A program made the translations under genes and the position numbers. From positions 1 to 64,000 of the forward strand of contig JANYIQ010000227.1 in NCBI GenBank assembly GCA_025362575.1: a stretch of 64,000 nucleotides of DNA, read 5' to 3'. Origin of the DNA: Bacteroidia bacterium. GTDB taxonomy: Bacteria > Bacteroidota > Bacteroidia > B-17B0 > Aurantibacillaceae. The notes under the pieces were generated by a model. It had not been told where the DNA came from, did no database searches, and saw only the letters and a program-made list of their open reading frames with translations. Positions 1 to 64,000 of the stretch are shown piece after piece (positions within the stretch are counted from its first letter, which is position 1; each line of letters begins with the position of its first letter).

Positions 1-1
1 G

Positions 2-583
2 AAAAAATTAAAACAATTGGGCATTAATAATTCGCATAGCTTGTTGGAGCTGGGTTGTGGTGTTGGGGCTGTTACCAAAGAGATATTCAAAAAACTGAAA
101 CCAAAGAACATAACAGGTATTGATATTAGTCCGAAGAGCATTGAACATGCAGAAAGAATAAATGCCGGAAACTCAGGGAACATTGTTTTTATTTTAGACG
201 ATGTTTGCAATTTATCTTTAAAGCAAAAATACGATTACATTTTAATTTTCGACCTGCTTGAGCATTTGCTGGTTGAAAAACACGAACACTTTTTTCAGGG
301 CTTACATTCCTTTATGAAAGATGATGCGAAAATATTACTTAACATTCCTTATGCGGGCTATCTTCAGTTTTTAATTGAAACAGAGCCCAACAATGTTCAG
401 ATCATTGAAGAGCCCATTACAATTTCTCAACTGGCAATGGTTTTAGACAAAACAGGATTTGAGATGGAGTACCTGGAAACCTATAATTTGTGGGCTGAAT
501 ATGAATACCAATACATCATAATAAAAAAGAAAGAAAAATTCGAATTGAAGTGGCTGCCGGAGAAAAAATGGTATCAGCTCTGA
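2..583 (+). CDS. class I SAM-dependent methyltransferase, 5' truncated by window edge
   Basis: LLELGCGVGAVTKEI motif I and DYILIFDLLEHL; reading frame is open to the window start, so the listed TTG at 17 is probably not the true start. Confidence 0.85.
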   Translation, partial: KKLKQLGINNSHSLLELGCGVGAVTKEIFKKLKPKNITGIDISPKSIEHAERINAGNSGNIVFILDDVCNLSLKQKYDYILIFDLLEHLLVEKHEHFFQGLHSFMKDDAKILLNIPYAGYLQFLIETEPNNVQIIEEPITISQLAMVLDKTGFEMEYLETYNLWAEYEYQYIIIKKKEKFELKWLPEKKWYQL

Positions 584-599
584 TCTAATTTTACAGAAT

Positions 600-2477
600 A
601 TGTGCGGCATTGCTGGAATACTAAATAAAAACTCTGAAGCAGATCTTTCGGCTCTCAAAAAAATGCTTGGCGTTTTAAATAAACGCGGCCCCGACGGAAG
701 CGGAACTTTTATTCACGATAAAGTGGCTTTAGGTCACGCAAGGCTGAGCATTATCGATCTTTCTGAACTTGCTAACCAGCCCATGAAGAACAAAAGTGGT
801 TCTGTGGTAATTACATTTAACGGAGAGATATATAATTACAGAGTTCTGAAAAACGAACTCTCTAAAACGCATGAATTCATTTCAAATTCAGACACCGAAG
901 TTTTGTTGGCAGGATATGAAAATTGGGGAATTGAGAAATTGCTTCAAAAAATTGACGGGATGTATGCGTTTACTTTGGTGGATCTTAAAAGCAAAAAAGC
1001 TTTTGCCTGCCGCGATATTTTCGGAAAAAAACCATTTTACTATCATTTGAATTCTGATGAATTTATTTTTTCGTCAGACATACGTTCGTTCAAATACACT
1101 AACATTAGCTTAAGTTTAAATAAGAGTTGCATTGATTATTACCTTACTGAATTATCTTCTCCGCAACCATTTACCATTTACAATCAAATACTTCAGTTGC
1201 CTCCTGCCTCCCATCTTGAATTAGATCTTGAATCGTTTGATAGTCACATCAAAACTAATTGGAGTGTTGATGCCATATCTGCGAATGAAAGCATGAACGA
1301 AGAATTGGCACTTTCTACTACCGAAGAATTACTTTTTAAAGCGGTTGAAAAACGACTGGTGAGCGATGTGCCGGTTTGCAGCTTCTTAAGTGGCGGTGCC
1401 GACTCAGGCCTTGTTACCTCGTTGTTCGCACAATTATCAAAAAAGAAAATAGATACCTACACCATTGGTTTTAATTATTCTGATTACAGCGAAATTGGTT
1501 TTGCTAAACAACTTGCCGCCAAATACGGAACCGATCATCACGAATTCATTTTAGAGCCAAATATAATAAACGATTTTGATCTGATTCTTGAGCATTTTGG
1601 AGAACCCTTTGCTGATTCAAGTTCCATTCCGTCTTATTACATTTCCAAAGAAATGGGAAAACATTGTAAGGTAGCCTTATCGGGCGACGGCGGTGATGAG
1701 ATCTTTGGCGGTTATTATGAATATGAATGGGCATACAAAACCGATTGTTTTTTTCATAAATATCCGAATCCGCTTACCCGTGAAACGGTTACTACCTTAA
1801 ATAAAATATTTTATAAATTAGGTTTGAGCGAAAAAAATGTAGGACTTTACGACTACTATAATAAATTGTTACCCGAATTAAAAATGTACAGGCAAATGGG
1901 GTTTAATCCACTTACAGAAAAAAAGGCGCTTTATCAATCCAATTATAACAGTGGACAATCTGAATTTACTTTGAATTATCTTTCGGATAAATGGAACCAC
2001 ACTCCTGGAAACTCTTTAACCACGAAGGTTTTCAAATCCTTCACAAAAACACGTTTACTGAACGACTATCTTGTTAAAGTAGACCGCTCTTCGATGATGA
2101 ATTCGCTCGAGATCCGTTCGCCTTTTCTTGATAAAGATCTTTCTGAATTCGCATTCACAATTCCAAATAACATAAAGTTAAAGAATGGAACGCCAAAATA
2201 TATTCTGAAAAAGCTTGCCGAAAAGCACATTGATAAAGACTTTTTCAAACGGAAAAAAATGGGATTCTCGATTCCACTGCAGCATTGGATAAATAAAGAA
2301 CTTAAACCATTTGTTGACGACACATTATCTGAGGAAAAAATCAAAAGAAGAGGTATGTTCAACTACGAGTTCATTTCTTCTTTACTTCAGGATCACCGCT
2401 CAGGAAAAAGCAATAACACCGATAAAATATGGGCCCTAGTTGTACTGGAGCATTGGTTAAAAAAGAACGTAGACTAA
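600..2477 (+). CDS. asnB: asparagine synthase (glutamine-hydrolysing) family amidotransferase
   Basis: N-terminal MCGIAGI class II glutaminase, SFLSGGADSG PP-loop, SGDGGDEIFGGY. Confidence 0.95.
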   Translation: MCGIAGILNKNSEADLSALKKMLGVLNKRGPDGSGTFIHDKVALGHARLSIIDLSELANQPMKNKSGSVVITFNGEIYNYRVLKNELSKTHEFISNSDTEVLLAGYENWGIEKLLQKIDGMYAFTLVDLKSKKAFACRDIFGKKPFYYHLNSDEFIFSSDIRSFKYTNISLSLNKSCIDYYLTELSSPQPFTIYNQILQLPPASHLELDLESFDSHIKTNWSVDAISANESMNEELALSTTEELLFKAVEKRLVSDVPVCSFLSGGADSGLVTSLFAQLSKKKIDTYTIGFNYSDYSEIGFAKQLAAKYGTDHHEFILEPNIINDFDLILEHFGEPFADSSSIPSYYISKEMGKHCKVALSGDGGDEIFGGYYEYEWAYKTDCFFHKYPNPLTRETVTTLNKIFYKLGLSEKNVGLYDYYNKLLPELKMYRQMGFNPLTEKKALYQSNYNSGQSEFTLNYLSDKWNHTPGNSLTTKVFKSFTKTRLLNDYLVKVDRSSMMNSLEIRSPFLDKDLSEFAFTIPNNIKLKNGTPKYILKKLAEKHIDKDFFKRKKMGFSIPLQHWINKELKPFVDDTLSEEKIKRRGMFNYEFISSLLQDHRSGKSNNTDKIWALVVLEHWLKKNVD

Positions 2478-2650
2478 GCCTCACTTTCATTAAAATATCC
2501 TTGTTTTTATAAATTAATTCCACATTTTGTGCATTTCCCACAAGGCCGATAAGAAATGAATTATATTACCTGCTATTTTAGTAAAAAATGGTTGGAATTA
2601 TTATATTTACGTCTCTTGAAAAAGAGTCTTAAACTATAATAAAAAACACA

Positions 2651-3793
2651 TTGCTTTTGGCAGATTCCACAACATTCAAAACTTGTTCTCAATGTGTTTT
2701 AGACACCTCAGATGCTCCCGACATTACTTTTAATGAACGGGGTGTTTGCTCTTACTGTCTTGAATATGCCGAAATCGCAAAAAACAATCTTGTAAATAAT
2801 CCTTCTGAAAAAAATGCCAGATTAATGGCAATTGTGAACAAAATAAAATCAGAAGGAAAAAATAAAAAATACGATTGCCTCATTGGAGTGAGCGGCGGCC
2901 TGGACAGCACTTATTTGGTTTACATAGCTGTTGAGTTAGGACTTCGTCCTTTACTGCTACATTATAACAACGGATGGAATTCCGGAACTGCGGTAAAGAA
3001 CATTGAAAACTTAACACGGAAACTGAAACTAGATCTACATACCTATGTTAACGATTGGGAAGAATTTAAAGATCTGCAACGCTCATTCTTTAAGGCATCT
3101 GTTATCGATATTGAATTGGTAACCGATCAGGCTATCGTAGCCGTAATTACAAATACCGCCATCCGGAAGAAGATCAAATACACTTTGTTCGGAAATAATC
3201 TCACCACAGAATCTGTTCTACCCACGAATTGGTACCACTGGAAACTTGACGTATTAAATATTGAAGCAATTCACAAACAGTTTGGAAGAAAAAAATTAAG
3301 AACCTATCCAGTCTTAGGATTTTGGAGACGATGGTACGCTGTAAAATTCCGTAAATTTACGGATATCAATCTTTTAGATTACATTGAATATGATCTTGAA
3401 GAAGCAAAAAAAATAGCCGTTGAAAAATTAGGATGGGAAAGTTATGGGCGCAAGCATTACGAATCAGTATTTACACGTTTTTACCAATCGTACATTCTAC
3501 CAAGAAAATTTGGAATAGATAAGCGCAAGGCGCATCTTTCATCCCTAATTTTATCAGGACAAATAACCCGTGAGCAGGCACTGGAAGAATTAAAAGCTGA
3601 TATTTATCCAAAAGATCTTTTGCAAGATGATAAAGACTACGTTTTAAAAAAACTGGGCTTTAGTGAAAATGAATTTGAAGATATAATGAAGCTTCCGGTA
3701 AAAAAGCATACCGATTATCCTTCATACTTAAATGCACATTATAAATATCAGGGAAAATTCTCTCAGCTTTTCCGGAAATTTTTCAAGAGCTAA
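2651..3793 (+). CDS. N-acetyl sugar amidotransferase (WbpG/PseA-like)
   Basis: CSQCVLDT...GVCSYC zinc-like cysteines, GVSGGLDSTYL PP-loop; surface polysaccharide gene context. Confidence 0.88.
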   Translation: MLLADSTTFKTCSQCVLDTSDAPDITFNERGVCSYCLEYAEIAKNNLVNNPSEKNARLMAIVNKIKSEGKNKKYDCLIGVSGGLDSTYLVYIAVELGLRPLLLHYNNGWNSGTAVKNIENLTRKLKLDLHTYVNDWEEFKDLQRSFFKASVIDIELVTDQAIVAVITNTAIRKKIKYTLFGNNLTTESVLPTNWYHWKLDVLNIEAIHKQFGRKKLRTYPVLGFWRRWYAVKFRKFTDINLLDYIEYDLEEAKKIAVEKLGWESYGRKHYESVFTRFYQSYILPRKFGIDKRKAHLSSLILSGQITREQALEELKADIYPKDLLQDDKDYVLKKLGFSENEFEDIMKLPVKKHTDYPSYLNAHYKYQGKFSQLFRKFFKS

Positions 3794-3795
3794 AA

Positions 3796-4920
3796 ATGGC
3801 AGACAAAAAACATATAGTAATGTTAATGGCTAACAACTCTAGCGTGCCTTACTTTACCTGGTTTGCCGAAAAATCTCAGAACAGCAAAGAGTTCACATTC
3901 AGCTTCGTTTGTCTTCACAATGAAAAACCTGAAATGATAGATGAGTTTGCAAAACTTGGCATTAAAACCTACTGGATATATTTTGACAATAACAAACGGA
4001 TTCGGTCAATGCTCAATGCAGTTTTTGCTTTACGTAAATTATTTTTAGAGATAAAACCAGATGTTGTTCACTCTCATTTATTTGATGATACCTTACCAAG
4101 CATGATTGCTGCGAAACTTGCAGGAATTAAAAACAGAGTGGTCACCAAACAAGACACAACTTTTCATTGGTACTATTCACCTAAAGGAGTTAAATACGAC
4201 AGGCTGATCAATAGGCTGGCTTTAAAACTGATCGCTGTTTCGGAAGAGTGCCGTGACTTTATCTTAGAAAAAGAAAAGGCGGAACCAAAAAAAGTGGTTT
4301 TAATCCATCATGGTGTTGATCAGAAAACAGTTTGCTTACAAAACGAAGCATACAAAACTGAACTTCGAAACAAATACAACCTACATGGAAAAAAAGTTAT
4401 CATTACAATTGCAAGGCTTATAGAATGGAAAGGCTACAAAAAAATACTTGATGTTGCCGAAAAAGTAATTGCTGTAATGCCCGAAGCAGTTTTTTTATTT
4501 GTTGGGGAAGGCGACCAGAAAGAAGAATTAGAAAAGATCATAAAAATTAAAAAACTACAAAACAACATAATCTTTACAGGCTGGGTAAACCGCAATTACA
4601 TTCCAAGTTTATATGGCATTGCCGACATTTACTTTCACATGGCCAATTTTGAGCCTTTTGGCTTTGTGTTTGCAGAAGCATTCATGAATGGCGTTCCAAT
4701 TATTTCGACTTCAACCGGTGCTGCAAAAGATGCCATCGTAAACTCTAAAAACGGATTTTTGATAGAGAACAACAATGCACAGGCATCATCAGAATCTCTC
4801 ATTTCAATACTTACAAAAGATACAACTGAGATCAGAAAAAATGCAAAAGAAACAGGACAAAAACTATTTACTTTTGAGCATATGTGGAACAATCATCTAG
4901 CTCTTTACAATTCATTATAA
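3796..4920 (+). CDS. glycosyltransferase family 4
   Basis: GT-B fold, ARLIEWKGYK, EPFGFVFAEAFMNGVPIISTSTGA. Confidence 0.9.
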   Translation: MADKKHIVMLMANNSSVPYFTWFAEKSQNSKEFTFSFVCLHNEKPEMIDEFAKLGIKTYWIYFDNNKRIRSMLNAVFALRKLFLEIKPDVVHSHLFDDTLPSMIAAKLAGIKNRVVTKQDTTFHWYYSPKGVKYDRLINRLALKLIAVSEECRDFILEKEKAEPKKVVLIHHGVDQKTVCLQNEAYKTELRNKYNLHGKKVIITIARLIEWKGYKKILDVAEKVIAVMPEAVFLFVGEGDQKEELEKIIKIKKLQNNIIFTGWVNRNYIPSLYGIADIYFHMANFEPFGFVFAEAFMNGVPIISTSTGAAKDAIVNSKNGFLIENNNAQASSESLISILTKDTTEIRKNAKETGQKLFTFEHMWNNHLALYNSL

Positions 4921-4922
4921 AA

Positions 4923-5786
4923 ATGTTTATTTCTGTCATCATATCTGTTTATAATGCTGAAAAATACATTCATGAAACAATTACGTCCATTCTCAATCAA
5001 ACTCATAAGGAGTTTGAAATTTTGATCATTGATGATGGTTCAACTGATGGTACCGCTAAGATCGTCAAAACATTTTCTGATCCCCGGATTCAATATCACC
5101 ACAAAAAAAACCAGGGGGTAAGCATCGGCAGAACATACGGCGTTAACCTTGCAAAAGGCGAAGCCATTCACTTTATTGATGCCGATGATTACATGGAACC
5201 CCTTAACCTAGAGATCAAACACAAAACACTTCTAGAAAATAATGTTGATTTTGTATACAGCGACGTTATTAAAGTGTTGACTCGGTTAAACAAAATCGCC
5301 TATATTCAATCTGGCCGCGATAAAGATCTTTTCAATGAAATTCTACTTTGGGAAAAAGATGCAATTCCTGCCGGGTGTTCAAACATTCTTTTTTTGAAAA
5401 AATGTTTCGACCCTGATCTTATTTTTAACAACGAACTTTCAACTGCCGCCGATCAGCTTTTCAAAATTGAAATATCAAAAAAATACAAAGGTAAACGCAT
5501 ACCTGTGCCCCTGATCCGTTACAGGGTTCACGATTTTGGAATGAGCAAGAACATTCGTTTAATGGAATCGGATCACATTAAAGTATATACTATCTGTGAC
5601 GCAAAAGGTTATTTTAAAGACGAGAAATTCAAACGTCTTTGCTTTGCTAATTTGTATTATATTTTAGCCGGGAGCTTTTGGAATCATGACACCAATAAAT
5701 TGCTTGCATTAAAATACTTCCTGACCTCATTAGCATACAACCCAATGAACATCAAAAAAATATTTAGTAAAAACTATAAATTTTGA
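4923..5786 (+). CDS. glycosyltransferase family 2
   Basis: ISVIISVYNAEKYIHETITSIL, DDGSTDGT, DADDYM; ATG at 4923 preferred to the upstream start at 4884. Confidence 0.92.
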   Translation: MFISVIISVYNAEKYIHETITSILNQTHKEFEILIIDDGSTDGTAKIVKTFSDPRIQYHHKKNQGVSIGRTYGVNLAKGEAIHFIDADDYMEPLNLEIKHKTLLENNVDFVYSDVIKVLTRLNKIAYIQSGRDKDLFNEILLWEKDAIPAGCSNILFLKKCFDPDLIFNNELSTAADQLFKIEISKKYKGKRIPVPLIRYRVHDFGMSKNIRLMESDHIKVYTICDAKGYFKDEKFKRLCFANLYYILAGSFWNHDTNKLLALKYFLTSLAYNPMNIKKIFSKNYKF

Positions 5787-6976
5787 AGAACATACTTGTC
5801 GTTACATATTGGGATTTTAACGACCCATTGATACAAACCTATACTTTACCCTATTTAAGGGTGATAGACAAAGTTTGCCATGGCAAGTGCAACATACATC
5901 TCGTAACTTTCAACCAATCCCAAATTGATCTGAGGTCAAAAAAGTATTTCTCGCCGGTGTTCTTTAAATATCATTCCAATAAGATCCTGGCATCACTTTC
6001 ATTACTCACTACCTTCATTCGCCTAATATTTTTCATCAAAAAGAATAAAATTGAATTTATTCACGCCTGGTGCACCCCGGCAGGTTCATTATCTCATTTA
6101 CTTTCCAAATTCACAGGCAAACCATTGATTCTAGATAGTTTTGAGCCTCACGCAGAATCAATGGCCGAGAACGGTACCTGGAAAAGAGGTTCGTTGACTT
6201 TTAAACTTTTATTCCGTTTCGAAAAATTACAACTTAAACAAGCCAAACACATTATTGGCCTTACTGCTTCTACTTCAAATTACATAAAAGAAGCTTACCA
6301 ACTTGAACCACAAAACATACATTTAAAACCTTCTTGTGTTGATATTTCGGATTTTTCCATTTACACAACTGCTCAAAGAGAAGAATTACGACGATCACAT
6401 TCAATACTGCCGGAACAAATTGTTGGCATTTACGTAGGAAAATTCGGCGGCATTTACCTGAACGAGGAGATCTATCAGATCTTTAAATGCTGTTCACTTC
6501 AATGGAAATCAAATTTCAAACTCATCATTCTAACACCTAACGATGAAGTAGAAGTTTTGGAAAAATTAAAACATTATGATTTAGATAAACATATTGTTGC
6601 GCTGAAAAAAGCTAATAAAGAAGAGGTCATACGCTATCTCAATCTTGCCGACTTCGCTTTAAATCCTGTTATGCCGGTGCCATCAAAACGCTATTGTACC
6701 TCAATTAAGGACGGAGAATATTGGGCTTGCGGACTTCCTGTGATAATTACAAAAGATATTTCGGATGATTCAGATATCATTGAGGATAATAATATCGGAG
6801 CGGTGATTCATGCGCTCGATGAAACACATTACGCCGGGGCTGTTTTAAAAATTGATTCGCTTCTAACAAAAAATAAAAATGGGGAGTTGTCAGAAAAAAT
6901 AAAAATGATCTGTACCAGATATCGTTCATTTACATTAGCCGAGAACATTTATAAAGAAATATATTTAAATGACTAA
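5783..6976 (+). CDS. glycosyltransferase (GT-B, GT4-like)
   Basis: GT-B pattern with C-terminal KDGEYWACGLPVI; 4-nt overlap with preceding gene. Confidence 0.82.
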   Translation: MKNILVVTYWDFNDPLIQTYTLPYLRVIDKVCHGKCNIHLVTFNQSQIDLRSKKYFSPVFFKYHSNKILASLSLLTTFIRLIFFIKKNKIEFIHAWCTPAGSLSHLLSKFTGKPLILDSFEPHAESMAENGTWKRGSLTFKLLFRFEKLQLKQAKHIIGLTASTSNYIKEAYQLEPQNIHLKPSCVDISDFSIYTTAQREELRRSHSILPEQIVGIYVGKFGGIYLNEEIYQIFKCCSLQWKSNFKLIILTPNDEVEVLEKLKHYDLDKHIVALKKANKEEVIRYLNLADFALNPVMPVPSKRYCTSIKDGEYWACGLPVIITKDISDDSDIIEDNNIGAVIHALDETHYAGAVLKIDSLLTKNKNGELSEKIKMICTRYRSFTLAENIYKEIYLND

Positions 6977-8096
6977 ACCAACTATTGCATATTTCATTAG
7001 TCTCGATTCTATTCACTGCAAAAAGTGGGTGAAACATTTAAGCAAATCACATTCCTGCATTATCATTACTTATCAGGGAATGGCTGCCGCCGACCCTGAA
7101 CTATTGGGTGTTAAGATCTATAATTTTTTTCCAAAAAAATTTCCCGTTAAAAATTTCATTTTGCGATGGTTTACGATTTGGAGCATTGGTAAAGTTTTAA
7201 AGCAGAACAAAATCAACATAATTCACTCAATGTACTGTTACCCTAATGCAGTATGGGCAGGTTATTTTAAGTTTTGTAAAAAGATCATAACTACCCGAGG
7301 TTCAGATGTACTCGTTGACTATAAAAACATTAAAGGAAGCGCGAACCCAAGCCTTATTTACTTAAAGGATAAACTCGAAGAGGCCTTTAAGGAAAGCACC
7401 TTTATTACATGCACATCAGGGCTGCAAAAAAAATATTTAATCGAACAAAACCTTGACGCTAGTAAAATTTCAGTTATCAGAACCGGGATTGAACCAGAGC
7501 ATTTTACTTTAAAGCCATCGGATCATTCTCCTGAAAAAGAATTCAGAATCCTATCACCTCGATCGGTTCAAAATAATTACAATATTCGTAATATGCTTGA
7601 AGCCCTTAAACTTATTTTAATCTCTCACCCTGAAATGAAGATCCGCCTTGATCAGGTTTTGTTTAACATCAACTCAGATCATCTTGAATTCTTGAAAAAG
7701 TTTATTCAAGAAAAAAATCTAAAAGATCACGTTGCTTTTATTCCACCATACGATCTGAGGTCTGTTTCGGCAATTTATTCTAATTACGACTTAACCATCA
7801 TGCTCCCCGCTTCTGACGGCACCCCGGTTAGCGCAATGGAAGCTATGATAAACAAAAAACCATTATTGATCTCTAACTTACCTTATGATGAAGATCTCAT
7901 AAACCAAAATTATTGTTGGTTTGTAGATCCAATGGATCCCGTTCAAATTGCAGATCAAATCTTAAAAATTAAAAACGAAAAACAAAACAATATTGATCAA
8001 AAGTTAAATGACGCCTACAAAAACGTCATCAATAATGCGAATACCCATAACGAAATGAAAAAAGTAACTGACCTTTATAATTCAATTCCCTCATGA
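6969..8096 (+). CDS. glycosyltransferase family 4
   Basis: TTRGSD, SVIRTGIEPEHF, ASDGTPVSAMEAM; overlaps preceding gene. Confidence 0.88.
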   Translation: MTKPTIAYFISLDSIHCKKWVKHLSKSHSCIIITYQGMAAADPELLGVKIYNFFPKKFPVKNFILRWFTIWSIGKVLKQNKINIIHSMYCYPNAVWAGYFKFCKKIITTRGSDVLVDYKNIKGSANPSLIYLKDKLEEAFKESTFITCTSGLQKKYLIEQNLDASKISVIRTGIEPEHFTLKPSDHSPEKEFRILSPRSVQNNYNIRNMLEALKLILISHPEMKIRLDQVLFNINSDHLEFLKKFIQEKNLKDHVAFIPPYDLRSVSAIYSNYDLTIMLPASDGTPVSAMEAMINKKPLLISNLPYDEDLINQNYCWFVDPMDPVQIADQILKIKNEKQNNIDQKLNDAYKNVINNANTHNEMKKVTDLYNSIPS

Positions 8097-9190
8097 GCAT
8101 TGAATTGAAAAATAAGATCATAGTGGTTATTGCTAATGAAGCCTGGGGTGATGTATGGTACTCAAAACATAATTATGCCAATGAATTATCAAAAAACAAT
8201 ACCGTAGTTTTCATAAACCCGTCTCCTCCATGGAAAATCAAAAATGTTTACAAAGGCCCTGAATTGATCAAAATTCAAGAGAATCTATTTGTTCTTAATT
8301 ATTCTAACTATCTACCGATCCTAAATAATACGTTCTTAAAGCTGAATGATCGTCTGTGTTCAGCAAAGATAAAAGCCGTCTTAGTAAAACAATTTGGACG
8401 TACGCCCGACATTTTTTGGAGCTTTGATCCACATCGCCTTTTTGAGACACGATATTTTTCGGTCAAAAGATCCATCTTTCATGTAGTGGATAAATATGAA
8501 TTCAAGTTTTTCGGGGAAAAACATCTAGCCAAGCATTCAGATCTGATCGTTATTGTTTCCAAAACATTTGAAAGCCTGTATTCAAATTTAAACAAAAACA
8601 TTGTACATGTTCCCCACGGCATTAGTTCTACTCAGTTCATTTCTACTGAACAGCCAACCCTAGACTATGAAGGGATATATGTTGGGAATATTGACGGAAG
8701 GGTTAATTTCAAATTACTCGAAAAAATATTGGTGCAGTTTCCTTCCATGCGATTTCTTTTTATCGGTAAATTTCATGCTGGCAATGATTCCTTAGCCAGG
8801 TCCATTTTTATTGACAAAAAATATTCCAACTTGATCTGGCAAGGCTCGAAACCCTTTAATACTTTAAAGAATTACATCGCCAAAGCCAAATTCTGTTTAT
8901 CCATCATGGATGTTACACATCCGGGTAACGATATTGCGCACCATAAAACCTTGCAGTATCTCGCTTTTGGAAAGCCAATTTTTGGAAGTATATTTAAAGA
9001 CTATTCAGAGATAGCGGAACTGATCTATCAGAGCAATGATGATTCTGAATTGATCAAACTAATGAGCAATTATTTTTTAAATAATGAATCAACGGATCTG
9101 ATCTCCAAAAGAATTCTTTATGCACAACAATTCACTTATGACAAACATATTTTACGCATCGAAAAAGCCCTGAACGCAGCACAAAAATGA
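8093..9190 (+). CDS. glycosyltransferase (TuaH-like GT-B)
   Basis: VVDKYEFKF, HVPHGISSTQF, GNIDGRVNFKLLEKI, KTLQYLAFGKPI. Confidence 0.78.
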   Translation: MSIELKNKIIVVIANEAWGDVWYSKHNYANELSKNNTVVFINPSPPWKIKNVYKGPELIKIQENLFVLNYSNYLPILNNTFLKLNDRLCSAKIKAVLVKQFGRTPDIFWSFDPHRLFETRYFSVKRSIFHVVDKYEFKFFGEKHLAKHSDLIVIVSKTFESLYSNLNKNIVHVPHGISSTQFISTEQPTLDYEGIYVGNIDGRVNFKLLEKILVQFPSMRFLFIGKFHAGNDSLARSIFIDKKYSNLIWQGSKPFNTLKNYIAKAKFCLSIMDVTHPGNDIAHHKTLQYLAFGKPIFGSIFKDYSEIAELIYQSNDDSELIKLMSNYFLNNESTDLISKRILYAQQFTYDKHILRIEKALNAAQK

Positions 9191-11034
9191 TTTCCGTAAT
9201 CATACCGGTATACAATGCTGACAAGCATATTGACGAAACCATAAAATCCGTCTTGAAACAAACGTATGCCAATTTTGAGCTTATCATTATTAATGATGGC
9301 TCAACAGATCGATCACTTGAAATTATTTCGGGGCATGCTGATCCGCGAATAAAAATATTTTCGCAGGACAACTACGGTGTAAGCTATTCGCGCAATAAAG
9401 GAGCCTATCTTGCTAAAAATGAATACTTGGCTTTTTTGGATTCTGATGACATCTGGCATCCTGAATACCTTGACAAAAAATTAGATCATATAAGAAATAG
9501 TGATTCTGACATGGTGTTTTGTTACGAGCAGGAGATCAATGAGAATTATGATAAGCTAGAAAAATATTTTACAGCTTCTGAAATTGATTTTTTCGAGAAG
9601 ATAATTACAATTCATCCGGATTATGCCGTAGGACCCTCTAATCTTTTCATCAAAAGGCGATCATTCCTGTCTTCAGTCGGTTTCAATCAAGCCCTTAGTA
9701 ATACAGCCGACAAAATGATGCTTATTGATCTATTGCATGAATTTAAATACAGCATTATCAACGAGGTACTGCTTTATTACAAAACGCATGGGTCTAACAT
9801 GCACAAGAACATCAAAAAAACAAAAACCGATTTTCAATTCTTTAAGCAGTTTCTTTGCGAGAACTATTTTAACGACAATAAAAACGCTGAATTGAGGAAA
9901 GTTTTTAATTCTCGGTACCGTTTAATGATGGCTTACTACAGTTTGAGAGGTTATCGGTTTATTTTGTGCCTGATAAATATTTTCCGTTCGTTCACCGCAT
10001 CTCCTGAAACTTTCCTTAATTACCTCGCTGTGAAGAACAGGTCGCGAAAATTAATTTTTTCACTTCTTTTTAATACCGGGCTTTTTACTTTACTTTACAG
10101 AACAACCCTTCAGAGAAACAAAAAACCCATTGCTTTATTTCACCGTGTCTCTCCGCTTCCTGATCACATATGGGCCCCTTTGAAGCCTCATGAATTTGAA
10201 AACATAATTCTTTTGTTCAAAAAACATTTCAGCCTGGTTAGCTTAGATGATTTTCTTATGAAAAAAGATCTGCCTGCCAATGCAATGTGCATTGTGTTCG
10301 ATGACGGCTTTCTTGACTTCAAAAATTTTTCACTTCCTATACTCAAAAAACATGATATTCCCGTGAGTTTATTTGTTCCAACAGGTTTAATAGAAAAAGA
10401 GCAGCAAATTTGGACCTATGAACTAGGAACGCTTATCCGACTTAGCCCTCAAAAACGACTTGAATTCAATTTCGGCAATTATAACATTTCATTTGACATT
10501 TCAAATGAGCGCGGCAAAAACAACTGCTCAAGAGAATTGATCACTTTATTTAAAGAATTAACAGTTAGTGAAATGAATGAAGCCCTCAACAAAGTAAAAA
10601 TCGCACTTGGTAACTCATCACAACTCGGTCAGCGTCTTATGACCACTCAGGAATTAAAAGAGCTTTCACCCGGCGTTTCCATTCATTCACATTCAGCTGA
10701 TCACTACTATTTAAGCCGGCTTAACGACAAAGAATTAGAAACCACACTCAACGAATCTTTAGATTACATTAAAAAGAATTTCGCGCACACGAATAATTTC
10801 ATTGCATACCCAATTGGCGATTACAATGAAACCGTTGTTTCCGAAGTGAAAAGCCGTTTCGATTTTGGATTTATTGTAAGTGATCGCAATGTTGATTTTA
10901 ACACGCTTGCAAACGGCAGTAATAAATACAAAATTCCGCGTTTCAACATACATCACAATAATCCAATTGAAGTTCTGTTCAAACTAGTAGGGTTTCACAA
11001 ATTCTTTTCATTCAATAAAAAGGTAGACTACTAA
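9187..11034 (+). CDS. bifunctional glycosyltransferase family 2 / polysaccharide deacetylase (NodB-like)
   Basis: N-terminal GT2 (ISVIIPVYNADKHI, DDGSTD-like, DSDDIWHPEY) plus C-terminal CIVFDDGF and SIHSHSADH deacetylase motifs. Confidence 0.88.
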   Translation: MISVIIPVYNADKHIDETIKSVLKQTYANFELIIINDGSTDRSLEIISGHADPRIKIFSQDNYGVSYSRNKGAYLAKNEYLAFLDSDDIWHPEYLDKKLDHIRNSDSDMVFCYEQEINENYDKLEKYFTASEIDFFEKIITIHPDYAVGPSNLFIKRRSFLSSVGFNQALSNTADKMMLIDLLHEFKYSIINEVLLYYKTHGSNMHKNIKKTKTDFQFFKQFLCENYFNDNKNAELRKVFNSRYRLMMAYYSLRGYRFILCLINIFRSFTASPETFLNYLAVKNRSRKLIFSLLFNTGLFTLLYRTTLQRNKKPIALFHRVSPLPDHIWAPLKPHEFENIILLFKKHFSLVSLDDFLMKKDLPANAMCIVFDDGFLDFKNFSLPILKKHDIPVSLFVPTGLIEKEQQIWTYELGTLIRLSPQKRLEFNFGNYNISFDISNERGKNNCSRELITLFKELTVSEMNEALNKVKIALGNSSQLGQRLMTTQELKELSPGVSIHSHSADHYYLSRLNDKELETTLNESLDYIKKNFAHTNNFIAYPIGDYNETVVSEVKSRFDFGFIVSDRNVDFNTLANGSNKYKIPRFNIHHNNPIEVLFKLVGFHKFFSFNKKVDY

Positions 11035-11040
11035 TTACAG

Positions 11041-11808
11041 TTAGCTTTTGTTTGTAAGGTAATACATCCACGGATCCTTTTGATTCAGGTCACAATCCTT
11101 CCCATTGAAATCAAAGGTCTTCGTATTTTTAAAGCCAAGGGATTCAAGTTGTTTCTTTTGTTTTGCACTAGAAATATAATACGTTAAAATCTTGAAATTA
11201 TGCGCTATATCGTTTATAATGGAATAATCCTGACCGTGAAATTCATGCTTCTTCATTTTTAAATGCTGCGGGTAATTTTTCAAAACGACCAAACATAATT
11301 TAAAATAATTCCATTTGAATTGCCACTTTTCCTGCCATGGCATTTTATTAAAGTATTTGTAATCTCTATTGTGAGTTGAGAACATAAAAACACCATCCGA
11401 TTTTAGCACTCTAAATATTTCTTTAAAGATCTTGATCCTACTTTCGCTATCCATGTTATCGATTCCATTGAATGAAAACAAAATAAAATCAAAGGAATTA
11501 TCAGTAAACATACTCATTACTCTAGCGTCGCACTGCTTAATTTTGAGTTGTTTGTGTTTTGCCGATACCAAATTCGCAAATTCTTCTATGTAGTCTACTC
11601 CCGTGTAATCACAATCGATGTTCGCAAAATAAGCAGTTGTTCTTCCTCCGCCGATTCCAATGTCAAGAACCTTTTTTCCTAAAATCTTTTCCTTACATTT
11701 TTCAAATAGTGCTTTTTCCGAAGGAAAAAGAAAATCAAGTTTATCGTACCAGTCAACAACATTCTTAGAACGGTAAGTGGTTTCAAAATAATCAATTGTT
11801 TTCGGCAT
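11041..11808 (-). CDS. class I SAM-dependent methyltransferase
   Basis: VLDIGIGGGRTTAYFA, FDFILFSFNGID. Confidence 0.88.
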   Translation of the reverse strand: MPKTIDYFETTYRSKNVVDWYDKLDFLFPSEKALFEKCKEKILGKKVLDIGIGGGRTTAYFANIDCDYTGVDYIEEFANLVSAKHKQLKIKQCDARVMSMFTDNSFDFILFSFNGIDNMDSESRIKIFKEIFRVLKSDGVFMFSTHNRDYKYFNKMPWQEKWQFKWNYFKLCLVVLKNYPQHLKMKKHEFHGQDYSIINDIAHNFKILTYYISSAKQKKQLESLGFKNTKTFDFNGKDCDLNQKDPWMYYLTNKS

Positions 11809-12568
11809 GCGACCTTAAGTGCTTTAATGTTTTAAATACTTTACCTTTTATGGTTGGGTAATATATGCAATTATAATTTTCAACAACCTTACCGCCGAAT
11901 TCTTCCTTAAATTTATTGATGTTAAGTTTCTCGGCGTCTTTTTCTCCATTGTACCAGCCACCAAAATCATAAGAGGCTACGCCTAGTTTTTTGAATTCAA
12001 GCATATCATTATAGTGGCAGTTCCTGTTCACCATTCCTAAATTATTTCTCACGGTAGTATCCACATGACTAAATGAGTTAGTAAAGGTATAAATTAAAAA
12101 TACACGCTCCTTATTCACTCTATAGACGTGCCAGCAAACCACATCAACTTCATTCTCATAAACAACCGAGATCATTATCAAGCCAAACTTGTGTAGTGAA
12201 CCTAAACGCAAATTTTCCACTGGTGCAATTTTTTTCCAGTCTGCAAATGCATTGTAAGCTCGAGTAAATTTATCAATAAGCTCCCCGTCAGGCTCAGCAA
12301 ATAATTTATAGTTGTATTCTGTTTTTTTTGAGGTACGTTTTATCTTATCAAGGCAATTTTTAGAAATGGCGCCTGTAAGTTCAGTTTCGTTTTGAAGGAG
12401 GTCTATTAAGATCGTATATTGCTCGTAATGTTCATCGCCCTCCGGTTTTTTCCGTTGTGTAACATATACCACATCTGCATCCAGCTCAGGTGCAATATTA
12501 TCATACCAGCAATCCCTTACTTTAAGAAATCCTCTTTTCCAGGTAACTGTATTAAGATCGCTTATCAT
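11792..12568 (-). CDS. FemAB/GNAT-fold aminoacyltransferase-like protein
   Basis: YDFGGWYNGEKDAEKLNINKFKEEFGGKVV is typical of FemAB-like folds. Confidence 0.65.
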   Translation of the reverse strand: MISDLNTVTWKRGFLKVRDCWYDNIAPELDADVVYVTQRKKPEGDEHYEQYTILIDLLQNETELTGAISKNCLDKIKRTSKKTEYNYKLFAEPDGELIDKFTRAYNAFADWKKIAPVENLRLGSLHKFGLIMISVVYENEVDVVCWHVYRVNKERVFLIYTFTNSFSHVDTTVRNNLGMVNRNCHYNDMLEFKKLGVASYDFGGWYNGEKDAEKLNINKFKEEFGGKVVENYNCIYYPTIKGKVFKTLKHLRSHAENN

Positions 12569-12569
12569 T

Positions 12570-13976
12570 TCAAATTGCGTTTTTTCCTGCCTTCAGTTTT
12601 TGCTGATTGGCCAATTTGGTTTGATTTCCTTTATTTATAAAATACGTGAGAATAAACAAACTACTTACATAGAAAGGCAGAAATGGAATCTTAAATCTTA
12701 CCAATGCTCCAAAATTCGATGTGGTAAGTCCAACTGCAAAAGAAAAGAACAATGAATAAGAGATCGAAAAAAATAATAAGGGATTATTTATTAAGATTGA
12801 AAATATCCGGAAGAATTTTATCCGGATAAAGATCAAAATAGTTAATCCAAGAATACATAAATTTTCAAGGCCGGAAAGGGCCATTACTACGTTCTTGCTT
12901 TCCCAAAGATATGGCCTGAATAAACCGGCATTCATAGCAAGCGGGGCTTTAGAAAGAAAACCTAGAACAGAACCATCGAATTCACCAAGGTCAAAAGAGT
13001 TGGAACCATAATAGCTTTGTTTAAGATCTTTTTGTGTTGCTACTGCAGTTGAAGCGATCTGATCAAGCGAGAATTTTGACATTACATTTCCTAACTTCGA
13101 TAAAATGAATAAACCTACAATAAGCGATAGGCTGTAAATAATGGGAAGATAGATAACTACCAGTCTTCTATTGGGAGAGTTGATAAGCCTTTGTAACAGC
13201 ACCCACATAATGGAACCCGGAAGTAGTGTAATGAATATGTAAGGCTTAATAAAAACCACAATTGCAGCACTTAATACAACTATAACAAGGTAACGGGTAG
13301 AAATTCGTTTCTCAATAAAAAATTTATGTAGTCCGTAAACGAACCAACAAGAAGCTGAAAGTGTTACTGTATCTTTCAAAATGCCTGAGCCCCAGAAAAA
13401 AACAGAAGGAATGAATAATATTGAGATCGCGAACTGTCTTTGTAAAACAGGGTAATAACTAACAAACAGTTCATATAGTTTCCAAATACCCAAATACGAA
13501 ACGGAAGCCAAAAGGACGGCAGAGATCAAAAAACTTTTGGAGCCGATCAATACAAAAGGTGTTAGGATACGGATGAGCGTGAATGTTTGTGTATCGAGGT
13601 ACATAAAGCGATAAGGGTATCCGGTTTCCGAATCGAAAAGAAAAATATTTTCCATGTTCGCCTCGCCGAATAAAACATGTAATCCATTAAGCGGATGTTT
13701 TACCAAAAGATTCACAATAGTACACGCACATTCAAAATAACTTGTTGTATCGCCACCATTGGTGTAATATACCGTATAAATTAAACATACAGAAACTGCT
13801 CCAATTATCTTTACAAATAATCCGGGAATGTAATATTTGTAATAGGGCTTATCAAAAAGGTTGTGACGAACAACAAATAGACGGGCTATGAAATAAATAA
13901 TGATGATCCAAATAGGGAGCATAAAGAACTCCCACATTTCGTATGAGAACCATCCGTAATATTGTATCTCATACAT
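12570..13976 (-). CDS. multi-pass membrane protein, possible polysaccharide polymerase/EpsG-like
   Basis: About ten hydrophobic segments, FIPSVFFWGSGILKDTVTL; location in polysaccharide locus. Confidence 0.6.
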   Translation of the reverse strand: MYEIQYYGWFSYEMWEFFMLPIWIIIIYFIARLFVVRHNLFDKPYYKYYIPGLFVKIIGAVSVCLIYTVYYTNGGDTTSYFECACTIVNLLVKHPLNGLHVLFGEANMENIFLFDSETGYPYRFMYLDTQTFTLIRILTPFVLIGSKSFLISAVLLASVSYLGIWKLYELFVSYYPVLQRQFAISILFIPSVFFWGSGILKDTVTLSASCWFVYGLHKFFIEKRISTRYLVIVVLSAAIVVFIKPYIFITLLPGSIMWVLLQRLINSPNRRLVVIYLPIIYSLSLIVGLFILSKLGNVMSKFSLDQIASTAVATQKDLKQSYYGSNSFDLGEFDGSVLGFLSKAPLAMNAGLFRPYLWESKNVVMALSGLENLCILGLTILIFIRIKFFRIFSILINNPLLFFSISYSLFFSFAVGLTTSNFGALVRFKIPFLPFYVSSLFILTYFINKGNQTKLANQQKLKAGKNAI

Positions 13977-14140
13977 GTATTATAGGTTTTTCTTATTACA
14001 AACATAGTGAAAAATACTGCTGAAACGCCCATAAATATTGGCTTTTGTTCATTTATCGTTATTATTGGCTCCAATTTGTTTCCATTATTAAAAAAAACCA
14101 TAACTTTAAACCAAAAGCCCTTTTCTTAAAGGCCTAAAAC

Positions 14141-15178
14141 ATGAATGCTAATACTATTATAGTTACCGGAGGTGCCGGTTATATTGGATCCCATACCATT
14201 ATTGAATTGCTAGATAAAACCAATTTCAATATTATTTCTCTTGATAATTTTTCTAATTCAACCTCCAAAACTTTTGATAGGATATTTAAGATCGCCGGAA
14301 AACAGGTTAAGAATTACAACGTTGACCTTTGTAATAAGGAAGCGATCGATCTTGTATTATCTAAATACACTAATATCATTGGGATAATTCATTTCGCAGC
14401 ATTCAAGTCGGTTCCGGAATCAGTTGAGAAGCCTTTGTTATATTACCACAATAACATTGAATCCTTAGTTAACATTTTAAAAGTTTGTAACGAGAGGAAT
14501 ATTCAGAATTTTATTTTTTCTTCTTCTTGTTCTGTTTATGGTAATATTGATGAATTACCCGTAACCGAACGAAGCCCGCTTACCAAAGCCGAATCTCCTT
14601 ACGCGCATACCAAGCAGATTGGCGAAGATATGGTGAAGGCATTTTGCAGGTCAATAACGAATTTTAATGCTGTACTACTTCGCTATTTTAATCCGGCTGG
14701 AGCGCATCAAAGTGCTCTGATCGGCGAATTGCCTCTAGGCCCGCCAAGCAGTTTAGTTCCAATCATTACCAGAACTGCTGTTGGAATAATCCCAAAAATG
14801 AAAGTTCACGGAAGCAATTACAAAACAAGGGATGGTTCATGTATTCGCGACTATATTCACGTTAGTGATATTGCGGTTGCTCATGTGAATGCTCTGAATT
14901 ATTTGCTGGAACAAAAGAATAAACAAGCTTGCGAGATCTTTAATTTAGGAACAGGAAATGGTATCAGTGTTTTTGAGGCCATTAATTCTTTCGAAAAAGT
15001 TTCTAACACAAAATTGAATTACGAAGTCGGTCCAAGACGCGATGGCGATGTAGAAGCTATTTATGCCGATAATACCCTCGCCAAAATTGTTTTGGGTTGG
15101 GAACCGAAATATAATATAGATGAAATGATGTTGTCGGCCTGGAAATGGCAATTACATTTACAAGAGGGAAATAAATAG
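14141..15178 (+). CDS. galE: UDP-glucose 4-epimerase
   Basis: TGGAGYIGSHT, SSSCSVYG, YAHTKQIGE, RYFNPAGAH. Confidence 0.96.
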   Translation: MNANTIIVTGGAGYIGSHTIIELLDKTNFNIISLDNFSNSTSKTFDRIFKIAGKQVKNYNVDLCNKEAIDLVLSKYTNIIGIIHFAAFKSVPESVEKPLLYYHNNIESLVNILKVCNERNIQNFIFSSSCSVYGNIDELPVTERSPLTKAESPYAHTKQIGEDMVKAFCRSITNFNAVLLRYFNPAGAHQSALIGELPLGPPSSLVPIITRTAVGIIPKMKVHGSNYKTRDGSCIRDYIHVSDIAVAHVNALNYLLEQKNKQACEIFNLGTGNGISVFEAINSFEKVSNTKLNYEVGPRRDGDVEAIYADNTLAKIVLGWEPKYNIDEMMLSAWKWQLHLQEGNK

Positions 15179-15204
15179 CGACAAATTTCTAATTGAATTA
15201 AGAA

Positions 15205-16746
15205 ATGATCAATTTTGACTCTAAAAAAACAATCTATTTTATTGTTCTTTTTTCATTAGCTATTGGGATCGGGTTTAATGAATACAATTTACATCTGATA
15301 AAAAAAACAAATCCCGACAATGCATTATTAAATGCACAATCAACTTTTAAGAATGAAACAGTTTGGAGCGTAGATGATGAATTTTATATCAGTCCGCCTG
15401 AAAATTTCTTAGCGGGAAAAGGCTGGCGTAGAAATCCTCCTGTTGGCAATGGCAGTTATTTTAGACGGGTACCCGGCTATTCATTGGTGTATTTGTTTTT
15501 CCGGATCTTCTTCGATCTACCAATGGCGTTAAAGTTTCTAAAAATTTTTCAGGTCTTTTTATTTGGCACATCTGTTTTTTGTGTCCATAAAATAATGAGG
15601 TCCCTTCAATTCAATACTGTTTTGTCGGCCTGCATTGCCGTGCTTTTTGGATGTACTCCTTTTTTCAGTTGTTACACTTACTACACCTGTACGGAAGGAA
15701 TAACGCCTTATCTATGCGTTTTTTACTTTTATTTTCTCATTAAAGCTTATAATAGCACTATCGACTTGGAAAAAAAACGAATTGCCTACTTAGTTGCAGG
15801 TCTGTTTCTTGGAATTCTGATTTTAACCCGGCCGAACCTGGCTCTGATCGGTCTACCAATTCCACTTTGCGTATACCTTGATCGCTACAAAAGTCAAAAC
15901 CCAATTTATTACCTAAAAAATATTAGCTTGATTTTTGTCATGCCTATGGTGTTACTTAGTATTTGGACTACAAGAAATTTTGTACTTACCAAAGAAATTG
16001 TGGTACTCGAAAAAGCTTCTCACCCTCAATCACTCGATCGAATAAAACCTGAATTTGAAGGTATAGTTGATCTTGCAAAATGCTGGGGTGGCCGATCTAT
16101 TCAAGATTTCAACGAGTATTACGTTCCGTTTCAAGCATCAGCCAGAAATGGCGATACATCAGATATTTATATTGAAAACATTCTAACCGCCTGGCCAAAT
16201 GAGATAGTCGAAGAATTTGGAAAAGAACGATTATTTGTCATTCTCAAAAAACATCAAAGAGTATTGCTGATACAGAAACCATATTATGACAAGAAAATAG
16301 CTATGCCCTCAACATACTTTGACGATGAGTTAGAACTTGCTAAAGAATATGAAAAGCTGGTAAAAGAATATAAAGAAAAGCATTTTATGAGATATTGGGT
16401 CAAAACTCCCTTTGACAATTTCTTATCCGTAGCGCTTCATTCCAATACATCTTCCTTGTTTATGTTTCAAAAACAAGTAATAACAAACAAACTGCTTTAC
16501 ATTTACAAAGGCTTTCTCTTCTTGCTTCACATTATAGTTTATCTTTCGGTCTTTATCAACTTTTTTCTAATAAAAGACTGGGCTTTAAAGTTTATTTTTT
16601 CAATTACACCTCTTGTTTCAGTACTATTCTTTTGCGTAATATTCCGGTCAATTGAGCAAAGGTACATGTTACCCTTGCTTCCGATAATGATCATAGGTCT
16701 TGCCTTTCCTATAAATTATCTGTTGACCAAAAGGCGCTCTTATTGA
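15205..16746 (+). CDS. GT39/ArnT-like multi-TM glycosyltransferase or membrane protein
   Basis: Multi-TM protein with an N-terminal acidic loop (VWSVDDEFYIS). Confidence 0.6.
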   Translation: MINFDSKKTIYFIVLFSLAIGIGFNEYNLHLIKKTNPDNALLNAQSTFKNETVWSVDDEFYISPPENFLAGKGWRRNPPVGNGSYFRRVPGYSLVYLFFRIFFDLPMALKFLKIFQVFLFGTSVFCVHKIMRSLQFNTVLSACIAVLFGCTPFFSCYTYYTCTEGITPYLCVFYFYFLIKAYNSTIDLEKKRIAYLVAGLFLGILILTRPNLALIGLPIPLCVYLDRYKSQNPIYYLKNISLIFVMPMVLLSIWTTRNFVLTKEIVVLEKASHPQSLDRIKPEFEGIVDLAKCWGGRSIQDFNEYYVPFQASARNGDTSDIYIENILTAWPNEIVEEFGKERLFVILKKHQRVLLIQKPYYDKKIAMPSTYFDDELELAKEYEKLVKEYKEKHFMRYWVKTPFDNFLSVALHSNTSSLFMFQKQVITNKLLYIYKGFLFLLHIIVYLSVFINFFLIKDWALKFIFSITPLVSVLFFCVIFRSIEQRYMLPLLPIMIIGLAFPINYLLTKRRSY

Positions 16747-16902
16747 ATATGTTAATTCGTTAACAATTGAACTTTGGAGAGATTTTCATATGTACATTAA
16801 TTTTACTATTTTAGTTATCTCGGCAATAATACTAATAATCATTTAAGATATAAATAGCAAGAGACAGGTGTGTATCCCCTACTCTTCACTTAAAAAATCA
16901 TC

Positions 16903-19527
16903 ATGGAAAAACGATTTAAATTCAAAAGTCTTTCAGTTTATTCATCCGACGAATGGATGGCAAACTCAACCAAACGCTACCGCAGCGTATTTGATAAGGC
17001 AGAAACAACTTACATACGTTGTGAATTAGCCCTGTACAATAAATTATTTGATGAGGAAGACTGGCAAACCAAAGCCACCGTGCGCTGCGAAAAAGTCATT
17101 CCCGGTAACAACGAAAAGATCTGCGAACTCGAACTTGAATTAAAAGTAAGCAAAGAAGAAAATATTGCCTACATCCGGGATGGCTGGGGCAATGCTACTC
17201 CCGGCACTTTCTGGAAAAAAGGCACTTACAAATGGATGATCATCATTGAAGGAAATGTATTTGGTGAACAGCAGTTTCATGTTGAAGATGTTGGACTGGT
17301 AACGAACAATAACAATCCTTATTTTGCTATTGAACATATCAAATTATTTGCCGGCGATATTGATGGCTGGAATCAGCGTCACCGTAAATATTTAAAGACC
17401 TTTAATAAAAACACCACGCAATACGTATGGGCCGAAATAAAAATTAAAGCTACCACCAATACAGATTTCAATTACGAATTGTTTTTGAATTACATTGATG
17501 ATGCAGGACAGCTTAAAGCACATCAAAGCAAAGTTGGATATATTGACAGCAACAAAAGCAATTATACCTATACCCTTGATCTGGGCTGGGGGCACAACAA
17601 TGCGGGTTCCTGGAAAGATGATAAATACTCGCTGGAAGTTGTGTTCATGGATGTACTGATCGGCGCTGTAAGTTTTGAATGCAAGGATGTTGAAGAAGAG
17701 GGTACTCTTGAGATCATCACTTCCATTGAACAAACTTTAGTTTCGGGCACGCACAGCTCATCGGTGGCGAGCAATGCCACAGTTGCACCCGATAAAACCC
17801 TTGAAGAATTAATAAGCGAAGTACAGGCTTTAATTGGTTTGGAAAATGTAAAGAAAAGTCTGAACGAAAATATTACCTATTTAAAATTCAATCAGCTTAG
17901 AAAAGACAAAGGCTTTGATGATAATTCAAAAATATCATTGCACTCTGTTTTCACGGGAAATCCCGGTACCGGAAAAACAACCATCGTAAATATGCTTGGC
18001 AAAATTTACAATAAAATGGGCTTGTTATCCAAAGGCCATGTTATGGAAGTTGATCGTGCTGCTCTAGTTGGTGAGTTCATTGGTCAAACTGCCCCTAAAG
18101 TAAAAAAGGCAATTGAAGATGCACGTGGCGGAATTTTATTCATTGATGAAGCCTACTCGTTATCAAGAGCCGGAGATGACAGCAAGGATTTTGGAAAAGA
18201 AGTAATTGAGATCCTGTTGAAAGAGATGAGTGATGGTTCGGGAGACATTGCCATTATAGTTGCAGGATATCCGAAAGAAATGAATGGCTTTTTAGAAAGC
18301 AATCCCGGATTGAAATCGCGCTTCTCGGAATATTTTCAGTTCGATGATTATTTGCCTGAAGAACTACATCAGATCGCAGTGTACACCGCTGCAAACAAAC
18401 AGGTAACAATTACTGCCGATGCTGATGCATATTTAAAAGAACAGTTAACAGAAGCGTATCGCAAACGTGATAAATCTTTTGGTAATGCCCGCTTTGTAAA
18501 TGCTATTATTGAAGAGGCTAAACAAAACATGGGTGTTCGCATTATGAAAGCCGGCAATCTCGATAGTCTAACGAAAGAAGATCTGTCAATTATAACACTA
18601 AGCGATCTGAAACAGGTGTTTGTTGGAAGTGAAAAGAAAAAACTGAACCTCAACATTAACGATAAGGATCTGCAATTAGCCATGGCCGAACTAAATGAAT
18701 TGATTGGCATGGATAATATTAAGCAGGAGTTAAACGAACTGGTAAAACTGATCCGTTTCTATAATGAGATCGGCAAAGATGTAGTTAATAAATTTTCACT
18801 GCACTCTGTATTTACAGGAAATCCGGGTACCGGAAAAACCACTTTGGCCCGCATTATTGCAAAGGTTTACAAAGCATTGGGTTTGTTGGAGCGTGGGCAT
18901 GTTGTGGAAGTAGACCGTGAAGGATTAATTGCAGGATACGTTGGGCAAACTGCCATTAAAACCCAGGAAAAAATTGAAGGTGCAATGGGCGGTATCTTAT
19001 TCATTGATGAAGCTTATGCTTTGGCAGAGGGTGGCGGACAAAATGATTTTGGTAAAGAAGCCATTGAAGTTATTTTAAAGCGCATGGAAGACAAGCGCGG
19101 GCAATTCGGTGTTATTGTTGCAGGCTATCCTGATAACATGAATCATTTCATTGAAATGAATCCCGGATTGAAATCACGCTTTGATAAAACTTATAATTTC
19201 TATGATTATAACGCGGATCAGTTAATGTTGATTGCCGAAAATTTATTTAAGAAAGAAAGTTTAAGTATGTCGGCTGAGGCGAAAGAACATTTGAATAAAT
19301 ATTTCGTTACGCTTCATGAGAAACGCGACAAGTTCTTTGGCAATGCCAGAACAGTGCGACAAACAGTTGGTGAGGTGATCATGAAACAAAATCTGAGGCT
19401 TGCTTCGATGGCTCCTGCGGAAAGGGATCCAGAGACCATTAATGCACTCACTTTTGAAGACGTGAAACATTTACACGCAGATGCCCCGGCTAATAAATCA
19501 GGCTTAGGGTTCAGATTTGGAGCTTAA
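16903..19527 (+). CDS. tandem AAA+ ATPase (CbbX/SpoVK-like) with duplicated N-terminal beta-rich domains
   Basis: Two complete cassettes, each FTGNPGTGKTT (Walker A) and GGILFIDEAY (Walker B); N-terminal repeats contain GWGNATPGTFWKKGTYKW and GWGHNNAGSWKDDKYSLE. Confidence 0.92.
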   Translation: MEKRFKFKSLSVYSSDEWMANSTKRYRSVFDKAETTYIRCELALYNKLFDEEDWQTKATVRCEKVIPGNNEKICELELELKVSKEENIAYIRDGWGNATPGTFWKKGTYKWMIIIEGNVFGEQQFHVEDVGLVTNNNNPYFAIEHIKLFAGDIDGWNQRHRKYLKTFNKNTTQYVWAEIKIKATTNTDFNYELFLNYIDDAGQLKAHQSKVGYIDSNKSNYTYTLDLGWGHNNAGSWKDDKYSLEVVFMDVLIGAVSFECKDVEEEGTLEIITSIEQTLVSGTHSSSVASNATVAPDKTLEELISEVQALIGLENVKKSLNENITYLKFNQLRKDKGFDDNSKISLHSVFTGNPGTGKTTIVNMLGKIYNKMGLLSKGHVMEVDRAALVGEFIGQTAPKVKKAIEDARGGILFIDEAYSLSRAGDDSKDFGKEVIEILLKEMSDGSGDIAIIVAGYPKEMNGFLESNPGLKSRFSEYFQFDDYLPEELHQIAVYTAANKQVTITADADAYLKEQLTEAYRKRDKSFGNARFVNAIIEEAKQNMGVRIMKAGNLDSLTKEDLSIITLSDLKQVFVGSEKKKLNLNINDKDLQLAMAELNELIGMDNIKQELNELVKLIRFYNEIGKDVVNKFSLHSVFTGNPGTGKTTLARIIAKVYKALGLLERGHVVEVDREGLIAGYVGQTAIKTQEKIEGAMGGILFIDEAYALAEGGGQNDFGKEAIEVILKRMEDKRGQFGVIVAGYPDNMNHFIEMNPGLKSRFDKTYNFYDYNADQLMLIAENLFKKESLSMSAEAKEHLNKYFVTLHEKRDKFFGNARTVRQTVGEVIMKQNLRLASMAPAERDPETINALTFEDVKHLHADAPANKSGLGFRFGA

Positions 19528-19559
19528 AGAAAATTTGTCATCGTGAGCTTGCCGAACGA

Positions 19560-20240
19560 CTATTTTCCCTGACCGCCGCCGCCCGGAGGAGTTTTCATTT
19601 CAGTATATCCTTCTGTTGATAACGCGAATTTTGAATCCGGCACTTTGTCAAGAACAATTTCTTTTGCTACCATTTTCACTTTCATGGGGCCTTGCGCCAT
19701 ACTATATTCCATTAGCATTCCTTTTATTTCGCTGTATGGATCTCCGCCTCGGGCTTTTCCACCGCCACCTGTAACGTAAGGAAGTTTTTCGGTGTACCAT
19801 ACATCACTCTTTACTTCTCCATCTTTTGCAGAGCTAGTTGTTACAATTGCTTTTTTACATTCGTAACCGGCAATGGTTTTTGTTTCGCTGGTATATTCTA
19901 TTTTTGGATCAGATACTTTATCTTTTGCTTTTCTTTCAGCAGCTTTTTTCTCTAACTCTTCTTTGGTCATTTTCATGTACTGCTTGTTACCCATCTGATC
20001 CATCACCATTAAAAAACCATTTTCATCCGATAAGCTTTTAGAATTAAACATCATTGAAGTGGTTTCACTGAATACTTTTTTGTCCTTAAAGAACATTTTC
20101 ATTTCCATGTCACCCATCATGGCTGCCTGTTCGGCCGGCAAGCCTTCAAAGGTCATTACATAAGTTGCTGCTCCTTCTTTAACCTGAGCATTTGAAATGC
20201 TTGCCAACATAATGGCAACTGCTGTGATTAATTTTTTCAT
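19560..20240 (-). CDS. secreted GLPGLI/DUF4412-like protein
   Basis: Signal peptide, KTIAGYECKKAIV, VWYTEKLPYV. Confidence 0.6.
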   Translation of the reverse strand: MKKLITAVAIMLASISNAQVKEGAATYVMTFEGLPAEQAAMMGDMEMKMFFKDKKVFSETTSMMFNSKSLSDENGFLMVMDQMGNKQYMKMTKEELEKKAAERKAKDKVSDPKIEYTSETKTIAGYECKKAIVTTSSAKDGEVKSDVWYTEKLPYVTGGGGKARGGDPYSEIKGMLMEYSMAQGPMKVKMVAKEIVLDKVPDSKFALSTEGYTEMKTPPGGGGQGK

Positions 20241-20330
20241 CTGATTAGTTTTAATTATGTCTATTCAATTGTTATGCCAAATTACATTATTTACATTGTT
20301 AAAATATGTAAAAGCGATGGGCGGTTATTT

Positions 20331-21020
20331 TTATTGAAGACTGTCGAAATACTTTTTCATGTCGGCCCTGCTCACCATTTTAAAATAAGAAGGTATATCA
20401 AAGGTGTTGTCGGCGATCTCAACATCATTTACAGCTTTCGCGGTAAACTCAAGTTCGAGGCCCATTTTTTGAACGCGGTACTGCATCAGCATTCCTTTTA
20501 CGGCACTGTAAGGACTCATTAAATTGACATTTTCAGCACCAATGTCTTTTGTATAATACGCTTCGAAAACTGTTTTTGGGGCATCAACCATTGTCACTTT
20601 TAATTTATGACACTTATATCCCGCGATCACTTTTGTTTCCTTGGTTTCTTCGATGGTAAGTTTATATGCTGCGTTCTCTTCATTAATATCTTTTTCGTTT
20701 TCTACACAAGCTTGCTTAAGATCTAAAAACTTAACCATTTGCGTTAGCGTTTTTTTATCAGGGTCGCCAACAAACATGGTATTGAACATTCCCATAATGC
20801 TCATTTCGAGAATGAATTTGTCTTTTTTAAATTTAAGTACTGCGGCAGAAGGAGCAAAACCTGCAAGCGCATGATTAGGATTAACCGGTTTTAGCTCGTA
20901 TTCAATTGTACCTTCACTAATAGCTTTGCCCGTGCTCGAATTACAAAACGAAAACACAAATGCAAATAGGATTACTATTACACCACTTAATATTTTCAAT
21001 ATTAGAGGTTTAGTGGACAA
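20331..21020 (-). CDS. DUF4412-like putative lipoprotein
   Basis: EGTIEYELKPVNP..., TKVIAGYKCHKLKV; paralogous to 21138-21860. Confidence 0.6.
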   Translation of the reverse strand: MSTKPLILKILSGVIVILFAFVFSFCNSSTGKAISEGTIEYELKPVNPNHALAGFAPSAAVLKFKKDKFILEMSIMGMFNTMFVGDPDKKTLTQMVKFLDLKQACVENEKDINEENAAYKLTIEETKETKVIAGYKCHKLKVTMVDAPKTVFEAYYTKDIGAENVNLMSPYSAVKGMLMQYRVQKMGLELEFTAKAVNDVEIADNTFDIPSYFKMVSRADMKKYFDSLQ

Positions 21021-21137
21021 AATAATTTTAAATCAAAAGCCCTAAAATAGAAAATATAAGCCACAAAGCCAATAAAATAAGATATAATTAGGGACTGGTC
21101 TTATTTTGAGATGAATTTAGGATAAAACACAAAATTT

Positions 21138-21860
21138 CTATCTCAGATCTTCAAAGAATTTTTTCATCTCGTCTGGAGATATTGTTTTAAAAGAAGCGGG
21201 TACAGTAAAGGTTTTATCTTCAATTTCTGCCTTTTTTACACTTTTGGCCACAAATTCGAGCTCCAAACCCATTTTTTTGAGGCGATATTGCATCAGCATA
21301 CCCTTTACACTTTTGTATGGCCCCAGTTCGTTAACATTCTCAACTTCCATTTCTTTGGTATAATAAGCATCGAAGGTCACTCCCGGCTCATCCACAAGAC
21401 TAACTATTATTTTTTCACAGTTATAACCGGCGATCATTTTTGTTTCTTTAGTTTCAGAAATATTTAATTTGTATGACGCATTTTCATTTTCTATGTCCTT
21501 TCCTTCTTCAGTACAGGTTTGTTTCATGTCCATAAACTTAACAGCTTGTATCAGTTTTTTTGCCGGCACATCACAAATAAAAATAGTGTAGAACATTCCC
21601 ATTACACTCATTTCCATGAAAAATTTATCTTTCTTGAACTTTAGTGTTGCTGAGGAAGGCGCCAGATCTGCAAGCGGGTTTGTAGCGTCTATCACTCTGG
21701 TTTCGTATTCGATGATCCCTTCATCAACGATCTTATCATTATTAGTTTTACAAAACGTAAAACAAATGCCTGATAGAATAATTGCTAAACAAATCGAGAT
21801 CTTTATGAAGTGGCTTTTGTTCAATTTTTGAAATAAAAGCCTAAAATAAAAAAATATCAA
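21138..21860 (-). CDS. DUF4412-like putative lipoprotein (tandem paralog)
   Basis: Visible homology along the length to 20331-21020 (LKFKKDKF.MEMS.MGMF). Confidence 0.6.
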   Translation of the reverse strand: MIFFYFRLLFQKLNKSHFIKISICLAIILSGICFTFCKTNNDKIVDEGIIEYETRVIDATNPLADLAPSSATLKFKKDKFFMEMSVMGMFYTIFICDVPAKKLIQAVKFMDMKQTCTEEGKDIENENASYKLNISETKETKMIAGYNCEKIIVSLVDEPGVTFDAYYTKEMEVENVNELGPYKSVKGMLMQYRLKKMGLELEFVAKSVKKAEIEDKTFTVPASFKTISPDEMKKFFEDLR

Positions 21861-21894
21861 TCAAATTTCTCATAAATAAAAAGATAAATAAAAA

Positions 21895-21915
21895 GGGCAG
21901 CCTTATGGACTGCCC
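21895..21915 (-). terminator. intrinsic terminator of 21940-22296
   Basis: GGGCAG-CCTTATGGA-CTGCCC stem just after the stop; on the minus strand it is followed by TTTTTATTT. Confidence 0.75.
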
Positions 21916-21939
21916 TCAAACGAAATAGGTTTTACGTAT

Positions 21940-22296
21940 CTATCGGATTGTAACCGTTTTATCTATGGTTTTTCCTTCCTCAAGCTTAATAATGCTTGCG
22001 GTTGTAAAGGTACCTAAACTTGCTTTTATATCATAAATGGCAGGGAGTTTGAAAGTGAATTTAACCTGACCATCTGAACCGGTAATGGCATTTGCTTTTA
22101 GATCAGCCGTTACTGTTCCACCTGTAGTTGTTTTTACGTTTGCAAACAAACGCACATCCACCCCACCCTTAGGGGAACCTAAAGTATCTACACAGTGAAC
22201 AACGGCAATACAATCAGTCTTTTTTTGACAAGAGGTGTTGGTTAAAAACAGTAAACCAAATGCCCCAATTGCAGAAATAATAAGTTTTAGTTTCAT
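21940..22296 (-). CDS. small Ig-like/carboxypeptidase-regulatory-like lipoprotein
   Basis: Signal ending SCQKKTDC, SPKGGVDVRLFANVKTTTGGTVTADLKANAITG. Confidence 0.65.
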   Translation of the reverse strand: MKLKLIISAIGAFGLLFLTNTSCQKKTDCIAVVHCVDTLGSPKGGVDVRLFANVKTTTGGTVTADLKANAITGSDGQVKFTFKLPAIYDIKASLGTFTTASIIKLEEGKTIDKTVTIR

Positions 22297-22362
22297 TTTT
22301 CAATAATTTAAAAAGAGTGCGTATTGTTAAGCAAATATAGTAAAAAATAATAAAATATAAAA

Positions 22363-22401
22363 CCAAAAGGGCCTAATATATGTAAAATTAGACCCCTTTG
22401 G
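22363..22401 (-). terminator. hairpin terminator of 22429-22773
   Basis: CCAAAAGGGcCTAAT ... ATTAGaCCCCTTTGG stem; AT-rich T tract on the minus strand. Confidence 0.7.
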
Positions 22402-22428
22402 TTTATTAAAAATCAATCGAATGCCTTG

Positions 22429-22773
22429 CTATTGCTTGATTTCGAGGTTTTTGTTCACCTTTTTACCTTCTTCAAGTTTAATGATGCCTGTAGTGGTGTA
22501 GGTGCCCGAAATTGCTTTAATGTCATATATCGCAGGCAGCTTAAAGTTAAAGAATACCCTTCCGGTTTCGTCGGTTATGCCATTGGCTTTGAGATCGGCT
22601 GTAACTGTGCCGTTTTCCTGAGTTTTAACATTCGCAAATAAGCGAACATCAACGCCTTGTAAGGGCAAACCATTTTCATCATTAATTGTAACCGAAGCTT
22701 GGCAATCGGTTTTTTTCTGGCATGCCGAAAACATGATCAGTGCCAGGGCGGATATTAAAAGTTTTGTTTTCAT
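22429..22773 (-). CDS. small Ig-like lipoprotein (tandem paralog)
   Basis: Close homology to 21940-22296 (CQKKTDC, GVDVRLFANVKT, TVTADLKANGIT). Confidence 0.65.
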   Translation of the reverse strand: MKTKLLISALALIMFSACQKKTDCQASVTINDENGLPLQGVDVRLFANVKTQENGTVTADLKANGITDETGRVFFNFKLPAIYDIKAISGTYTTTGIIKLEEGKKVNKNLEIKQ

Positions 22774-23005
22774 ATGTTTTAAATTTCTGTCTTTGGGATC
22801 ATCATTTAGAACTGGTTTTAAAGGAATGATGATGATCTCATAGTTTCAATGTTTATATATTAAATTTAACGAAAATAAAGATCAAAAGTTCCTTATTTCA
22901 CGAGGTATACAAGGCCCTTCAATAGTTTTTAAAGGGGTTTTGCCCACTGATGCCCTTCAGGTCCGTTTTTTGACCTCTATTAAAAAATAATACGATATTA
23001 GTATC

Positions 23006-23851
23006 ATGAAAATAACCCTTCTTCGTACCTTAATAATAATGGGGCTTTTGGGGCTTTTTAGCTGCAATTTAATCGCTCAAACTTATGGTAAGGAAACTAT
23101 TTTAATTAGTACTCCTTATGGAAATATGAAACTAAAACTGTTCAACGAAACACCTTTGCACAGTAATAATTTTTTGAAGCTTGTGAAACAAGGATTTTAC
23201 GATAGTTTATTATTTCATCGCGTTATCAATAACTTTATGATCCAGGGTGGAGACCCTGACAGCAAGCGTTGCAACGATACAGCTGTTCTGGGTAATGGTG
23301 ATGTAGGGTATTGGATCCCGGCTGAATTTAATCCTAAAATTTATCATAAAAAAGGCATGTTAGCCGCTGCACGTGAAGGCGACGATGTTAATCCCGCCAA
23401 AGAATCATCAGGCTCGCAATTTTATATTGTAATGGGAAAAACTTACGATTCAATTGCCCTTAAAAAGGCTGAGATCCGCGTAAATAAAGCGGTAGTGAAT
23501 AAAATAAATTATAACGTAGGCTTTGGTGGGAAGAGTCCAGAACTCAAAAAATACTATATGCGACTTTATTCTCAGGGCAAAAACGACAGCATAAACTATT
23601 TAGTTCGTCAGTTAACCGACCCTATTTCAATTGCCGAATACAATAAAACTCCACACTATACCTACAGCCCCGAACAAAAGAAAACCTATGCTACACTCGG
23701 CGGCACACCGCATCTGGATAATAATTATACCATTTTTGGAGAAATTATTGAAGGCCTTGAAGTGATCGATAAAATTGCTGCTGCTAAAACAGATAAGAAC
23801 GACAGGCCAAAGGAAAATATCAGGATGAAAATTACCGTGATTACGAATTAG
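23006..23851 (+). CDS. cyclophilin-type peptidyl-prolyl cis-trans isomerase
   Basis: FHRVINNFMIQGGDP, GSQFYIVMG, YTIFGEIIEGLEVIDKIA. Confidence 0.95.
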   Translation: MKITLLRTLIIMGLLGLFSCNLIAQTYGKETILISTPYGNMKLKLFNETPLHSNNFLKLVKQGFYDSLLFHRVINNFMIQGGDPDSKRCNDTAVLGNGDVGYWIPAEFNPKIYHKKGMLAAAREGDDVNPAKESSGSQFYIVMGKTYDSIALKKAEIRVNKAVVNKINYNVGFGGKSPELKKYYMRLYSQGKNDSINYLVRQLTDPISIAEYNKTPHYTYSPEQKKTYATLGGTPHLDNNYTIFGEIIEGLEVIDKIAAAKTDKNDRPKENIRMKITVITN

Positions 23852-23880
23852 TACGAACATACGAATGTTTGCCTCCGCAT

Positions 23881-23908
23881 GATGAAGCGTGCGAAGCTCT
23901 GCTTCATC
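23881..23908. terminator. hairpin between convergent genes
   Basis: GATGAAGC-gtgcgaagctct-GCTTCATC, overlapping the stop codon of the minus-strand gene. Confidence 0.4.
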
Positions 23909-24812
23909 ACTTCTCCAGTTTCCCGAAAACACCAAGCGGCAGCTTCACTCCGCTTTTTGCATTCAGATACAATTCACCAATACTCAAACGTGATTTGTTT
24001 TTATTAGCATAAGGTTTTAATAAATTCTCGGGTACTAAAGCCGAAAACCCTAATGAATATGCGTTCAAGATCAATAAATGTTTTTCAGGTTCTAAAATTT
24101 CCAGAACGCTTTGTATCATTTCTGTAATATTCTCTTCCAGTTTCCATTTTTCGCCGTTGGGGCCATGACCATAAGAAGGCGGGTCTAAAATTATTCCTTG
24201 ATATTTATTGCCACGACGAATTTCTTTTTTCACAAATTTCAAAGCGTCGTCAATCATCCAACGAATGTTATCGAGATTTGATTTCTGCATATTCTCGTTG
24301 GCCCAATTCACCACCTGCTTAATGCTATCAACATGGGTTACATCTGCCCCTGCGGCCTTTGCAGCAAGACTTGCGCCACCTGTGTATGCAAATAAGTTTA
24401 AAAATTTTGGTTTGTTCAATGGCGATAGAAAATCATAGATCACATCCCAGTTAACCGCCTGCTCCGGAAAAACACCAACATGTTTAAAGGCTGTTAATCC
24501 TAATCGAAATACAAGGTCTTTTTTTACTTCTGACTTTCCACCTTTTACCTCGTACCTAATTTCCCATTGATCAGGCATTGCCTTTAATTTTTTCCAATCG
24601 CCGTTTGAACTTGATCTGGGTATGAATTTTACATGTGCCAATTTTTCCCAATCAGCATTTGAATTTACTTTCGGCCAAACCGCCTGTGGTTCGGGCCTAA
24701 TGGTAATGTATTTGCCAAAACGTTCGAGTTTTTCAAAATCTCCGCAATCTATCAATTCGTAGTCTTTCCAGTTATTAGGGCTTAGCAATTCCATTTCAAA
24801 TGTATTATTCAC
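23907..24812 (-). CDS. class I SAM-dependent rRNA methyltransferase (RlmI-like)
   Basis: FLNLFAYTGGASLAAKAAGADVTHVDSIKQVVNWANEN, IILDPPSYGHGP. Confidence 0.88.
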   Translation of the reverse strand: MNNTFEMELLSPNNWKDYELIDCGDFEKLERFGKYITIRPEPQAVWPKVNSNADWEKLAHVKFIPRSSSNGDWKKLKAMPDQWEIRYEVKGGKSEVKKDLVFRLGLTAFKHVGVFPEQAVNWDVIYDFLSPLNKPKFLNLFAYTGGASLAAKAAGADVTHVDSIKQVVNWANENMQKSNLDNIRWMIDDALKFVKKEIRRGNKYQGIILDPPSYGHGPNGEKWKLEENITEMIQSVLEILEPEKHLLILNAYSLGFSALVPENLLKPYANKNKSRLSIGELYLNAKSGVKLPLGVFGKLEK

Positions 24813-24943
24813 TAAAATTAAGTTTTATAAGCATTAGTTTCGCTTTAAAAACAACAAAATATCTTATTTACAATGTTAAAAACTTAATCATTACCTAAAC
24901 CAATCTAAAAGATCAAACAAATACATTAGAGTAAATTTTAATT

Positions 24944-26371
24944 ATGCCAAAATCAACACGCAATTTACTAATTCTTATTTCTGTTTTCTTTTTCTGGGGA
25001 TTTGTTGCCGCAAGCAATGATATTTTAATTCCGGTATTCAAAGAAAAATTAAACTTAGAGCAGTGGCAAAGTCAAATGATCTCCTTTGCATTTTATGTTG
25101 CATATACTGTTGGCTCGGTTATTTATGTTCTTTTATCAAAGGCAAACGGCGGCGATATTTTAAATAAGATCGGTTACAAGAATGGCATTGCACTTGGTCT
25201 TGTAATTTCTGCCTGCGGCACTTTATTGTTTTATCCTGCCGCGCAAACCGCTTCTTTTCCTTTAATGATAAGTGGTTTATTTATTGTGGGTTTAGGTTTT
25301 TCCTTACAACAAACCGCAGCCAATCCATTGGTGATAACCATTGGCGATTCTAAAAAAGGTGCGCAGCGTTTAAGCATGGCGGGCGGCGTCAATAATTTCG
25401 GAACAACTATTGGTCCGCTATTGGTCAGTTACGCCATTTTCGGATCGATAAGTGATGGCGTGAAATTAAGCGATATTGAATCCGTAAAAATTCCATATTT
25501 GATACTGGGTGCAGCGTTTCTAATCGTTGCTGTCATTTTTAAATTCTCAAGTTTACCAAATCAAATAGAACATAAAGAAGATGCTGCACAAAATAATTCT
25601 GCTAACGATAAAGGAAGCGCTTTAAAATACCCACAATTGGTTTTAGGAATGATCGCCATATTTTTATATGTTGGTGTTGAAGTTTCAACTGCTTCCAATT
25701 TGCCGGAATTCATGAAACAACATTTAAATACAGGCACAAGTCAGGTGGCGCCATACGTTTCTTTATTCTGGGCCAGTTTAATGATAGGCCGCTGGACCGG
25801 CTCTGTTGGTGCATTTGATATAAAGGCCGGGACAAAAAAAATAATGCAGTTCCTTATGCCTTATCTAGCTTTCGCTGTTTTCTTATTAGTGAATAAAATC
25901 GCACATCACGATCTTACTCCATTTTATTTATATGCTTTTGTAATTGTTGCCATGATCGCTGGTGATATTTTAAGTAAAGGAAATCCGGCGCGACAACTTC
26001 TGATCTTTTCGGTGATGGGAATTTTAGCATTGATGATCGGGATCTTCACCGGCGGAATGGTCTGTGTGTATTCTTTTATCAGCGTTGGATTATTTTGTTC
26101 TACACTATGGCCTTGTATTTTTACATTAGCAATTGCCGGTTTAGGAAAATACACCAATCAGGGCTCAAGCTATTTGATCATGATGATCATGGGTGGTGGA
26201 TTTATCAGCTTGCTTCAAGGCTGGTTGGCCGGAGATAATCTATTAGGAATTCAATGGAGTTATTTAGTAGGAGTAGCCTGTTTCTCATATCTTGCATTTT
26301 ATGGATGGAAAGCAGCAAAGCTTTTAAAAGAACAGGGTATTGATTACGATAACAACAATGCTGCCCATTAA
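24944..26371 (+). CDS. MFS sugar permease, FucP/GluP type
   Basis: 12-TM, FFFWGFVAASNDILIP, GLGFSLQQTAANPL. Confidence 0.85.
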   Translation: MPKSTRNLLILISVFFFWGFVAASNDILIPVFKEKLNLEQWQSQMISFAFYVAYTVGSVIYVLLSKANGGDILNKIGYKNGIALGLVISACGTLLFYPAAQTASFPLMISGLFIVGLGFSLQQTAANPLVITIGDSKKGAQRLSMAGGVNNFGTTIGPLLVSYAIFGSISDGVKLSDIESVKIPYLILGAAFLIVAVIFKFSSLPNQIEHKEDAAQNNSANDKGSALKYPQLVLGMIAIFLYVGVEVSTASNLPEFMKQHLNTGTSQVAPYVSLFWASLMIGRWTGSVGAFDIKAGTKKIMQFLMPYLAFAVFLLVNKIAHHDLTPFYLYAFVIVAMIAGDILSKGNPARQLLIFSVMGILALMIGIFTGGMVCVYSFISVGLFCSTLWPCIFTLAIAGLGKYTNQGSSYLIMMIMGGGFISLLQGWLAGDNLLGIQWSYLVGVACFSYLAFYGWKAAKLLKEQGIDYDNNNAAH

Positions 26372-26377
26372 GGCTAA

Positions 26378-26460
26378 CCACGGAGACACAGAGAGCACTA
26401 AGGTTCACAGAGCCTCTGTGCAACTCCGTGTCCTCTATGCCTCCGTGGTAAAATACGCGC
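26378..26460. repeat. CCACGGAG-type palindromic intergenic repeat, full copy
   Basis: CCACGGAGACACAGAGAGCACTAAGGTTCACAGAG pairs with CTCTGTG...CTCCGTGTCCTCTATGCCTCCGTGG, then TAAAATACGC. Confidence 0.8.
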
Positions 26461-26466
26461 TACCAA

Positions 26467-27552
26467 ATGGACGATAAAGAAAAAGAAAATTACATACAGG
26501 TCATTGCCAAATTAATTAATGTGGTTATTATTCTGTTGGTCGTTATTGTGATTCTAATCGTGATCAATTTTACTGGCTTACCAAAAATGGGCAAAGAAGA
26601 AAAAGAATACATTCCAAAACAAAAGGACACAACGCTTATCACAAAAACTCCAACAGTCTGGATCGCACCGGATACTTCAGAAATAAACAAAGAAAAAAAT
26701 GCTTCGCAAATAAAATATGGACGCAATTTAATTTGTAACACTTCTTTTTATTTAGGTCTGCACGGAACAGTGGCTCAAATGAGCAATGGCATGAATTGCC
26801 AGAACTGTCATCTCGATGCAGGTACAAGACCTTTCGGAAATAACTACAGCGCAGTAGCTTCAACTTACCCAAAATTCAGAGAGCGTTCTGGCAACCTTGA
26901 AAATATTTACAAACGTGTGAACGATTGTTTTGAAAGAAGTTTGAACGGAAAAACTTTAGACACCTTAAGCAACGAAATGCAGGCCATCGTTTCTTATATT
27001 AAATGGCTTGGTAAAGATGTTCCTAAAGGAGATAAACCAAAAGGTTCAGGTTTAACGGAAGTAAAGTATTTAGACCGTGCAGCTGATCCCGAAAAAGGAA
27101 AAATAGTTTACATGCTCAGATGCAAAAGTTGTCATACCGAAAATGGAGAAGGAAAATTAAATCCCGATGGTAAAACTTATCAATATCCTCCGCTTTGGGG
27201 AGAACATAGTTATAATCACGGCGCCGGATTATTCCGCTTATCACGCTTTGCAGGTTATGTAAAATCAAATATGCCTCAAGGTGCAACTTTTGAAAATGTT
27301 CAGTTAAGCGATGAGGAAGCCTGGGATGTAGCTGCATTTGTGAACTCACAGCCGCGACCAAAAAAAGATCTTAGCAAAGACTGGCCTAAAATTGCCGGCA
27401 AACCAGTCGACCATCCTTTTGGCCCTTACGCCGATAAGTTTAGCGAACAACAACATAAATACGGACCCTTTGAACCAATTGCTGAATTCAAATCGCGAGG
27501 CAAGGCTCGCGATGGCGAGTTTACCTCGCCAAAAAAAAATAAACCGAAATGA
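26467..27552 (+). CDS. TsdA/SoxA-like diheme cytochrome c (putative thiosulfate dehydrogenase)
   Basis: N-terminal TM, NGMNCQNCHLDAGT and RCKSCHTENGEG heme sites, YKRVNDCFERSLNG with a Cys 39 residues after the heme-1 His. Confidence 0.8.
   Translation: MDDKEKENYIQVIAKLINVVIILLVVIVILIVINFTGLPKMGKEEKEYIPKQKDTTLITKTPTVWIAPDTSEINKEKNASQIKYGRNLICNTSFYLGLHGTVAQMSNGMNCQNCHLDAGTRPFGNNYSAVASTYPKFRERSGNLENIYKRVNDCFERSLNGKTLDTLSNEMQAIVSYIKWLGKDVPKGDKPKGSGLTEVKYLDRAADPEKGKIVYMLRCKSCHTENGEGKLNPDGKTYQYPPLWGEHSYNHGAGLFRLSRFAGYVKSNMPQGATFENVQLSDEEAWDVAAFVNSQPRPKKDLSKDWPKIAGKPVDHPFGPYADKFSEQQHKYGPFEPIAEFKSRGKARDGEFTSPKKNKPK
27493..27530. repeat. double palindrome inside the C-terminal coding end of the TsdA-like gene
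   Basis: TCGCGAG-GCAAGG-CTCGCGA followed by GGCGAG-TTTAC-CTCGCC. Confidence 0.75.
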
Positions 27553-27600
27553 TCTCCGTGAACCTCTATGCCCTTAGTGCCTCCGTGGTAAAAATACGCC
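27553..27600. repeat. CCACGGAG-type repeat, half copy
   Basis: tgcctccgtggtaaaaatacgc, near-identical to the right arm and flank of the 26378-26460 copy. Confidence 0.8.
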
Positions 27601-27698
27601 ATGCCAACTCATCACTTATAACTCATAATTCATAACTCTTTTTTGCAGACTCATTTAAATTACCTAACATTATTAATCAAAACTAAAATCATCGAACA

Positions 27699-28259
27699 AT
27701 GAGTATACTAACCTCTCCCTGGCCCTGGTACATTGTTGGTCCCGCAATTGGACTGATGGTACCGCTTTTGCTTTTATTAGGAAATAAAGCCTTCGGAATT
27801 TCTTCATCGCTTCGTCACATGTGTGCCATGTGCATTCCTACCAATGCCAAATTCTTTAAATACGATTGGAAAGCAGAATCCTGGAATTTGGTTTTTGCTT
27901 TAGGCATGATCATTGGCGGTTGCATTGCAGGATGCTTATTAAAAAATCCGGATCCAATTGCCTTATCTGAAAGTGCAGTAGAAAGCATGAATAAATTAGG
28001 CGTAAAAGATTATTCAGGATTAATTCCAACTGATGTTTTTAATTTTAATGCTTTACTTACTTTGCGCGGATTTATTTTAATGGTTGTTGGTGGTTTTTTT
28101 ATTGGCTTTGGTACTCGCTACGCAAATGGTTGTACATCGGGTCATGCCATCATGGGCATAGCTAATTTACAGTGGCCATCTCTGGTAGCAACCTGTTGCT
28201 TTTTTGCCGGTGGATTATTGATGACTTGGTTCATTCTCCCAATATTAATGAATTTATAA
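27699..28259 (+). CDS. YeeE/YedE family (thiosulfate/sulfur) transporter half
   Basis: TM protein with [20 protein letters not shown]. Confidence 0.88.
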
Positions 28260-28268
28260 TTTAAGAAT

Positions 28269-28679
28269 ATGAAGAATTTAAAATTTTTAATTGCAGGAAC
28301 CATCTTCGGAATTATCCTGATAAGAGGTGAAGTGATTTCCTGGTTTCGCATTCAGGAAATGTTCCGCTTTCAGGCTTTCCACATGTACGGAACAATTTGT
28401 TCAGCTATTGCTGTGGCGATGATCTCAATTATGATCATTAAAAAATATAACATCAAAACTTTTTCGGGCGAAGAAATTAAAATTGCCGACAAAGAATTCA
28501 CCAAAGGAAATGTTATTGGCGGCTTAATGTTTGGTTTAGGCTGGGCTATGACTGGAGCTTGTCCCGGACCGCTTTACGCTTTGATCGGAAGCGGTTTGCC
28601 AATTATCATCGTCGTTTTATTAAGCGCAGTTCTTGGCACTTATTGTTATGGTTGTTTAAAGGATAAATTGCCGCATTAA
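28269..28679 (+). CDS. YeeE/YedE family second half (DUF6691-like)
   Basis: FGLGWAMTGACPGPLYALIG; directly follows the partner half. Confidence 0.88.
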   Translation: MKNLKFLIAGTIFGIILIRGEVISWFRIQEMFRFQAFHMYGTICSAIAVAMISIMIIKKYNIKTFSGEEIKIADKEFTKGNVIGGLMFGLGWAMTGACPGPLYALIGSGLPIIIVVLLSAVLGTYCYGCLKDKLPH

Positions 28680-28682
28680 GGT

Positions 28683-28769
28683 TGGGCGCATCCCTTCGGG
28701 TCGGGCTTTGAGTTTATCCTGAGCTTGCCGATGGACGCTACATGATAGCTCGGTACAATCCCTGGCGCA
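28683..28769 (-). repeat. dispersed-repeat-like element (GGGCG...CCCTTCGGGTCGGGCTTT...CAATCCCT..CGC) with a nested CCTGAGCTTGCCG segment
   Basis: Matches the reverse complement of 30385-30481 at both ends. Confidence 0.75.
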
Positions 28770-28809
28770 TGTGACTTTTTTTTATTATCTTTACTTAGAT
28801 AAAGAAGTT

Positions 28810-30384
28810 ATGAATAAAATTATACTCTTTCTATTCTTTTATTTTATTAAGACCATTGGCTTCTGTCAATCAACAATTCAGTGGCAAAAAGACATTGGAG
28901 GTACAGGAGATGATTTTCTAAATGCCTCCATTCAGACTTCTGATGGTGGGTATTTGGTTGGTGGGTGGTCAGATTCAAACATCTCGGGTGATAAAACTCA
29001 AAATTGTTATGGTGGAAAAGATTTTTGGGTGTTAAAATTAAATTCAATCGGCAATATTTTGTGGCAAAAAACCATTGGAGGAACTGGTGATGATGAAATT
29101 TGGTCCATTTTGCAAACTCCAGATAAAGGCTTCTTGTTGGCTGGCACTTCTGATTCTCCGATTTCCGGAGATAAAACCCAAATCTCTCGAGGTAGCGTGG
29201 ATTATTGGCTAGTAAAAATAGATAGTTTAGGTAATGTTTTATGGGACAAAACTTATGGAGGCGGTGGTGGAGATATACTAATTACAATGATCTCATTAAA
29301 CGCTGGAGGATATGTTTTATCCGGCCACTCAAAATCAACAATTGGAGGTGATAAAACTCAAAATTTAAAAAGCTCGACCGATACTTGGATTATTAAAATT
29401 GATAATCTTGGTAATATAATTTGGCAAAAAGACTATGGAGGAACTTGGAATTCAAATTCGTTTTCTAATATTATTAAAGAAACTTCCGATAAAGGTTTCA
29501 TAATTCAGACCTCCACAGATTCAAATATTGGCAACGATAAGAGTCAAAATTCTAAGGGTGGGTCGGATTGCTGGGTTATAAAAACTGATTCTTTGGGAGT
29601 AATTCAATGGGATAAAACTATTGGAGGGTCTGGTTCAGATGGTGGTTTTTCCATACACGAAGTTTTAAGCGGAGGATATATAATTTGTGGCAGTTCAGAT
29701 TCAAATATTTCAGGTGATAAGTCGCAAAACTCGAAAGGAGGTAGCGATTTCTGGATTGTTCGATTAAATGGCTCAGGTAATGTTGTTTGGGATAAGACGA
29801 TTGGTGGGAGCGGTCTCGATTTCGGAGGAATGAGCAGAACAGCCGATGGTGGTTATTTAATTGGCGGTCTTTCTACCTCGCCGATTTCAGGTGATAAAAC
29901 TCAACCAAATCAAGGATTAAATGATTATTGGATAATCAAAGTTGATTCTTTAATGAATATTCTATGGCAATCTGATTTTGGTGGTTCTGCAACTGATTTG
30001 ATGACTTCGGGTACAGAAACTTCGGATGGTGGTTTTCTTTTAGCCGGGTATTCTGATTCAAATATTTCTGGAGATAAGAATCAAGCTTCGAAGGGTTGGA
30101 GTGATTTTTGGATCATTAAAATTGCTAAGCCTCTTGATGTTAATAAAGAAAATTTGAATGACTTAATCCTTAAAGTTTATCCTAATCCATCTTCAACTCA
30201 CCTAATTATTGAATCTGCGTTTGAAAATGCCGACATTGAAATTACAAATTCTATTGGACAAACAATTTTAAAAACTCCTTATTCTAATTCAATTGATATT
30301 TCAAAACTTGAATCCGGGTATTATAATTTGAAGATCGTTTCTGAAAGCGGTAAGACATACCGAAACAAATTCATCAAGCAATAA
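28810..30384 (+). CDS. secreted 7-repeat beta-propeller-like protein with T9SS type A sorting domain
   Basis: Seven W(Q/D)(K/S)(T/D)xGG...GDK(T/S)Q..DYWIxK repeats; C-terminal VYPNPSSTHLII...SGYYNLKI; ATG at 28810 gives a clean signal peptide. Confidence 0.88.
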   Translation: MNKIILFLFFYFIKTIGFCQSTIQWQKDIGGTGDDFLNASIQTSDGGYLVGGWSDSNISGDKTQNCYGGKDFWVLKLNSIGNILWQKTIGGTGDDEIWSILQTPDKGFLLAGTSDSPISGDKTQISRGSVDYWLVKIDSLGNVLWDKTYGGGGGDILITMISLNAGGYVLSGHSKSTIGGDKTQNLKSSTDTWIIKIDNLGNIIWQKDYGGTWNSNSFSNIIKETSDKGFIIQTSTDSNIGNDKSQNSKGGSDCWVIKTDSLGVIQWDKTIGGSGSDGGFSIHEVLSGGYIICGSSDSNISGDKSQNSKGGSDFWIVRLNGSGNVVWDKTIGGSGLDFGGMSRTADGGYLIGGLSTSPISGDKTQPNQGLNDYWIIKVDSLMNILWQSDFGGSATDLMTSGTETSDGGFLLAGYSDSNISGDKNQASKGWSDFWIIKIAKPLDVNKENLNDLILKVYPNPSSTHLIIESAFENADIEITNSIGQTILKTPYSNSIDISKLESGYYNLKIVSESGKTYRNKFIKQ

Positions 30385-30481
30385 TCCCGCGTTAGGGATT
30401 GCAGCGGATACCCCTCAGCCGCGCCATAGCGTGGCGAGGAGTAGCAGCGTAAAGCCCGACCCGTAGGGTAACGCCCTCACC
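30385..30481 (+). repeat. inverted partner of the 28683-28769 element
   Basis: gcgttagggattg...aaagcccgacccgtagggtaacgccc; internal GCCgCGCCATAGCGtGGC hairpin. Confidence 0.75.
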
Positions 30482-30563
30482 CTAAGAATTCAAATCTTTT
30501 CAAAAGCAGTTCCAATCCCCTCCTTTTTTATTTTGTTTTTTCTTGTAAATTGCGGGGTAATAT

Positions 30564-32342
30564 ATGAGTTCTGAAAAATGTAATAAACCAAACTGCAACT
30601 GTTCTTGCCACGAACCTTTAGAAAATGCTATCGGCCATAAAAAAGAACACGATGGCGGTCGTCGCGATTTTTTAAAATATGTTGGTTTAGGTGCTGTTGG
30701 TTTAGGATTAGGTCCTGCCGTTTCTTATTGGTTACAAGAGCAGGGAAAAATAAATGAGATTATAAAAAATCCAGCCATCATTAAAGGCAAAGCAAATCGT
30801 TTTACAATTTTGCACACTTCGGATATTCACGGACAATTAGATATACACGATGAATTTTTTTGGGAGAATGGCAAACCCGTTTACAAAAAACGCGGAGGCT
30901 TTGCTACATTAAAAACAATGGTGGAAGAATTACGAAAACAAAATCCTTTAAATACTTTATTGGTAGATGGTGGCGATTGTTTTCAGGGAAGCGCCATGGC
31001 ATCTTTAACGATGGGAACAGCAATTGTGCCACTGGCCAATAAATTAAATTACGATCTGGTTCTTCCGGGTAACTGGGAAGTAGCTTATGGTAAACAAATG
31101 TTGCTGCACGACATGAATAATTACACGGCTGCAAAAGTTTGTGCGAACATGTATGATAATGATGATCTTGATCACGACCTGATGTTTCCGCCTTACCAAA
31201 TTTTTAATTTGGGTGGAACAAGGATTGGTTTTATTGGTTATAACGATCCGCTCACTCCTGTTCGTCAGTCGCCGGCATACTCAAACGGAATTAAATTTAC
31301 CAAGCCCGAAAAGAACATGGAGAAATACGTGAAACTATTGCGCGAAGAAAAAAAGTGCGATATGGTTTTTGCACTAACACATATGGGTTTATCTCAACAA
31401 GTGCATCTCGCCAATCAAAAATGTTCTGAAGGTGTTGATTATATTTTAGGAGCCGATACGCATGAACGTGTGCGCGAACCACTGCAAGGTAAGTATAGCA
31501 AGGTTACTGAGCCGGGAGCATTTGCCTCATTTGTTGGAAAATTGGATATTGTTATTGAAGACGGAAAAATAAAAGACGAAGTATATGAGTTGCTGGAAGT
31601 AGATCCTGAAAAATATGCCGAAGATCCGGACATGAAACACAGTGTTGAGAAAGCAAAAAAACCTTTCAAAAAAATATTGAACGAAGTTTTGGGCCAGAGT
31701 AAAACGCCGCTGTTGCGTTATTACATTATTGAAACCCCAATGGACAATTTAATTACCGACGCTGTTATGTGGAAATTTAAAACCGACATAGCTGTATCCA
31801 ACGGTTTCAGATTTTGTCCGCCATTGGTTCCCGATCCAAAAACAGGATTGGCAGATATTACCCGTGAATATTTGTGGAGCATGTTACCGGTGAACTCAGA
31901 AGTAAAAACGGCCGACGTAAAAGGAAAACAAATTTTAAATTGGTTAGAGAAGGAATTAGAGAATGCTTTCTCAAAAGATGCCAGCAAACGTTTTGGCGGA
32001 TGGTTCGTTCGTTTTAACGGCATGCAGGTAACTTTTACTATTGGAAACGAAAAGGGAAAACGCGTACAACAAGTTTGCATTAAGAACGAAGTATTAGATC
32101 CTGAAAGAACATATACTATGGTTGCTTGCGAAAGAGATGGCGACCCCGATAACGTTTTGTGCCGGATGTTGAACGTGCATAATCCGGTAAGTCAGGGAAT
32201 ATTATTACACAGCGTACTCGAAGATTATTTGGCAGAATTCTCACCGGTATCGCCAAAAATTGAAGGGCGTGCCATTGCAACCGATGCCTCTCCCGAACTC
32301 CTTACACAAGCTTTAGCCGGCATCAACTACCAATTCAGATAA
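30564..32342 (+). CDS. SoxB-like Tat-exported metallophosphoesterase/thiosulfohydrolase-family protein
   Basis: GGRRDFLKYVG Tat motif, HTSDIHGQLD, VDGGDCFQGSAMASLTMG, GNWEVAYG; 5'-nucleotidase-type C-terminal domain. Confidence 0.75.
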   Translation: MSSEKCNKPNCNCSCHEPLENAIGHKKEHDGGRRDFLKYVGLGAVGLGLGPAVSYWLQEQGKINEIIKNPAIIKGKANRFTILHTSDIHGQLDIHDEFFWENGKPVYKKRGGFATLKTMVEELRKQNPLNTLLVDGGDCFQGSAMASLTMGTAIVPLANKLNYDLVLPGNWEVAYGKQMLLHDMNNYTAAKVCANMYDNDDLDHDLMFPPYQIFNLGGTRIGFIGYNDPLTPVRQSPAYSNGIKFTKPEKNMEKYVKLLREEKKCDMVFALTHMGLSQQVHLANQKCSEGVDYILGADTHERVREPLQGKYSKVTEPGAFASFVGKLDIVIEDGKIKDEVYELLEVDPEKYAEDPDMKHSVEKAKKPFKKILNEVLGQSKTPLLRYYIIETPMDNLITDAVMWKFKTDIAVSNGFRFCPPLVPDPKTGLADITREYLWSMLPVNSEVKTADVKGKQILNWLEKELENAFSKDASKRFGGWFVRFNGMQVTFTIGNEKGKRVQQVCIKNEVLDPERTYTMVACERDGDPDNVLCRMLNVHNPVSQGILLHSVLEDYLAEFSPVSPKIEGRAIATDASPELLTQALAGINYQFR

Positions 32343-34034
32343 ATGAAAAAAATTAATCCATCCGTCATTGCGAGAGTGGCACGACCGAAGCGATCTCTCA
32401 TAAAGATCATATCTTCATTATTTCTGCTCATTATTTCATCGCAATTAGTTTTTGCTCAAAAAAAAACAACTATTCTCCCCATCATTCCTCAGCCTTCTGA
32501 AATTTCAGTTCTGGATGGAAGTTTTGTTCTGAGTTCACAAACCAAATTAGTTTTGAATGATGCTTCATTAAAGAACGAAGCTCAGATACTAAATGATTTT
32601 CTGATCAAAAATTATGGTATTGCCTTACAGGTTGTTTCTCAAGTTCCACCGTCAGGGAATTGCATTCAGTTTGAAAAACCCGATTGGGAAGCCGGCTGGC
32701 CTGAAAATTATCATTTAGATATCGATGAAAAACACATTACGATCTTAGCTGAAGGAAAAGGTGCGGGATTTTTTTACGGACTGCAATCCCTGTTTCAATT
32801 GATGCCCGTTGTGGCTCACGCACCAAACAAGATGGCGCCTAACAGCACAATTTCAATTCCATGTCTTCATATAAAAGATTCTCCAAAATATAGCTGGCGA
32901 GGTATGCATCTGGATGTTTGCCGCCATTTCTTCCCAAAAGAATTCATTAAAAAATACATCGATCTTTTAGCAATGTATAAGTTCAATACTTTTCATTGGC
33001 ACTTAACCGAAGATCAGGGCTGGCGCATCGAAATAAAAAAATATCCGAAGCTTACAGAAATTGGTGCCTATAGAAACGGATCCACCATTGGCTTGGTAAA
33101 AGATAAAAAATTTGATAACGTTCGTTACGGCGGATTCTATACTCAGGAAGACATTAAAGAAGTTGTAGCGTACGCATCCGAGCGTTATATAACCATTGTT
33201 CCTGAAATTGAAATGCCCGGGCATTCGGTTGCAGCCATTGCATCTTATCCGTATCTATCTTGCAGTGGAAAACAAATTGAAGTAGAAAAAGCATGGGGTG
33301 TTTTTGATGATGTGTATTGCCCAAAAGAAGAGACCTTTACGTTTTTACAAGATGTGTTAACTGAAGTGATCGCGTTATTTCCCGGAAAATATATTCATAT
33401 TGGTGGTGATGAGTGCCCCAAAGAAAGCTGGAAAAAATGCGTGAATTGCCAGGCCTTAATAAAAAAAGAAGGCTTAAAAGATGAACACGAATTGCAAAGT
33501 TATTTTATTCGGCGCATCGAAAAATTTGTGAACTCAAAAGGAAAACAAATTATTGGCTGGGATGAAATTTTAGAAGGAGGTCTTGCTCCAAATGCTTCTG
33601 TAATGAGTTGGCGCGGAACTGAAGGCGGTATTGCTGCAGCTAAACAAAAACATTTTGTAGTGATGAGTCCGGGTAAGCCCTGCTATTTCGATCATTATCA
33701 GAGCAAAGACAAAAGCAAAGAACCTCTGGCCATTGGCGGTTTCAATCCACTGGATTCTGTTTACAATTACGATCCCACTCCGAAAGTTCTTAGTTTAGAA
33801 GAGCAAAAATACATCATGGGTGCTCAGGGTAACGTTTGGACCGAATACATCAATACCGAAGAGCAGGTAGAATATATGGCAGTTCCTAGAATGTGTGCTT
33901 TGGCGGAAGCGCTATGGACACCTCGAGAGAACAAGAACTATACTAATTTCATTGCGCGCTTAAAACAGAACAGCAAATTATTAGATAGAATGAATGTTAA
34001 CTATGCCAAACATTTTTTAGTGAATAAAAAATAG
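32343..34034 (+). CDS. GH20 beta-N-acetylhexosaminidase
   Basis: RGMHLDVCRHFF, FHWHLTEDQGWRIEIKKYP, HIGGDECPK. Confidence 0.95.
   Translation: MKKINPSVIARVARPKRSLIKIISSLFLLIISSQLVFAQKKTTILPIIPQPSEISVLDGSFVLSSQTKLVLNDASLKNEAQILNDFLIKNYGIALQVVSQVPPSGNCIQFEKPDWEAGWPENYHLDIDEKHITILAEGKGAGFFYGLQSLFQLMPVVAHAPNKMAPNSTISIPCLHIKDSPKYSWRGMHLDVCRHFFPKEFIKKYIDLLAMYKFNTFHWHLTEDQGWRIEIKKYPKLTEIGAYRNGSTIGLVKDKKFDNVRYGGFYTQEDIKEVVAYASERYITIVPEIEMPGHSVAAIASYPYLSCSGKQIEVEKAWGVFDDVYCPKEETFTFLQDVLTEVIALFPGKYIHIGGDECPKESWKKCVNCQALIKKEGLKDEHELQSYFIRRIEKFVNSKGKQIIGWDEILEGGLAPNASVMSWRGTEGGIAAAKQKHFVVMSPGKPCYFDHYQSKDKSKEPLAIGGFNPLDSVYNYDPTPKVLSLEEQKYIMGAQGNVWTEYINTEEQVEYMAVPRMCALAEALWTPRENKNYTNFIARLKQNSKLLDRMNVNYAKHFLVNKK
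32361..32400. repeat. GTCATTGCGA...GAAGCGATCTC-type element inside the GH20 signal peptide coding region
   Basis: tccgtcattgcgagagtggcacgaccgaagcgatctctca; related copy at 34039-34099. Confidence 0.7.
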
Positions 34035-34038
34035 GGCT

Positions 34039-34099
34039 GCGTCATTGCGACCGCAGGGAAGCAATCTGCACTTTTGACTGCTTCGTTCCTCGCTTGACG
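34039..34099. repeat. GTCATTGCGA...GAAGCAATC palindromic element
   Basis: Left arm GTCATTGCGACCGCAGGGAAGCAATC; right arm GACTGCTTCGTTCCTCGCTTGACG. Confidence 0.75.
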
Positions 34100-34122
34100 T
34101 TGTCCTAATTAAAACATAAAAT

Positions 34123-35103
34123 ATGAGTACAAGAAGGAATTTTTTAAAACTCTCTGCTTTCACTGCCGGTTTGTTTACAATTAATAAAAGCAAGGCGATT
34201 GAAAACATAGCAAGATCCAATGCCAAACAAATTAAACCTGTGGTTATTTCGACTTGGAGTCACGGAATGGCGGCCAATGAAGGCGCCTGGAAGGTTTTAT
34301 CATCGAACGGAACAGCCTTAGATGCTGTAGAAAAAGGAGTAATGGTAACCGAAGATGATCTTACGAATTTAAGTGTTGGTCTTGGTGGTTTACCTGATCG
34401 CGATGGGCACGTTACTTTAGATGCCAGCATTATGGATGAAAAAGGAAGATGTGCCGGAGTTGCTTTTTTAGAAAGAATAAAACATCCAATAAGTGTGGCA
34501 AGAATGGTAATGGAAAAAACACCTCACGTTTTAATGGTAGGAGAAGGAGCACAGAAATTTGCACTTGACAATGGATTCAAACTGGAATCAAAAGAACTTA
34601 CACCCGAAGCAGATAAAGCATACAAAGAGTGGCTGAAAAAAAGTGAATATAAACCTGTTATTAATATTGAGAATCACGATACCATTGGCATGGTTGCTTT
34701 GGATGCACATGGCAATTTATCTGGCTCTTGCACAACAAGCGGACTTGCTTACAAAATGCACGGCCGCGTTGGAGATTCGCCTATCATTGGTGCCGGAATG
34801 TATGTAGATAATGAAGTTGGAGCCGCTTGCGCTACAGGCTTAGGCGAAACCGTTCTCAAAATTTGTGGCTCGTATCAGGTAGTTGAATTCATGCGACAAG
34901 GTTTATCGCCCGAAGAAGCTTGCAAAAAAACAGTTGAACGGTTGATCAAAAAAAGTCCTAATTACAAAGATGTGCAAGTTGGTTTTTTAGCTTTGAATAA
35001 AAACGGCGAACACGGAGCCTATTCTTTACAAAAAGGATTTAACTACGCGCTCTATACTCCGGAGAACGGCAATAAATTATTTGACGCAAAAAGTTTCATT
35101 TGA
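34123..35103 (+). CDS. N4-(beta-N-acetylglucosaminyl)-L-asparaginase (glycosylasparaginase)
   Basis: TRRNFLKLSAF Tat-like signal, NHDTIGMVALD autocleavage motif, GDSPIIGAGMYVDNEVGAACATGLGE. Confidence 0.9.
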   Translation: MSTRRNFLKLSAFTAGLFTINKSKAIENIARSNAKQIKPVVISTWSHGMAANEGAWKVLSSNGTALDAVEKGVMVTEDDLTNLSVGLGGLPDRDGHVTLDASIMDEKGRCAGVAFLERIKHPISVARMVMEKTPHVLMVGEGAQKFALDNGFKLESKELTPEADKAYKEWLKKSEYKPVINIENHDTIGMVALDAHGNLSGSCTTSGLAYKMHGRVGDSPIIGAGMYVDNEVGAACATGLGETVLKICGSYQVVEFMRQGLSPEEACKKTVERLIKKSPNYKDVQVGFLALNKNGEHGAYSLQKGFNYALYTPENGNKLFDAKSFI

Positions 35104-35107
35104 TTAA

Positions 35108-35785
35108 ATGCAGAAATTACTGGAAATAGCCTGTTTCAATATAGAGTCAGCCATAACAGCACAAGCCGCAGGGGCCAATAGAATAGAACTTTGTGAAAAT
35201 TATAAAGAAGGTGGAATAACGCCGGATGAAAATTTGATCTTAGAGGCCAGAAAACAAATTCACATTCCCTTGCATGTAATAATTCGTCCACGAGGCGGGA
35301 ATTTCATCTACTCCACATCTGAAATACAAGAAATGAATAAGAGCATTTTGTTCTGCAAACAAAATAGGATAGATGGGGTCGTTTTCGGGATCTTGAACAA
35401 GGAATCAAAAATCGATAATACTTCATGTGCTGAAATGATCGCATTAGCAAAACCAATGCACATTACTTTTCACCGTGCCATAGACGAATGCAGAGATATC
35501 AAAAAAGAGATTCAAAATTTAATTGATCTTGGTTGCAACAGTGTATTGAGCTCCGGCGGAAGATCTTCGGCCCTTGAAGGAGTTTCTCTTTTAAAAGAAC
35601 TTCGAAGCGATTTCGGTAGCAAAATAAACATTATACCGGGAGGCGGAATTCGTTCTGGTAACATTCTTCAAATCATTGAAATCGCAAAATGCAATGTGTT
35701 TCATTCGGCTGCGCTCGTAAAAGATTCAGACATTGTATCGACGGATGAAATAAAAGCCTTAAAAAACATTTTATCACAGTGTTAA
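35108..35785 (+). CDS. cutC: copper homeostasis protein CutC family
   Basis: GANRIELCENYKEGGITP, FHRAIDECRD, ILSSGGRSSALEG-like, IIPGGGIR. Confidence 0.93.
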   Translation: MQKLLEIACFNIESAITAQAAGANRIELCENYKEGGITPDENLILEARKQIHIPLHVIIRPRGGNFIYSTSEIQEMNKSILFCKQNRIDGVVFGILNKESKIDNTSCAEMIALAKPMHITFHRAIDECRDIKKEIQNLIDLGCNSVLSSGGRSSALEGVSLLKELRSDFGSKINIIPGGGIRSGNILQIIEIAKCNVFHSAALVKDSDIVSTDEIKALKNILSQC

Positions 35786-38279
35786 AGAATTACATATTCG
35801 TTTTGATATTCAGTACCGGTTTTGTTTTTTCACAAAACAGTGAAATGATCCTTTCATCAAAATGGCAATTCAAACAAAAAGGGAAACAAAGTTGGAATTC
35901 GGCTAAAGTACCGGGATGTATTCATACCGACCTCTTGAACAATAAATTAATTGAAGACCCATTTTATTCTGACAATGAAAAAAAACTGCAATGGATAGAA
36001 AACGAAGATTGGGAATACAAGACCGACTTTGAGATCGATACCAAAACTTTAAAAAACAAACGTGTAGAATTACACTTTGATGGTTTAGATACGTATGCCA
36101 AGGTCTATTTGAATGATACGCTTATTGCGATCACCGATAATATGTTCAAGTCACACATCATCGATGTTACATTTCAACTAAAGCAAGGCACCAATCATTT
36201 GTATATTCTATTCGAATCGGCGGTACGGAAAGGAAAAGAATTAGCAGCACAAATTCCTTTCAAGTTGCCCGGAGAAGAAAAAGTATTTACACGAAAAGCG
36301 CAATATCAATATGGTTGGGATTGGGGTCCGAGATTTGTGACTTGCGGAATATGGAAACCGATCTATTTGGAAATTTATAATGGCACAAATATTCGTAGTT
36401 TTCATCACACAATAAAAGAATTGAATGATTCAATTGCAAAAATTCAATTTGTATCTGTGATCAGTACCGACAAAGTACAGGATGTTGAAATAGGACTCTT
36501 TACAGATTCTAATGAACATGGCAACAAAAAAATGTGGCATAAAAAGCATCTTAAAACCGGCATCAATTACGACACTGCATACTATACAGTTCTTCATCCT
36601 CAACTATGGTGGTGCAATGGTCTTGGCGATCCTAGACTTTATGATTTCACTTTGCTGGTAACGAAAGATCATTCGCCTGTTGCTGCAAATGCAATGAAAG
36701 TTGGTTTAAGAAAAATAGAATTAGTTCAACAAAAAAATCTTGCCGGTTCTTCTTTCTATTTTAAATTGAATGGCGTTCCGGTTTTTATGAAAGGGGCAAA
36801 TTACATCCCACAAGATAATTTTATACATAGAGTTACTGCGGAAGATTACAAAAATATAGTTGCTCAAGCTAAAAACGCAAATATGAATATGCTGCGTGTA
36901 TGGGGTGGTGGCGTTTATGCCGATAATAAATTCTATAAAGAATGTGATGAGCAAGGCATTTTAGTTTGGCAGGATTTTATGTTTGCTTGCGCTATGTATC
37001 CTGGAGATAATAAGTTTCTCAATACAGCCTTTCTTGAAATAAAACAACAAATTTCAAGAATTCAAGATCATGCTTGCCTCGCTTTATGGTGTGGCAATAA
37101 TGAAATAGATGAAGGTTGGAAAAATTGGGAATGGCAAAAAGAATTCAAATACAACACAACAGATTCTTTAAAGATCTGGAACGATTATCAAAAACTATTT
37201 CACGAACTAATTCCTAAAGCTCTAAAAGAATCCGGCTCTGAAATCGCCTATTGGCCAAGTTCTCCGAGCATTGGCTGGGGGCATACAGAAAGTCTAAAAG
37301 AAGGCGATTCGCATTATTGGGGCGTTTGGTGGGGAAACGAGCCTTTCGAAAATTATAATGTAAAAGTTGGGAAATTCATGAGCGAATACGGATTTCAAAG
37401 CCTGCCCGAATTATCCACGTTCAAAAAAATTGCCCCGGAAAGCCAATTGAATTCAAATTCAGATATCGTAAAAGCGCACCAAAAAACGCGAAAGGTTTTG
37501 CTACAATTCAAACTTACATGGAACGTGATTTTAAAGTCCCGGCTAAATTTGAAGATTACATTTACGTTTCCCAATTATTACAAGCACGCGGAATGCAAAT
37601 TGCCGTGGAAGCGCATCGTTCGGCAAAACCATATTGCATGGGAACTTTGATGTGGCAACTGAATGATTGCTGGCCGGTAACTTCCTGGAGCATGATAGAT
37701 TGGTACAACAATAAAAAAGCGGTGTATTATTCTACACAAGATCTTTTTAGAACCATTTTGATCGCCCCCAGGCAAACGGAAAAAACTTTGAATTTTACTT
37801 TGGTATCTGATTCTTTAAAGGAATTCTCCGGAGAATTGAAATTAGAATTAAAGAATTTTAAAGGTCAGAGTTTATGGCAAAAAACGGAAATAATGCGTGC
37901 TTATAATACTTCTAACTCAACCTACTCCATCAACAAAGCCGATCTCCCGAAATACGATTCAACTGAATGTTACATGAACATACAATTTGGCCGTAAGGAT
38001 GCGGTCCTTTACTCGTCAAACCTTCTTTTGTGTAAACCAAAGAACTGTATGTTCCCAAGATCGAATATAACTATTACTAAAGTGGGCGAAAATACCTATT
38101 CTGTTATTTCAGATGTGTTCTCAAAGTCGGTTTGCATTAGCTCTGAAAGTGGCGCCATATCAGTTTCCGACAATTATTTTGACATTGAACCCCATCAAAT
38201 CAAAACCATTAAAATTGATCTTCCGGCTAAAGAAAAAAATACTATGAAACTAAAGGCCATTTGTTTAAATAATTTGTAA
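35779..38279 (+). pseudogene. GH2 beta-mannosidase split by an apparent frameshift (ORFs 35779-37650 and 37518-38279)
   Basis: ORF1 carries CIHTDLL, YGWDWGPRF, WGGGVYADNKFY, WCGNNE, MSEYGFQSLPEL; ORF2 continues MERDFKVP...MGTLMWQLNDCWPVTSWSMIDW; junction at the A6 run 37481-37486. Confidence 0.85.
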
Positions 38280-38288
38280 ATTAGCTTT

Positions 38289-40097
38289 ATGTTTAAACAA
38301 GTTTTAATCGGAATATGTTTTTTAATTACGATCCCGTTTTTCGGACAAAAAAAATCGGCAACTCCGGTAAAAAAATCTGCAGCTGTTCCAACCAAAACTA
38401 CAGTTGCCCAAACTAAACCTAACTGGCAGCATTTTGACGCAGATATTTTTACAAGAGCCAAAAAAGAGAATAAACTTGTTTTACTTCATTTGCGCGCTAA
38501 CTGGTGTCATTGGTGTCATGTGATGGAAGAGAAAACCTATGCCGACAAAAAAGTAATTGCCTATTTGAACAAAAATTACATTGCTTGCACCGAAGATCAT
38601 GATGAACGCCAGGATCTGACCAGTTTATATAACGATTACGGCTGGCCGGCTACCATTATTTTTGATTCAAACGGCAACGAACTTTTAAAAGAGCCCGGTT
38701 ATATTTCGGCTGAAGAATTTTTACCAAGCTTGATGAAACTCAGAAAAAATCCTAAGAAAATGGAAAGCGATTTTGTTAGTACTGACCCAAGATCTCAAAA
38801 CGAAACTGCCATTAAAGCTTCACTCCAAACTGTAAACGACAGGTTTAGAAACTCCCTTGATTTTCAAGGGGGCGGTTTTGTGTTCGGACAAAAATACATT
38901 GAGTTCGATACTTTTGAATATGCCTTGTCGCATTTCAGATCCGATTCACTAAGCCAATGGATCAGGAATAGCATTGTGAATTCCGCTGGAATTTATGATA
39001 AAGCATGGGGTGGTGTTTTTCAATATTCCACTCACAACGACTGGGATCACGTACATTACGAAAAGCTATTATTCATACAGGCCCGTTACATGAAAATGTA
39101 TTGCTGGTACTTTAAACTATTTGGCGATAGCAGTGCTTTAAAACAGGCTGAAGGCATTGCAAAATATGTTGATCGTTTTTTAAAAGCACCTAATGGAGGG
39201 TATTACAATGCACAGGATGCAGATCTTATCAAAGGAGAAAAATCGCATGAGTATTTTGCATTATCAGATGCGGAGCGCATCAAAAAAGGAATTCCGGATA
39301 TTGACAGCAATGTTTACACCAGTGATAATGCCCAGTATTGCGAGGCCTTAACCATATTATGGGCAGCAAGCGGTAAAGAAAAATATTTAACGGCCGCCTT
39401 GAACTGTACCGACTTTTTAATGAGCACAAGAAAAACCAATACAGCTTACATGCATGGTTCAAAATATGCTTCAACCGTTTCGCTGAAAGATAATATCTGG
39501 ATGGCACAGAATCTTTTAATGCAATATCGTGCCACTCAAAAAGAAGTTTATAAGAACGAAGCCGGAAAAATATTACAGAATGTGATAAATACATTTCCAT
39601 CTGGGCAAGGGTACTTTTATACTTATGTTGGGAAGAGTGCCATCAAATCAAGTTATAATATTTCAGAGAACATTCAGGCCTGCCGTGTTCTTAATTATGC
39701 TTCCCATGTTTTCTCAAATCCGGATCATAAAACAAAAGCAACGGAAATATTCAATTTTTTAACCAACGAGAAAGTGATCGATAATATGTCTACCGAGCCG
39801 GGCATTTTATCGGCTTCTGAAGAAATAAAAACCGAACCCATTACTGCTGCTTTAATGATCAAAAAGGGTGAAGCATTAAGATCAGATTATATTCCTTCCT
39901 GCGTTTCCATTCCGCATTTCTATTTCAATGCCGCCATTTATAATAAAGAAACCGTAATTGCCGATAAAAAAGACCTTTTTGATTCCTTCGACGAAAACTT
40001 CACGGTGCTCTGTACCTCTTCGTACTGTAGCTCTCCCATGTTTAACTCCAAAGATTTTTTAGATTTTCTTTATAAAAGGGTTTTAGACGCTAAGTAG
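38289..40097 (+). CDS. thioredoxin-fold DUF255/YyaL-like protein with glycosidase-like helical domain
   Basis: LRANWCHWCHVMEEKTYADKKV, YGWPATIIFD, GGYYNAQDAD. Confidence 0.85.
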   Translation: MFKQVLIGICFLITIPFFGQKKSATPVKKSAAVPTKTTVAQTKPNWQHFDADIFTRAKKENKLVLLHLRANWCHWCHVMEEKTYADKKVIAYLNKNYIACTEDHDERQDLTSLYNDYGWPATIIFDSNGNELLKEPGYISAEEFLPSLMKLRKNPKKMESDFVSTDPRSQNETAIKASLQTVNDRFRNSLDFQGGGFVFGQKYIEFDTFEYALSHFRSDSLSQWIRNSIVNSAGIYDKAWGGVFQYSTHNDWDHVHYEKLLFIQARYMKMYCWYFKLFGDSSALKQAEGIAKYVDRFLKAPNGGYYNAQDADLIKGEKSHEYFALSDAERIKKGIPDIDSNVYTSDNAQYCEALTILWAASGKEKYLTAALNCTDFLMSTRKTNTAYMHGSKYASTVSLKDNIWMAQNLLMQYRATQKEVYKNEAGKILQNVINTFPSGQGYFYTYVGKSAIKSSYNISENIQACRVLNYASHVFSNPDHKTKATEIFNFLTNEKVIDNMSTEPGILSASEEIKTEPITAALMIKKGEALRSDYIPSCVSIPHFYFNAAIYNKETVIADKKDLFDSFDENFTVLCTSSYCSSPMFNSKDFLDFLYKRVLDAK

Positions 40098-40130
40098 TAA
40101 TATTTTAGTATCTTTATCTCCCTTTAAATT

Positions 40131-43094
40131 ATGTTTAATCCTCCTCATATAGGCCGGCGAATAAAAATTACTTTATCGTTTTTCCTGTTACTTCAGTTCA
40201 GTTTTTTCGTCGCGCAGCAAAATTTGTCACAGCTCGTGAATCCATTTATTGGAACAGGCGGACATGGCCATACTTTTCCGGGCGCAGTTGCTCCTTTCGG
40301 GATGGTTCAGTTAAGTCCTGATACCAGAATTGACGGAAGTTGGGATGGATGCGGCGGATATCATTACAGTGATAGTATCATTTACGGTTTTTCGCATACG
40401 CACCTAAGCGGTACCGGCGTAAGCGATTACGGAGATATTTTGTTAATGCCAATGCTGGGAGAACCAAGCATGGACAGCAAAGTATATTCATCAAAATTTA
40501 AGCACTTAAAAGAAAAAGCACACGCCGGTTTTTACGAAGTACAACTGGAAGATGACAATATCAAAGCCGAATTAACCACTACTTTAAGAACAGGGATTCA
40601 TCGCTATACTTTTCCAAAAGGCAGCAAGGCCAATTTGATCCTTGACCTAATGCACCGAGATAAAACATTGAACTGCAATCTTCGTGTGCTCGACAGTGTA
40701 ACTGTTTCGGGATATAGAGTAAGTGAAGCCTGGGCTAAAGAACAGCATGTTTATTTCATCATGCGTTTTTCAAAACCAATAAAAAAACTGGCATATGCGG
40801 TTGGAAAAACATTCAGAGATACTTTAAATAAAAAGATCAACGAACAGGCACAGGGAGCTTATTTTCAATTCGACATTAGTGATGACAAACCACTGATAGT
40901 TAAAGTAGCATTATCTCCGGTTAATACAGATGGAGCAATGCTCAATATGGATGTAGAAGCAATTGACTGGGATTTCGAAAAATATAAAAGTAATGCAGAA
41001 CAATTATGGAATAAAGAACTTTCCAAGATTGAAGTGCAGAGTGATGATAAAGATAAGTTGACAATTTTTTATACCGCTCTTTATCATTGTATGATCCACC
41101 CAAGCATCAACATGGATGTTGACCACAAATACAGAGGAAGAGACAACAAAATTCATACAACCCCCGGCTTCACTTATTATTCAGTATTCTCTTTATGGGA
41201 TACATTCAGGGCACTGCATCCATTATTTACTATCCTTGATCATAAACGGGTTGTTGATTTCATAAACACTTTTATTTACCAATATGCGGATAGCAAACGT
41301 TTACCAATGTGGGAATTATCAGGTAATGAAACGGACTGCATGATCGGTTACCACGCCGCATCTGTAATCGTCGACGCCTTTGAAAAAGGAATCGGTGGTT
41401 TTGATACGTTGGTTGCATACGATGCCATGAAAGCTGCTGCAAATTATAGTCTGCAAGGCATTCCTGCCTACATTAAAAACGGTTACTTACAAGTGGACGA
41501 TGAACCTGAGAGTGTTTCCAAAACATTGGAGTATGCATACGATGACTGGTGCATTGCACAGCTGGCACAAAAATTAAATAAGCCTGATGACTATAAATAC
41601 TATATCAGAAGAGCACAATCCTACAAGAACTTGTTCGACCCTTCAACCGGATTCATGCGCCCGAGAAAGAACGGCAATTGGCTTTCACCTTTCGATCCAA
41701 AAGAAGTGAATAATCATTTTACGGAAGCCAACAGCTGGCAATATTCTTTTTTTGTACCACACGATCTTGATGGATTAATGGCATTGCATGGAGGTAGTAA
41801 AAACTTTGAACATAAACTGGATGAACTTTTTACCACTACTTCTAAAACTACCGGCCGTGAACAATCTGACATTACAGGGCTCATCGGGCAATACGCACAC
41901 GGCAACGAGCCAAGCCATCACATGGCATACTTATACAATTATGTTGGTAAGCCGCAAAAAACGATCGACAGAGTTCGTCAGATTCTAAATGATTTTTATA
42001 AGAACAAACCCGATGGCTTAATTGGCAATGAAGATTGCGGACAAATGAGTGCCTGGTATGTTTTTAGCAGCCTTGGTTTTTATCCTGTTTGTCCTGGCAC
42101 CAACGATTATGTTTTAGGCGCTTCGAATTTCAATCACATCAAATTAAACTTAGAGGACGGAAGGTCTTTTTTCATTAACACGATCAGTGAAGGCGGAAAT
42201 GAATTTATCAAAGGTGTTGTTATCAATGCCAAGCCAACTTTACGCTCTACCATTTCTCAGCATCAGATCTTCACAGGCGGCGGACTCACCTTTTACATGA
42301 CCAATAAAAAAGATACAACTAATAAATATGGTAACGGGCAGCTTCAAAAACCACATAGCCGTATTCATGCCAATCAAATTGTAACCGTGCCTGTTATTGT
42401 TAGCCAGAGCAAATCTTTTAAAGAGAAACAGGAAATAATCATCAATGCAGGAAATAACAAAACAGCCAACATAGTTTATACTACTGATGGTACTGAGCCT
42501 ACAAAAAGATCCGCTGCCTACGGTCAGGCTTTCAATATTGATGCAACCTGCATTATTAAAGCGAAAATTTATACAGAAAAAGACAGTAGTAAAACAACGA
42601 GCTCCTACTTTTACAAAATGCCGCATAACTGGAGCATTGACATTAAGTCAAAATACAATGCGCAATATTCTGCCGGCGGAGCTGAAGGGATCATTGATGG
42701 AGTTAACGGAGATGTGAACTGGCGTAAAGGGGAGTGGCAAGGCTATCAGGGACAGAATTTTGAATGCACCGTGAATTTAGGGGCTTTACAAATCGTAAAA
42801 AGTTTATCGAGTAATTATTTGCAAGACACCAGAGCCTGGATCGTTTTTCCGAAGGAAGTAGAATATTTTATTTCTAAAGACGGGAAAAAATTCACTTCGG
42901 TTGGTAAGATCAGCAATACGGTTAAGGCAGAAGATTATGAGGTTCAGTTAAAGAGTTTCGAATTAATTTTAAGCAAAGAAACAAAAGCGCATTACATTAA
43001 GGTAGTAGCAAAAAATTTTGGTAAACTTCCCGACTGGCATTTAGGTAAGGACGGCGATGCGTTTATTTTTATTGATGAGTTAGATATAAAATAA
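40131..43094 (+). CDS. GH92 alpha-mannosidase with C-terminal CHB_HEX_C-like and discoidin-like regions
   Basis: VNPFIGTGGHGHTFPGAVAPFGMVQLSPDT, FTHLSGTG-like, NEPSHHMAYLYNY, GNEDCGQMSAWYVFSSLGFYPV, YTTDGTEPT. Confidence 0.95.
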   Translation: MFNPPHIGRRIKITLSFFLLLQFSFFVAQQNLSQLVNPFIGTGGHGHTFPGAVAPFGMVQLSPDTRIDGSWDGCGGYHYSDSIIYGFSHTHLSGTGVSDYGDILLMPMLGEPSMDSKVYSSKFKHLKEKAHAGFYEVQLEDDNIKAELTTTLRTGIHRYTFPKGSKANLILDLMHRDKTLNCNLRVLDSVTVSGYRVSEAWAKEQHVYFIMRFSKPIKKLAYAVGKTFRDTLNKKINEQAQGAYFQFDISDDKPLIVKVALSPVNTDGAMLNMDVEAIDWDFEKYKSNAEQLWNKELSKIEVQSDDKDKLTIFYTALYHCMIHPSINMDVDHKYRGRDNKIHTTPGFTYYSVFSLWDTFRALHPLFTILDHKRVVDFINTFIYQYADSKRLPMWELSGNETDCMIGYHAASVIVDAFEKGIGGFDTLVAYDAMKAAANYSLQGIPAYIKNGYLQVDDEPESVSKTLEYAYDDWCIAQLAQKLNKPDDYKYYIRRAQSYKNLFDPSTGFMRPRKNGNWLSPFDPKEVNNHFTEANSWQYSFFVPHDLDGLMALHGGSKNFEHKLDELFTTTSKTTGREQSDITGLIGQYAHGNEPSHHMAYLYNYVGKPQKTIDRVRQILNDFYKNKPDGLIGNEDCGQMSAWYVFSSLGFYPVCPGTNDYVLGASNFNHIKLNLEDGRSFFINTISEGGNEFIKGVVINAKPTLRSTISQHQIFTGGGLTFYMTNKKDTTNKYGNGQLQKPHSRIHANQIVTVPVIVSQSKSFKEKQEIIINAGNNKTANIVYTTDGTEPTKRSAAYGQAFNIDATCIIKAKIYTEKDSSKTTSSYFYKMPHNWSIDIKSKYNAQYSAGGAEGIIDGVNGDVNWRKGEWQGYQGQNFECTVNLGALQIVKSLSSNYLQDTRAWIVFPKEVEYFISKDGKKFTSVGKISNTVKAEDYEVQLKSFELILSKETKAHYIKVVAKNFGKLPDWHLGKDGDAFIFIDELDIK

Positions 43095-43107
43095 AATTTT
43101 ATTGAAA

Positions 43108-45054
43108 ATGAGTTCTTCCAAAACCTATTGCAACAGTTTAACTTCCTACTCTCGTTTTTTAACACGCGAAGTTAAAATAGGCGATCTGCTTTTAGGTGCT
43201 CATCATCCCATTCGTCTGCAAAGCATGACCACTACCGATACCATGGATACCAAGGCTACGGTAGAGCAAAGCATTCGGATGATCGAAGCCGGCTGCGAAC
43301 TCGTAAGGATCACCGCACCAAGTTTGAATGAAGCAAAAAATCTGGAGCTCATAAAAAAAGAATTGGTGGCGCGAGGTTATAACACACCCATTTGTGCCGA
43401 TATTCATTTTACTCCAAACGCTGCTGAGTGGGCCGCGCGCATTATTGAAAAAGTAAGAGTTAATCCGGGCAATTACGCCGATAAAAAGAAATTCGAAACC
43501 ATTGATTATACCGATTCGGCCTATGAAGCAGAACTGGAAAGAATCCGCACACGATTTACACCATTAGTAAAAATTTGCAAAGAATATGGCACAGCCATGC
43601 GAATTGGCACCAACCACGGGTCACTGAGTGATCGTATTTTAAGTCGCTATGGCGACACGCCATTGGGCATGGTAGAGAGTGCTTTAGAATTTTTACGCAT
43701 TTGCGAAGAGCAAAACTACCACAACATTGTGCTTTCCATGAAAGCCAGTAACACGCAAGTAATGGTTCAGGCCTATCGTTTACTCGTTGCAAAAATGATG
43801 GAGACCAACCGCAATTATCCTTTGCATTTGGGTGTAACCGAAGCAGGAGATGGCGAAGACGGCAGAATTAAATCGGCTGTTGGAATTGGAACCTTGTTAG
43901 AAGATGGTTTAGGAGATACTGTTCGGGTATCTTTAACTGAAGAGCCTGAATTTGAAATTCCCGTAGCTAAGATGTTGGTCGACCGTTATAAAAAAAGAGC
44001 TGAGCATAAACCTATTCCCGCACTTATCTCTCATAACCCATCTCTGAATTACGATCCCTTCGAATACAACCGAAGATCATGTCATGAAGTGATCAATATT
44101 GGGAAGCATAATGTGCCAAGAGTTATTGCAGATTACAGTTCAAAAACAGAAATTACCGCAGCGAGTTTATTTGCAGTAGGATATAATTACTCGGTACCCA
44201 TGGATAAATGGAACCTCAGCGATATGGCGGTGGATTATATTTATGCCGGAGATACTGAAGTGAATTTCAATATTCCCGGAACATTAGGTGTAATTTACAA
44301 TTCAGAGACTTGGATAAAGAATAAAAATAAGGACAGAAGCTATCCCTTATTTTGTGCGGATGAATATTTTAGGAGTTCTGAAAAAAGCAGCATTCTTAAT
44401 TTTGTTGCAGTTGACATTGAAACGCTTACTTCCGATTTCATCACGAAAATAAATAAGGAAAATACGGTTGTACTCATCTTAGATACGTTTAATGAGCATG
44501 CCATGCCGGAGTTAAGAAGGATGGCAATTGATCTGCTGGATGCAAATTGTGATAATCCTTTTATCATCAAACGAAATTATGCTAAACTCAGCGAATCTGA
44601 ATTTCAATTGTACAGTGCTACAGATGTTGGGGGTTTATTGATCGATGGTTTGGGTGATGGTGTCTGGATCAAGCAGAAAGATTGTGCGTCTGCTCAAATT
44701 TGCAACTCAACAACTTTCGGAATTTTACAAGCTACAAGAACTCGCATTAGTAAAACCGAATATATTTCTTGTCCAAGCTGCGGCCGTACTTTATTTGATC
44801 TTCAGGAAACCACTCAAAAGATACGTGAACGCACACATCATTTAAAAGGAATAAAGATCGGTATCATGGGTTGCATTGTGAATGGCCCGGGCGAAATGGC
44901 AGATGCCGATTATGGTTATGTAGGAACGGGAGTAGGAAAAATTTCTTTATATAAAGGCAAGGAAGTGGTTAAGAAGAATGTGACCAGCGAAACTGCTGTT
45001 GATGAACTGATCGATCTTATTAAAGAACATGGCGACTGGGTTGAGAAATCTTAA
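43108..45054 (+). CDS. ispG: 4-hydroxy-3-methylbut-2-enyl diphosphate synthase, long Bacteroidota form
   Basis: RLQSMTTTDTMDTKAT, RVNPGNYADKK, YISCPSCGRTLFDLQ, IGIMGCIVNGPGEMADADYGYVG; ATG at 43108 preferred. Confidence 0.96.
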   Translation: MSSSKTYCNSLTSYSRFLTREVKIGDLLLGAHHPIRLQSMTTTDTMDTKATVEQSIRMIEAGCELVRITAPSLNEAKNLELIKKELVARGYNTPICADIHFTPNAAEWAARIIEKVRVNPGNYADKKKFETIDYTDSAYEAELERIRTRFTPLVKICKEYGTAMRIGTNHGSLSDRILSRYGDTPLGMVESALEFLRICEEQNYHNIVLSMKASNTQVMVQAYRLLVAKMMETNRNYPLHLGVTEAGDGEDGRIKSAVGIGTLLEDGLGDTVRVSLTEEPEFEIPVAKMLVDRYKKRAEHKPIPALISHNPSLNYDPFEYNRRSCHEVINIGKHNVPRVIADYSSKTEITAASLFAVGYNYSVPMDKWNLSDMAVDYIYAGDTEVNFNIPGTLGVIYNSETWIKNKNKDRSYPLFCADEYFRSSEKSSILNFVAVDIETLTSDFITKINKENTVVLILDTFNEHAMPELRRMAIDLLDANCDNPFIIKRNYAKLSESEFQLYSATDVGGLLIDGLGDGVWIKQKDCASAQICNSTTFGILQATRTRISKTEYISCPSCGRTLFDLQETTQKIRERTHHLKGIKIGIMGCIVNGPGEMADADYGYVGTGVGKISLYKGKEVVKKNVTSETAVDELIDLIKEHGDWVEKS

Positions 45055-45073
45055 TGAATTTTATCTTATTTAT

Positions 45074-45613
45074 TCACCTTTTCGTTTTATAACCAACAAC
45101 ATTTCTCTTTACCGGCTTGTCCTTCTTTTCAATTAATTCATCAAGGTATCTGAACACCACTTCAATGTTCTTACCATGATTATGGAGTTTCTTTTTTATC
45201 TGTTCTATCTCTAACCTTAACTCAGTGTTATCTGCTAGCATTTGACGGATCTTAGTAAAGATCCGGATAATTTGAATGTTAACCCTGATAGCTTGTTTGC
45301 TGTTTAATACGCTTGAAAGCATTGCCACACCTTGTTCTGTGAAAGCTGAGGGAAGGTATTTAATGTTCTCTCCTTGTTTCAAGTTCACAATTTGTGACCT
45401 TGAACTATTAGCCTCCTGAGTCGTTATTTCAAACATAAAATTTTCAGGGAATCTGTCGATATTCCGCTTTACCGCTTGCTTGAGAACTTTTGTCTCAACA
45501 CCATAGAGTTTCGCCAGATCCTTGTCCAGCATAACTTTCTGACCCCTTATTAAATAAATTTGTCCGGTTATTATTTCATCAGGAACTGTTGCCTCTTCTT
45601 TTCTACTTCGCAT
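45074..45613 (-). CDS. ORF6N domain-containing protein
   Basis: IYLIRGQKVMLDKDLAKLYGVETKVLKQAVKRNIDRFPENFMFEIT. Confidence 0.92.
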   Translation of the reverse strand: MRSRKEEATVPDEIITGQIYLIRGQKVMLDKDLAKLYGVETKVLKQAVKRNIDRFPENFMFEITTQEANSSRSQIVNLKQGENIKYLPSAFTEQGVAMLSSVLNSKQAIRVNIQIIRIFTKIRQMLADNTELRLEIEQIKKKLHNHGKNIEVVFRYLDELIEKKDKPVKRNVVGYKTKR

Positions 45614-45700
45614 GATCTAACAGTTTCAATAAGACAAAGCTACTATGTGAATCATTAATTGATTGCTACAAATTGTAACATTTTTTATATATTTGATACG

Positions 45701-46396
45701 ATGAAACGAATAGCACTTCTATTTTTATGTCTAAAAGTTTTATCTGCCAGCTCGCAGAAAACCTATGCAATGGCAAAAAAATATTTTCTTCAAAATAACT
45801 TTTCGCAAAGCACCATTTATCTGGATTCATGTGCCAAACAAAAAGATTATGCAGATAGCGCCTTATATTTAAAAGCACATATTGCCATAAAAAACAATCA
45901 GTTTGATAAAGCTACAGACCTTTGCGATAAACTTCATCACCAGAATAAAAGTTATTACGAGGTTTGGTTTCTGCGCGGTCTTATTGCTTCACTTAAAACA
46001 AAATACGCGCAAGCTGCCGAAGATTATACCAAAGTACTCAATCACGACCCCAAACATTTAAAAGCATTATACAACCGCTCCTGGGCTAAAGGTCAGCTCG
46101 AAGACTACGAGAGTGCCATTAGCGATCTCAATACCTGCATTAATTTAGATGCCAATTTTGCTGCTGCGTATTATTCGCGCGCCTTCTGCAATGAAAAAGC
46201 CGGTAATTTTGACGCCGCCATTCGCGATTATTCTAAAACAATAACATTGAACGAGAATTACGAAGACGCTTATTTACCCTTAGCTTACGCCCTTAATCAA
46301 AAAGGAGAAAAAGTTCAGGCCTGCGAAATGCTTCAAAAAGCAATCGAAAAAGGCGTACACGTTGCGAACGACTTTAAAGAAAATTTTTGTAAGTAG
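45701..46396 (+). CDS. secreted tetratricopeptide repeat protein
   Basis: Tandem TPR motifs (ALYNRSWAKGQLEDYESAISDLNTCI...AYYSRAFCNEKAGNFDAAIRDYSK); ATG 45701. Confidence 0.88.
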   Translation: MKRIALLFLCLKVLSASSQKTYAMAKKYFLQNNFSQSTIYLDSCAKQKDYADSALYLKAHIAIKNNQFDKATDLCDKLHHQNKSYYEVWFLRGLIASLKTKYAQAAEDYTKVLNHDPKHLKALYNRSWAKGQLEDYESAISDLNTCINLDANFAAAYYSRAFCNEKAGNFDAAIRDYSKTITLNENYEDAYLPLAYALNQKGEKVQACEMLQKAIEKGVHVANDFKENFCK

Positions 46397-46397
46397 T

Positions 46398-46949
46398 TTG
46401 AGGAAAAAAATTGTCATATTTTCTTTCCTACTAATTACTACTTTTTCATTTAGTCAAGCCCCCTTATTTGTTTCTCTCCAGAAAACCGATGCTTTTTGTT
46501 TTTCGGGCGGCGCTTCCATTAGCATTTTTAGCGGAACACCACCTTACAAAATAGCTTGGGGTAGTGGCGATACAACTTATTCAATAAATGGTCTTGTTCC
46601 CGGCTCCTATTCTGTTTATGTTAAAGACGCTGCACTTAAAGATACTTCCATCGCCTTTACCATTGATAATTTGACCTGCGAAGTAGCTATTTCAAACCAT
46701 TTTACACCCAACGACGATGGCTTTAATGATACCTGGGGAATTACAAATACCGTAACCTTTCCCAATTTTGAATTAACTGTTTTTAATCGCTGGGGGCAAA
46801 CTGTACATCAGCAAACGCAAACCTATAAGCCCTGGGATGGAAAATCGCTGGGAGTTAATTTGCCCGATGCCACTTATTATTACATTTTTTATTTCGACCG
46901 AAGTATGAAAGATAAATTACTGAAAGGTGATGTATCTATTTTAAGATGA
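46398..46949 (+). CDS. small secreted protein with T9SS type B (gliding-motility) C-terminal domain
   Basis: HFTPNDDGFNDTWGI...FELTVFNRWGQTVH...WDGKSLGVNLPDATYYYIF. Confidence 0.88.
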   Translation: MRKKIVIFSFLLITTFSFSQAPLFVSLQKTDAFCFSGGASISIFSGTPPYKIAWGSGDTTYSINGLVPGSYSVYVKDAALKDTSIAFTIDNLTCEVAISNHFTPNDDGFNDTWGITNTVTFPNFELTVFNRWGQTVHQQTQTYKPWDGKSLGVNLPDATYYYIFYFDRSMKDKLLKGDVSILR

Positions 46950-47908
46950 GAAAATTCATTTTACATATTCCATTAATTTTATTCTGCGATTTTTTATCTG
47001 CACAGCAAACCACGCAATACACTCAATTTACATTTAACCGATACGGGTATAATCCCGCCGCTGCAGGAACCAGTTTTAAAAGTCCTTTCGAAATTATTAT
47101 TGGCACCAAACGACAGTGGCTGGATATTGATAATGCTCCAAAAACAAATTTTTTTGGTGCCAACTATACTTTTATTCCAAAACGAAGTTACCGTAAATGG
47201 CATAACATTGGGGCTTATATAGATCAAGACCAATCCGGTGTTTTTGCCAACAATAGTTTTTTGGTTTCTTATACTTTTCATTTGTTGATTTCGAAAAGAT
47301 TAGTCGCCGCATTTGGTGTTTTTGCCGGCGCAAGACGATTTTTTATCTCAACCAATTCCTTAAATCCTTCCGATCCTGCGGTAGCAAAAAGTGCAAGTAA
47401 CCTCGTTGCTTATCCCGACGTTATTCCGGGCTTCAGACTTTACAATAAAAAATTCTTTTTCGATATAAGTTTACGTCAACTAACAACTCCAAAACAATCT
47501 AATTCAGAAAAACAAATCGGACTCAATTCAAAAATAATTCCACATATATATACAAGTGTGGGAATGCGATTCTTTTTTGATAATAATTTTTCGTTGGTAC
47601 CATCTTTAAACATGCACAGCACTTTCAATTACATTCCGGCTTTTCAGGGTAATTTAATGTTGAATTATGGCACCCGTTTTGGGATAGGAGCTTCGGTAAC
47701 CGGGAAAAATTTTGTTGGCGGTATTTTTCAAATACGATTTCTTAAAAACGCGGTAGTTGGTATTGCTTACGAATATTCGATAAACCGCATGCGTGTTGCC
47801 GCCCCAAACACCATCGAATTCATGATGGGAATTGTGCCCATTTTCGACACCCGCGACCGCTTCGGAAAGAGCAGTAATGTGGCTAAATGCCCTATTTTAG
47901 AGTTTTAA
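46946..47908 (+). CDS. PorP/SprF family type IX secretion system membrane protein
   Basis: QQTTQYTQFTFNRYGYNPAAAGT; follows the type B CTD gene with 4-nt overlap. Confidence 0.93.
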   Translation: MRKFILHIPLILFCDFLSAQQTTQYTQFTFNRYGYNPAAAGTSFKSPFEIIIGTKRQWLDIDNAPKTNFFGANYTFIPKRSYRKWHNIGAYIDQDQSGVFANNSFLVSYTFHLLISKRLVAAFGVFAGARRFFISTNSLNPSDPAVAKSASNLVAYPDVIPGFRLYNKKFFFDISLRQLTTPKQSNSEKQIGLNSKIIPHIYTSVGMRFFFDNNFSLVPSLNMHSTFNYIPAFQGNLMLNYGTRFGIGASVTGKNFVGGIFQIRFLKNAVVGIAYEYSINRMRVAAPNTIEFMMGIVPIFDTRDRFGKSSNVAKCPILEF

Positions 47909-47972
47909 AATCCATTTGCTTTAACCCCTATTTTCTCTTAAATTTGTAATGCTATCCTAATTAGTATTGGAA

Positions 47973-48911
47973 ATGGAAAACAAACAATTTGAAGACGTTT
48001 TTGAAGCCAAATTGGCAAAGAACGAAATGATAGAACCTAAAGACTGGATGCCGGATAATTACCGCAAGCATTTGATCCGACAAATATCTCAGCATGCCCA
48101 CTCCGAAATTGTAGGTATGCTGCCTGAAGGCAACTGGATCACCCGCGCCCCGAGTTTACGCGCCAAAGTTGTGCTTTTAGCAAAGGTGCAGGACGAAGGC
48201 GGACACGGTTTATATTTATATACCGCCGCCGAAACATTGGGTACAGGCCGCGATGAATTATTAGAAGCATTACACACCGGCAAAGCAAAATATTCTTCCA
48301 TCTTTAATTATCCAACTTTAACCTGGGCCGATATTGGCGCGGTCGGTTGGTTAGTAGATGGTGCAGCTATCATGAATCAGGTAATGTTACAACGTACTTC
48401 TTACGGACCATACGCAAGAGCTATGGTAAGAATTTGCAAAGAAGAAAGTTTTCATCAGCGCCAGGGTTACGAGATCATGTGTCATTTATCATTTGGCACT
48501 GCCGAACAAAAAGCAATGGCGCAAGATGCTTTGAACCGTTGGTGGTTTCCAACTATGATGATGTTTGGTCCGCCTGATTCTGAATCACCAAACAGCGAAA
48601 ATGCACTTAAGTGGCGCATCAAACGCGAATCGAACGATCAGCTTCGTCAGCGTTTTGTAAATCAAACTGTTCAGCAAGTTGAATATTTGGGACTAACGGT
48701 TCCGGATCCAAAACTAAAATGGAACGAAGAAAAAAAGGGTTACGATTTCAGCGAACCAAATTGGGTAGAATTTAAAAATGTAATTAGCGGAAACGGTCCT
48801 TGTAACAAAGAACGTTTGGCAGCAAGAAACCAGGCACACAAAAATGGTGAGTGGGTAAGAGCGGCTGCACAAGCATTTGCAAAAAAGCGCGCACAAAAAA
48901 TTGCAGCATAA
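47973..48911 (+). CDS. paaA: 1,2-phenylacetyl-CoA epoxidase subunit PaaA
   Basis: [24 protein letters not shown]-like KVQDEGGHG..., [13 protein letters not shown]. Confidence 0.96.
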
Positions 48912-48982
48912 AAAAAGTGATGAGTGATAAGTTTAAAAATAAGTTGCAAACAAATAAACAGAAAACAATTAAACATTAAAAA

Positions 48983-49270
48983 ATGAGTGATAATCAAGGC
49001 CCGATCTGGGAAGTATTTGTTCAGAAAAAAGCAGGGCAGCCTTTTGTACATTGCGGAAGCTTACATGCTTTTGATAAAGAAATGGCATTGCAAAACGCAC
49101 GCGATCTGTATACGCGCCGCCAGGAAGGCTGTGCTTTATGGGTGGTGAAGTCATCTGAAATAGTAGCAAGCAGTCCCGAAGATATTGGACCATTCTTTGA
49201 ACCATCAAACGACAAAGTTTATCGTCACCCGACTTTTTATCAGATACCGGATGCAATAGGGCATATGTAA
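48983..49270 (+). CDS. paaB: 1,2-phenylacetyl-CoA epoxidase subunit PaaB
   Basis: WEVFVQKKAGQPFVHCGSLHAFDKEMALQNARDLYTRRQEG. Confidence 0.96.
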   Translation: MSDNQGPIWEVFVQKKAGQPFVHCGSLHAFDKEMALQNARDLYTRRQEGCALWVVKSSEIVASSPEDIGPFFEPSNDKVYRHPTFYQIPDAIGHM

Positions 49271-49345
49271 AAAAGAGTTCGGTGTTAAGAGTTCGTAGCA
49301 TTAGAAACGAATTTCCATCGGGCTCCCAAAACAAAACAACGAACT

Positions 49346-50098
49346 ATGAACAACGAACTTTTCAAATACACCTTACGTTTAGGAGATACAAATCTTATTC
49401 TTGGTCAGAGATTAAGTGAATGGACGGGACACGGCCCTTTTTTAGAAGAGGATCTAGCTTTAACCAACATCACGCTCGACATTATGGGTGCAGCTAAGGC
49501 ATTTTTGGAATATGCAGCTAAGATCGAAGGAAAAGGAAGAACCGAAGACGATCTTGCGTTTTTTAGAAATGACAGAGAATTTTATAACGCGCTTATCGTT
49601 GAGTTACCAAACGGTGATTATGCAAAGACAATTATGCGTCAGGCTTTGGTAGATACTTTTGATCTGTATTTTTATCAGGAGCTTGTAAAAAGCAAAGACG
49701 AAACTTTAGCCGGCATTGCACAAAAATCCATTAAGGAAGTTACTTATCATTTACGCCATAGCAGTTCTTGGGTTGAACGTTTTGGAGACGGCACAGAAGA
49801 TAGTCACGAAAAAATTCAATCTGCTTTAAATGAATTGTGGCGTTATACAAACGATATGTTTGAGATGACAGAAGTAGATGAAGTATTGATAAAAGCCGGC
49901 ATTGCCGTTGATCTGAATTTGATAAAAACAAAATGGGAAAAACACATTGATGAACTTTTGGCAAAATCAACTTTAAAGAAACCGGAGAATGCCTTCATGC
50001 AGAGCGGAAGCCGCAAAGCAATTCACACCGAACATTTAGCTTATATTTTATCAGAAATGCAAACTCTTCCAAGAATGCTTCCTGATGCCAAATGGTAA
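49346..50098 (+). CDS. paaC: 1,2-phenylacetyl-CoA epoxidase subunit PaaC
   Basis: LGDTNLILGQRLSEWTGHGPFLEEDLALTNI, ALVDTFDLYFYQEL, KEVTYHLRHSSSWVERFGDGTEDSHEK. Confidence 0.96.
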   Translation: MNNELFKYTLRLGDTNLILGQRLSEWTGHGPFLEEDLALTNITLDIMGAAKAFLEYAAKIEGKGRTEDDLAFFRNDREFYNALIVELPNGDYAKTIMRQALVDTFDLYFYQELVKSKDETLAGIAQKSIKEVTYHLRHSSSWVERFGDGTEDSHEKIQSALNELWRYTNDMFEMTEVDEVLIKAGIAVDLNLIKTKWEKHIDELLAKSTLKKPENAFMQSGSRKAIHTEHLAYILSEMQTLPRMLPDAKW

Positions 50099-50111
50099 AA
50101 AAATAAATAAT

Positions 50112-50498
50112 ATGAAAAAACTATTCTTTATCGCGTGTTTATTTTTAAGCATTGCTTGCGTAGCTCAAACCGTAAAATTAAAGCCAAAAGCAAAAGCTAA
50201 GTCAAAAGCTACAGCCATTACTGACCTTGCCGAAACAATGATCCCCAAAGGAAAATTAGTGCAGTCGACCTCCTTAAAAGATATCATAATTCTCCCTAAG
50301 GGATGTAACGTTTCAGGTTATTATTTCTCTTGTACTCAATTAGGAACTTTCCATGAGGCGCAAGTTAAAGGCGGAAAATTCAATGAGGAAATGCTAAACT
50401 TGTTCAAAAAAGGGCATGCTAACCAGGTATATGTTTTTGAACGCGTTAAAGCTTCCTGCAAAGTAAAAAAACGCTACGAAGTTATCATTCAGCCATGA
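50112..50498 (+). CDS. small secreted lysine-rich protein of unknown function
   Basis: MKKLFFIACLFLSIACVAQ signal; no domain recognised; sits between paaC and paaD. Confidence 0.6.
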   Translation: MKKLFFIACLFLSIACVAQTVKLKPKAKAKSKATAITDLAETMIPKGKLVQSTSLKDIIILPKGCNVSGYYFSCTQLGTFHEAQVKGGKFNEEMLNLFKKGHANQVYVFERVKASCKVKKRYEVIIQP

Positions 50499-50602
50499 GT
50501 TTAAAAGAGAGCTGGAAAAAAATGGCACCCTATTTTGTTGATTTCTGGCAATACCTGGTGATAATTGTCATAATGATAATTGCTGCAATTTTCATTTTAT
50601 AA
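50495..50602 (+). CDS. 35-aa single-TM microprotein candidate
   Basis: ATG overlaps the preceding stop (ATGA); MSLKESWKKMAPYFVDFWQYLVIIVIMIIAAIFIL; absent from the provided ORF track. Confidence 0.4.
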   Translation: MSLKESWKKMAPYFVDFWQYLVIIVIMIIAAIFIL

Positions 50603-50624
50603 AGCACCTTTGCACTAACCATCA

Positions 50625-51113
50625 ATGATCTTAACTAAAGAAAATATTCTTCAGCTTCTCAATAAAATTCCTGATCCTGAAATTCCCGTGATCAGCATTG
50701 TTGAATTAGGTGTGATCAGAGAAGTTAAGATCGATAATGAAAAGGTAGAACTTACAATTACGCCTACTTACAGCGGTTGCCCTGCCATGAAGCAAATGGA
50801 AGATGATATACGGAAAACGCTGAAAGAAAATAAGATCAATGATTTTAAAATTACCATGACCTACTCTCCTGCATGGAGCACCGACTGGATGAGCGCTGAA
50901 ACAAAGGAGAAATTAAGAAAATACGGCATTGCACCACCTGAACAAAATACACAAGATAAATCTTTCATAACCGGCAAAATAAAAACGGTTTCTTGTCCAA
51001 GATGCCGTTCAACAAACACAAAACTAATTTCTCAATTTGGCAGCACAGCCTGCAAAGCCTTATACCAGTGCCAGGATTGCATGGAGCCTTTTGATTACTT
51101 TAAGTGTATTTAG
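50625..51113 (+). CDS. paaD: phenylacetate-CoA oxygenase subunit PaaD
   Basis: LNKIPDPEIPVISIVELGVIREV, PTYSGCPAMKQ, CPRCRSTNTKLISQFGSTACKALYQCQDCMEPFDYFKC. Confidence 0.95.
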   Translation: MILTKENILQLLNKIPDPEIPVISIVELGVIREVKIDNEKVELTITPTYSGCPAMKQMEDDIRKTLKENKINDFKITMTYSPAWSTDWMSAETKEKLRKYGIAPPEQNTQDKSFITGKIKTVSCPRCRSTNTKLISQFGSTACKALYQCQDCMEPFDYFKCI

Positions 51114-51168
51114 CCCGTAGGATAAACATCCAACGGGTTGAACCGGTAGGATTGAAAATCCAATTGGT
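51114..51168. repeat. two consecutive hairpins between convergent genes
   Basis: CCCGTaGGATaaacATCCaACGGG and ACCGGTaGGATTgaaAATCCaATTGGT. Confidence 0.7.
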
Positions 51169-51176
51169 CTTAAGAT

Positions 51177-53864
51177 CTATTTTATCACCACTACTTTTGA
51201 GTTTATAGTCTGACCTTTCAAGAAATAGATCCCAATAGGAAGATCACTTATCCGAACTTCATAGTTATTGAACTCCTTCAAAGAAACCGTTTTTACAACT
51301 TGCCCTAGTTCATTGGAGATAATAACGTCTTCATTGGTATAACCTTTGATTGCAAATTCTCCGTTGTTCGGATTTGGATAAACCATAACGGTTGCTGAGT
51401 TTTCTTGTTGACCATTAATTCCGGTACAAACTACCACCGTAATTGTTTTGCTTGCTGTTGATGAGCAAGTGCCTGATGGATTAACAACGGTAACCGAATA
51501 AACCCCTGCCGCACTAACAACCAAACTATCTACTGTACTTCCGCCCGGATTCCACATATAACTGAAGGCATTTGCAGAAGCGTGCAATGTAATGGTGTTT
51601 CCTAAACAAATAGTACCAGAACCTACAGATGTTATAACCGCTGAATTATTGTAAGAGATCGTCACATTACTTCTTCCTAAAGAAAAATTGGAATTGATAT
51701 AGCTTCTGATGATCACATCTTTTGTTCCATCATTATTCATGTCTTTTACTCCTAACCAAGCTGAACCTGAATAAACTCTTCCTATCGGGTAATTCAACGG
51801 ACTTGCAAAAGTTCCTGTGCCGCTTCCCAATAAAACCGAATAATCACTGTTGGTATAGTTACCGGTTACTATATCCTGAAAACCATCTCCATTCATGTCT
51901 TCAACAACAATATCCTTTCCTTGTCCGCTGGTTGAATAAAACGTAGCAGGCTGAAACGTACCGCTTGCTGTTCCCAATAAAACAGATATTTTATTTGGTC
52001 CTGAATTATAATCGGCAACAATAAGATCTGTTCTTCCGTCTCCGTTCACATCTTTATTATTCATGTTGATCGGTGCATTTCCTGCTGTGATATAAGAAAC
52101 GGGTGCGCTGAATGCGTTCGCTCCGGTTCCCATAACAACATACACATTGCTGATATTGAAATGCCCGTATGCAATGTCTGCATTACCATCGTTATTATAA
52201 TCACCAATCGTAGTTTCTGCAGGATTTACTAAAGTTGCAAGTGTGGTTGCCAAAGCAAACGTTCCTGTTCCATTTCCTGAATAAATGGTGATCGTATTTG
52301 CATTATAGTTTGAAAGGGCAAGATCCTTATTCCCGTCGTTATTAAAATCTCCCACTTTTGCATCATAAGGCGGTACCGATAAAGTTACGGTGCCCGAGGC
52401 TGTAAAAACTCCTGCTCCGTTTCCTGCCATAAATGCAATAGAATGCGGATAGGCATTAACAGCTACAATATCTTTTTTTCCATCATTATTAAAATCAGCG
52501 TATAAAATATCTACTATCTGTCCGGTTGCGCCACTTGTATATGTTGATGCTGCAGCAAAATTTCCGGAACCAGTGCCCATAGCAACATCGATCGCATTAA
52601 TGGCAGAGCTGATCAGATCCTGTTTTCCGTCGGCATTAAGGTCTTCAACAACTAAACCGCCACCGCTGCTAACCGAAGGAAATTTAATATCAGGCATTCC
52701 GAATAAATTTCCACCTTTATTCAATACAGCGAAAACACGGTTTTGCATTGCTGCATTACAAGCAAAAACATCAGGTTTTCCGTCAAGGTTAAGGTCGGCA
52801 GTTCCTATGCTTCCGCTTAAGTTTGAATTCATGTCGATCACTACAAAAGGTTTATAAGAAAAAGTTCCGTTACCATTGCCTTTCATGTAATTGATACTTC
52901 CATCACACATTACAACAAGATCGGTTTTACCATCAGCGTCCATGTCGGCTGCGGTAACACCAAATGGTGTATCCACAAAATTACTGATGGTAGTTGTTGT
53001 AAATCCGCCGGCTCCATTTCCTAAACTTATTGAAATGGAATTGCTGTATGAGTGTGCGGTGGCAATGTCTTTTTTTCCATCATTATTAAAATCTGCAGTG
53101 GTCAGGTCCCAGCCTGCTGTTTGAACCGGAACATTGCTGTAAGTGCTGAAGCTTCCTGTTCCGTTTCCATAATGTGCGTATAATGCATTGGTTCCACTGC
53201 TCATTAAAAGATCCTGGTTCCCGTCATTATTAAGATCATCGATCACAAGGTTCCACGGGTTACCTCCGGTGGTATAAGTTGAAGGGGCACCAAAAGCGCC
53301 GGCACCATTTCCCAGCATAACGGTAACAACAGATGCACCACCGTTCTGATAGGGTACAACAATATCCTGTTTAGTATCATTGTTCACATCGGCGATGCGC
53401 AGGTCAGCCATTTGCGCAGATCCTCCCGGCCATCCACAACTGATGGTTCCTGTAGATACAAAACTTCCTGTTCCCGTTCCTAATAAAATGGAGGCGTCTT
53501 TCGAACCGTAGTCTAAAGTTACAACATCCAGTTTTCCATCTCCATTAATATCTTTTAAGCGATGAATTAGCGGATTAGTTCCTGCGCCAACCAATATGCT
53601 AATTCCGGTATTGAAGGTTCCGTTACCGGTACCGATGAGTGTTATAATTTTATTAGTACAGGTTGTAGTTACCAGATCGGGTTTACCGTCACCGTTAATA
53701 TCGCCACAAGTTGTAAAGCCGGGACAATCACCAGGAAACGTGTATGAATAATCATTTAAAGAAGTAAAGCAAGCACCAGTTTGTGCTTTTAAAATAGTGA
53801 TGCTTGAAAAAACAGCGCATCCAAATATTAATGCTTTAGCGAAATTATTTTTTGTGTTGATCAT
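51177..53864 (-). CDS. FG-GAP/VCBS repeat T9SS type A sorted surface protein
   Basis: Repeated DxNxDGxxD motifs (DINGDGKPDLV, DFNNDGKKDIA); C-terminal VYPNPNNGEFAIKG...IGIYFLKGQT. Confidence 0.93.
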   Translation of the reverse strand: MINTKNNFAKALIFGCAVFSSITILKAQTGACFTSLNDYSYTFPGDCPGFTTCGDINGDGKPDLVTTTCTNKIITLIGTGNGTFNTGISILVGAGTNPLIHRLKDINGDGKLDVVTLDYGSKDASILLGTGTGSFVSTGTISCGWPGGSAQMADLRIADVNNDTKQDIVVPYQNGGASVVTVMLGNGAGAFGAPSTYTTGGNPWNLVIDDLNNDGNQDLLMSSGTNALYAHYGNGTGSFSTYSNVPVQTAGWDLTTADFNNDGKKDIATAHSYSNSISISLGNGAGGFTTTTISNFVDTPFGVTAADMDADGKTDLVVMCDGSINYMKGNGNGTFSYKPFVVIDMNSNLSGSIGTADLNLDGKPDVFACNAAMQNRVFAVLNKGGNLFGMPDIKFPSVSSGGGLVVEDLNADGKQDLISSAINAIDVAMGTGSGNFAAASTYTSGATGQIVDILYADFNNDGKKDIVAVNAYPHSIAFMAGNGAGVFTASGTVTLSVPPYDAKVGDFNNDGNKDLALSNYNANTITIYSGNGTGTFALATTLATLVNPAETTIGDYNNDGNADIAYGHFNISNVYVVMGTGANAFSAPVSYITAGNAPINMNNKDVNGDGRTDLIVADYNSGPNKISVLLGTASGTFQPATFYSTSGQGKDIVVEDMNGDGFQDIVTGNYTNSDYSVLLGSGTGTFASPLNYPIGRVYSGSAWLGVKDMNNDGTKDVIIRSYINSNFSLGRSNVTISYNNSAVITSVGSGTICLGNTITLHASANAFSYMWNPGGSTVDSLVVSAAGVYSVTVVNPSGTCSSTASKTITVVVCTGINGQQENSATVMVYPNPNNGEFAIKGYTNEDVIISNELGQVVKTVSLKEFNNYEVRISDLPIGIYFLKGQTINSKVVVIK

Positions 53865-53996
53865 GGTATATTTTTAACAGTTTATGTGCTGTAAAAATAT
53901 GGCTTTATTTTTGGCAGGGAGTTTCGCTTACTCAATAATTGAGTGGATTCACGAACTTTGTGGAATAAAACTCACTATTGTCGGTAAGGAATTACA

Positions 53997-54551
53997 TCAA
54001 ACTTCCCTCTTCGGATTATCACTCAAAAAAGCTTTCCAGCCCGTGTAATTTTTTTTAGTTCCTGCCCCAACTTTATTCTGGTAATAATGGCAAACGGCTG
54101 CCCCCAAAGCATCGGTGGCATCCAATAATTTTTCGTCGCTCTTAAAACCAATGGTTTGTTGTAACATTGCCGCCACCTGTTCTTTGCTGGCATTTCCGTT
54201 TCCGGTGATCGACATTTTTATTTTTTTAGGAGAATATTCAGTGATCGGCACATTCTTACTTAAAGCAGCGGCTATTGCCACCCCTTGTGCCCGCCCAAGC
54301 TTTAGCATACTTTGCACGTTCTTACCAAAAAAAGGTGCTTCAATGGCTAATTCATCGGGTTTATACTCTTCAATAATGCCAATGGTACGCTCAAATATTT
54401 TCTTTAATCTCAAAGCATGGTCATCCAACTTATCTAATTTAATTACGCCTATGCTCAATACCTCGATCTTATTATTTTTAATGTGAATTATGCCATAACC
54501 CATCACAATTGTGCCGGGGTCAATACCAAGTATAATTCTATCGGTGGCCAT
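53997..54551 (-). CDS. ruvC: crossover junction endodeoxyribonuclease RuvC
   Basis: [55 protein letters not shown]. Confidence 0.96.
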
Positions 54552-54593
54552 AAGCTATAAAAACGTAAATTTAGGCGAATATTACATTGCTTT

Positions 54594-55598
54594 TTGAGCG
54601 GATATAAAAACATAATAACATGGGTAATTAAAATTGCCATTGGCTTAGGAAGTTTCTTCTTAATTTATTGGCGCATAAAAAGCGATCTCACGCCTGATAA
54701 ATTAAATTTACTCCAAAACGTTTTTTCTTCTTCAAGCTCTTACTTAATTTTAGCATTCTGCATTCTTCTCATTCCCATCAACTGGGGTATCGAAAGTTTT
54801 AAATGGCAGCTCATCACAAAAAGCATTGAACCTGTTTCTTATGGCACCGCTACAAGGTCGGTTTACTCCGGTGTTTGCGTGGGTAATTTAGCCCCGGGAA
54901 GAGCCACCGAATTTTTAGCAAAGATCTTATTCTTTAAACCGGATAATCGTCCCACCATAACCTTATTGCATTTTGTAAATGGCATGATACAGCTTTCAGT
55001 AACTTTATTGATCGGTGTACTATGTTTGTTTCTAAAATTAAATATTGAGATCGCCCTTCCTCAGCATCTGTTTTGGCTGGCTGTTGTTTTTGCGTTTGTA
55101 CTCCTTATTATTTTTACTTTCATGATCCTTAATTTCAAAAAAGTGCATACCTGGTTCTTATCTAAATTCAAAAAAACAGACTCTGGTAAAATACTTCCTG
55201 TTGAGCTCAGCAAAACACTTATTTCAAAATTATTACTCTGGTCTTTTATTCGCTATGCGGTATTTGCTTTGCAATTACTTCTCATTATTAAATTATTTTA
55301 TGCCGGCAATTTTAATATTGCTTTACTCTCGGCCATTGGTGTTTATTTTTTATTGACCACAGCCCTGCCCATGATCAGCGTTATCGAAGCGGTCATCCGC
55401 TCGGCCATTGCCCTTGTGGTTTTCGAAGGCTTACATATTTCCGAAATTGCCCTGGTAGTGTCTGCCGTTTTATTGTGGGTCTTAAATATTGTTGTGCCAA
55501 GTATCATCGGTTATTTTATTATTGTAAGAGAAAAATTTGTCCTTCGGCATCCCGACGTGTCGGGACAGGATGACTATAAAATTTTTAAACGCAAATGA
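54594..55598 (+). CDS. lysylphosphatidylglycerol synthetase TM-region/UPF0104-like membrane protein
   Basis: Multi-TM; NWGIESFKWQLI, GNLAPGRATEFLAKILFF. Confidence 0.75.
   Translation: MSGYKNIITWVIKIAIGLGSFFLIYWRIKSDLTPDKLNLLQNVFSSSSSYLILAFCILLIPINWGIESFKWQLITKSIEPVSYGTATRSVYSGVCVGNLAPGRATEFLAKILFFKPDNRPTITLLHFVNGMIQLSVTLLIGVLCLFLKLNIEIALPQHLFWLAVVFAFVLLIIFTFMILNFKKVHTWFLSKFKKTDSGKILPVELSKTLISKLLLWSFIRYAVFALQLLLIIKLFYAGNFNIALLSAIGVYFLLTTALPMISVIEAVIRSAIALVVFEGLHISEIALVVSAVLLWVLNIVVPSIIGYFIIVREKFVLRHPDVSGQDDYKIFKRK
55541..55574. repeat. palindromic element (CATCCCGACGTGTCGGGACAGGATGAC) within the C-terminal coding end
   Basis: TCCCGAC/GTCGGGA inverted arms; encodes LRHPDVSGQDD. Confidence 0.6.
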
Positions 55599-56710
55599 TC
55601 ATTGTAAAACTCATAGGCATTGCGGTTATTTTACTCTACGTTCTGTTCTTATTGTACGGAGCAGTTGGCTATTTAAAATTGCCCGCCTTTCAGGCTGATC
55701 CCAATTCTAAAACCTCCACTAAAACCTGCATCATCATCTGTGCACGCAACGAAGAAAAAACCATTGCCGCCTGTTTGAATTCCATTCTCGAACAAAATTT
55801 CGATACTAATTTACTGGAACTGATCTTAGTGAACGATGCTTCTACTGACAACACTTTAAATATTGCCGAAACCATTTTAAAACAAATCCAAATTCCTTTT
55901 CAGATCATTTCCAATGCACAACAAGAAGGTAAAAAAAGATCCATAACCGCAGCAATCGAACTTTGTAACAGCGATCTTATCATTACCCGCGATGCCGATA
56001 CTTACACCACAAATTCCAATTGGTTAAAAACCATTGTTTCATTTTTCGAGCTTAGCAAAGCTGAATTTATTATTGCTCCCGTCGACATAGAACCAGACAA
56101 TTCGTTTTTAGGAAGCATGCAAAGTTTCGAGAACGATGCCCTCTGCATTTTAACGGCAGGATTTGCCGCCAATAAAAAAGCATTTTTATGCAATGGCGCC
56201 AATCTCGCTTTCTCAAAAAATATCTTTCAAAAAGTAAAAGGCTATTCTTCTCATCAAAATATTGCTTCAGGCGACGACGTTCTGTTTTTGGAAGACGTTA
56301 AAAAAATAGCACCCGAAAAAATAAAATATTTGAAACAAAAAGAGGCTCTTGTTTATACTTATCCCCTAAAAAAAACGAGCGCTTTACTGAACCAAAAACT
56401 ACGCTGGGCATCAAAGTTCGATTCTAACCCAAATCAGCTTAACCAAATTTTAGGAATTTTAGTGTTTTTATGCCATGTTTATACCGTTTTTTTTATGGTT
56501 AAAGGCCTTTTCAGTCATCATTTACCCGTATTTGGTCTATTTTTTGTTTTAATGAGGTTTTTTATTGACTTTTTGTTGTTATTTTTAGCCTCACGTTATT
56601 ACAAAAAAGCCATTTTTTGGTGGTGGTTATTGCCGGTTTGGGCAGGATACAGTTTTTTTGTGTTAAGTGTTGGCATTTTAAGTTGGTTTTATAAACCAAA
56701 ATGGAAATAA
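55595..56710 (+). CDS. glycosyltransferase family 2 with C-terminal TM helices
   Basis: TCIIICARNEEKTIAACLNSIL, VNDASTDNT, ITRDADTYT. Confidence 0.92.
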   Translation: MIIVKLIGIAVILLYVLFLLYGAVGYLKLPAFQADPNSKTSTKTCIIICARNEEKTIAACLNSILEQNFDTNLLELILVNDASTDNTLNIAETILKQIQIPFQIISNAQQEGKKRSITAAIELCNSDLIITRDADTYTTNSNWLKTIVSFFELSKAEFIIAPVDIEPDNSFLGSMQSFENDALCILTAGFAANKKAFLCNGANLAFSKNIFQKVKGYSSHQNIASGDDVLFLEDVKKIAPEKIKYLKQKEALVYTYPLKKTSALLNQKLRWASKFDSNPNQLNQILGILVFLCHVYTVFFMVKGLFSHHLPVFGLFFVLMRFFIDFLLLFLASRYYKKAIFWWWLLPVWAGYSFFVLSVGILSWFYKPKWK

Positions 56711-56716
56711 AAATTA

Positions 56717-57973
56717 GTGTTTAAGAAGAAAAAAATAGACTTCGAATCTGAATCGCTCTCGATGAAAACATGGAGGCGTTTTAAACAAAATACCTTAGGT
56801 GTTATTGGTTTAGTGCTCATTGCCATTGCCTGTATTGTTTCCATACTAGGATATTTGATCACTCCTGATTCTACACCTTATGCGAACGACCAGAAACCGG
56901 AACTCCACATTAAAGAACCGGGCTTCTCGATTCAAATGTTATTGGTAAAGAAAAACGAAACGGAGCAATCCAATAACATTTTTTCTAAAATGTTATTTGG
57001 GCAAAATTCTGAGTATGCACATTTTCCTTTGTATAACTTTGAGTTCTCCGGCGAAAACATCATCATCGAAGAATATACCGGCAATACTCCTAACGAAGGT
57101 GTAAAGATTCCCTTTGATCTTGCAGATGTGGTGTATGACGTGGACCCTAATCATGAGATCAAATACGACAAAGCAAAAAACACAATTGAGTTTACACGCA
57201 TTACCACCGGTGAAAAAATGAGCAAAACTGTTCCTGAACTCACCGAAATGATCAAAAAAGATTACATAAAAACAACATCCTACTTATTGGGTACCGATCA
57301 GGCCGGTCGTGACCTGCTTAGTCGTTTAATGATCGGAACACGTATTTCCTTAAGCGTTGGTTTCATTTCGGTAATTATTTCGGTGGTGATAGGAATTTTG
57401 TTAGGTGCTTTCGCTGGATATTACCGTGGTAAAACAGACGACTTGATCATGTGGGTTATTAACGTGGTATGGTCAATTCCAACATTACTTTTGGTAATTG
57501 CCATTACTTTAGTTTTAGGAAAAGGGATCGTTCAGGTGTTTGTGGCCGTGGGATTAACCATGTGGGTGGAGGTAGCCCGTATTGTGCGCGGACAGATCTT
57601 AAGCATTCGTGAAAAAGAATTTGTGGAAGCAGGAAGAGCTCTGGGATTCAAAAATTTCAGGATCATCATACGACACGTTTTACCAAATGTAATGGGACCC
57701 GTAATTGTAATTGCAGCTTCTAACTTTGCAAGTGCTATTTTAACGGAAGCGGGTTTAAGTTTCCTCGGCATCGGTGCACAACCCCCAACTCCTTCATGGG
57801 GCGAAATGATCAATGCACATCGTGGTTATGTTTTAGTTGATAAAGCTTATCTGGCATTTATTCCCGGTGTTGCCATCATGACACTTGTACTTGCGTTTAT
57901 GTTAGTAGGTAATGGCTTGCGCGATGCGCTGGATTCACGCTCGCTGGATTCTAAGCCTATAATGGGAAGTTAA
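56717..57973 (+). CDS. ABC transporter permease (OppC/DppC type)
   Basis: LLGTDQAGRDLLSRLMIGTRISL, EFVEAGRALGFKNFRIIIRHVLPNVMGPVIV, TEAGLSFLGIGAQPPTPSWGEMI. Confidence 0.94.
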   Translation: MFKKKKIDFESESLSMKTWRRFKQNTLGVIGLVLIAIACIVSILGYLITPDSTPYANDQKPELHIKEPGFSIQMLLVKKNETEQSNNIFSKMLFGQNSEYAHFPLYNFEFSGENIIIEEYTGNTPNEGVKIPFDLADVVYDVDPNHEIKYDKAKNTIEFTRITTGEKMSKTVPELTEMIKKDYIKTTSYLLGTDQAGRDLLSRLMIGTRISLSVGFISVIISVVIGILLGAFAGYYRGKTDDLIMWVINVVWSIPTLLLVIAITLVLGKGIVQVFVAVGLTMWVEVARIVRGQILSIREKEFVEAGRALGFKNFRIIIRHVLPNVMGPVIVIAASNFASAILTEAGLSFLGIGAQPPTPSWGEMINAHRGYVLVDKAYLAFIPGVAIMTLVLAFMLVGNGLRDALDSRSLDSKPIMGS

Positions 57974-57979
57974 TTCAGA

Positions 57980-58203
57980 ACAGTTCACGCAGTCACGACG
58001 CGTCGTAATCGAAAATTTAATCGCAGATGAGCGCAAAAATGCCCAATTGGGATTCCGTTTAATTAATGGAATTCCGGAATTACACGAAAAAAAATCTTTT
58101 TAAATCTGAGCTATCCGCGTCCTTCTGAGCTTGCCGAAGGAGCCTCTAAAAACTTCTGCGTAATATCTGCGAATTCATCTGCGCACATCTGCGTGAAACA
58201 TTA
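57980..58203. repeat. composite intergenic repeat region with inverted TTCACGCAG...TCTGCG arms
   Basis: Left arm gttcacgcag...cgcagatgagcgca; right arm four TCTGCG copies ending ...tctgcgtgaaac; embedded CCTTCtgagcttgccGAAGG at 58121-58140. Confidence 0.65.
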
Positions 58204-58701
58204 TCACGAAACCCGTTTTCCCAAAATTATCAGATCCCTTTCTACTCCATCCATATTGGCTACTTTAGGAAAGTGAGCCCATTTTTCGAAACCAAAAGCA
58301 TAAAATAATTTCAAGCTGGGTTCATTGTGTCCGAAAATAAAACCAAGCAAATTATTTACTTTTAAAGAAGGTGAAACCTCAATTGCTTTTTGCAGACAAA
58401 TTTTTCCGAGTCCTTTGCCTCTGAATTTTTCTTCCAGATAAATGCTTACTTCAACCGTTCCGTCATAAGCTGGCCTTCCATAAAACGAATTGAAACTCAT
58501 CCAGCCCGCGTATTCACCATCGGCCAATACAAGCCACAGTGGCCGGCGATCGGGCGAATGCGATACAAACCAGCCTTCTTTGCTCGCCGTGTTAACAGGT
58601 TCCAGATCGGCCGTTACCAAACGCGAAGCAATGGTTGAATTGTAGGTGGCTACAATTTTAGGCAGATCATTTAATACAGCATTTATAAATTCTATTGTCA
58701 T
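58204..58701 (-). CDS. GNAT family N-acetyltransferase (phosphinothricin acetyltransferase-like)
   Basis: GWMSFNSFYGRPAYDGTVEVSIYLEEKFRGKGLGKICLQKAIE. Confidence 0.9.
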   Translation of the reverse strand: MTIEFINAVLNDLPKIVATYNSTIASRLVTADLEPVNTASKEGWFVSHSPDRRPLWLVLADGEYAGWMSFNSFYGRPAYDGTVEVSIYLEEKFRGKGLGKICLQKAIEVSPSLKVNNLLGFIFGHNEPSLKLFYAFGFEKWAHFPKVANMDGVERDLIILGKRVS

Positions 58702-58746
58702 CCTGAGGCTTGTGGTAAGCTTATCGAACCATATCGAAAGCTAAAA

Positions 58747-59946
58747 TTAATAAAATAAATTATTGTACGGATAGCGCTTAATGTGCATGGCTTTTACTTG
58801 TTCATAAAGCAGTTGCTTGAACTCCTCAATGTTCTCTTTGTTTTGTGCGCTGATAAAGATACAAGTGGTATTCAAATTACTCATCCATGTTTTTCTCAAA
58901 ACCTCCAACGATAAATTCTGTTTAGTTATCGGGGTAAGATCATCATCATCCTTGGGCACATATTTAAAAGCATCAATTTTATTGAATACCAGAATAACAG
59001 GTTTATCGCCGGCGCCTATCTCTGTAAGGGTTTCCTGAACCACATGCAAATGATCTTCAAAATTCTTGTGCGAAATATCTACCACATGAATTAAAATATC
59101 CGCTTCACGAACTTCATCTAAGGTCGATTTAAAACTCTCCACCAGTTGATGCGGTAATTTACGGATGAATCCAACGGTATCGCTTAATAAAAAAAATAAA
59201 TTCTGTATCGTTACTTTTCTAACAGTAGTATCTAAGGTGGCAAACAATTTGTTCTCAGCAAACACGGTACTTTTGCTTAACAAATTCATGATCGTTGATT
59301 TGCCAACGTTGGTATATCCAACCAAAGCCACACGAACAATTTCTCCGCGATTTTTACGCTGCGTGGCCATTTGCTTGTCAATGGTTTTTAATTGTTCTTT
59401 TAGCTGAGAAATTTTATCACGGGTAATTCGTCTGTCTGTTTCAATTTCTTTCTCCCCTGCTCCACCGCGTGTTCCGGTGCCACCGCGTTGCCGCTCTAAA
59501 TGCGTCCACATACCTGTTAAGCGCGGAAGTAAATATTGGTACTGCGCTAACTGCACCTGCGTTTTAGCATGAGCCGTTTGTGCACGCTGTGAAAATATTT
59601 CGAGAATTAAAGTGGTACGGTCTAATATTTTACGGCTCAATTCTTTTTCTAAATTACGCTGCTGAGAAGGCGACAATTCATCATCAAAAATAACAATGTC
59701 AATGGCGTGTTCAATGCAATAGCCTTTTACTTCGGCTAATTTTCCTTTGCCGATGAATGTTGCTTTATCCGGACTATCTAACTTTTGCGTGAATACTTTT
59801 TGAGTTGCTAAGCCATAGGTCTCAGCTAAAAAAGCAAGTTCATCTAAAAATTCCTTTGCTTCTTCCTCCCCCTGAAGTTTATTGATAACACCAATTAAAA
59901 CAGTAGTTTTAGTTTTCTTTGCAGTAAGATGGAGTTCAGATTTCAT
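58747..59946 (-). CDS. hflX: GTPase HflX
   Basis: DELSPSQQRNLEKEL, RGGTGTRGGAGEKEIETDRR, LVGYTNVGKSTIMNLL, SDTVGFIRKLPHQLVESFKSTLDE. Confidence 0.96.
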   Translation of the reverse strand: MKSELHLTAKKTKTTVLIGVINKLQGEEEAKEFLDELAFLAETYGLATQKVFTQKLDSPDKATFIGKGKLAEVKGYCIEHAIDIVIFDDELSPSQQRNLEKELSRKILDRTTLILEIFSQRAQTAHAKTQVQLAQYQYLLPRLTGMWTHLERQRGGTGTRGGAGEKEIETDRRITRDKISQLKEQLKTIDKQMATQRKNRGEIVRVALVGYTNVGKSTIMNLLSKSTVFAENKLFATLDTTVRKVTIQNLFFLLSDTVGFIRKLPHQLVESFKSTLDEVREADILIHVVDISHKNFEDHLHVVQETLTEIGAGDKPVILVFNKIDAFKYVPKDDDDLTPITKQNLSLEVLRKTWMSNLNTTCIFISAQNKENIEEFKQLLYEQVKAMHIKRYPYNNLFY

Positions 59947-60287
59947 TTTAATCTTTCAAAATTATGTCTACCTCGTTCTTTAGTAGCGGTAAGTGATTTA
60001 TTACAATACTCCAAAACAGTTTCATCAGAAATTTTTTCATAAGAATGGGTGATAAAATTTCGCGTGCTGATCATCTTCCTGTAATTGGAAATAGGAAAAT
60101 CCTGCTGTTGTTTCATTATTCTTGAAACCGCTTCTCCTATTATTTCGAGATTTCTTTCTACTGCACGTTTTGTTTTAACGTCTGTTTTATACTCAGAAAA
60201 GATCTTGTCCTTCCCGGCAAAGAATCCATCGATCTCTACAATCGCGTTTTGAATATCAAACAACCAAGTTTTAATCTCCTTATCCAT
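59943..60287 (-). CDS. HepT-like HEPN ribonuclease toxin (DUF86)
   Basis: RNFITHSY = RX4HXY motif; partner nucleotidyltransferase gene immediately upstream. Confidence 0.9.
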   Translation of the reverse strand: MDKEIKTWLFDIQNAIVEIDGFFAGKDKIFSEYKTDVKTKRAVERNLEIIGEAVSRIMKQQQDFPISNYRKMISTRNFITHSYEKISDETVLEYCNKSLTATKERGRHNFERLK

Positions 60288-60579
60288 ACACTAAAACTTT
60301 GCTCTTTTCAACTTCCTCCTTAAAATATGGATTTCGTATTGCCTTTGTCTCCACAAGATCCACTTCGCGTCCTAATAATTCCTCCAACTTATAATTCAAA
60401 TCAAAATAGTTGTCCGCATAGGTCAATAAGGGCAGATCATTAAAATCAACCAATAGATCAATGTCACTACTGCTCTTAAAATCGTTTCTTAAAACTGAAC
60501 CAAACACATAGAGTTTCTTTACATTATACTTTTTGCACAGCTCTGATATTTGATTTTTATATTTAGCTAAGATCGTCAT
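60280..60579 (-). CDS. MntA-like minimal nucleotidyltransferase antitoxin
   Basis: YVFGSVLRNDFKSSSDIDLLVDF (GSX10DXD). Confidence 0.92.
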   Translation of the reverse strand: MTILAKYKNQISELCKKYNVKKLYVFGSVLRNDFKSSSDIDLLVDFNDLPLLTYADNYFDLNYKLEELLGREVDLVETKAIRNPYFKEEVEKSKVLVYG

Positions 60580-61190
60580 TATTTCCCCTTAACATTACTC
60601 TCTACATAGGCTGCAACGGCTTCAGCTTGCTCTGCCGAAAGGTCGGAGATCGGCGTCATGGTATTTTTACCATTCATGATCACCGTTTTTATAGTGGCAA
60701 CATCTGCTTGTGTGATCGACAGGTCAGCTGCGCCGTTAATTTTACTTTTACCGTCGCCCCCATGACACATTAAACATTTTGCTTCATAAATTTCTTTACC
60801 GTTTACATTAGAGGCAACAACTGTTTCGCCTTTTTCGCGTTTCTTTTTTTCTGCTTCGGCAATTCCGTAACTCGCTGTTATCATCAATAATGATAAAGCT
60901 GCCAGAACTTTATTCCCTTTTTTAAATCCGATAATGGCAACAGGTATGGAGGCTAATACTAAAGCAATTTTAACATACATCATTGGTTTTATAACCGGAA
61001 CAAGCGTGAGCAAATAAACACCTGTAATTAAAAAGAGTGCGCTTACGATCATTTCAGGCACTTTTACCATTTTTGTAAAACGCTGTAGAACATCTTGCTT
61101 GTTACTCAGTAATAACACGGTTTTAATAACGTATATCAAAAAAAACAGCGTTACCGAAATTCTATGGGTCAACGAAATAGCTTCATTCAT
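60579..61190 (-). CDS. SirB-like membrane domain fused to c-type cytochrome domain
   Basis: Four TM helices then YEAKCLMCHGGDGKSKINGAADL heme site and class I cytochrome c tail. Confidence 0.82.
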   Translation of the reverse strand: MNEAISLTHRISVTLFFLIYVIKTVLLLSNKQDVLQRFTKMVKVPEMIVSALFLITGVYLLTLVPVIKPMMYVKIALVLASIPVAIIGFKKGNKVLAALSLLMITASYGIAEAEKKKREKGETVVASNVNGKEIYEAKCLMCHGGDGKSKINGAADLSITQADVATIKTVIMNGKNTMTPISDLSAEQAEAVAAYVESNVKGK

Positions 61191-61292
61191 GGTTTTAAGG
61201 TTTTACCCAAAATTAACAATTAATTGCTTACGATTTAAACAATCCTTCCCATATATAAAGGCTTTTATTATATTTGAGTGTTAAATTATTTT

Positions 61293-64000
61293 ATGATAAA
61301 AACCCTTCGCTTAGTTGTAATTATTGTACTATTCCAACTAAACTCCGCTGCTCAGGTTACATTTCCCTCAAATGGGGCTCCCAACCCGATCCACACCATA
61401 TACGCTTTAACCAATGGCGTAATTCATATTGATTATGAAACCACTGTTAATAATGCTACGCTTGTGTTTCAGGATGGTAAGATCATTGCTACAGGCGAAA
61501 AAGCTGCTGTTCCTGCAGGTGCTGTTATTATTGACCTGAAAGGCAAACATGTTTATCCATCCTTTATTGATCTTTATAGCGAATACGGTTTGCCCGAAGC
61601 CCCTAAACCATCACCGGGCGGAAGAATGCAACAACCCGAAAATGTTGTAAAGGGTGGTGCTTATGGCTGGAACCCCGCCATTAAAGCTGATGTAGAGGCT
61701 TACAAGATCTTTACGCATAATAAAGAGAAAGCCGACGAGCTTCGTAAGAACGGAATTGGCATCGTATTAACTTCTGTAAAAGATGGCATTGTAAGAGGAA
61801 GCGGTGCTCTGGTTAATGTAAGTAATCAAAAAGAGAATGAAAGCTTCATTAACGATAAAGCAGCAGCTTTTTATTCTTTCAATAAAGGAAGCTCTGCAGA
61901 ACCTTACCCTTCGGCACTTAATGGTGCCATGGCTTTGCTGCGTCAAACTTATTACGACGGACAATGGTATAAGCAAAATCAAAATAAAACAGAGTATAAT
62001 ATTTCGATCGACTGGTTCAATAAATTACAAACGCTTCCTTCCATTTTTGAAGCCAACGATAAATACAATGCTTTACGTGCGGCGCAGATCGGAAAAGAAT
62101 TCGGCGTGAAATACATTGTTAAAGGTGGTGGTAACGAATACCAGAGAATTAATGATATTCAAAATACATTTCAGAAATTCATCATTCCGCTTAACTTCCC
62201 CGATGCAATTGATGTGGAAGATCCTTTTGATGCCGAACAGGTTTCACTTGCAGAATTAAAACACTGGGAAATGGCACCCGGCAATGCTGCTGAACTGGAA
62301 AAGAATTTCATTCCCTTTTGTTTTACCTCCGCCGATCTGAAAGATAAAAATCAGTTCTTAAATAATATCCGCAAAGCCATCCTTTACGGTTTAAGCGAAA
62401 AAACAGCATTAAAGGCACTCACGTTTAATCCTGCTAATTTCATTGGCGCACAAACTCTGGTTGGATCTTTAAAAGCCGGAATGTATGCCGACTTTTTTAT
62501 CGCTAATAAAAATATCTTCGAAGAAGATGCCATCATCTATCAGCATTGGGTAAATGGTACTTGCAATATTTATAACGATATCAACATGCCCGACCTGCGC
62601 GGCAATTATGTTTTAACTGCGGGCGACAAAACTTACAAAGTAAAAGTAACGGGCGAAATTGCAAAACCTGCCGCAAGTATTACGGTAGATACTTTAAAGA
62701 GCAATTTAAATTTTACCTTCAAAAATAATGTTGCCGTAATGAACTTTGTTTACGACAGCGGTAAAGTAGCCAGACTCGACGGTAACTACAACGAAACTGC
62801 TAAACGCTTTGATGGCAAAGGGCAATGGGCCAATGGCAACTGGTTTGACTTTAGCATGAAGAACGACCAGCAGGTAGATACCACTAAAACAAAGCCGGCT
62901 GATAAGAAAAAGAAGCCGGACTTCGGAAAAGTATATTATCCTTTTGTTGCTTATGGCGAACCCTTACCTGAAGGCGACGGTTTGTTTCCTGAGTTATGGA
63001 AAAAATTCAAGAACCGTTATGATGCCATTTTAATTAAAGATGCAACGGTATGGACCAACAACGGTGATTCTGTTTTAAAAGACTACGATGTATATATTAC
63101 CGAAGGAAGAATTGTTCGCATTGCACCAAATATTGATGCTCCAAAATTAGCTTTTGCAAAGATCATTGATGCAAAAGGAAAACATTTAACTCCCGGCATT
63201 ATTGATGAACACTCGCATATTGCTTTAACCGGTGGCGTTAACGAATGGGCACAAGCCAGCAGCGCCGAAGTAAGAATGGGCGATGTGGTCAATCCCGAAG
63301 ACATCAACATCTACCGTCAGTTAGCAGGTGGTGTTACCACAGCACAATTATTGCACGGTTCTGCCAATCCAATTGGCGGGCAAAGTCAGATCATTAAATT
63401 ACGCTGGGGTTCTAATGCCGAAGACATGAAGTATGAAAAAGCTCCGGGCTTTATCAAATTTGCTTTGGGCGAGAATGTGAAACAAGGTAATGGTCCGGGC
63501 GGAAACCGCTTTCCGCAAACGCGAATGGGTGTTGAACAAGTGTACGTCGATTTCTTTACGCGCGCCCGCGATTATAAAAAACAAATGACTGATTTTGAAA
63601 AATTATCTTCCAAGCAAAAAACAAGCACGGTTTCACCACGTCGCGATCTTGATCTTGATGCAATGGCTGAGATATTAGATGGCAAACGTTTTATTACTTG
63701 TCACAGTTACGTGCAAAGTGAGATAAATATGTTGATGCATGTGGCAGATACTTTTGGATTCAAAGTAAATACTTTCACCCATATTTTAGAAGGTTATAAG
63801 GTTGCCGATAAAATGAAAGCACACGGCGTAAGCGCTTCTACATTTGCTGACTGGTGGGCCTATAAATTAGAGGTAATGGAAGCAATTCCATACAACGCTG
63901 CCATTCTTACTAAAGTTGGAGTGAACACCTGCATTAATAGTGATGATGCTGAAATGGGCCGCCGCTTAAATCAGGAAGCTGCAAAAACAATAAAATACGG
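61293..64000 (+). CDS. tandem amidohydrolase-family secreted protein, 3' truncated by window edge
   Basis: Open frame from ATG 61293 with signal peptide; two imidazolonepropionase-like domains; second has LTPGIIDEHSHIA. Confidence 0.82.
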   Translation, partial: MIKTLRLVVIIVLFQLNSAAQVTFPSNGAPNPIHTIYALTNGVIHIDYETTVNNATLVFQDGKIIATGEKAAVPAGAVIIDLKGKHVYPSFIDLYSEYGLPEAPKPSPGGRMQQPENVVKGGAYGWNPAIKADVEAYKIFTHNKEKADELRKNGIGIVLTSVKDGIVRGSGALVNVSNQKENESFINDKAAAFYSFNKGSSAEPYPSALNGAMALLRQTYYDGQWYKQNQNKTEYNISIDWFNKLQTLPSIFEANDKYNALRAAQIGKEFGVKYIVKGGGNEYQRINDIQNTFQKFIIPLNFPDAIDVEDPFDAEQVSLAELKHWEMAPGNAAELEKNFIPFCFTSADLKDKNQFLNNIRKAILYGLSEKTALKALTFNPANFIGAQTLVGSLKAGMYADFFIANKNIFEEDAIIYQHWVNGTCNIYNDINMPDLRGNYVLTAGDKTYKVKVTGEIAKPAASITVDTLKSNLNFTFKNNVAVMNFVYDSGKVARLDGNYNETAKRFDGKGQWANGNWFDFSMKNDQQVDTTKTKPADKKKKPDFGKVYYPFVAYGEPLPEGDGLFPELWKKFKNRYDAILIKDATVWTNNGDSVLKDYDVYITEGRIVRIAPNIDAPKLAFAKIIDAKGKHLTPGIIDEHSHIALTGGVNEWAQASSAEVRMGDVVNPEDINIYRQLAGGVTTAQLLHGSANPIGGQSQIIKLRWGSNAEDMKYEKAPGFIKFALGENVKQGNGPGGNRFPQTRMGVEQVYVDFFTRARDYKKQMTDFEKLSSKQKTSTVSPRRDLDLDAMAEILDGKRFITCHSYVQSEINMLMHVADTFGFKVNTFTHILEGYKVADKMKAHGVSASTFADWWAYKLEVMEAIPYNAAILTKVGVNTCINSDDAEMGRRLNQEAAKTIKY

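Follow-up and report, generated by a model that had tools for sequence, protein, structure and literature searches.

CGTC-tagged REP elements at both edges of a GH20 gene in a Bacteroidia bacterium: probable tolerated insertion, with one copy inside the predicted signal peptide

Introduction

The window analysed here, a stretch of 64,000 nucleotides from a Bacteroidia bacterium (contig JANYIQ010000227.1), contains a beta-hexosaminidase gene with a short palindromic repeat inside its leader codons and related sequence just beyond its stop. An earlier note on this DNA proposed that the repeat had been co-opted into an export signal. The question is whether the leader owes its function to the repeat or merely tolerates it.

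Repeats of this kind have been met inside genes before. The CGTC-tagged REP superfamily, found in five phyla including the Bacteroidetes (Di Nocera et al. 2013, PMC3733652), has no dedicated transposase gene flanked by the repeat, and its members are sometimes intragenic, at the N-terminus; such N-terminal REPs were reported from many species, with many suspected of being mis-annotated, and the intragenic CGTC repeats of R. conorii were equated with RPE-4 and RPE-6 (PMC3733652). Rickettsia is also known for palindromic inserts lying in frame in ORFs (reviewed in PMC10969869), and a Yersinia palindromic sequence, a MITE, is described in the work of Delihas (2007), as summarised in the review PMC2229807, as part of the YPO1552 signal peptide.

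Results

The GH20 gene and its operon

The gene occupies 32343..34034 (+) and encodes 563 aa with Pfam matches to Glyco_hydro_20 (1.8e-126) and Glyco_hydro_20b (4.9e-20); the catalytic domain (PF00728) scores 422.7 bits against a cut-off of 22.3, which places the protein in GH20, and its homologs all come from Bacteroidota-type genomes. The operon is compact, with metallophosphatase, GH20 and asparaginase genes in tight order: the stop of the upstream 5'-nucleotidase/metallophosphatase gene (30564..32342, +) directly abuts the GH20 ATG, and an Asparaginase_2 family gene, identified from the ORF list, Pfam and the relatives' junction, follows at 34123..35103 (+). The first 39 codons, including that for the +1 Gln (MKKINPSVIARVARPKRSLIKIISSLFLLIISSQLVFAQ; 32343..32459, +), are predicted to encode a Sec-type signal peptide, a reading on which composition and orthologs agree.

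A dispersed family of CGTC-tagged REPs

Within the window, exact copies of GTCATTGCGA occur only at 32364 and 34041; the count of the 10-mer alone with one mismatch allowed is not above chance there. The genome-wide count suggested in the earlier note was made in two ways: the full motif GTCATTGCGAN{5,25}GAAGCNATC has 45 strict copies in the 4.32 Mb genome, with none for the reversed-pattern control, and the covariance model finds 50. The strict motif is present in 38 of the 87 genomes of the host's family.

Aligned copies share the constant frame CGTC-ATTGC-GA-[variable core]-GAA-GC(A/G)AT-C, in a unit of roughly 27-45 nt. The base preceding GTC is C in 96 of 98 copies and T in the other 2, both intact copies of the window being CGTC. 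ATTGC pairs with GC(A/G)AT to form a 5 bp outer stem, followed by an internal GA/GAA loop and one or two inner pairs, or more, many cores being longer. Columns 5-36 and 6-35 are invariant A-U and U-A, while the inner pair covaries among G-C, A-U and C-G. Of 63 distinct cores, 55 have complementary first and last bases, as against a mean of 29.8 and a maximum of 46 in shuffles, and the covariation score is 0.182 against 0.091 for shuffled alignments, a value reached by none of 500 shuffles; both tests are inflated by kinship among the sequences. The outer pairing and the covarying core together make a single unit a REP hairpin by itself.

The copies are dispersed, mainly intergenic near ORF 3' ends and often inverted dimers. 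Beside the 25 Y1_Tnp loci of the genus the covariance model matched no REP, and no association of the REP with a RAYT was found. By its tag, its first stem pairs, its dispersal and its lack of a flanking transposase, features described for the published family, the element is a CGTC-tagged REP. Searching Rfam with it gave a single sub-threshold match (E=0.13), and a full-text literature search for the motif returned no relevant paper.

Other repeats were noticed on the way. A repeat-rich, low-coding stretch of this genome (L170:1-3000 and L171, G000:C85) holds eight or more REPs of the GCGATAGC class, all in one orientation and embedded in a larger diverged repeat. The sequence TGTCATCCTGA, at 58696-58706 of the window and at four sites with one mismatch (five sites against 0.65 expected by shuffling), may be where members of a further REP-like family, with a TGTC tag, begin. 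A third palindromic repeat, CCTCTCC...GGAGAGGG...GGGTGAGG, occurs at 20 places in this genome and is present in six of seven relatives checked.

The copy within the leader

The 5' copy, at 32363..32397 (+), begins 20 nt downstream of the first base of the GH20 ATG. Motif, translation and covariance model identify it as a complete single unit, of class G[GA]GAGG[TC]ACGACC, that encodes VIARVARPKRS in frame as codons 8-18; its score of 40.2 bits is that of a copy belonging to the model's training set. The motif which the earlier note had placed at 32361-32400, within the first 20 codons, is thus real and in frame, though it ends at about 32397 and is a whole REP unit, not a half-element. The note was right that this copy supplies R, R, K and R ahead of the hydrophobic core: these residues lie in the n-region, whose net charge is +7 by a simple hydropathy cut. 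The core itself, IISSLFLLII, and the LVFAQ end both lie outside the REP.

Removing 33 nt in silico leaves MKKINPSLIKIISSLFLLIISSQLVFAQ, in which the n-region is still charged and the core unchanged. A standard leader remains after excision, which argues that the insert is tolerated and lends no support to a need for it.

Sequence to the right of this REP (32396-32450) is able to base-pair with the element (CATCGCAATTAG), yet its scores do not support a decayed second arm: its reverse complement was matched as well against the expected partner class by 438 of 2000 shuffles, the best class reached 26 of 2000 over 20 comparisons for the window, and the covariance model had no match there.

Start codon and comparison with relatives

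Initiation downstream of the element was considered. Between the REP and the hydrophobic core there is no in-frame ATG, GTG or TTG; the sole alternative start, GTG at codon 12, lies inside the REP, so that REP residues are in the leader whichever of the two is used. The annotated start also matches in position that of the relatives. In three syntenic relatives of the same genus the GH20 ATG follows the upstream stop by 7 nt (L112), 1 nt (L116) and 0 nt (L117), as against 0 nt in the window, the contexts being TAA-7nt-ATG, TAG-g-ATG and TAG-ATG among the relatives and TAA-ATG here. This makes the ATG at 32343 most probably the original start.

Comparison of ortholog leader lengths gave a clear difference: the signal peptides of genus relatives, the nearest of which are only ~70-80% identical, run to ~18-20 residues up to the +1 Gln and lack the element, against 39 in the window. 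The element is missing from all 95 GH20 homologs whose start could be resolved, and every one of them has a shorter leader; a crude hydropathy measure puts their median n-region at 4 residues with a charge of +2, and that of the window gene at 21 residues and +7. The REP, at 11-12 codons, accounts for part of the excess of ~20 codons over genus relatives, ~9 of which it does not explain. Since syntenic relatives have short leaders without the element, the 5' REP appears to have been inserted in frame inside the signal-peptide coding sequence.

The pair downstream of the gene

Beyond the stop, at 34040..34099, lies a pair of inverted REPs, REPIN/BIME-like, identified from the fold and the covariance model and absent in seven relatives. 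The left REP (34040..34068, +) is intact and scores 41.5 bits, again as a training member; the right (34074..34099, -; CGTCAAGCGAGGAACGAAGCAGTC) is decayed, with 9.6 bits and E=1, and in the fold its partner is the left arm. For the segment 34037-34102 a hairpin fold is obtained, at -22.3 kcal/mol as RNA (z -2.57), with 2 of 200 shuffles as good. The full imperfect palindrome that had been described at 34039-34099 is borne out by the fold, with the refinement that two REPs, head to head, make it up, the one on the right being decayed. In the seven relatives the GH20-asparaginase junction is ~1-14 nt long and without the element, against 88 nt here. Five of seven congeners (G054-G058) have no strict copy of the REP at all, and the other two (G052 and G053) have copies at other places. 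On this comparative evidence, both window copies are taken as lineage-specific insertions.

Other signal peptides with palindromic repeats

Intragenic REPs are rare in this genome: 2 of ~45 copies, both at signal peptides. The second is a single REP in the signal peptide of a TonB-dependent receptor (L179:1223-3739, -), whose leader has 48 residues against 20-21 in six orthologs and whose start lies just after an upstream terminator T-run, as in its orthologs. There the REP is read in another frame, giving SLRGRYDRSN in place of the VIARVARPKRS of GH20, so no particular peptide has been kept. REP dimers at two other loci (L174 and L177) overlap long ORFs, but an intragenic reading was dropped, the ATG being likely to lie downstream. 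Among 53 REP copies from five related genomes we found no further convincing intragenic case.

The 87 genomes were also screened for an ATG (ATGA) closely followed by an in-frame REP, the forward orientation being followed to ORF level and near-duplicates from the repeat arrays of G025, G043 and G014 being removed by hand from the exact-match list. The screen gave 35 in-frame strings, of which 33 were examined, the other two being copies of this genome that lie between genes; besides the window gene, only one of the 33 (L306, the same locus as L319) continues as a long ORF. This gene (L319, G060:C83) encodes a TonB receptor of another genus with a complete REP pair inside its signal peptide, whose in-frame excision would leave MRKLHIILLVICSLATAQ. 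Its 93%-identical ortholog (L320, G066:C37) has a different palindromic repeat, one with 34 copies in its genome, at nearly the same spot; relative to the strongest hydrophobic stretch this insert falls on the opposite side, and it adds the neutral, glycine-containing SPLFWRGAGGE. Three further orthologs of the two have plain leaders.

Discussion

What is directly supported is the multi-copy family, its absence at these positions in relatives, the conserved start, the in-frame position and the recurrence in other signal peptides. Both elements are missing from related species, so this is most probably selfish DNA of a known kind, REP DNA, whose insertion at both edges of a gene in a tightly packed operon has been tolerated, and not a purpose-built export signal. 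Two CGTC-tagged REP copies would have entered the edges of the GH20 gene in this lineage, mobilised, presumably, by some transposase acting in trans. The 5' single unit would have gone in frame into n-region codons, lengthening a segment that has to bear charge but tolerates sequence change; the hydrophobic core and cleavage site would have been left untouched, allowing the gene to survive. At the other edge the inverted pair would have widened the GH20-asparaginase junction, and may give the mRNA of the operon a hairpin there. The protein is probably still exported, and the insertion roughly neutral. Against this reading stand the ~9 leader codons that the REP does not explain and the lack of a REP beside any Y1 transposase gene of the genus; the nearest relatives, at ~70-80% identity, also fall short of a strain-level comparison.

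Other readings have to be weighed against this one. The co-option put forward in the earlier note, in which the REP-encoded Arg/Lys stretch was selected for improving or redirecting GH20 export, draws on the four basic residues placed just ahead of the core and on the four signal peptides of the family that have palindromic inserts; yet the 95 homologs manage without the element, the excised leader is still charged with the same core, the TonB-dependent receptor of this genome uses another frame, and the L320 insert sits opposite, across the strongest hydrophobic stretch, and adds a neutral segment. We did not uphold the proposal and regard it as unlikely. Nor do we favour a REP lying in 5' untranslated sequence, with the ancestral ATG at 32400 (now ATA), a fortuitous frame upstream and initiation at the non-canonical AUA or elsewhere. 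A peptide starting at 32400 (IKIISSLFLLIISSQLVFAQ) matches the relatives' signal peptides in length, an ATT stands at the comparable codon of L179, and N-terminal REPs are often mis-annotated (PMC3733652), so that loss of a start codon after the REP (ATG to ATA or ATT) was attractive in both genes. Synteny, however, puts the native start ahead of the REP, 0-7 nt beyond the stop of the preceding gene in the relatives and at 32343 here, and the L179 start just after its terminator T-run agrees with that of its orthologs; start-codon loss was rejected, and an untranslated REP is quite improbable.

The position of the 5' REP, 20 nt from the first base of the ATG, would also suit a regulatory mRNA hairpin controlling GH20 translation, and a role in post-transcriptional control has been proposed for REPs close to 5' ends (PMC3733652). 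Alone, though, this REP folds no better than shuffles (RNA z 0.11, DNA z 0.91), the 141 nt around it reach only z -1.53, and the element is not conserved, all of which makes such a control very improbable. Tolerated insertion accordingly remains our preferred reading. A wider proposal, that palindromic repeats in this Bacteroidota family land recurrently and by preference in signal-peptide codons, some inserts supplying the charged region, and that mobile repeats repeatedly re-make export signals, strikes us as doubtful; the screen was aimed at N-termini and so is not enough on its own to establish that signal peptides are preferred. It was suggested by four genes for exported proteins, two in this genome and two orthologs in another genus with different repeats.

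The window family resembles the published CGTC-tagged REPs in its CGTC/TGTC tag, its short stem starting with A-T and T-A, and its occurrence as single units and inverted dimers, mostly beside ORF 3' ends; the published stem is 8-9 bp with a loop of 4-5 nt, and here a 5 bp stem is followed by an internal GA/GAA loop, with an inner stem that varies. GTAG REPs and REPINs with their RAYTs likewise have inverted REP pairs and short hairpins, but the tag here is CGTC with no repeat-flanked RAYT/Y1 gene, and the family falls outside that group. Rickettsia palindromic elements are similar as palindromic repeats in frame within ORFs; classical RPEs, however, are 105-146 bp long and confined to Rickettsia, whereas these units are ~27-45 nt, with rare intragenic copies at signal peptides, and are not classical RPEs. 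In the Yersinia MITE, as the review presents it, a mobile palindrome again contributes part of a signal peptide, but that element is 168 bp and provides hydrophobic residues for a proposed new gene, whereas the REP in the GH20 gene, 35 nt long, lengthens the n-region of an enzyme that is old and conserved.

Precedents thus exist for palindromes in ORFs and in signal peptides; the present case is a further one of that kind, in which, usefully, orthologs fix the likely start codon. The result is a set of clean comparative cases, with the same start and the same operon, with and without a mobile palindrome inside the export signal. They suggest that signal peptides may be a safe harbour for REP insertion within genes, and they open to test the question of whether secretion is tuned by such inserts or the inserts are neutral. 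The strongest lead is the pair of TonB receptors L319 and L320, orthologs whose signal peptide holds a different repeat in each.
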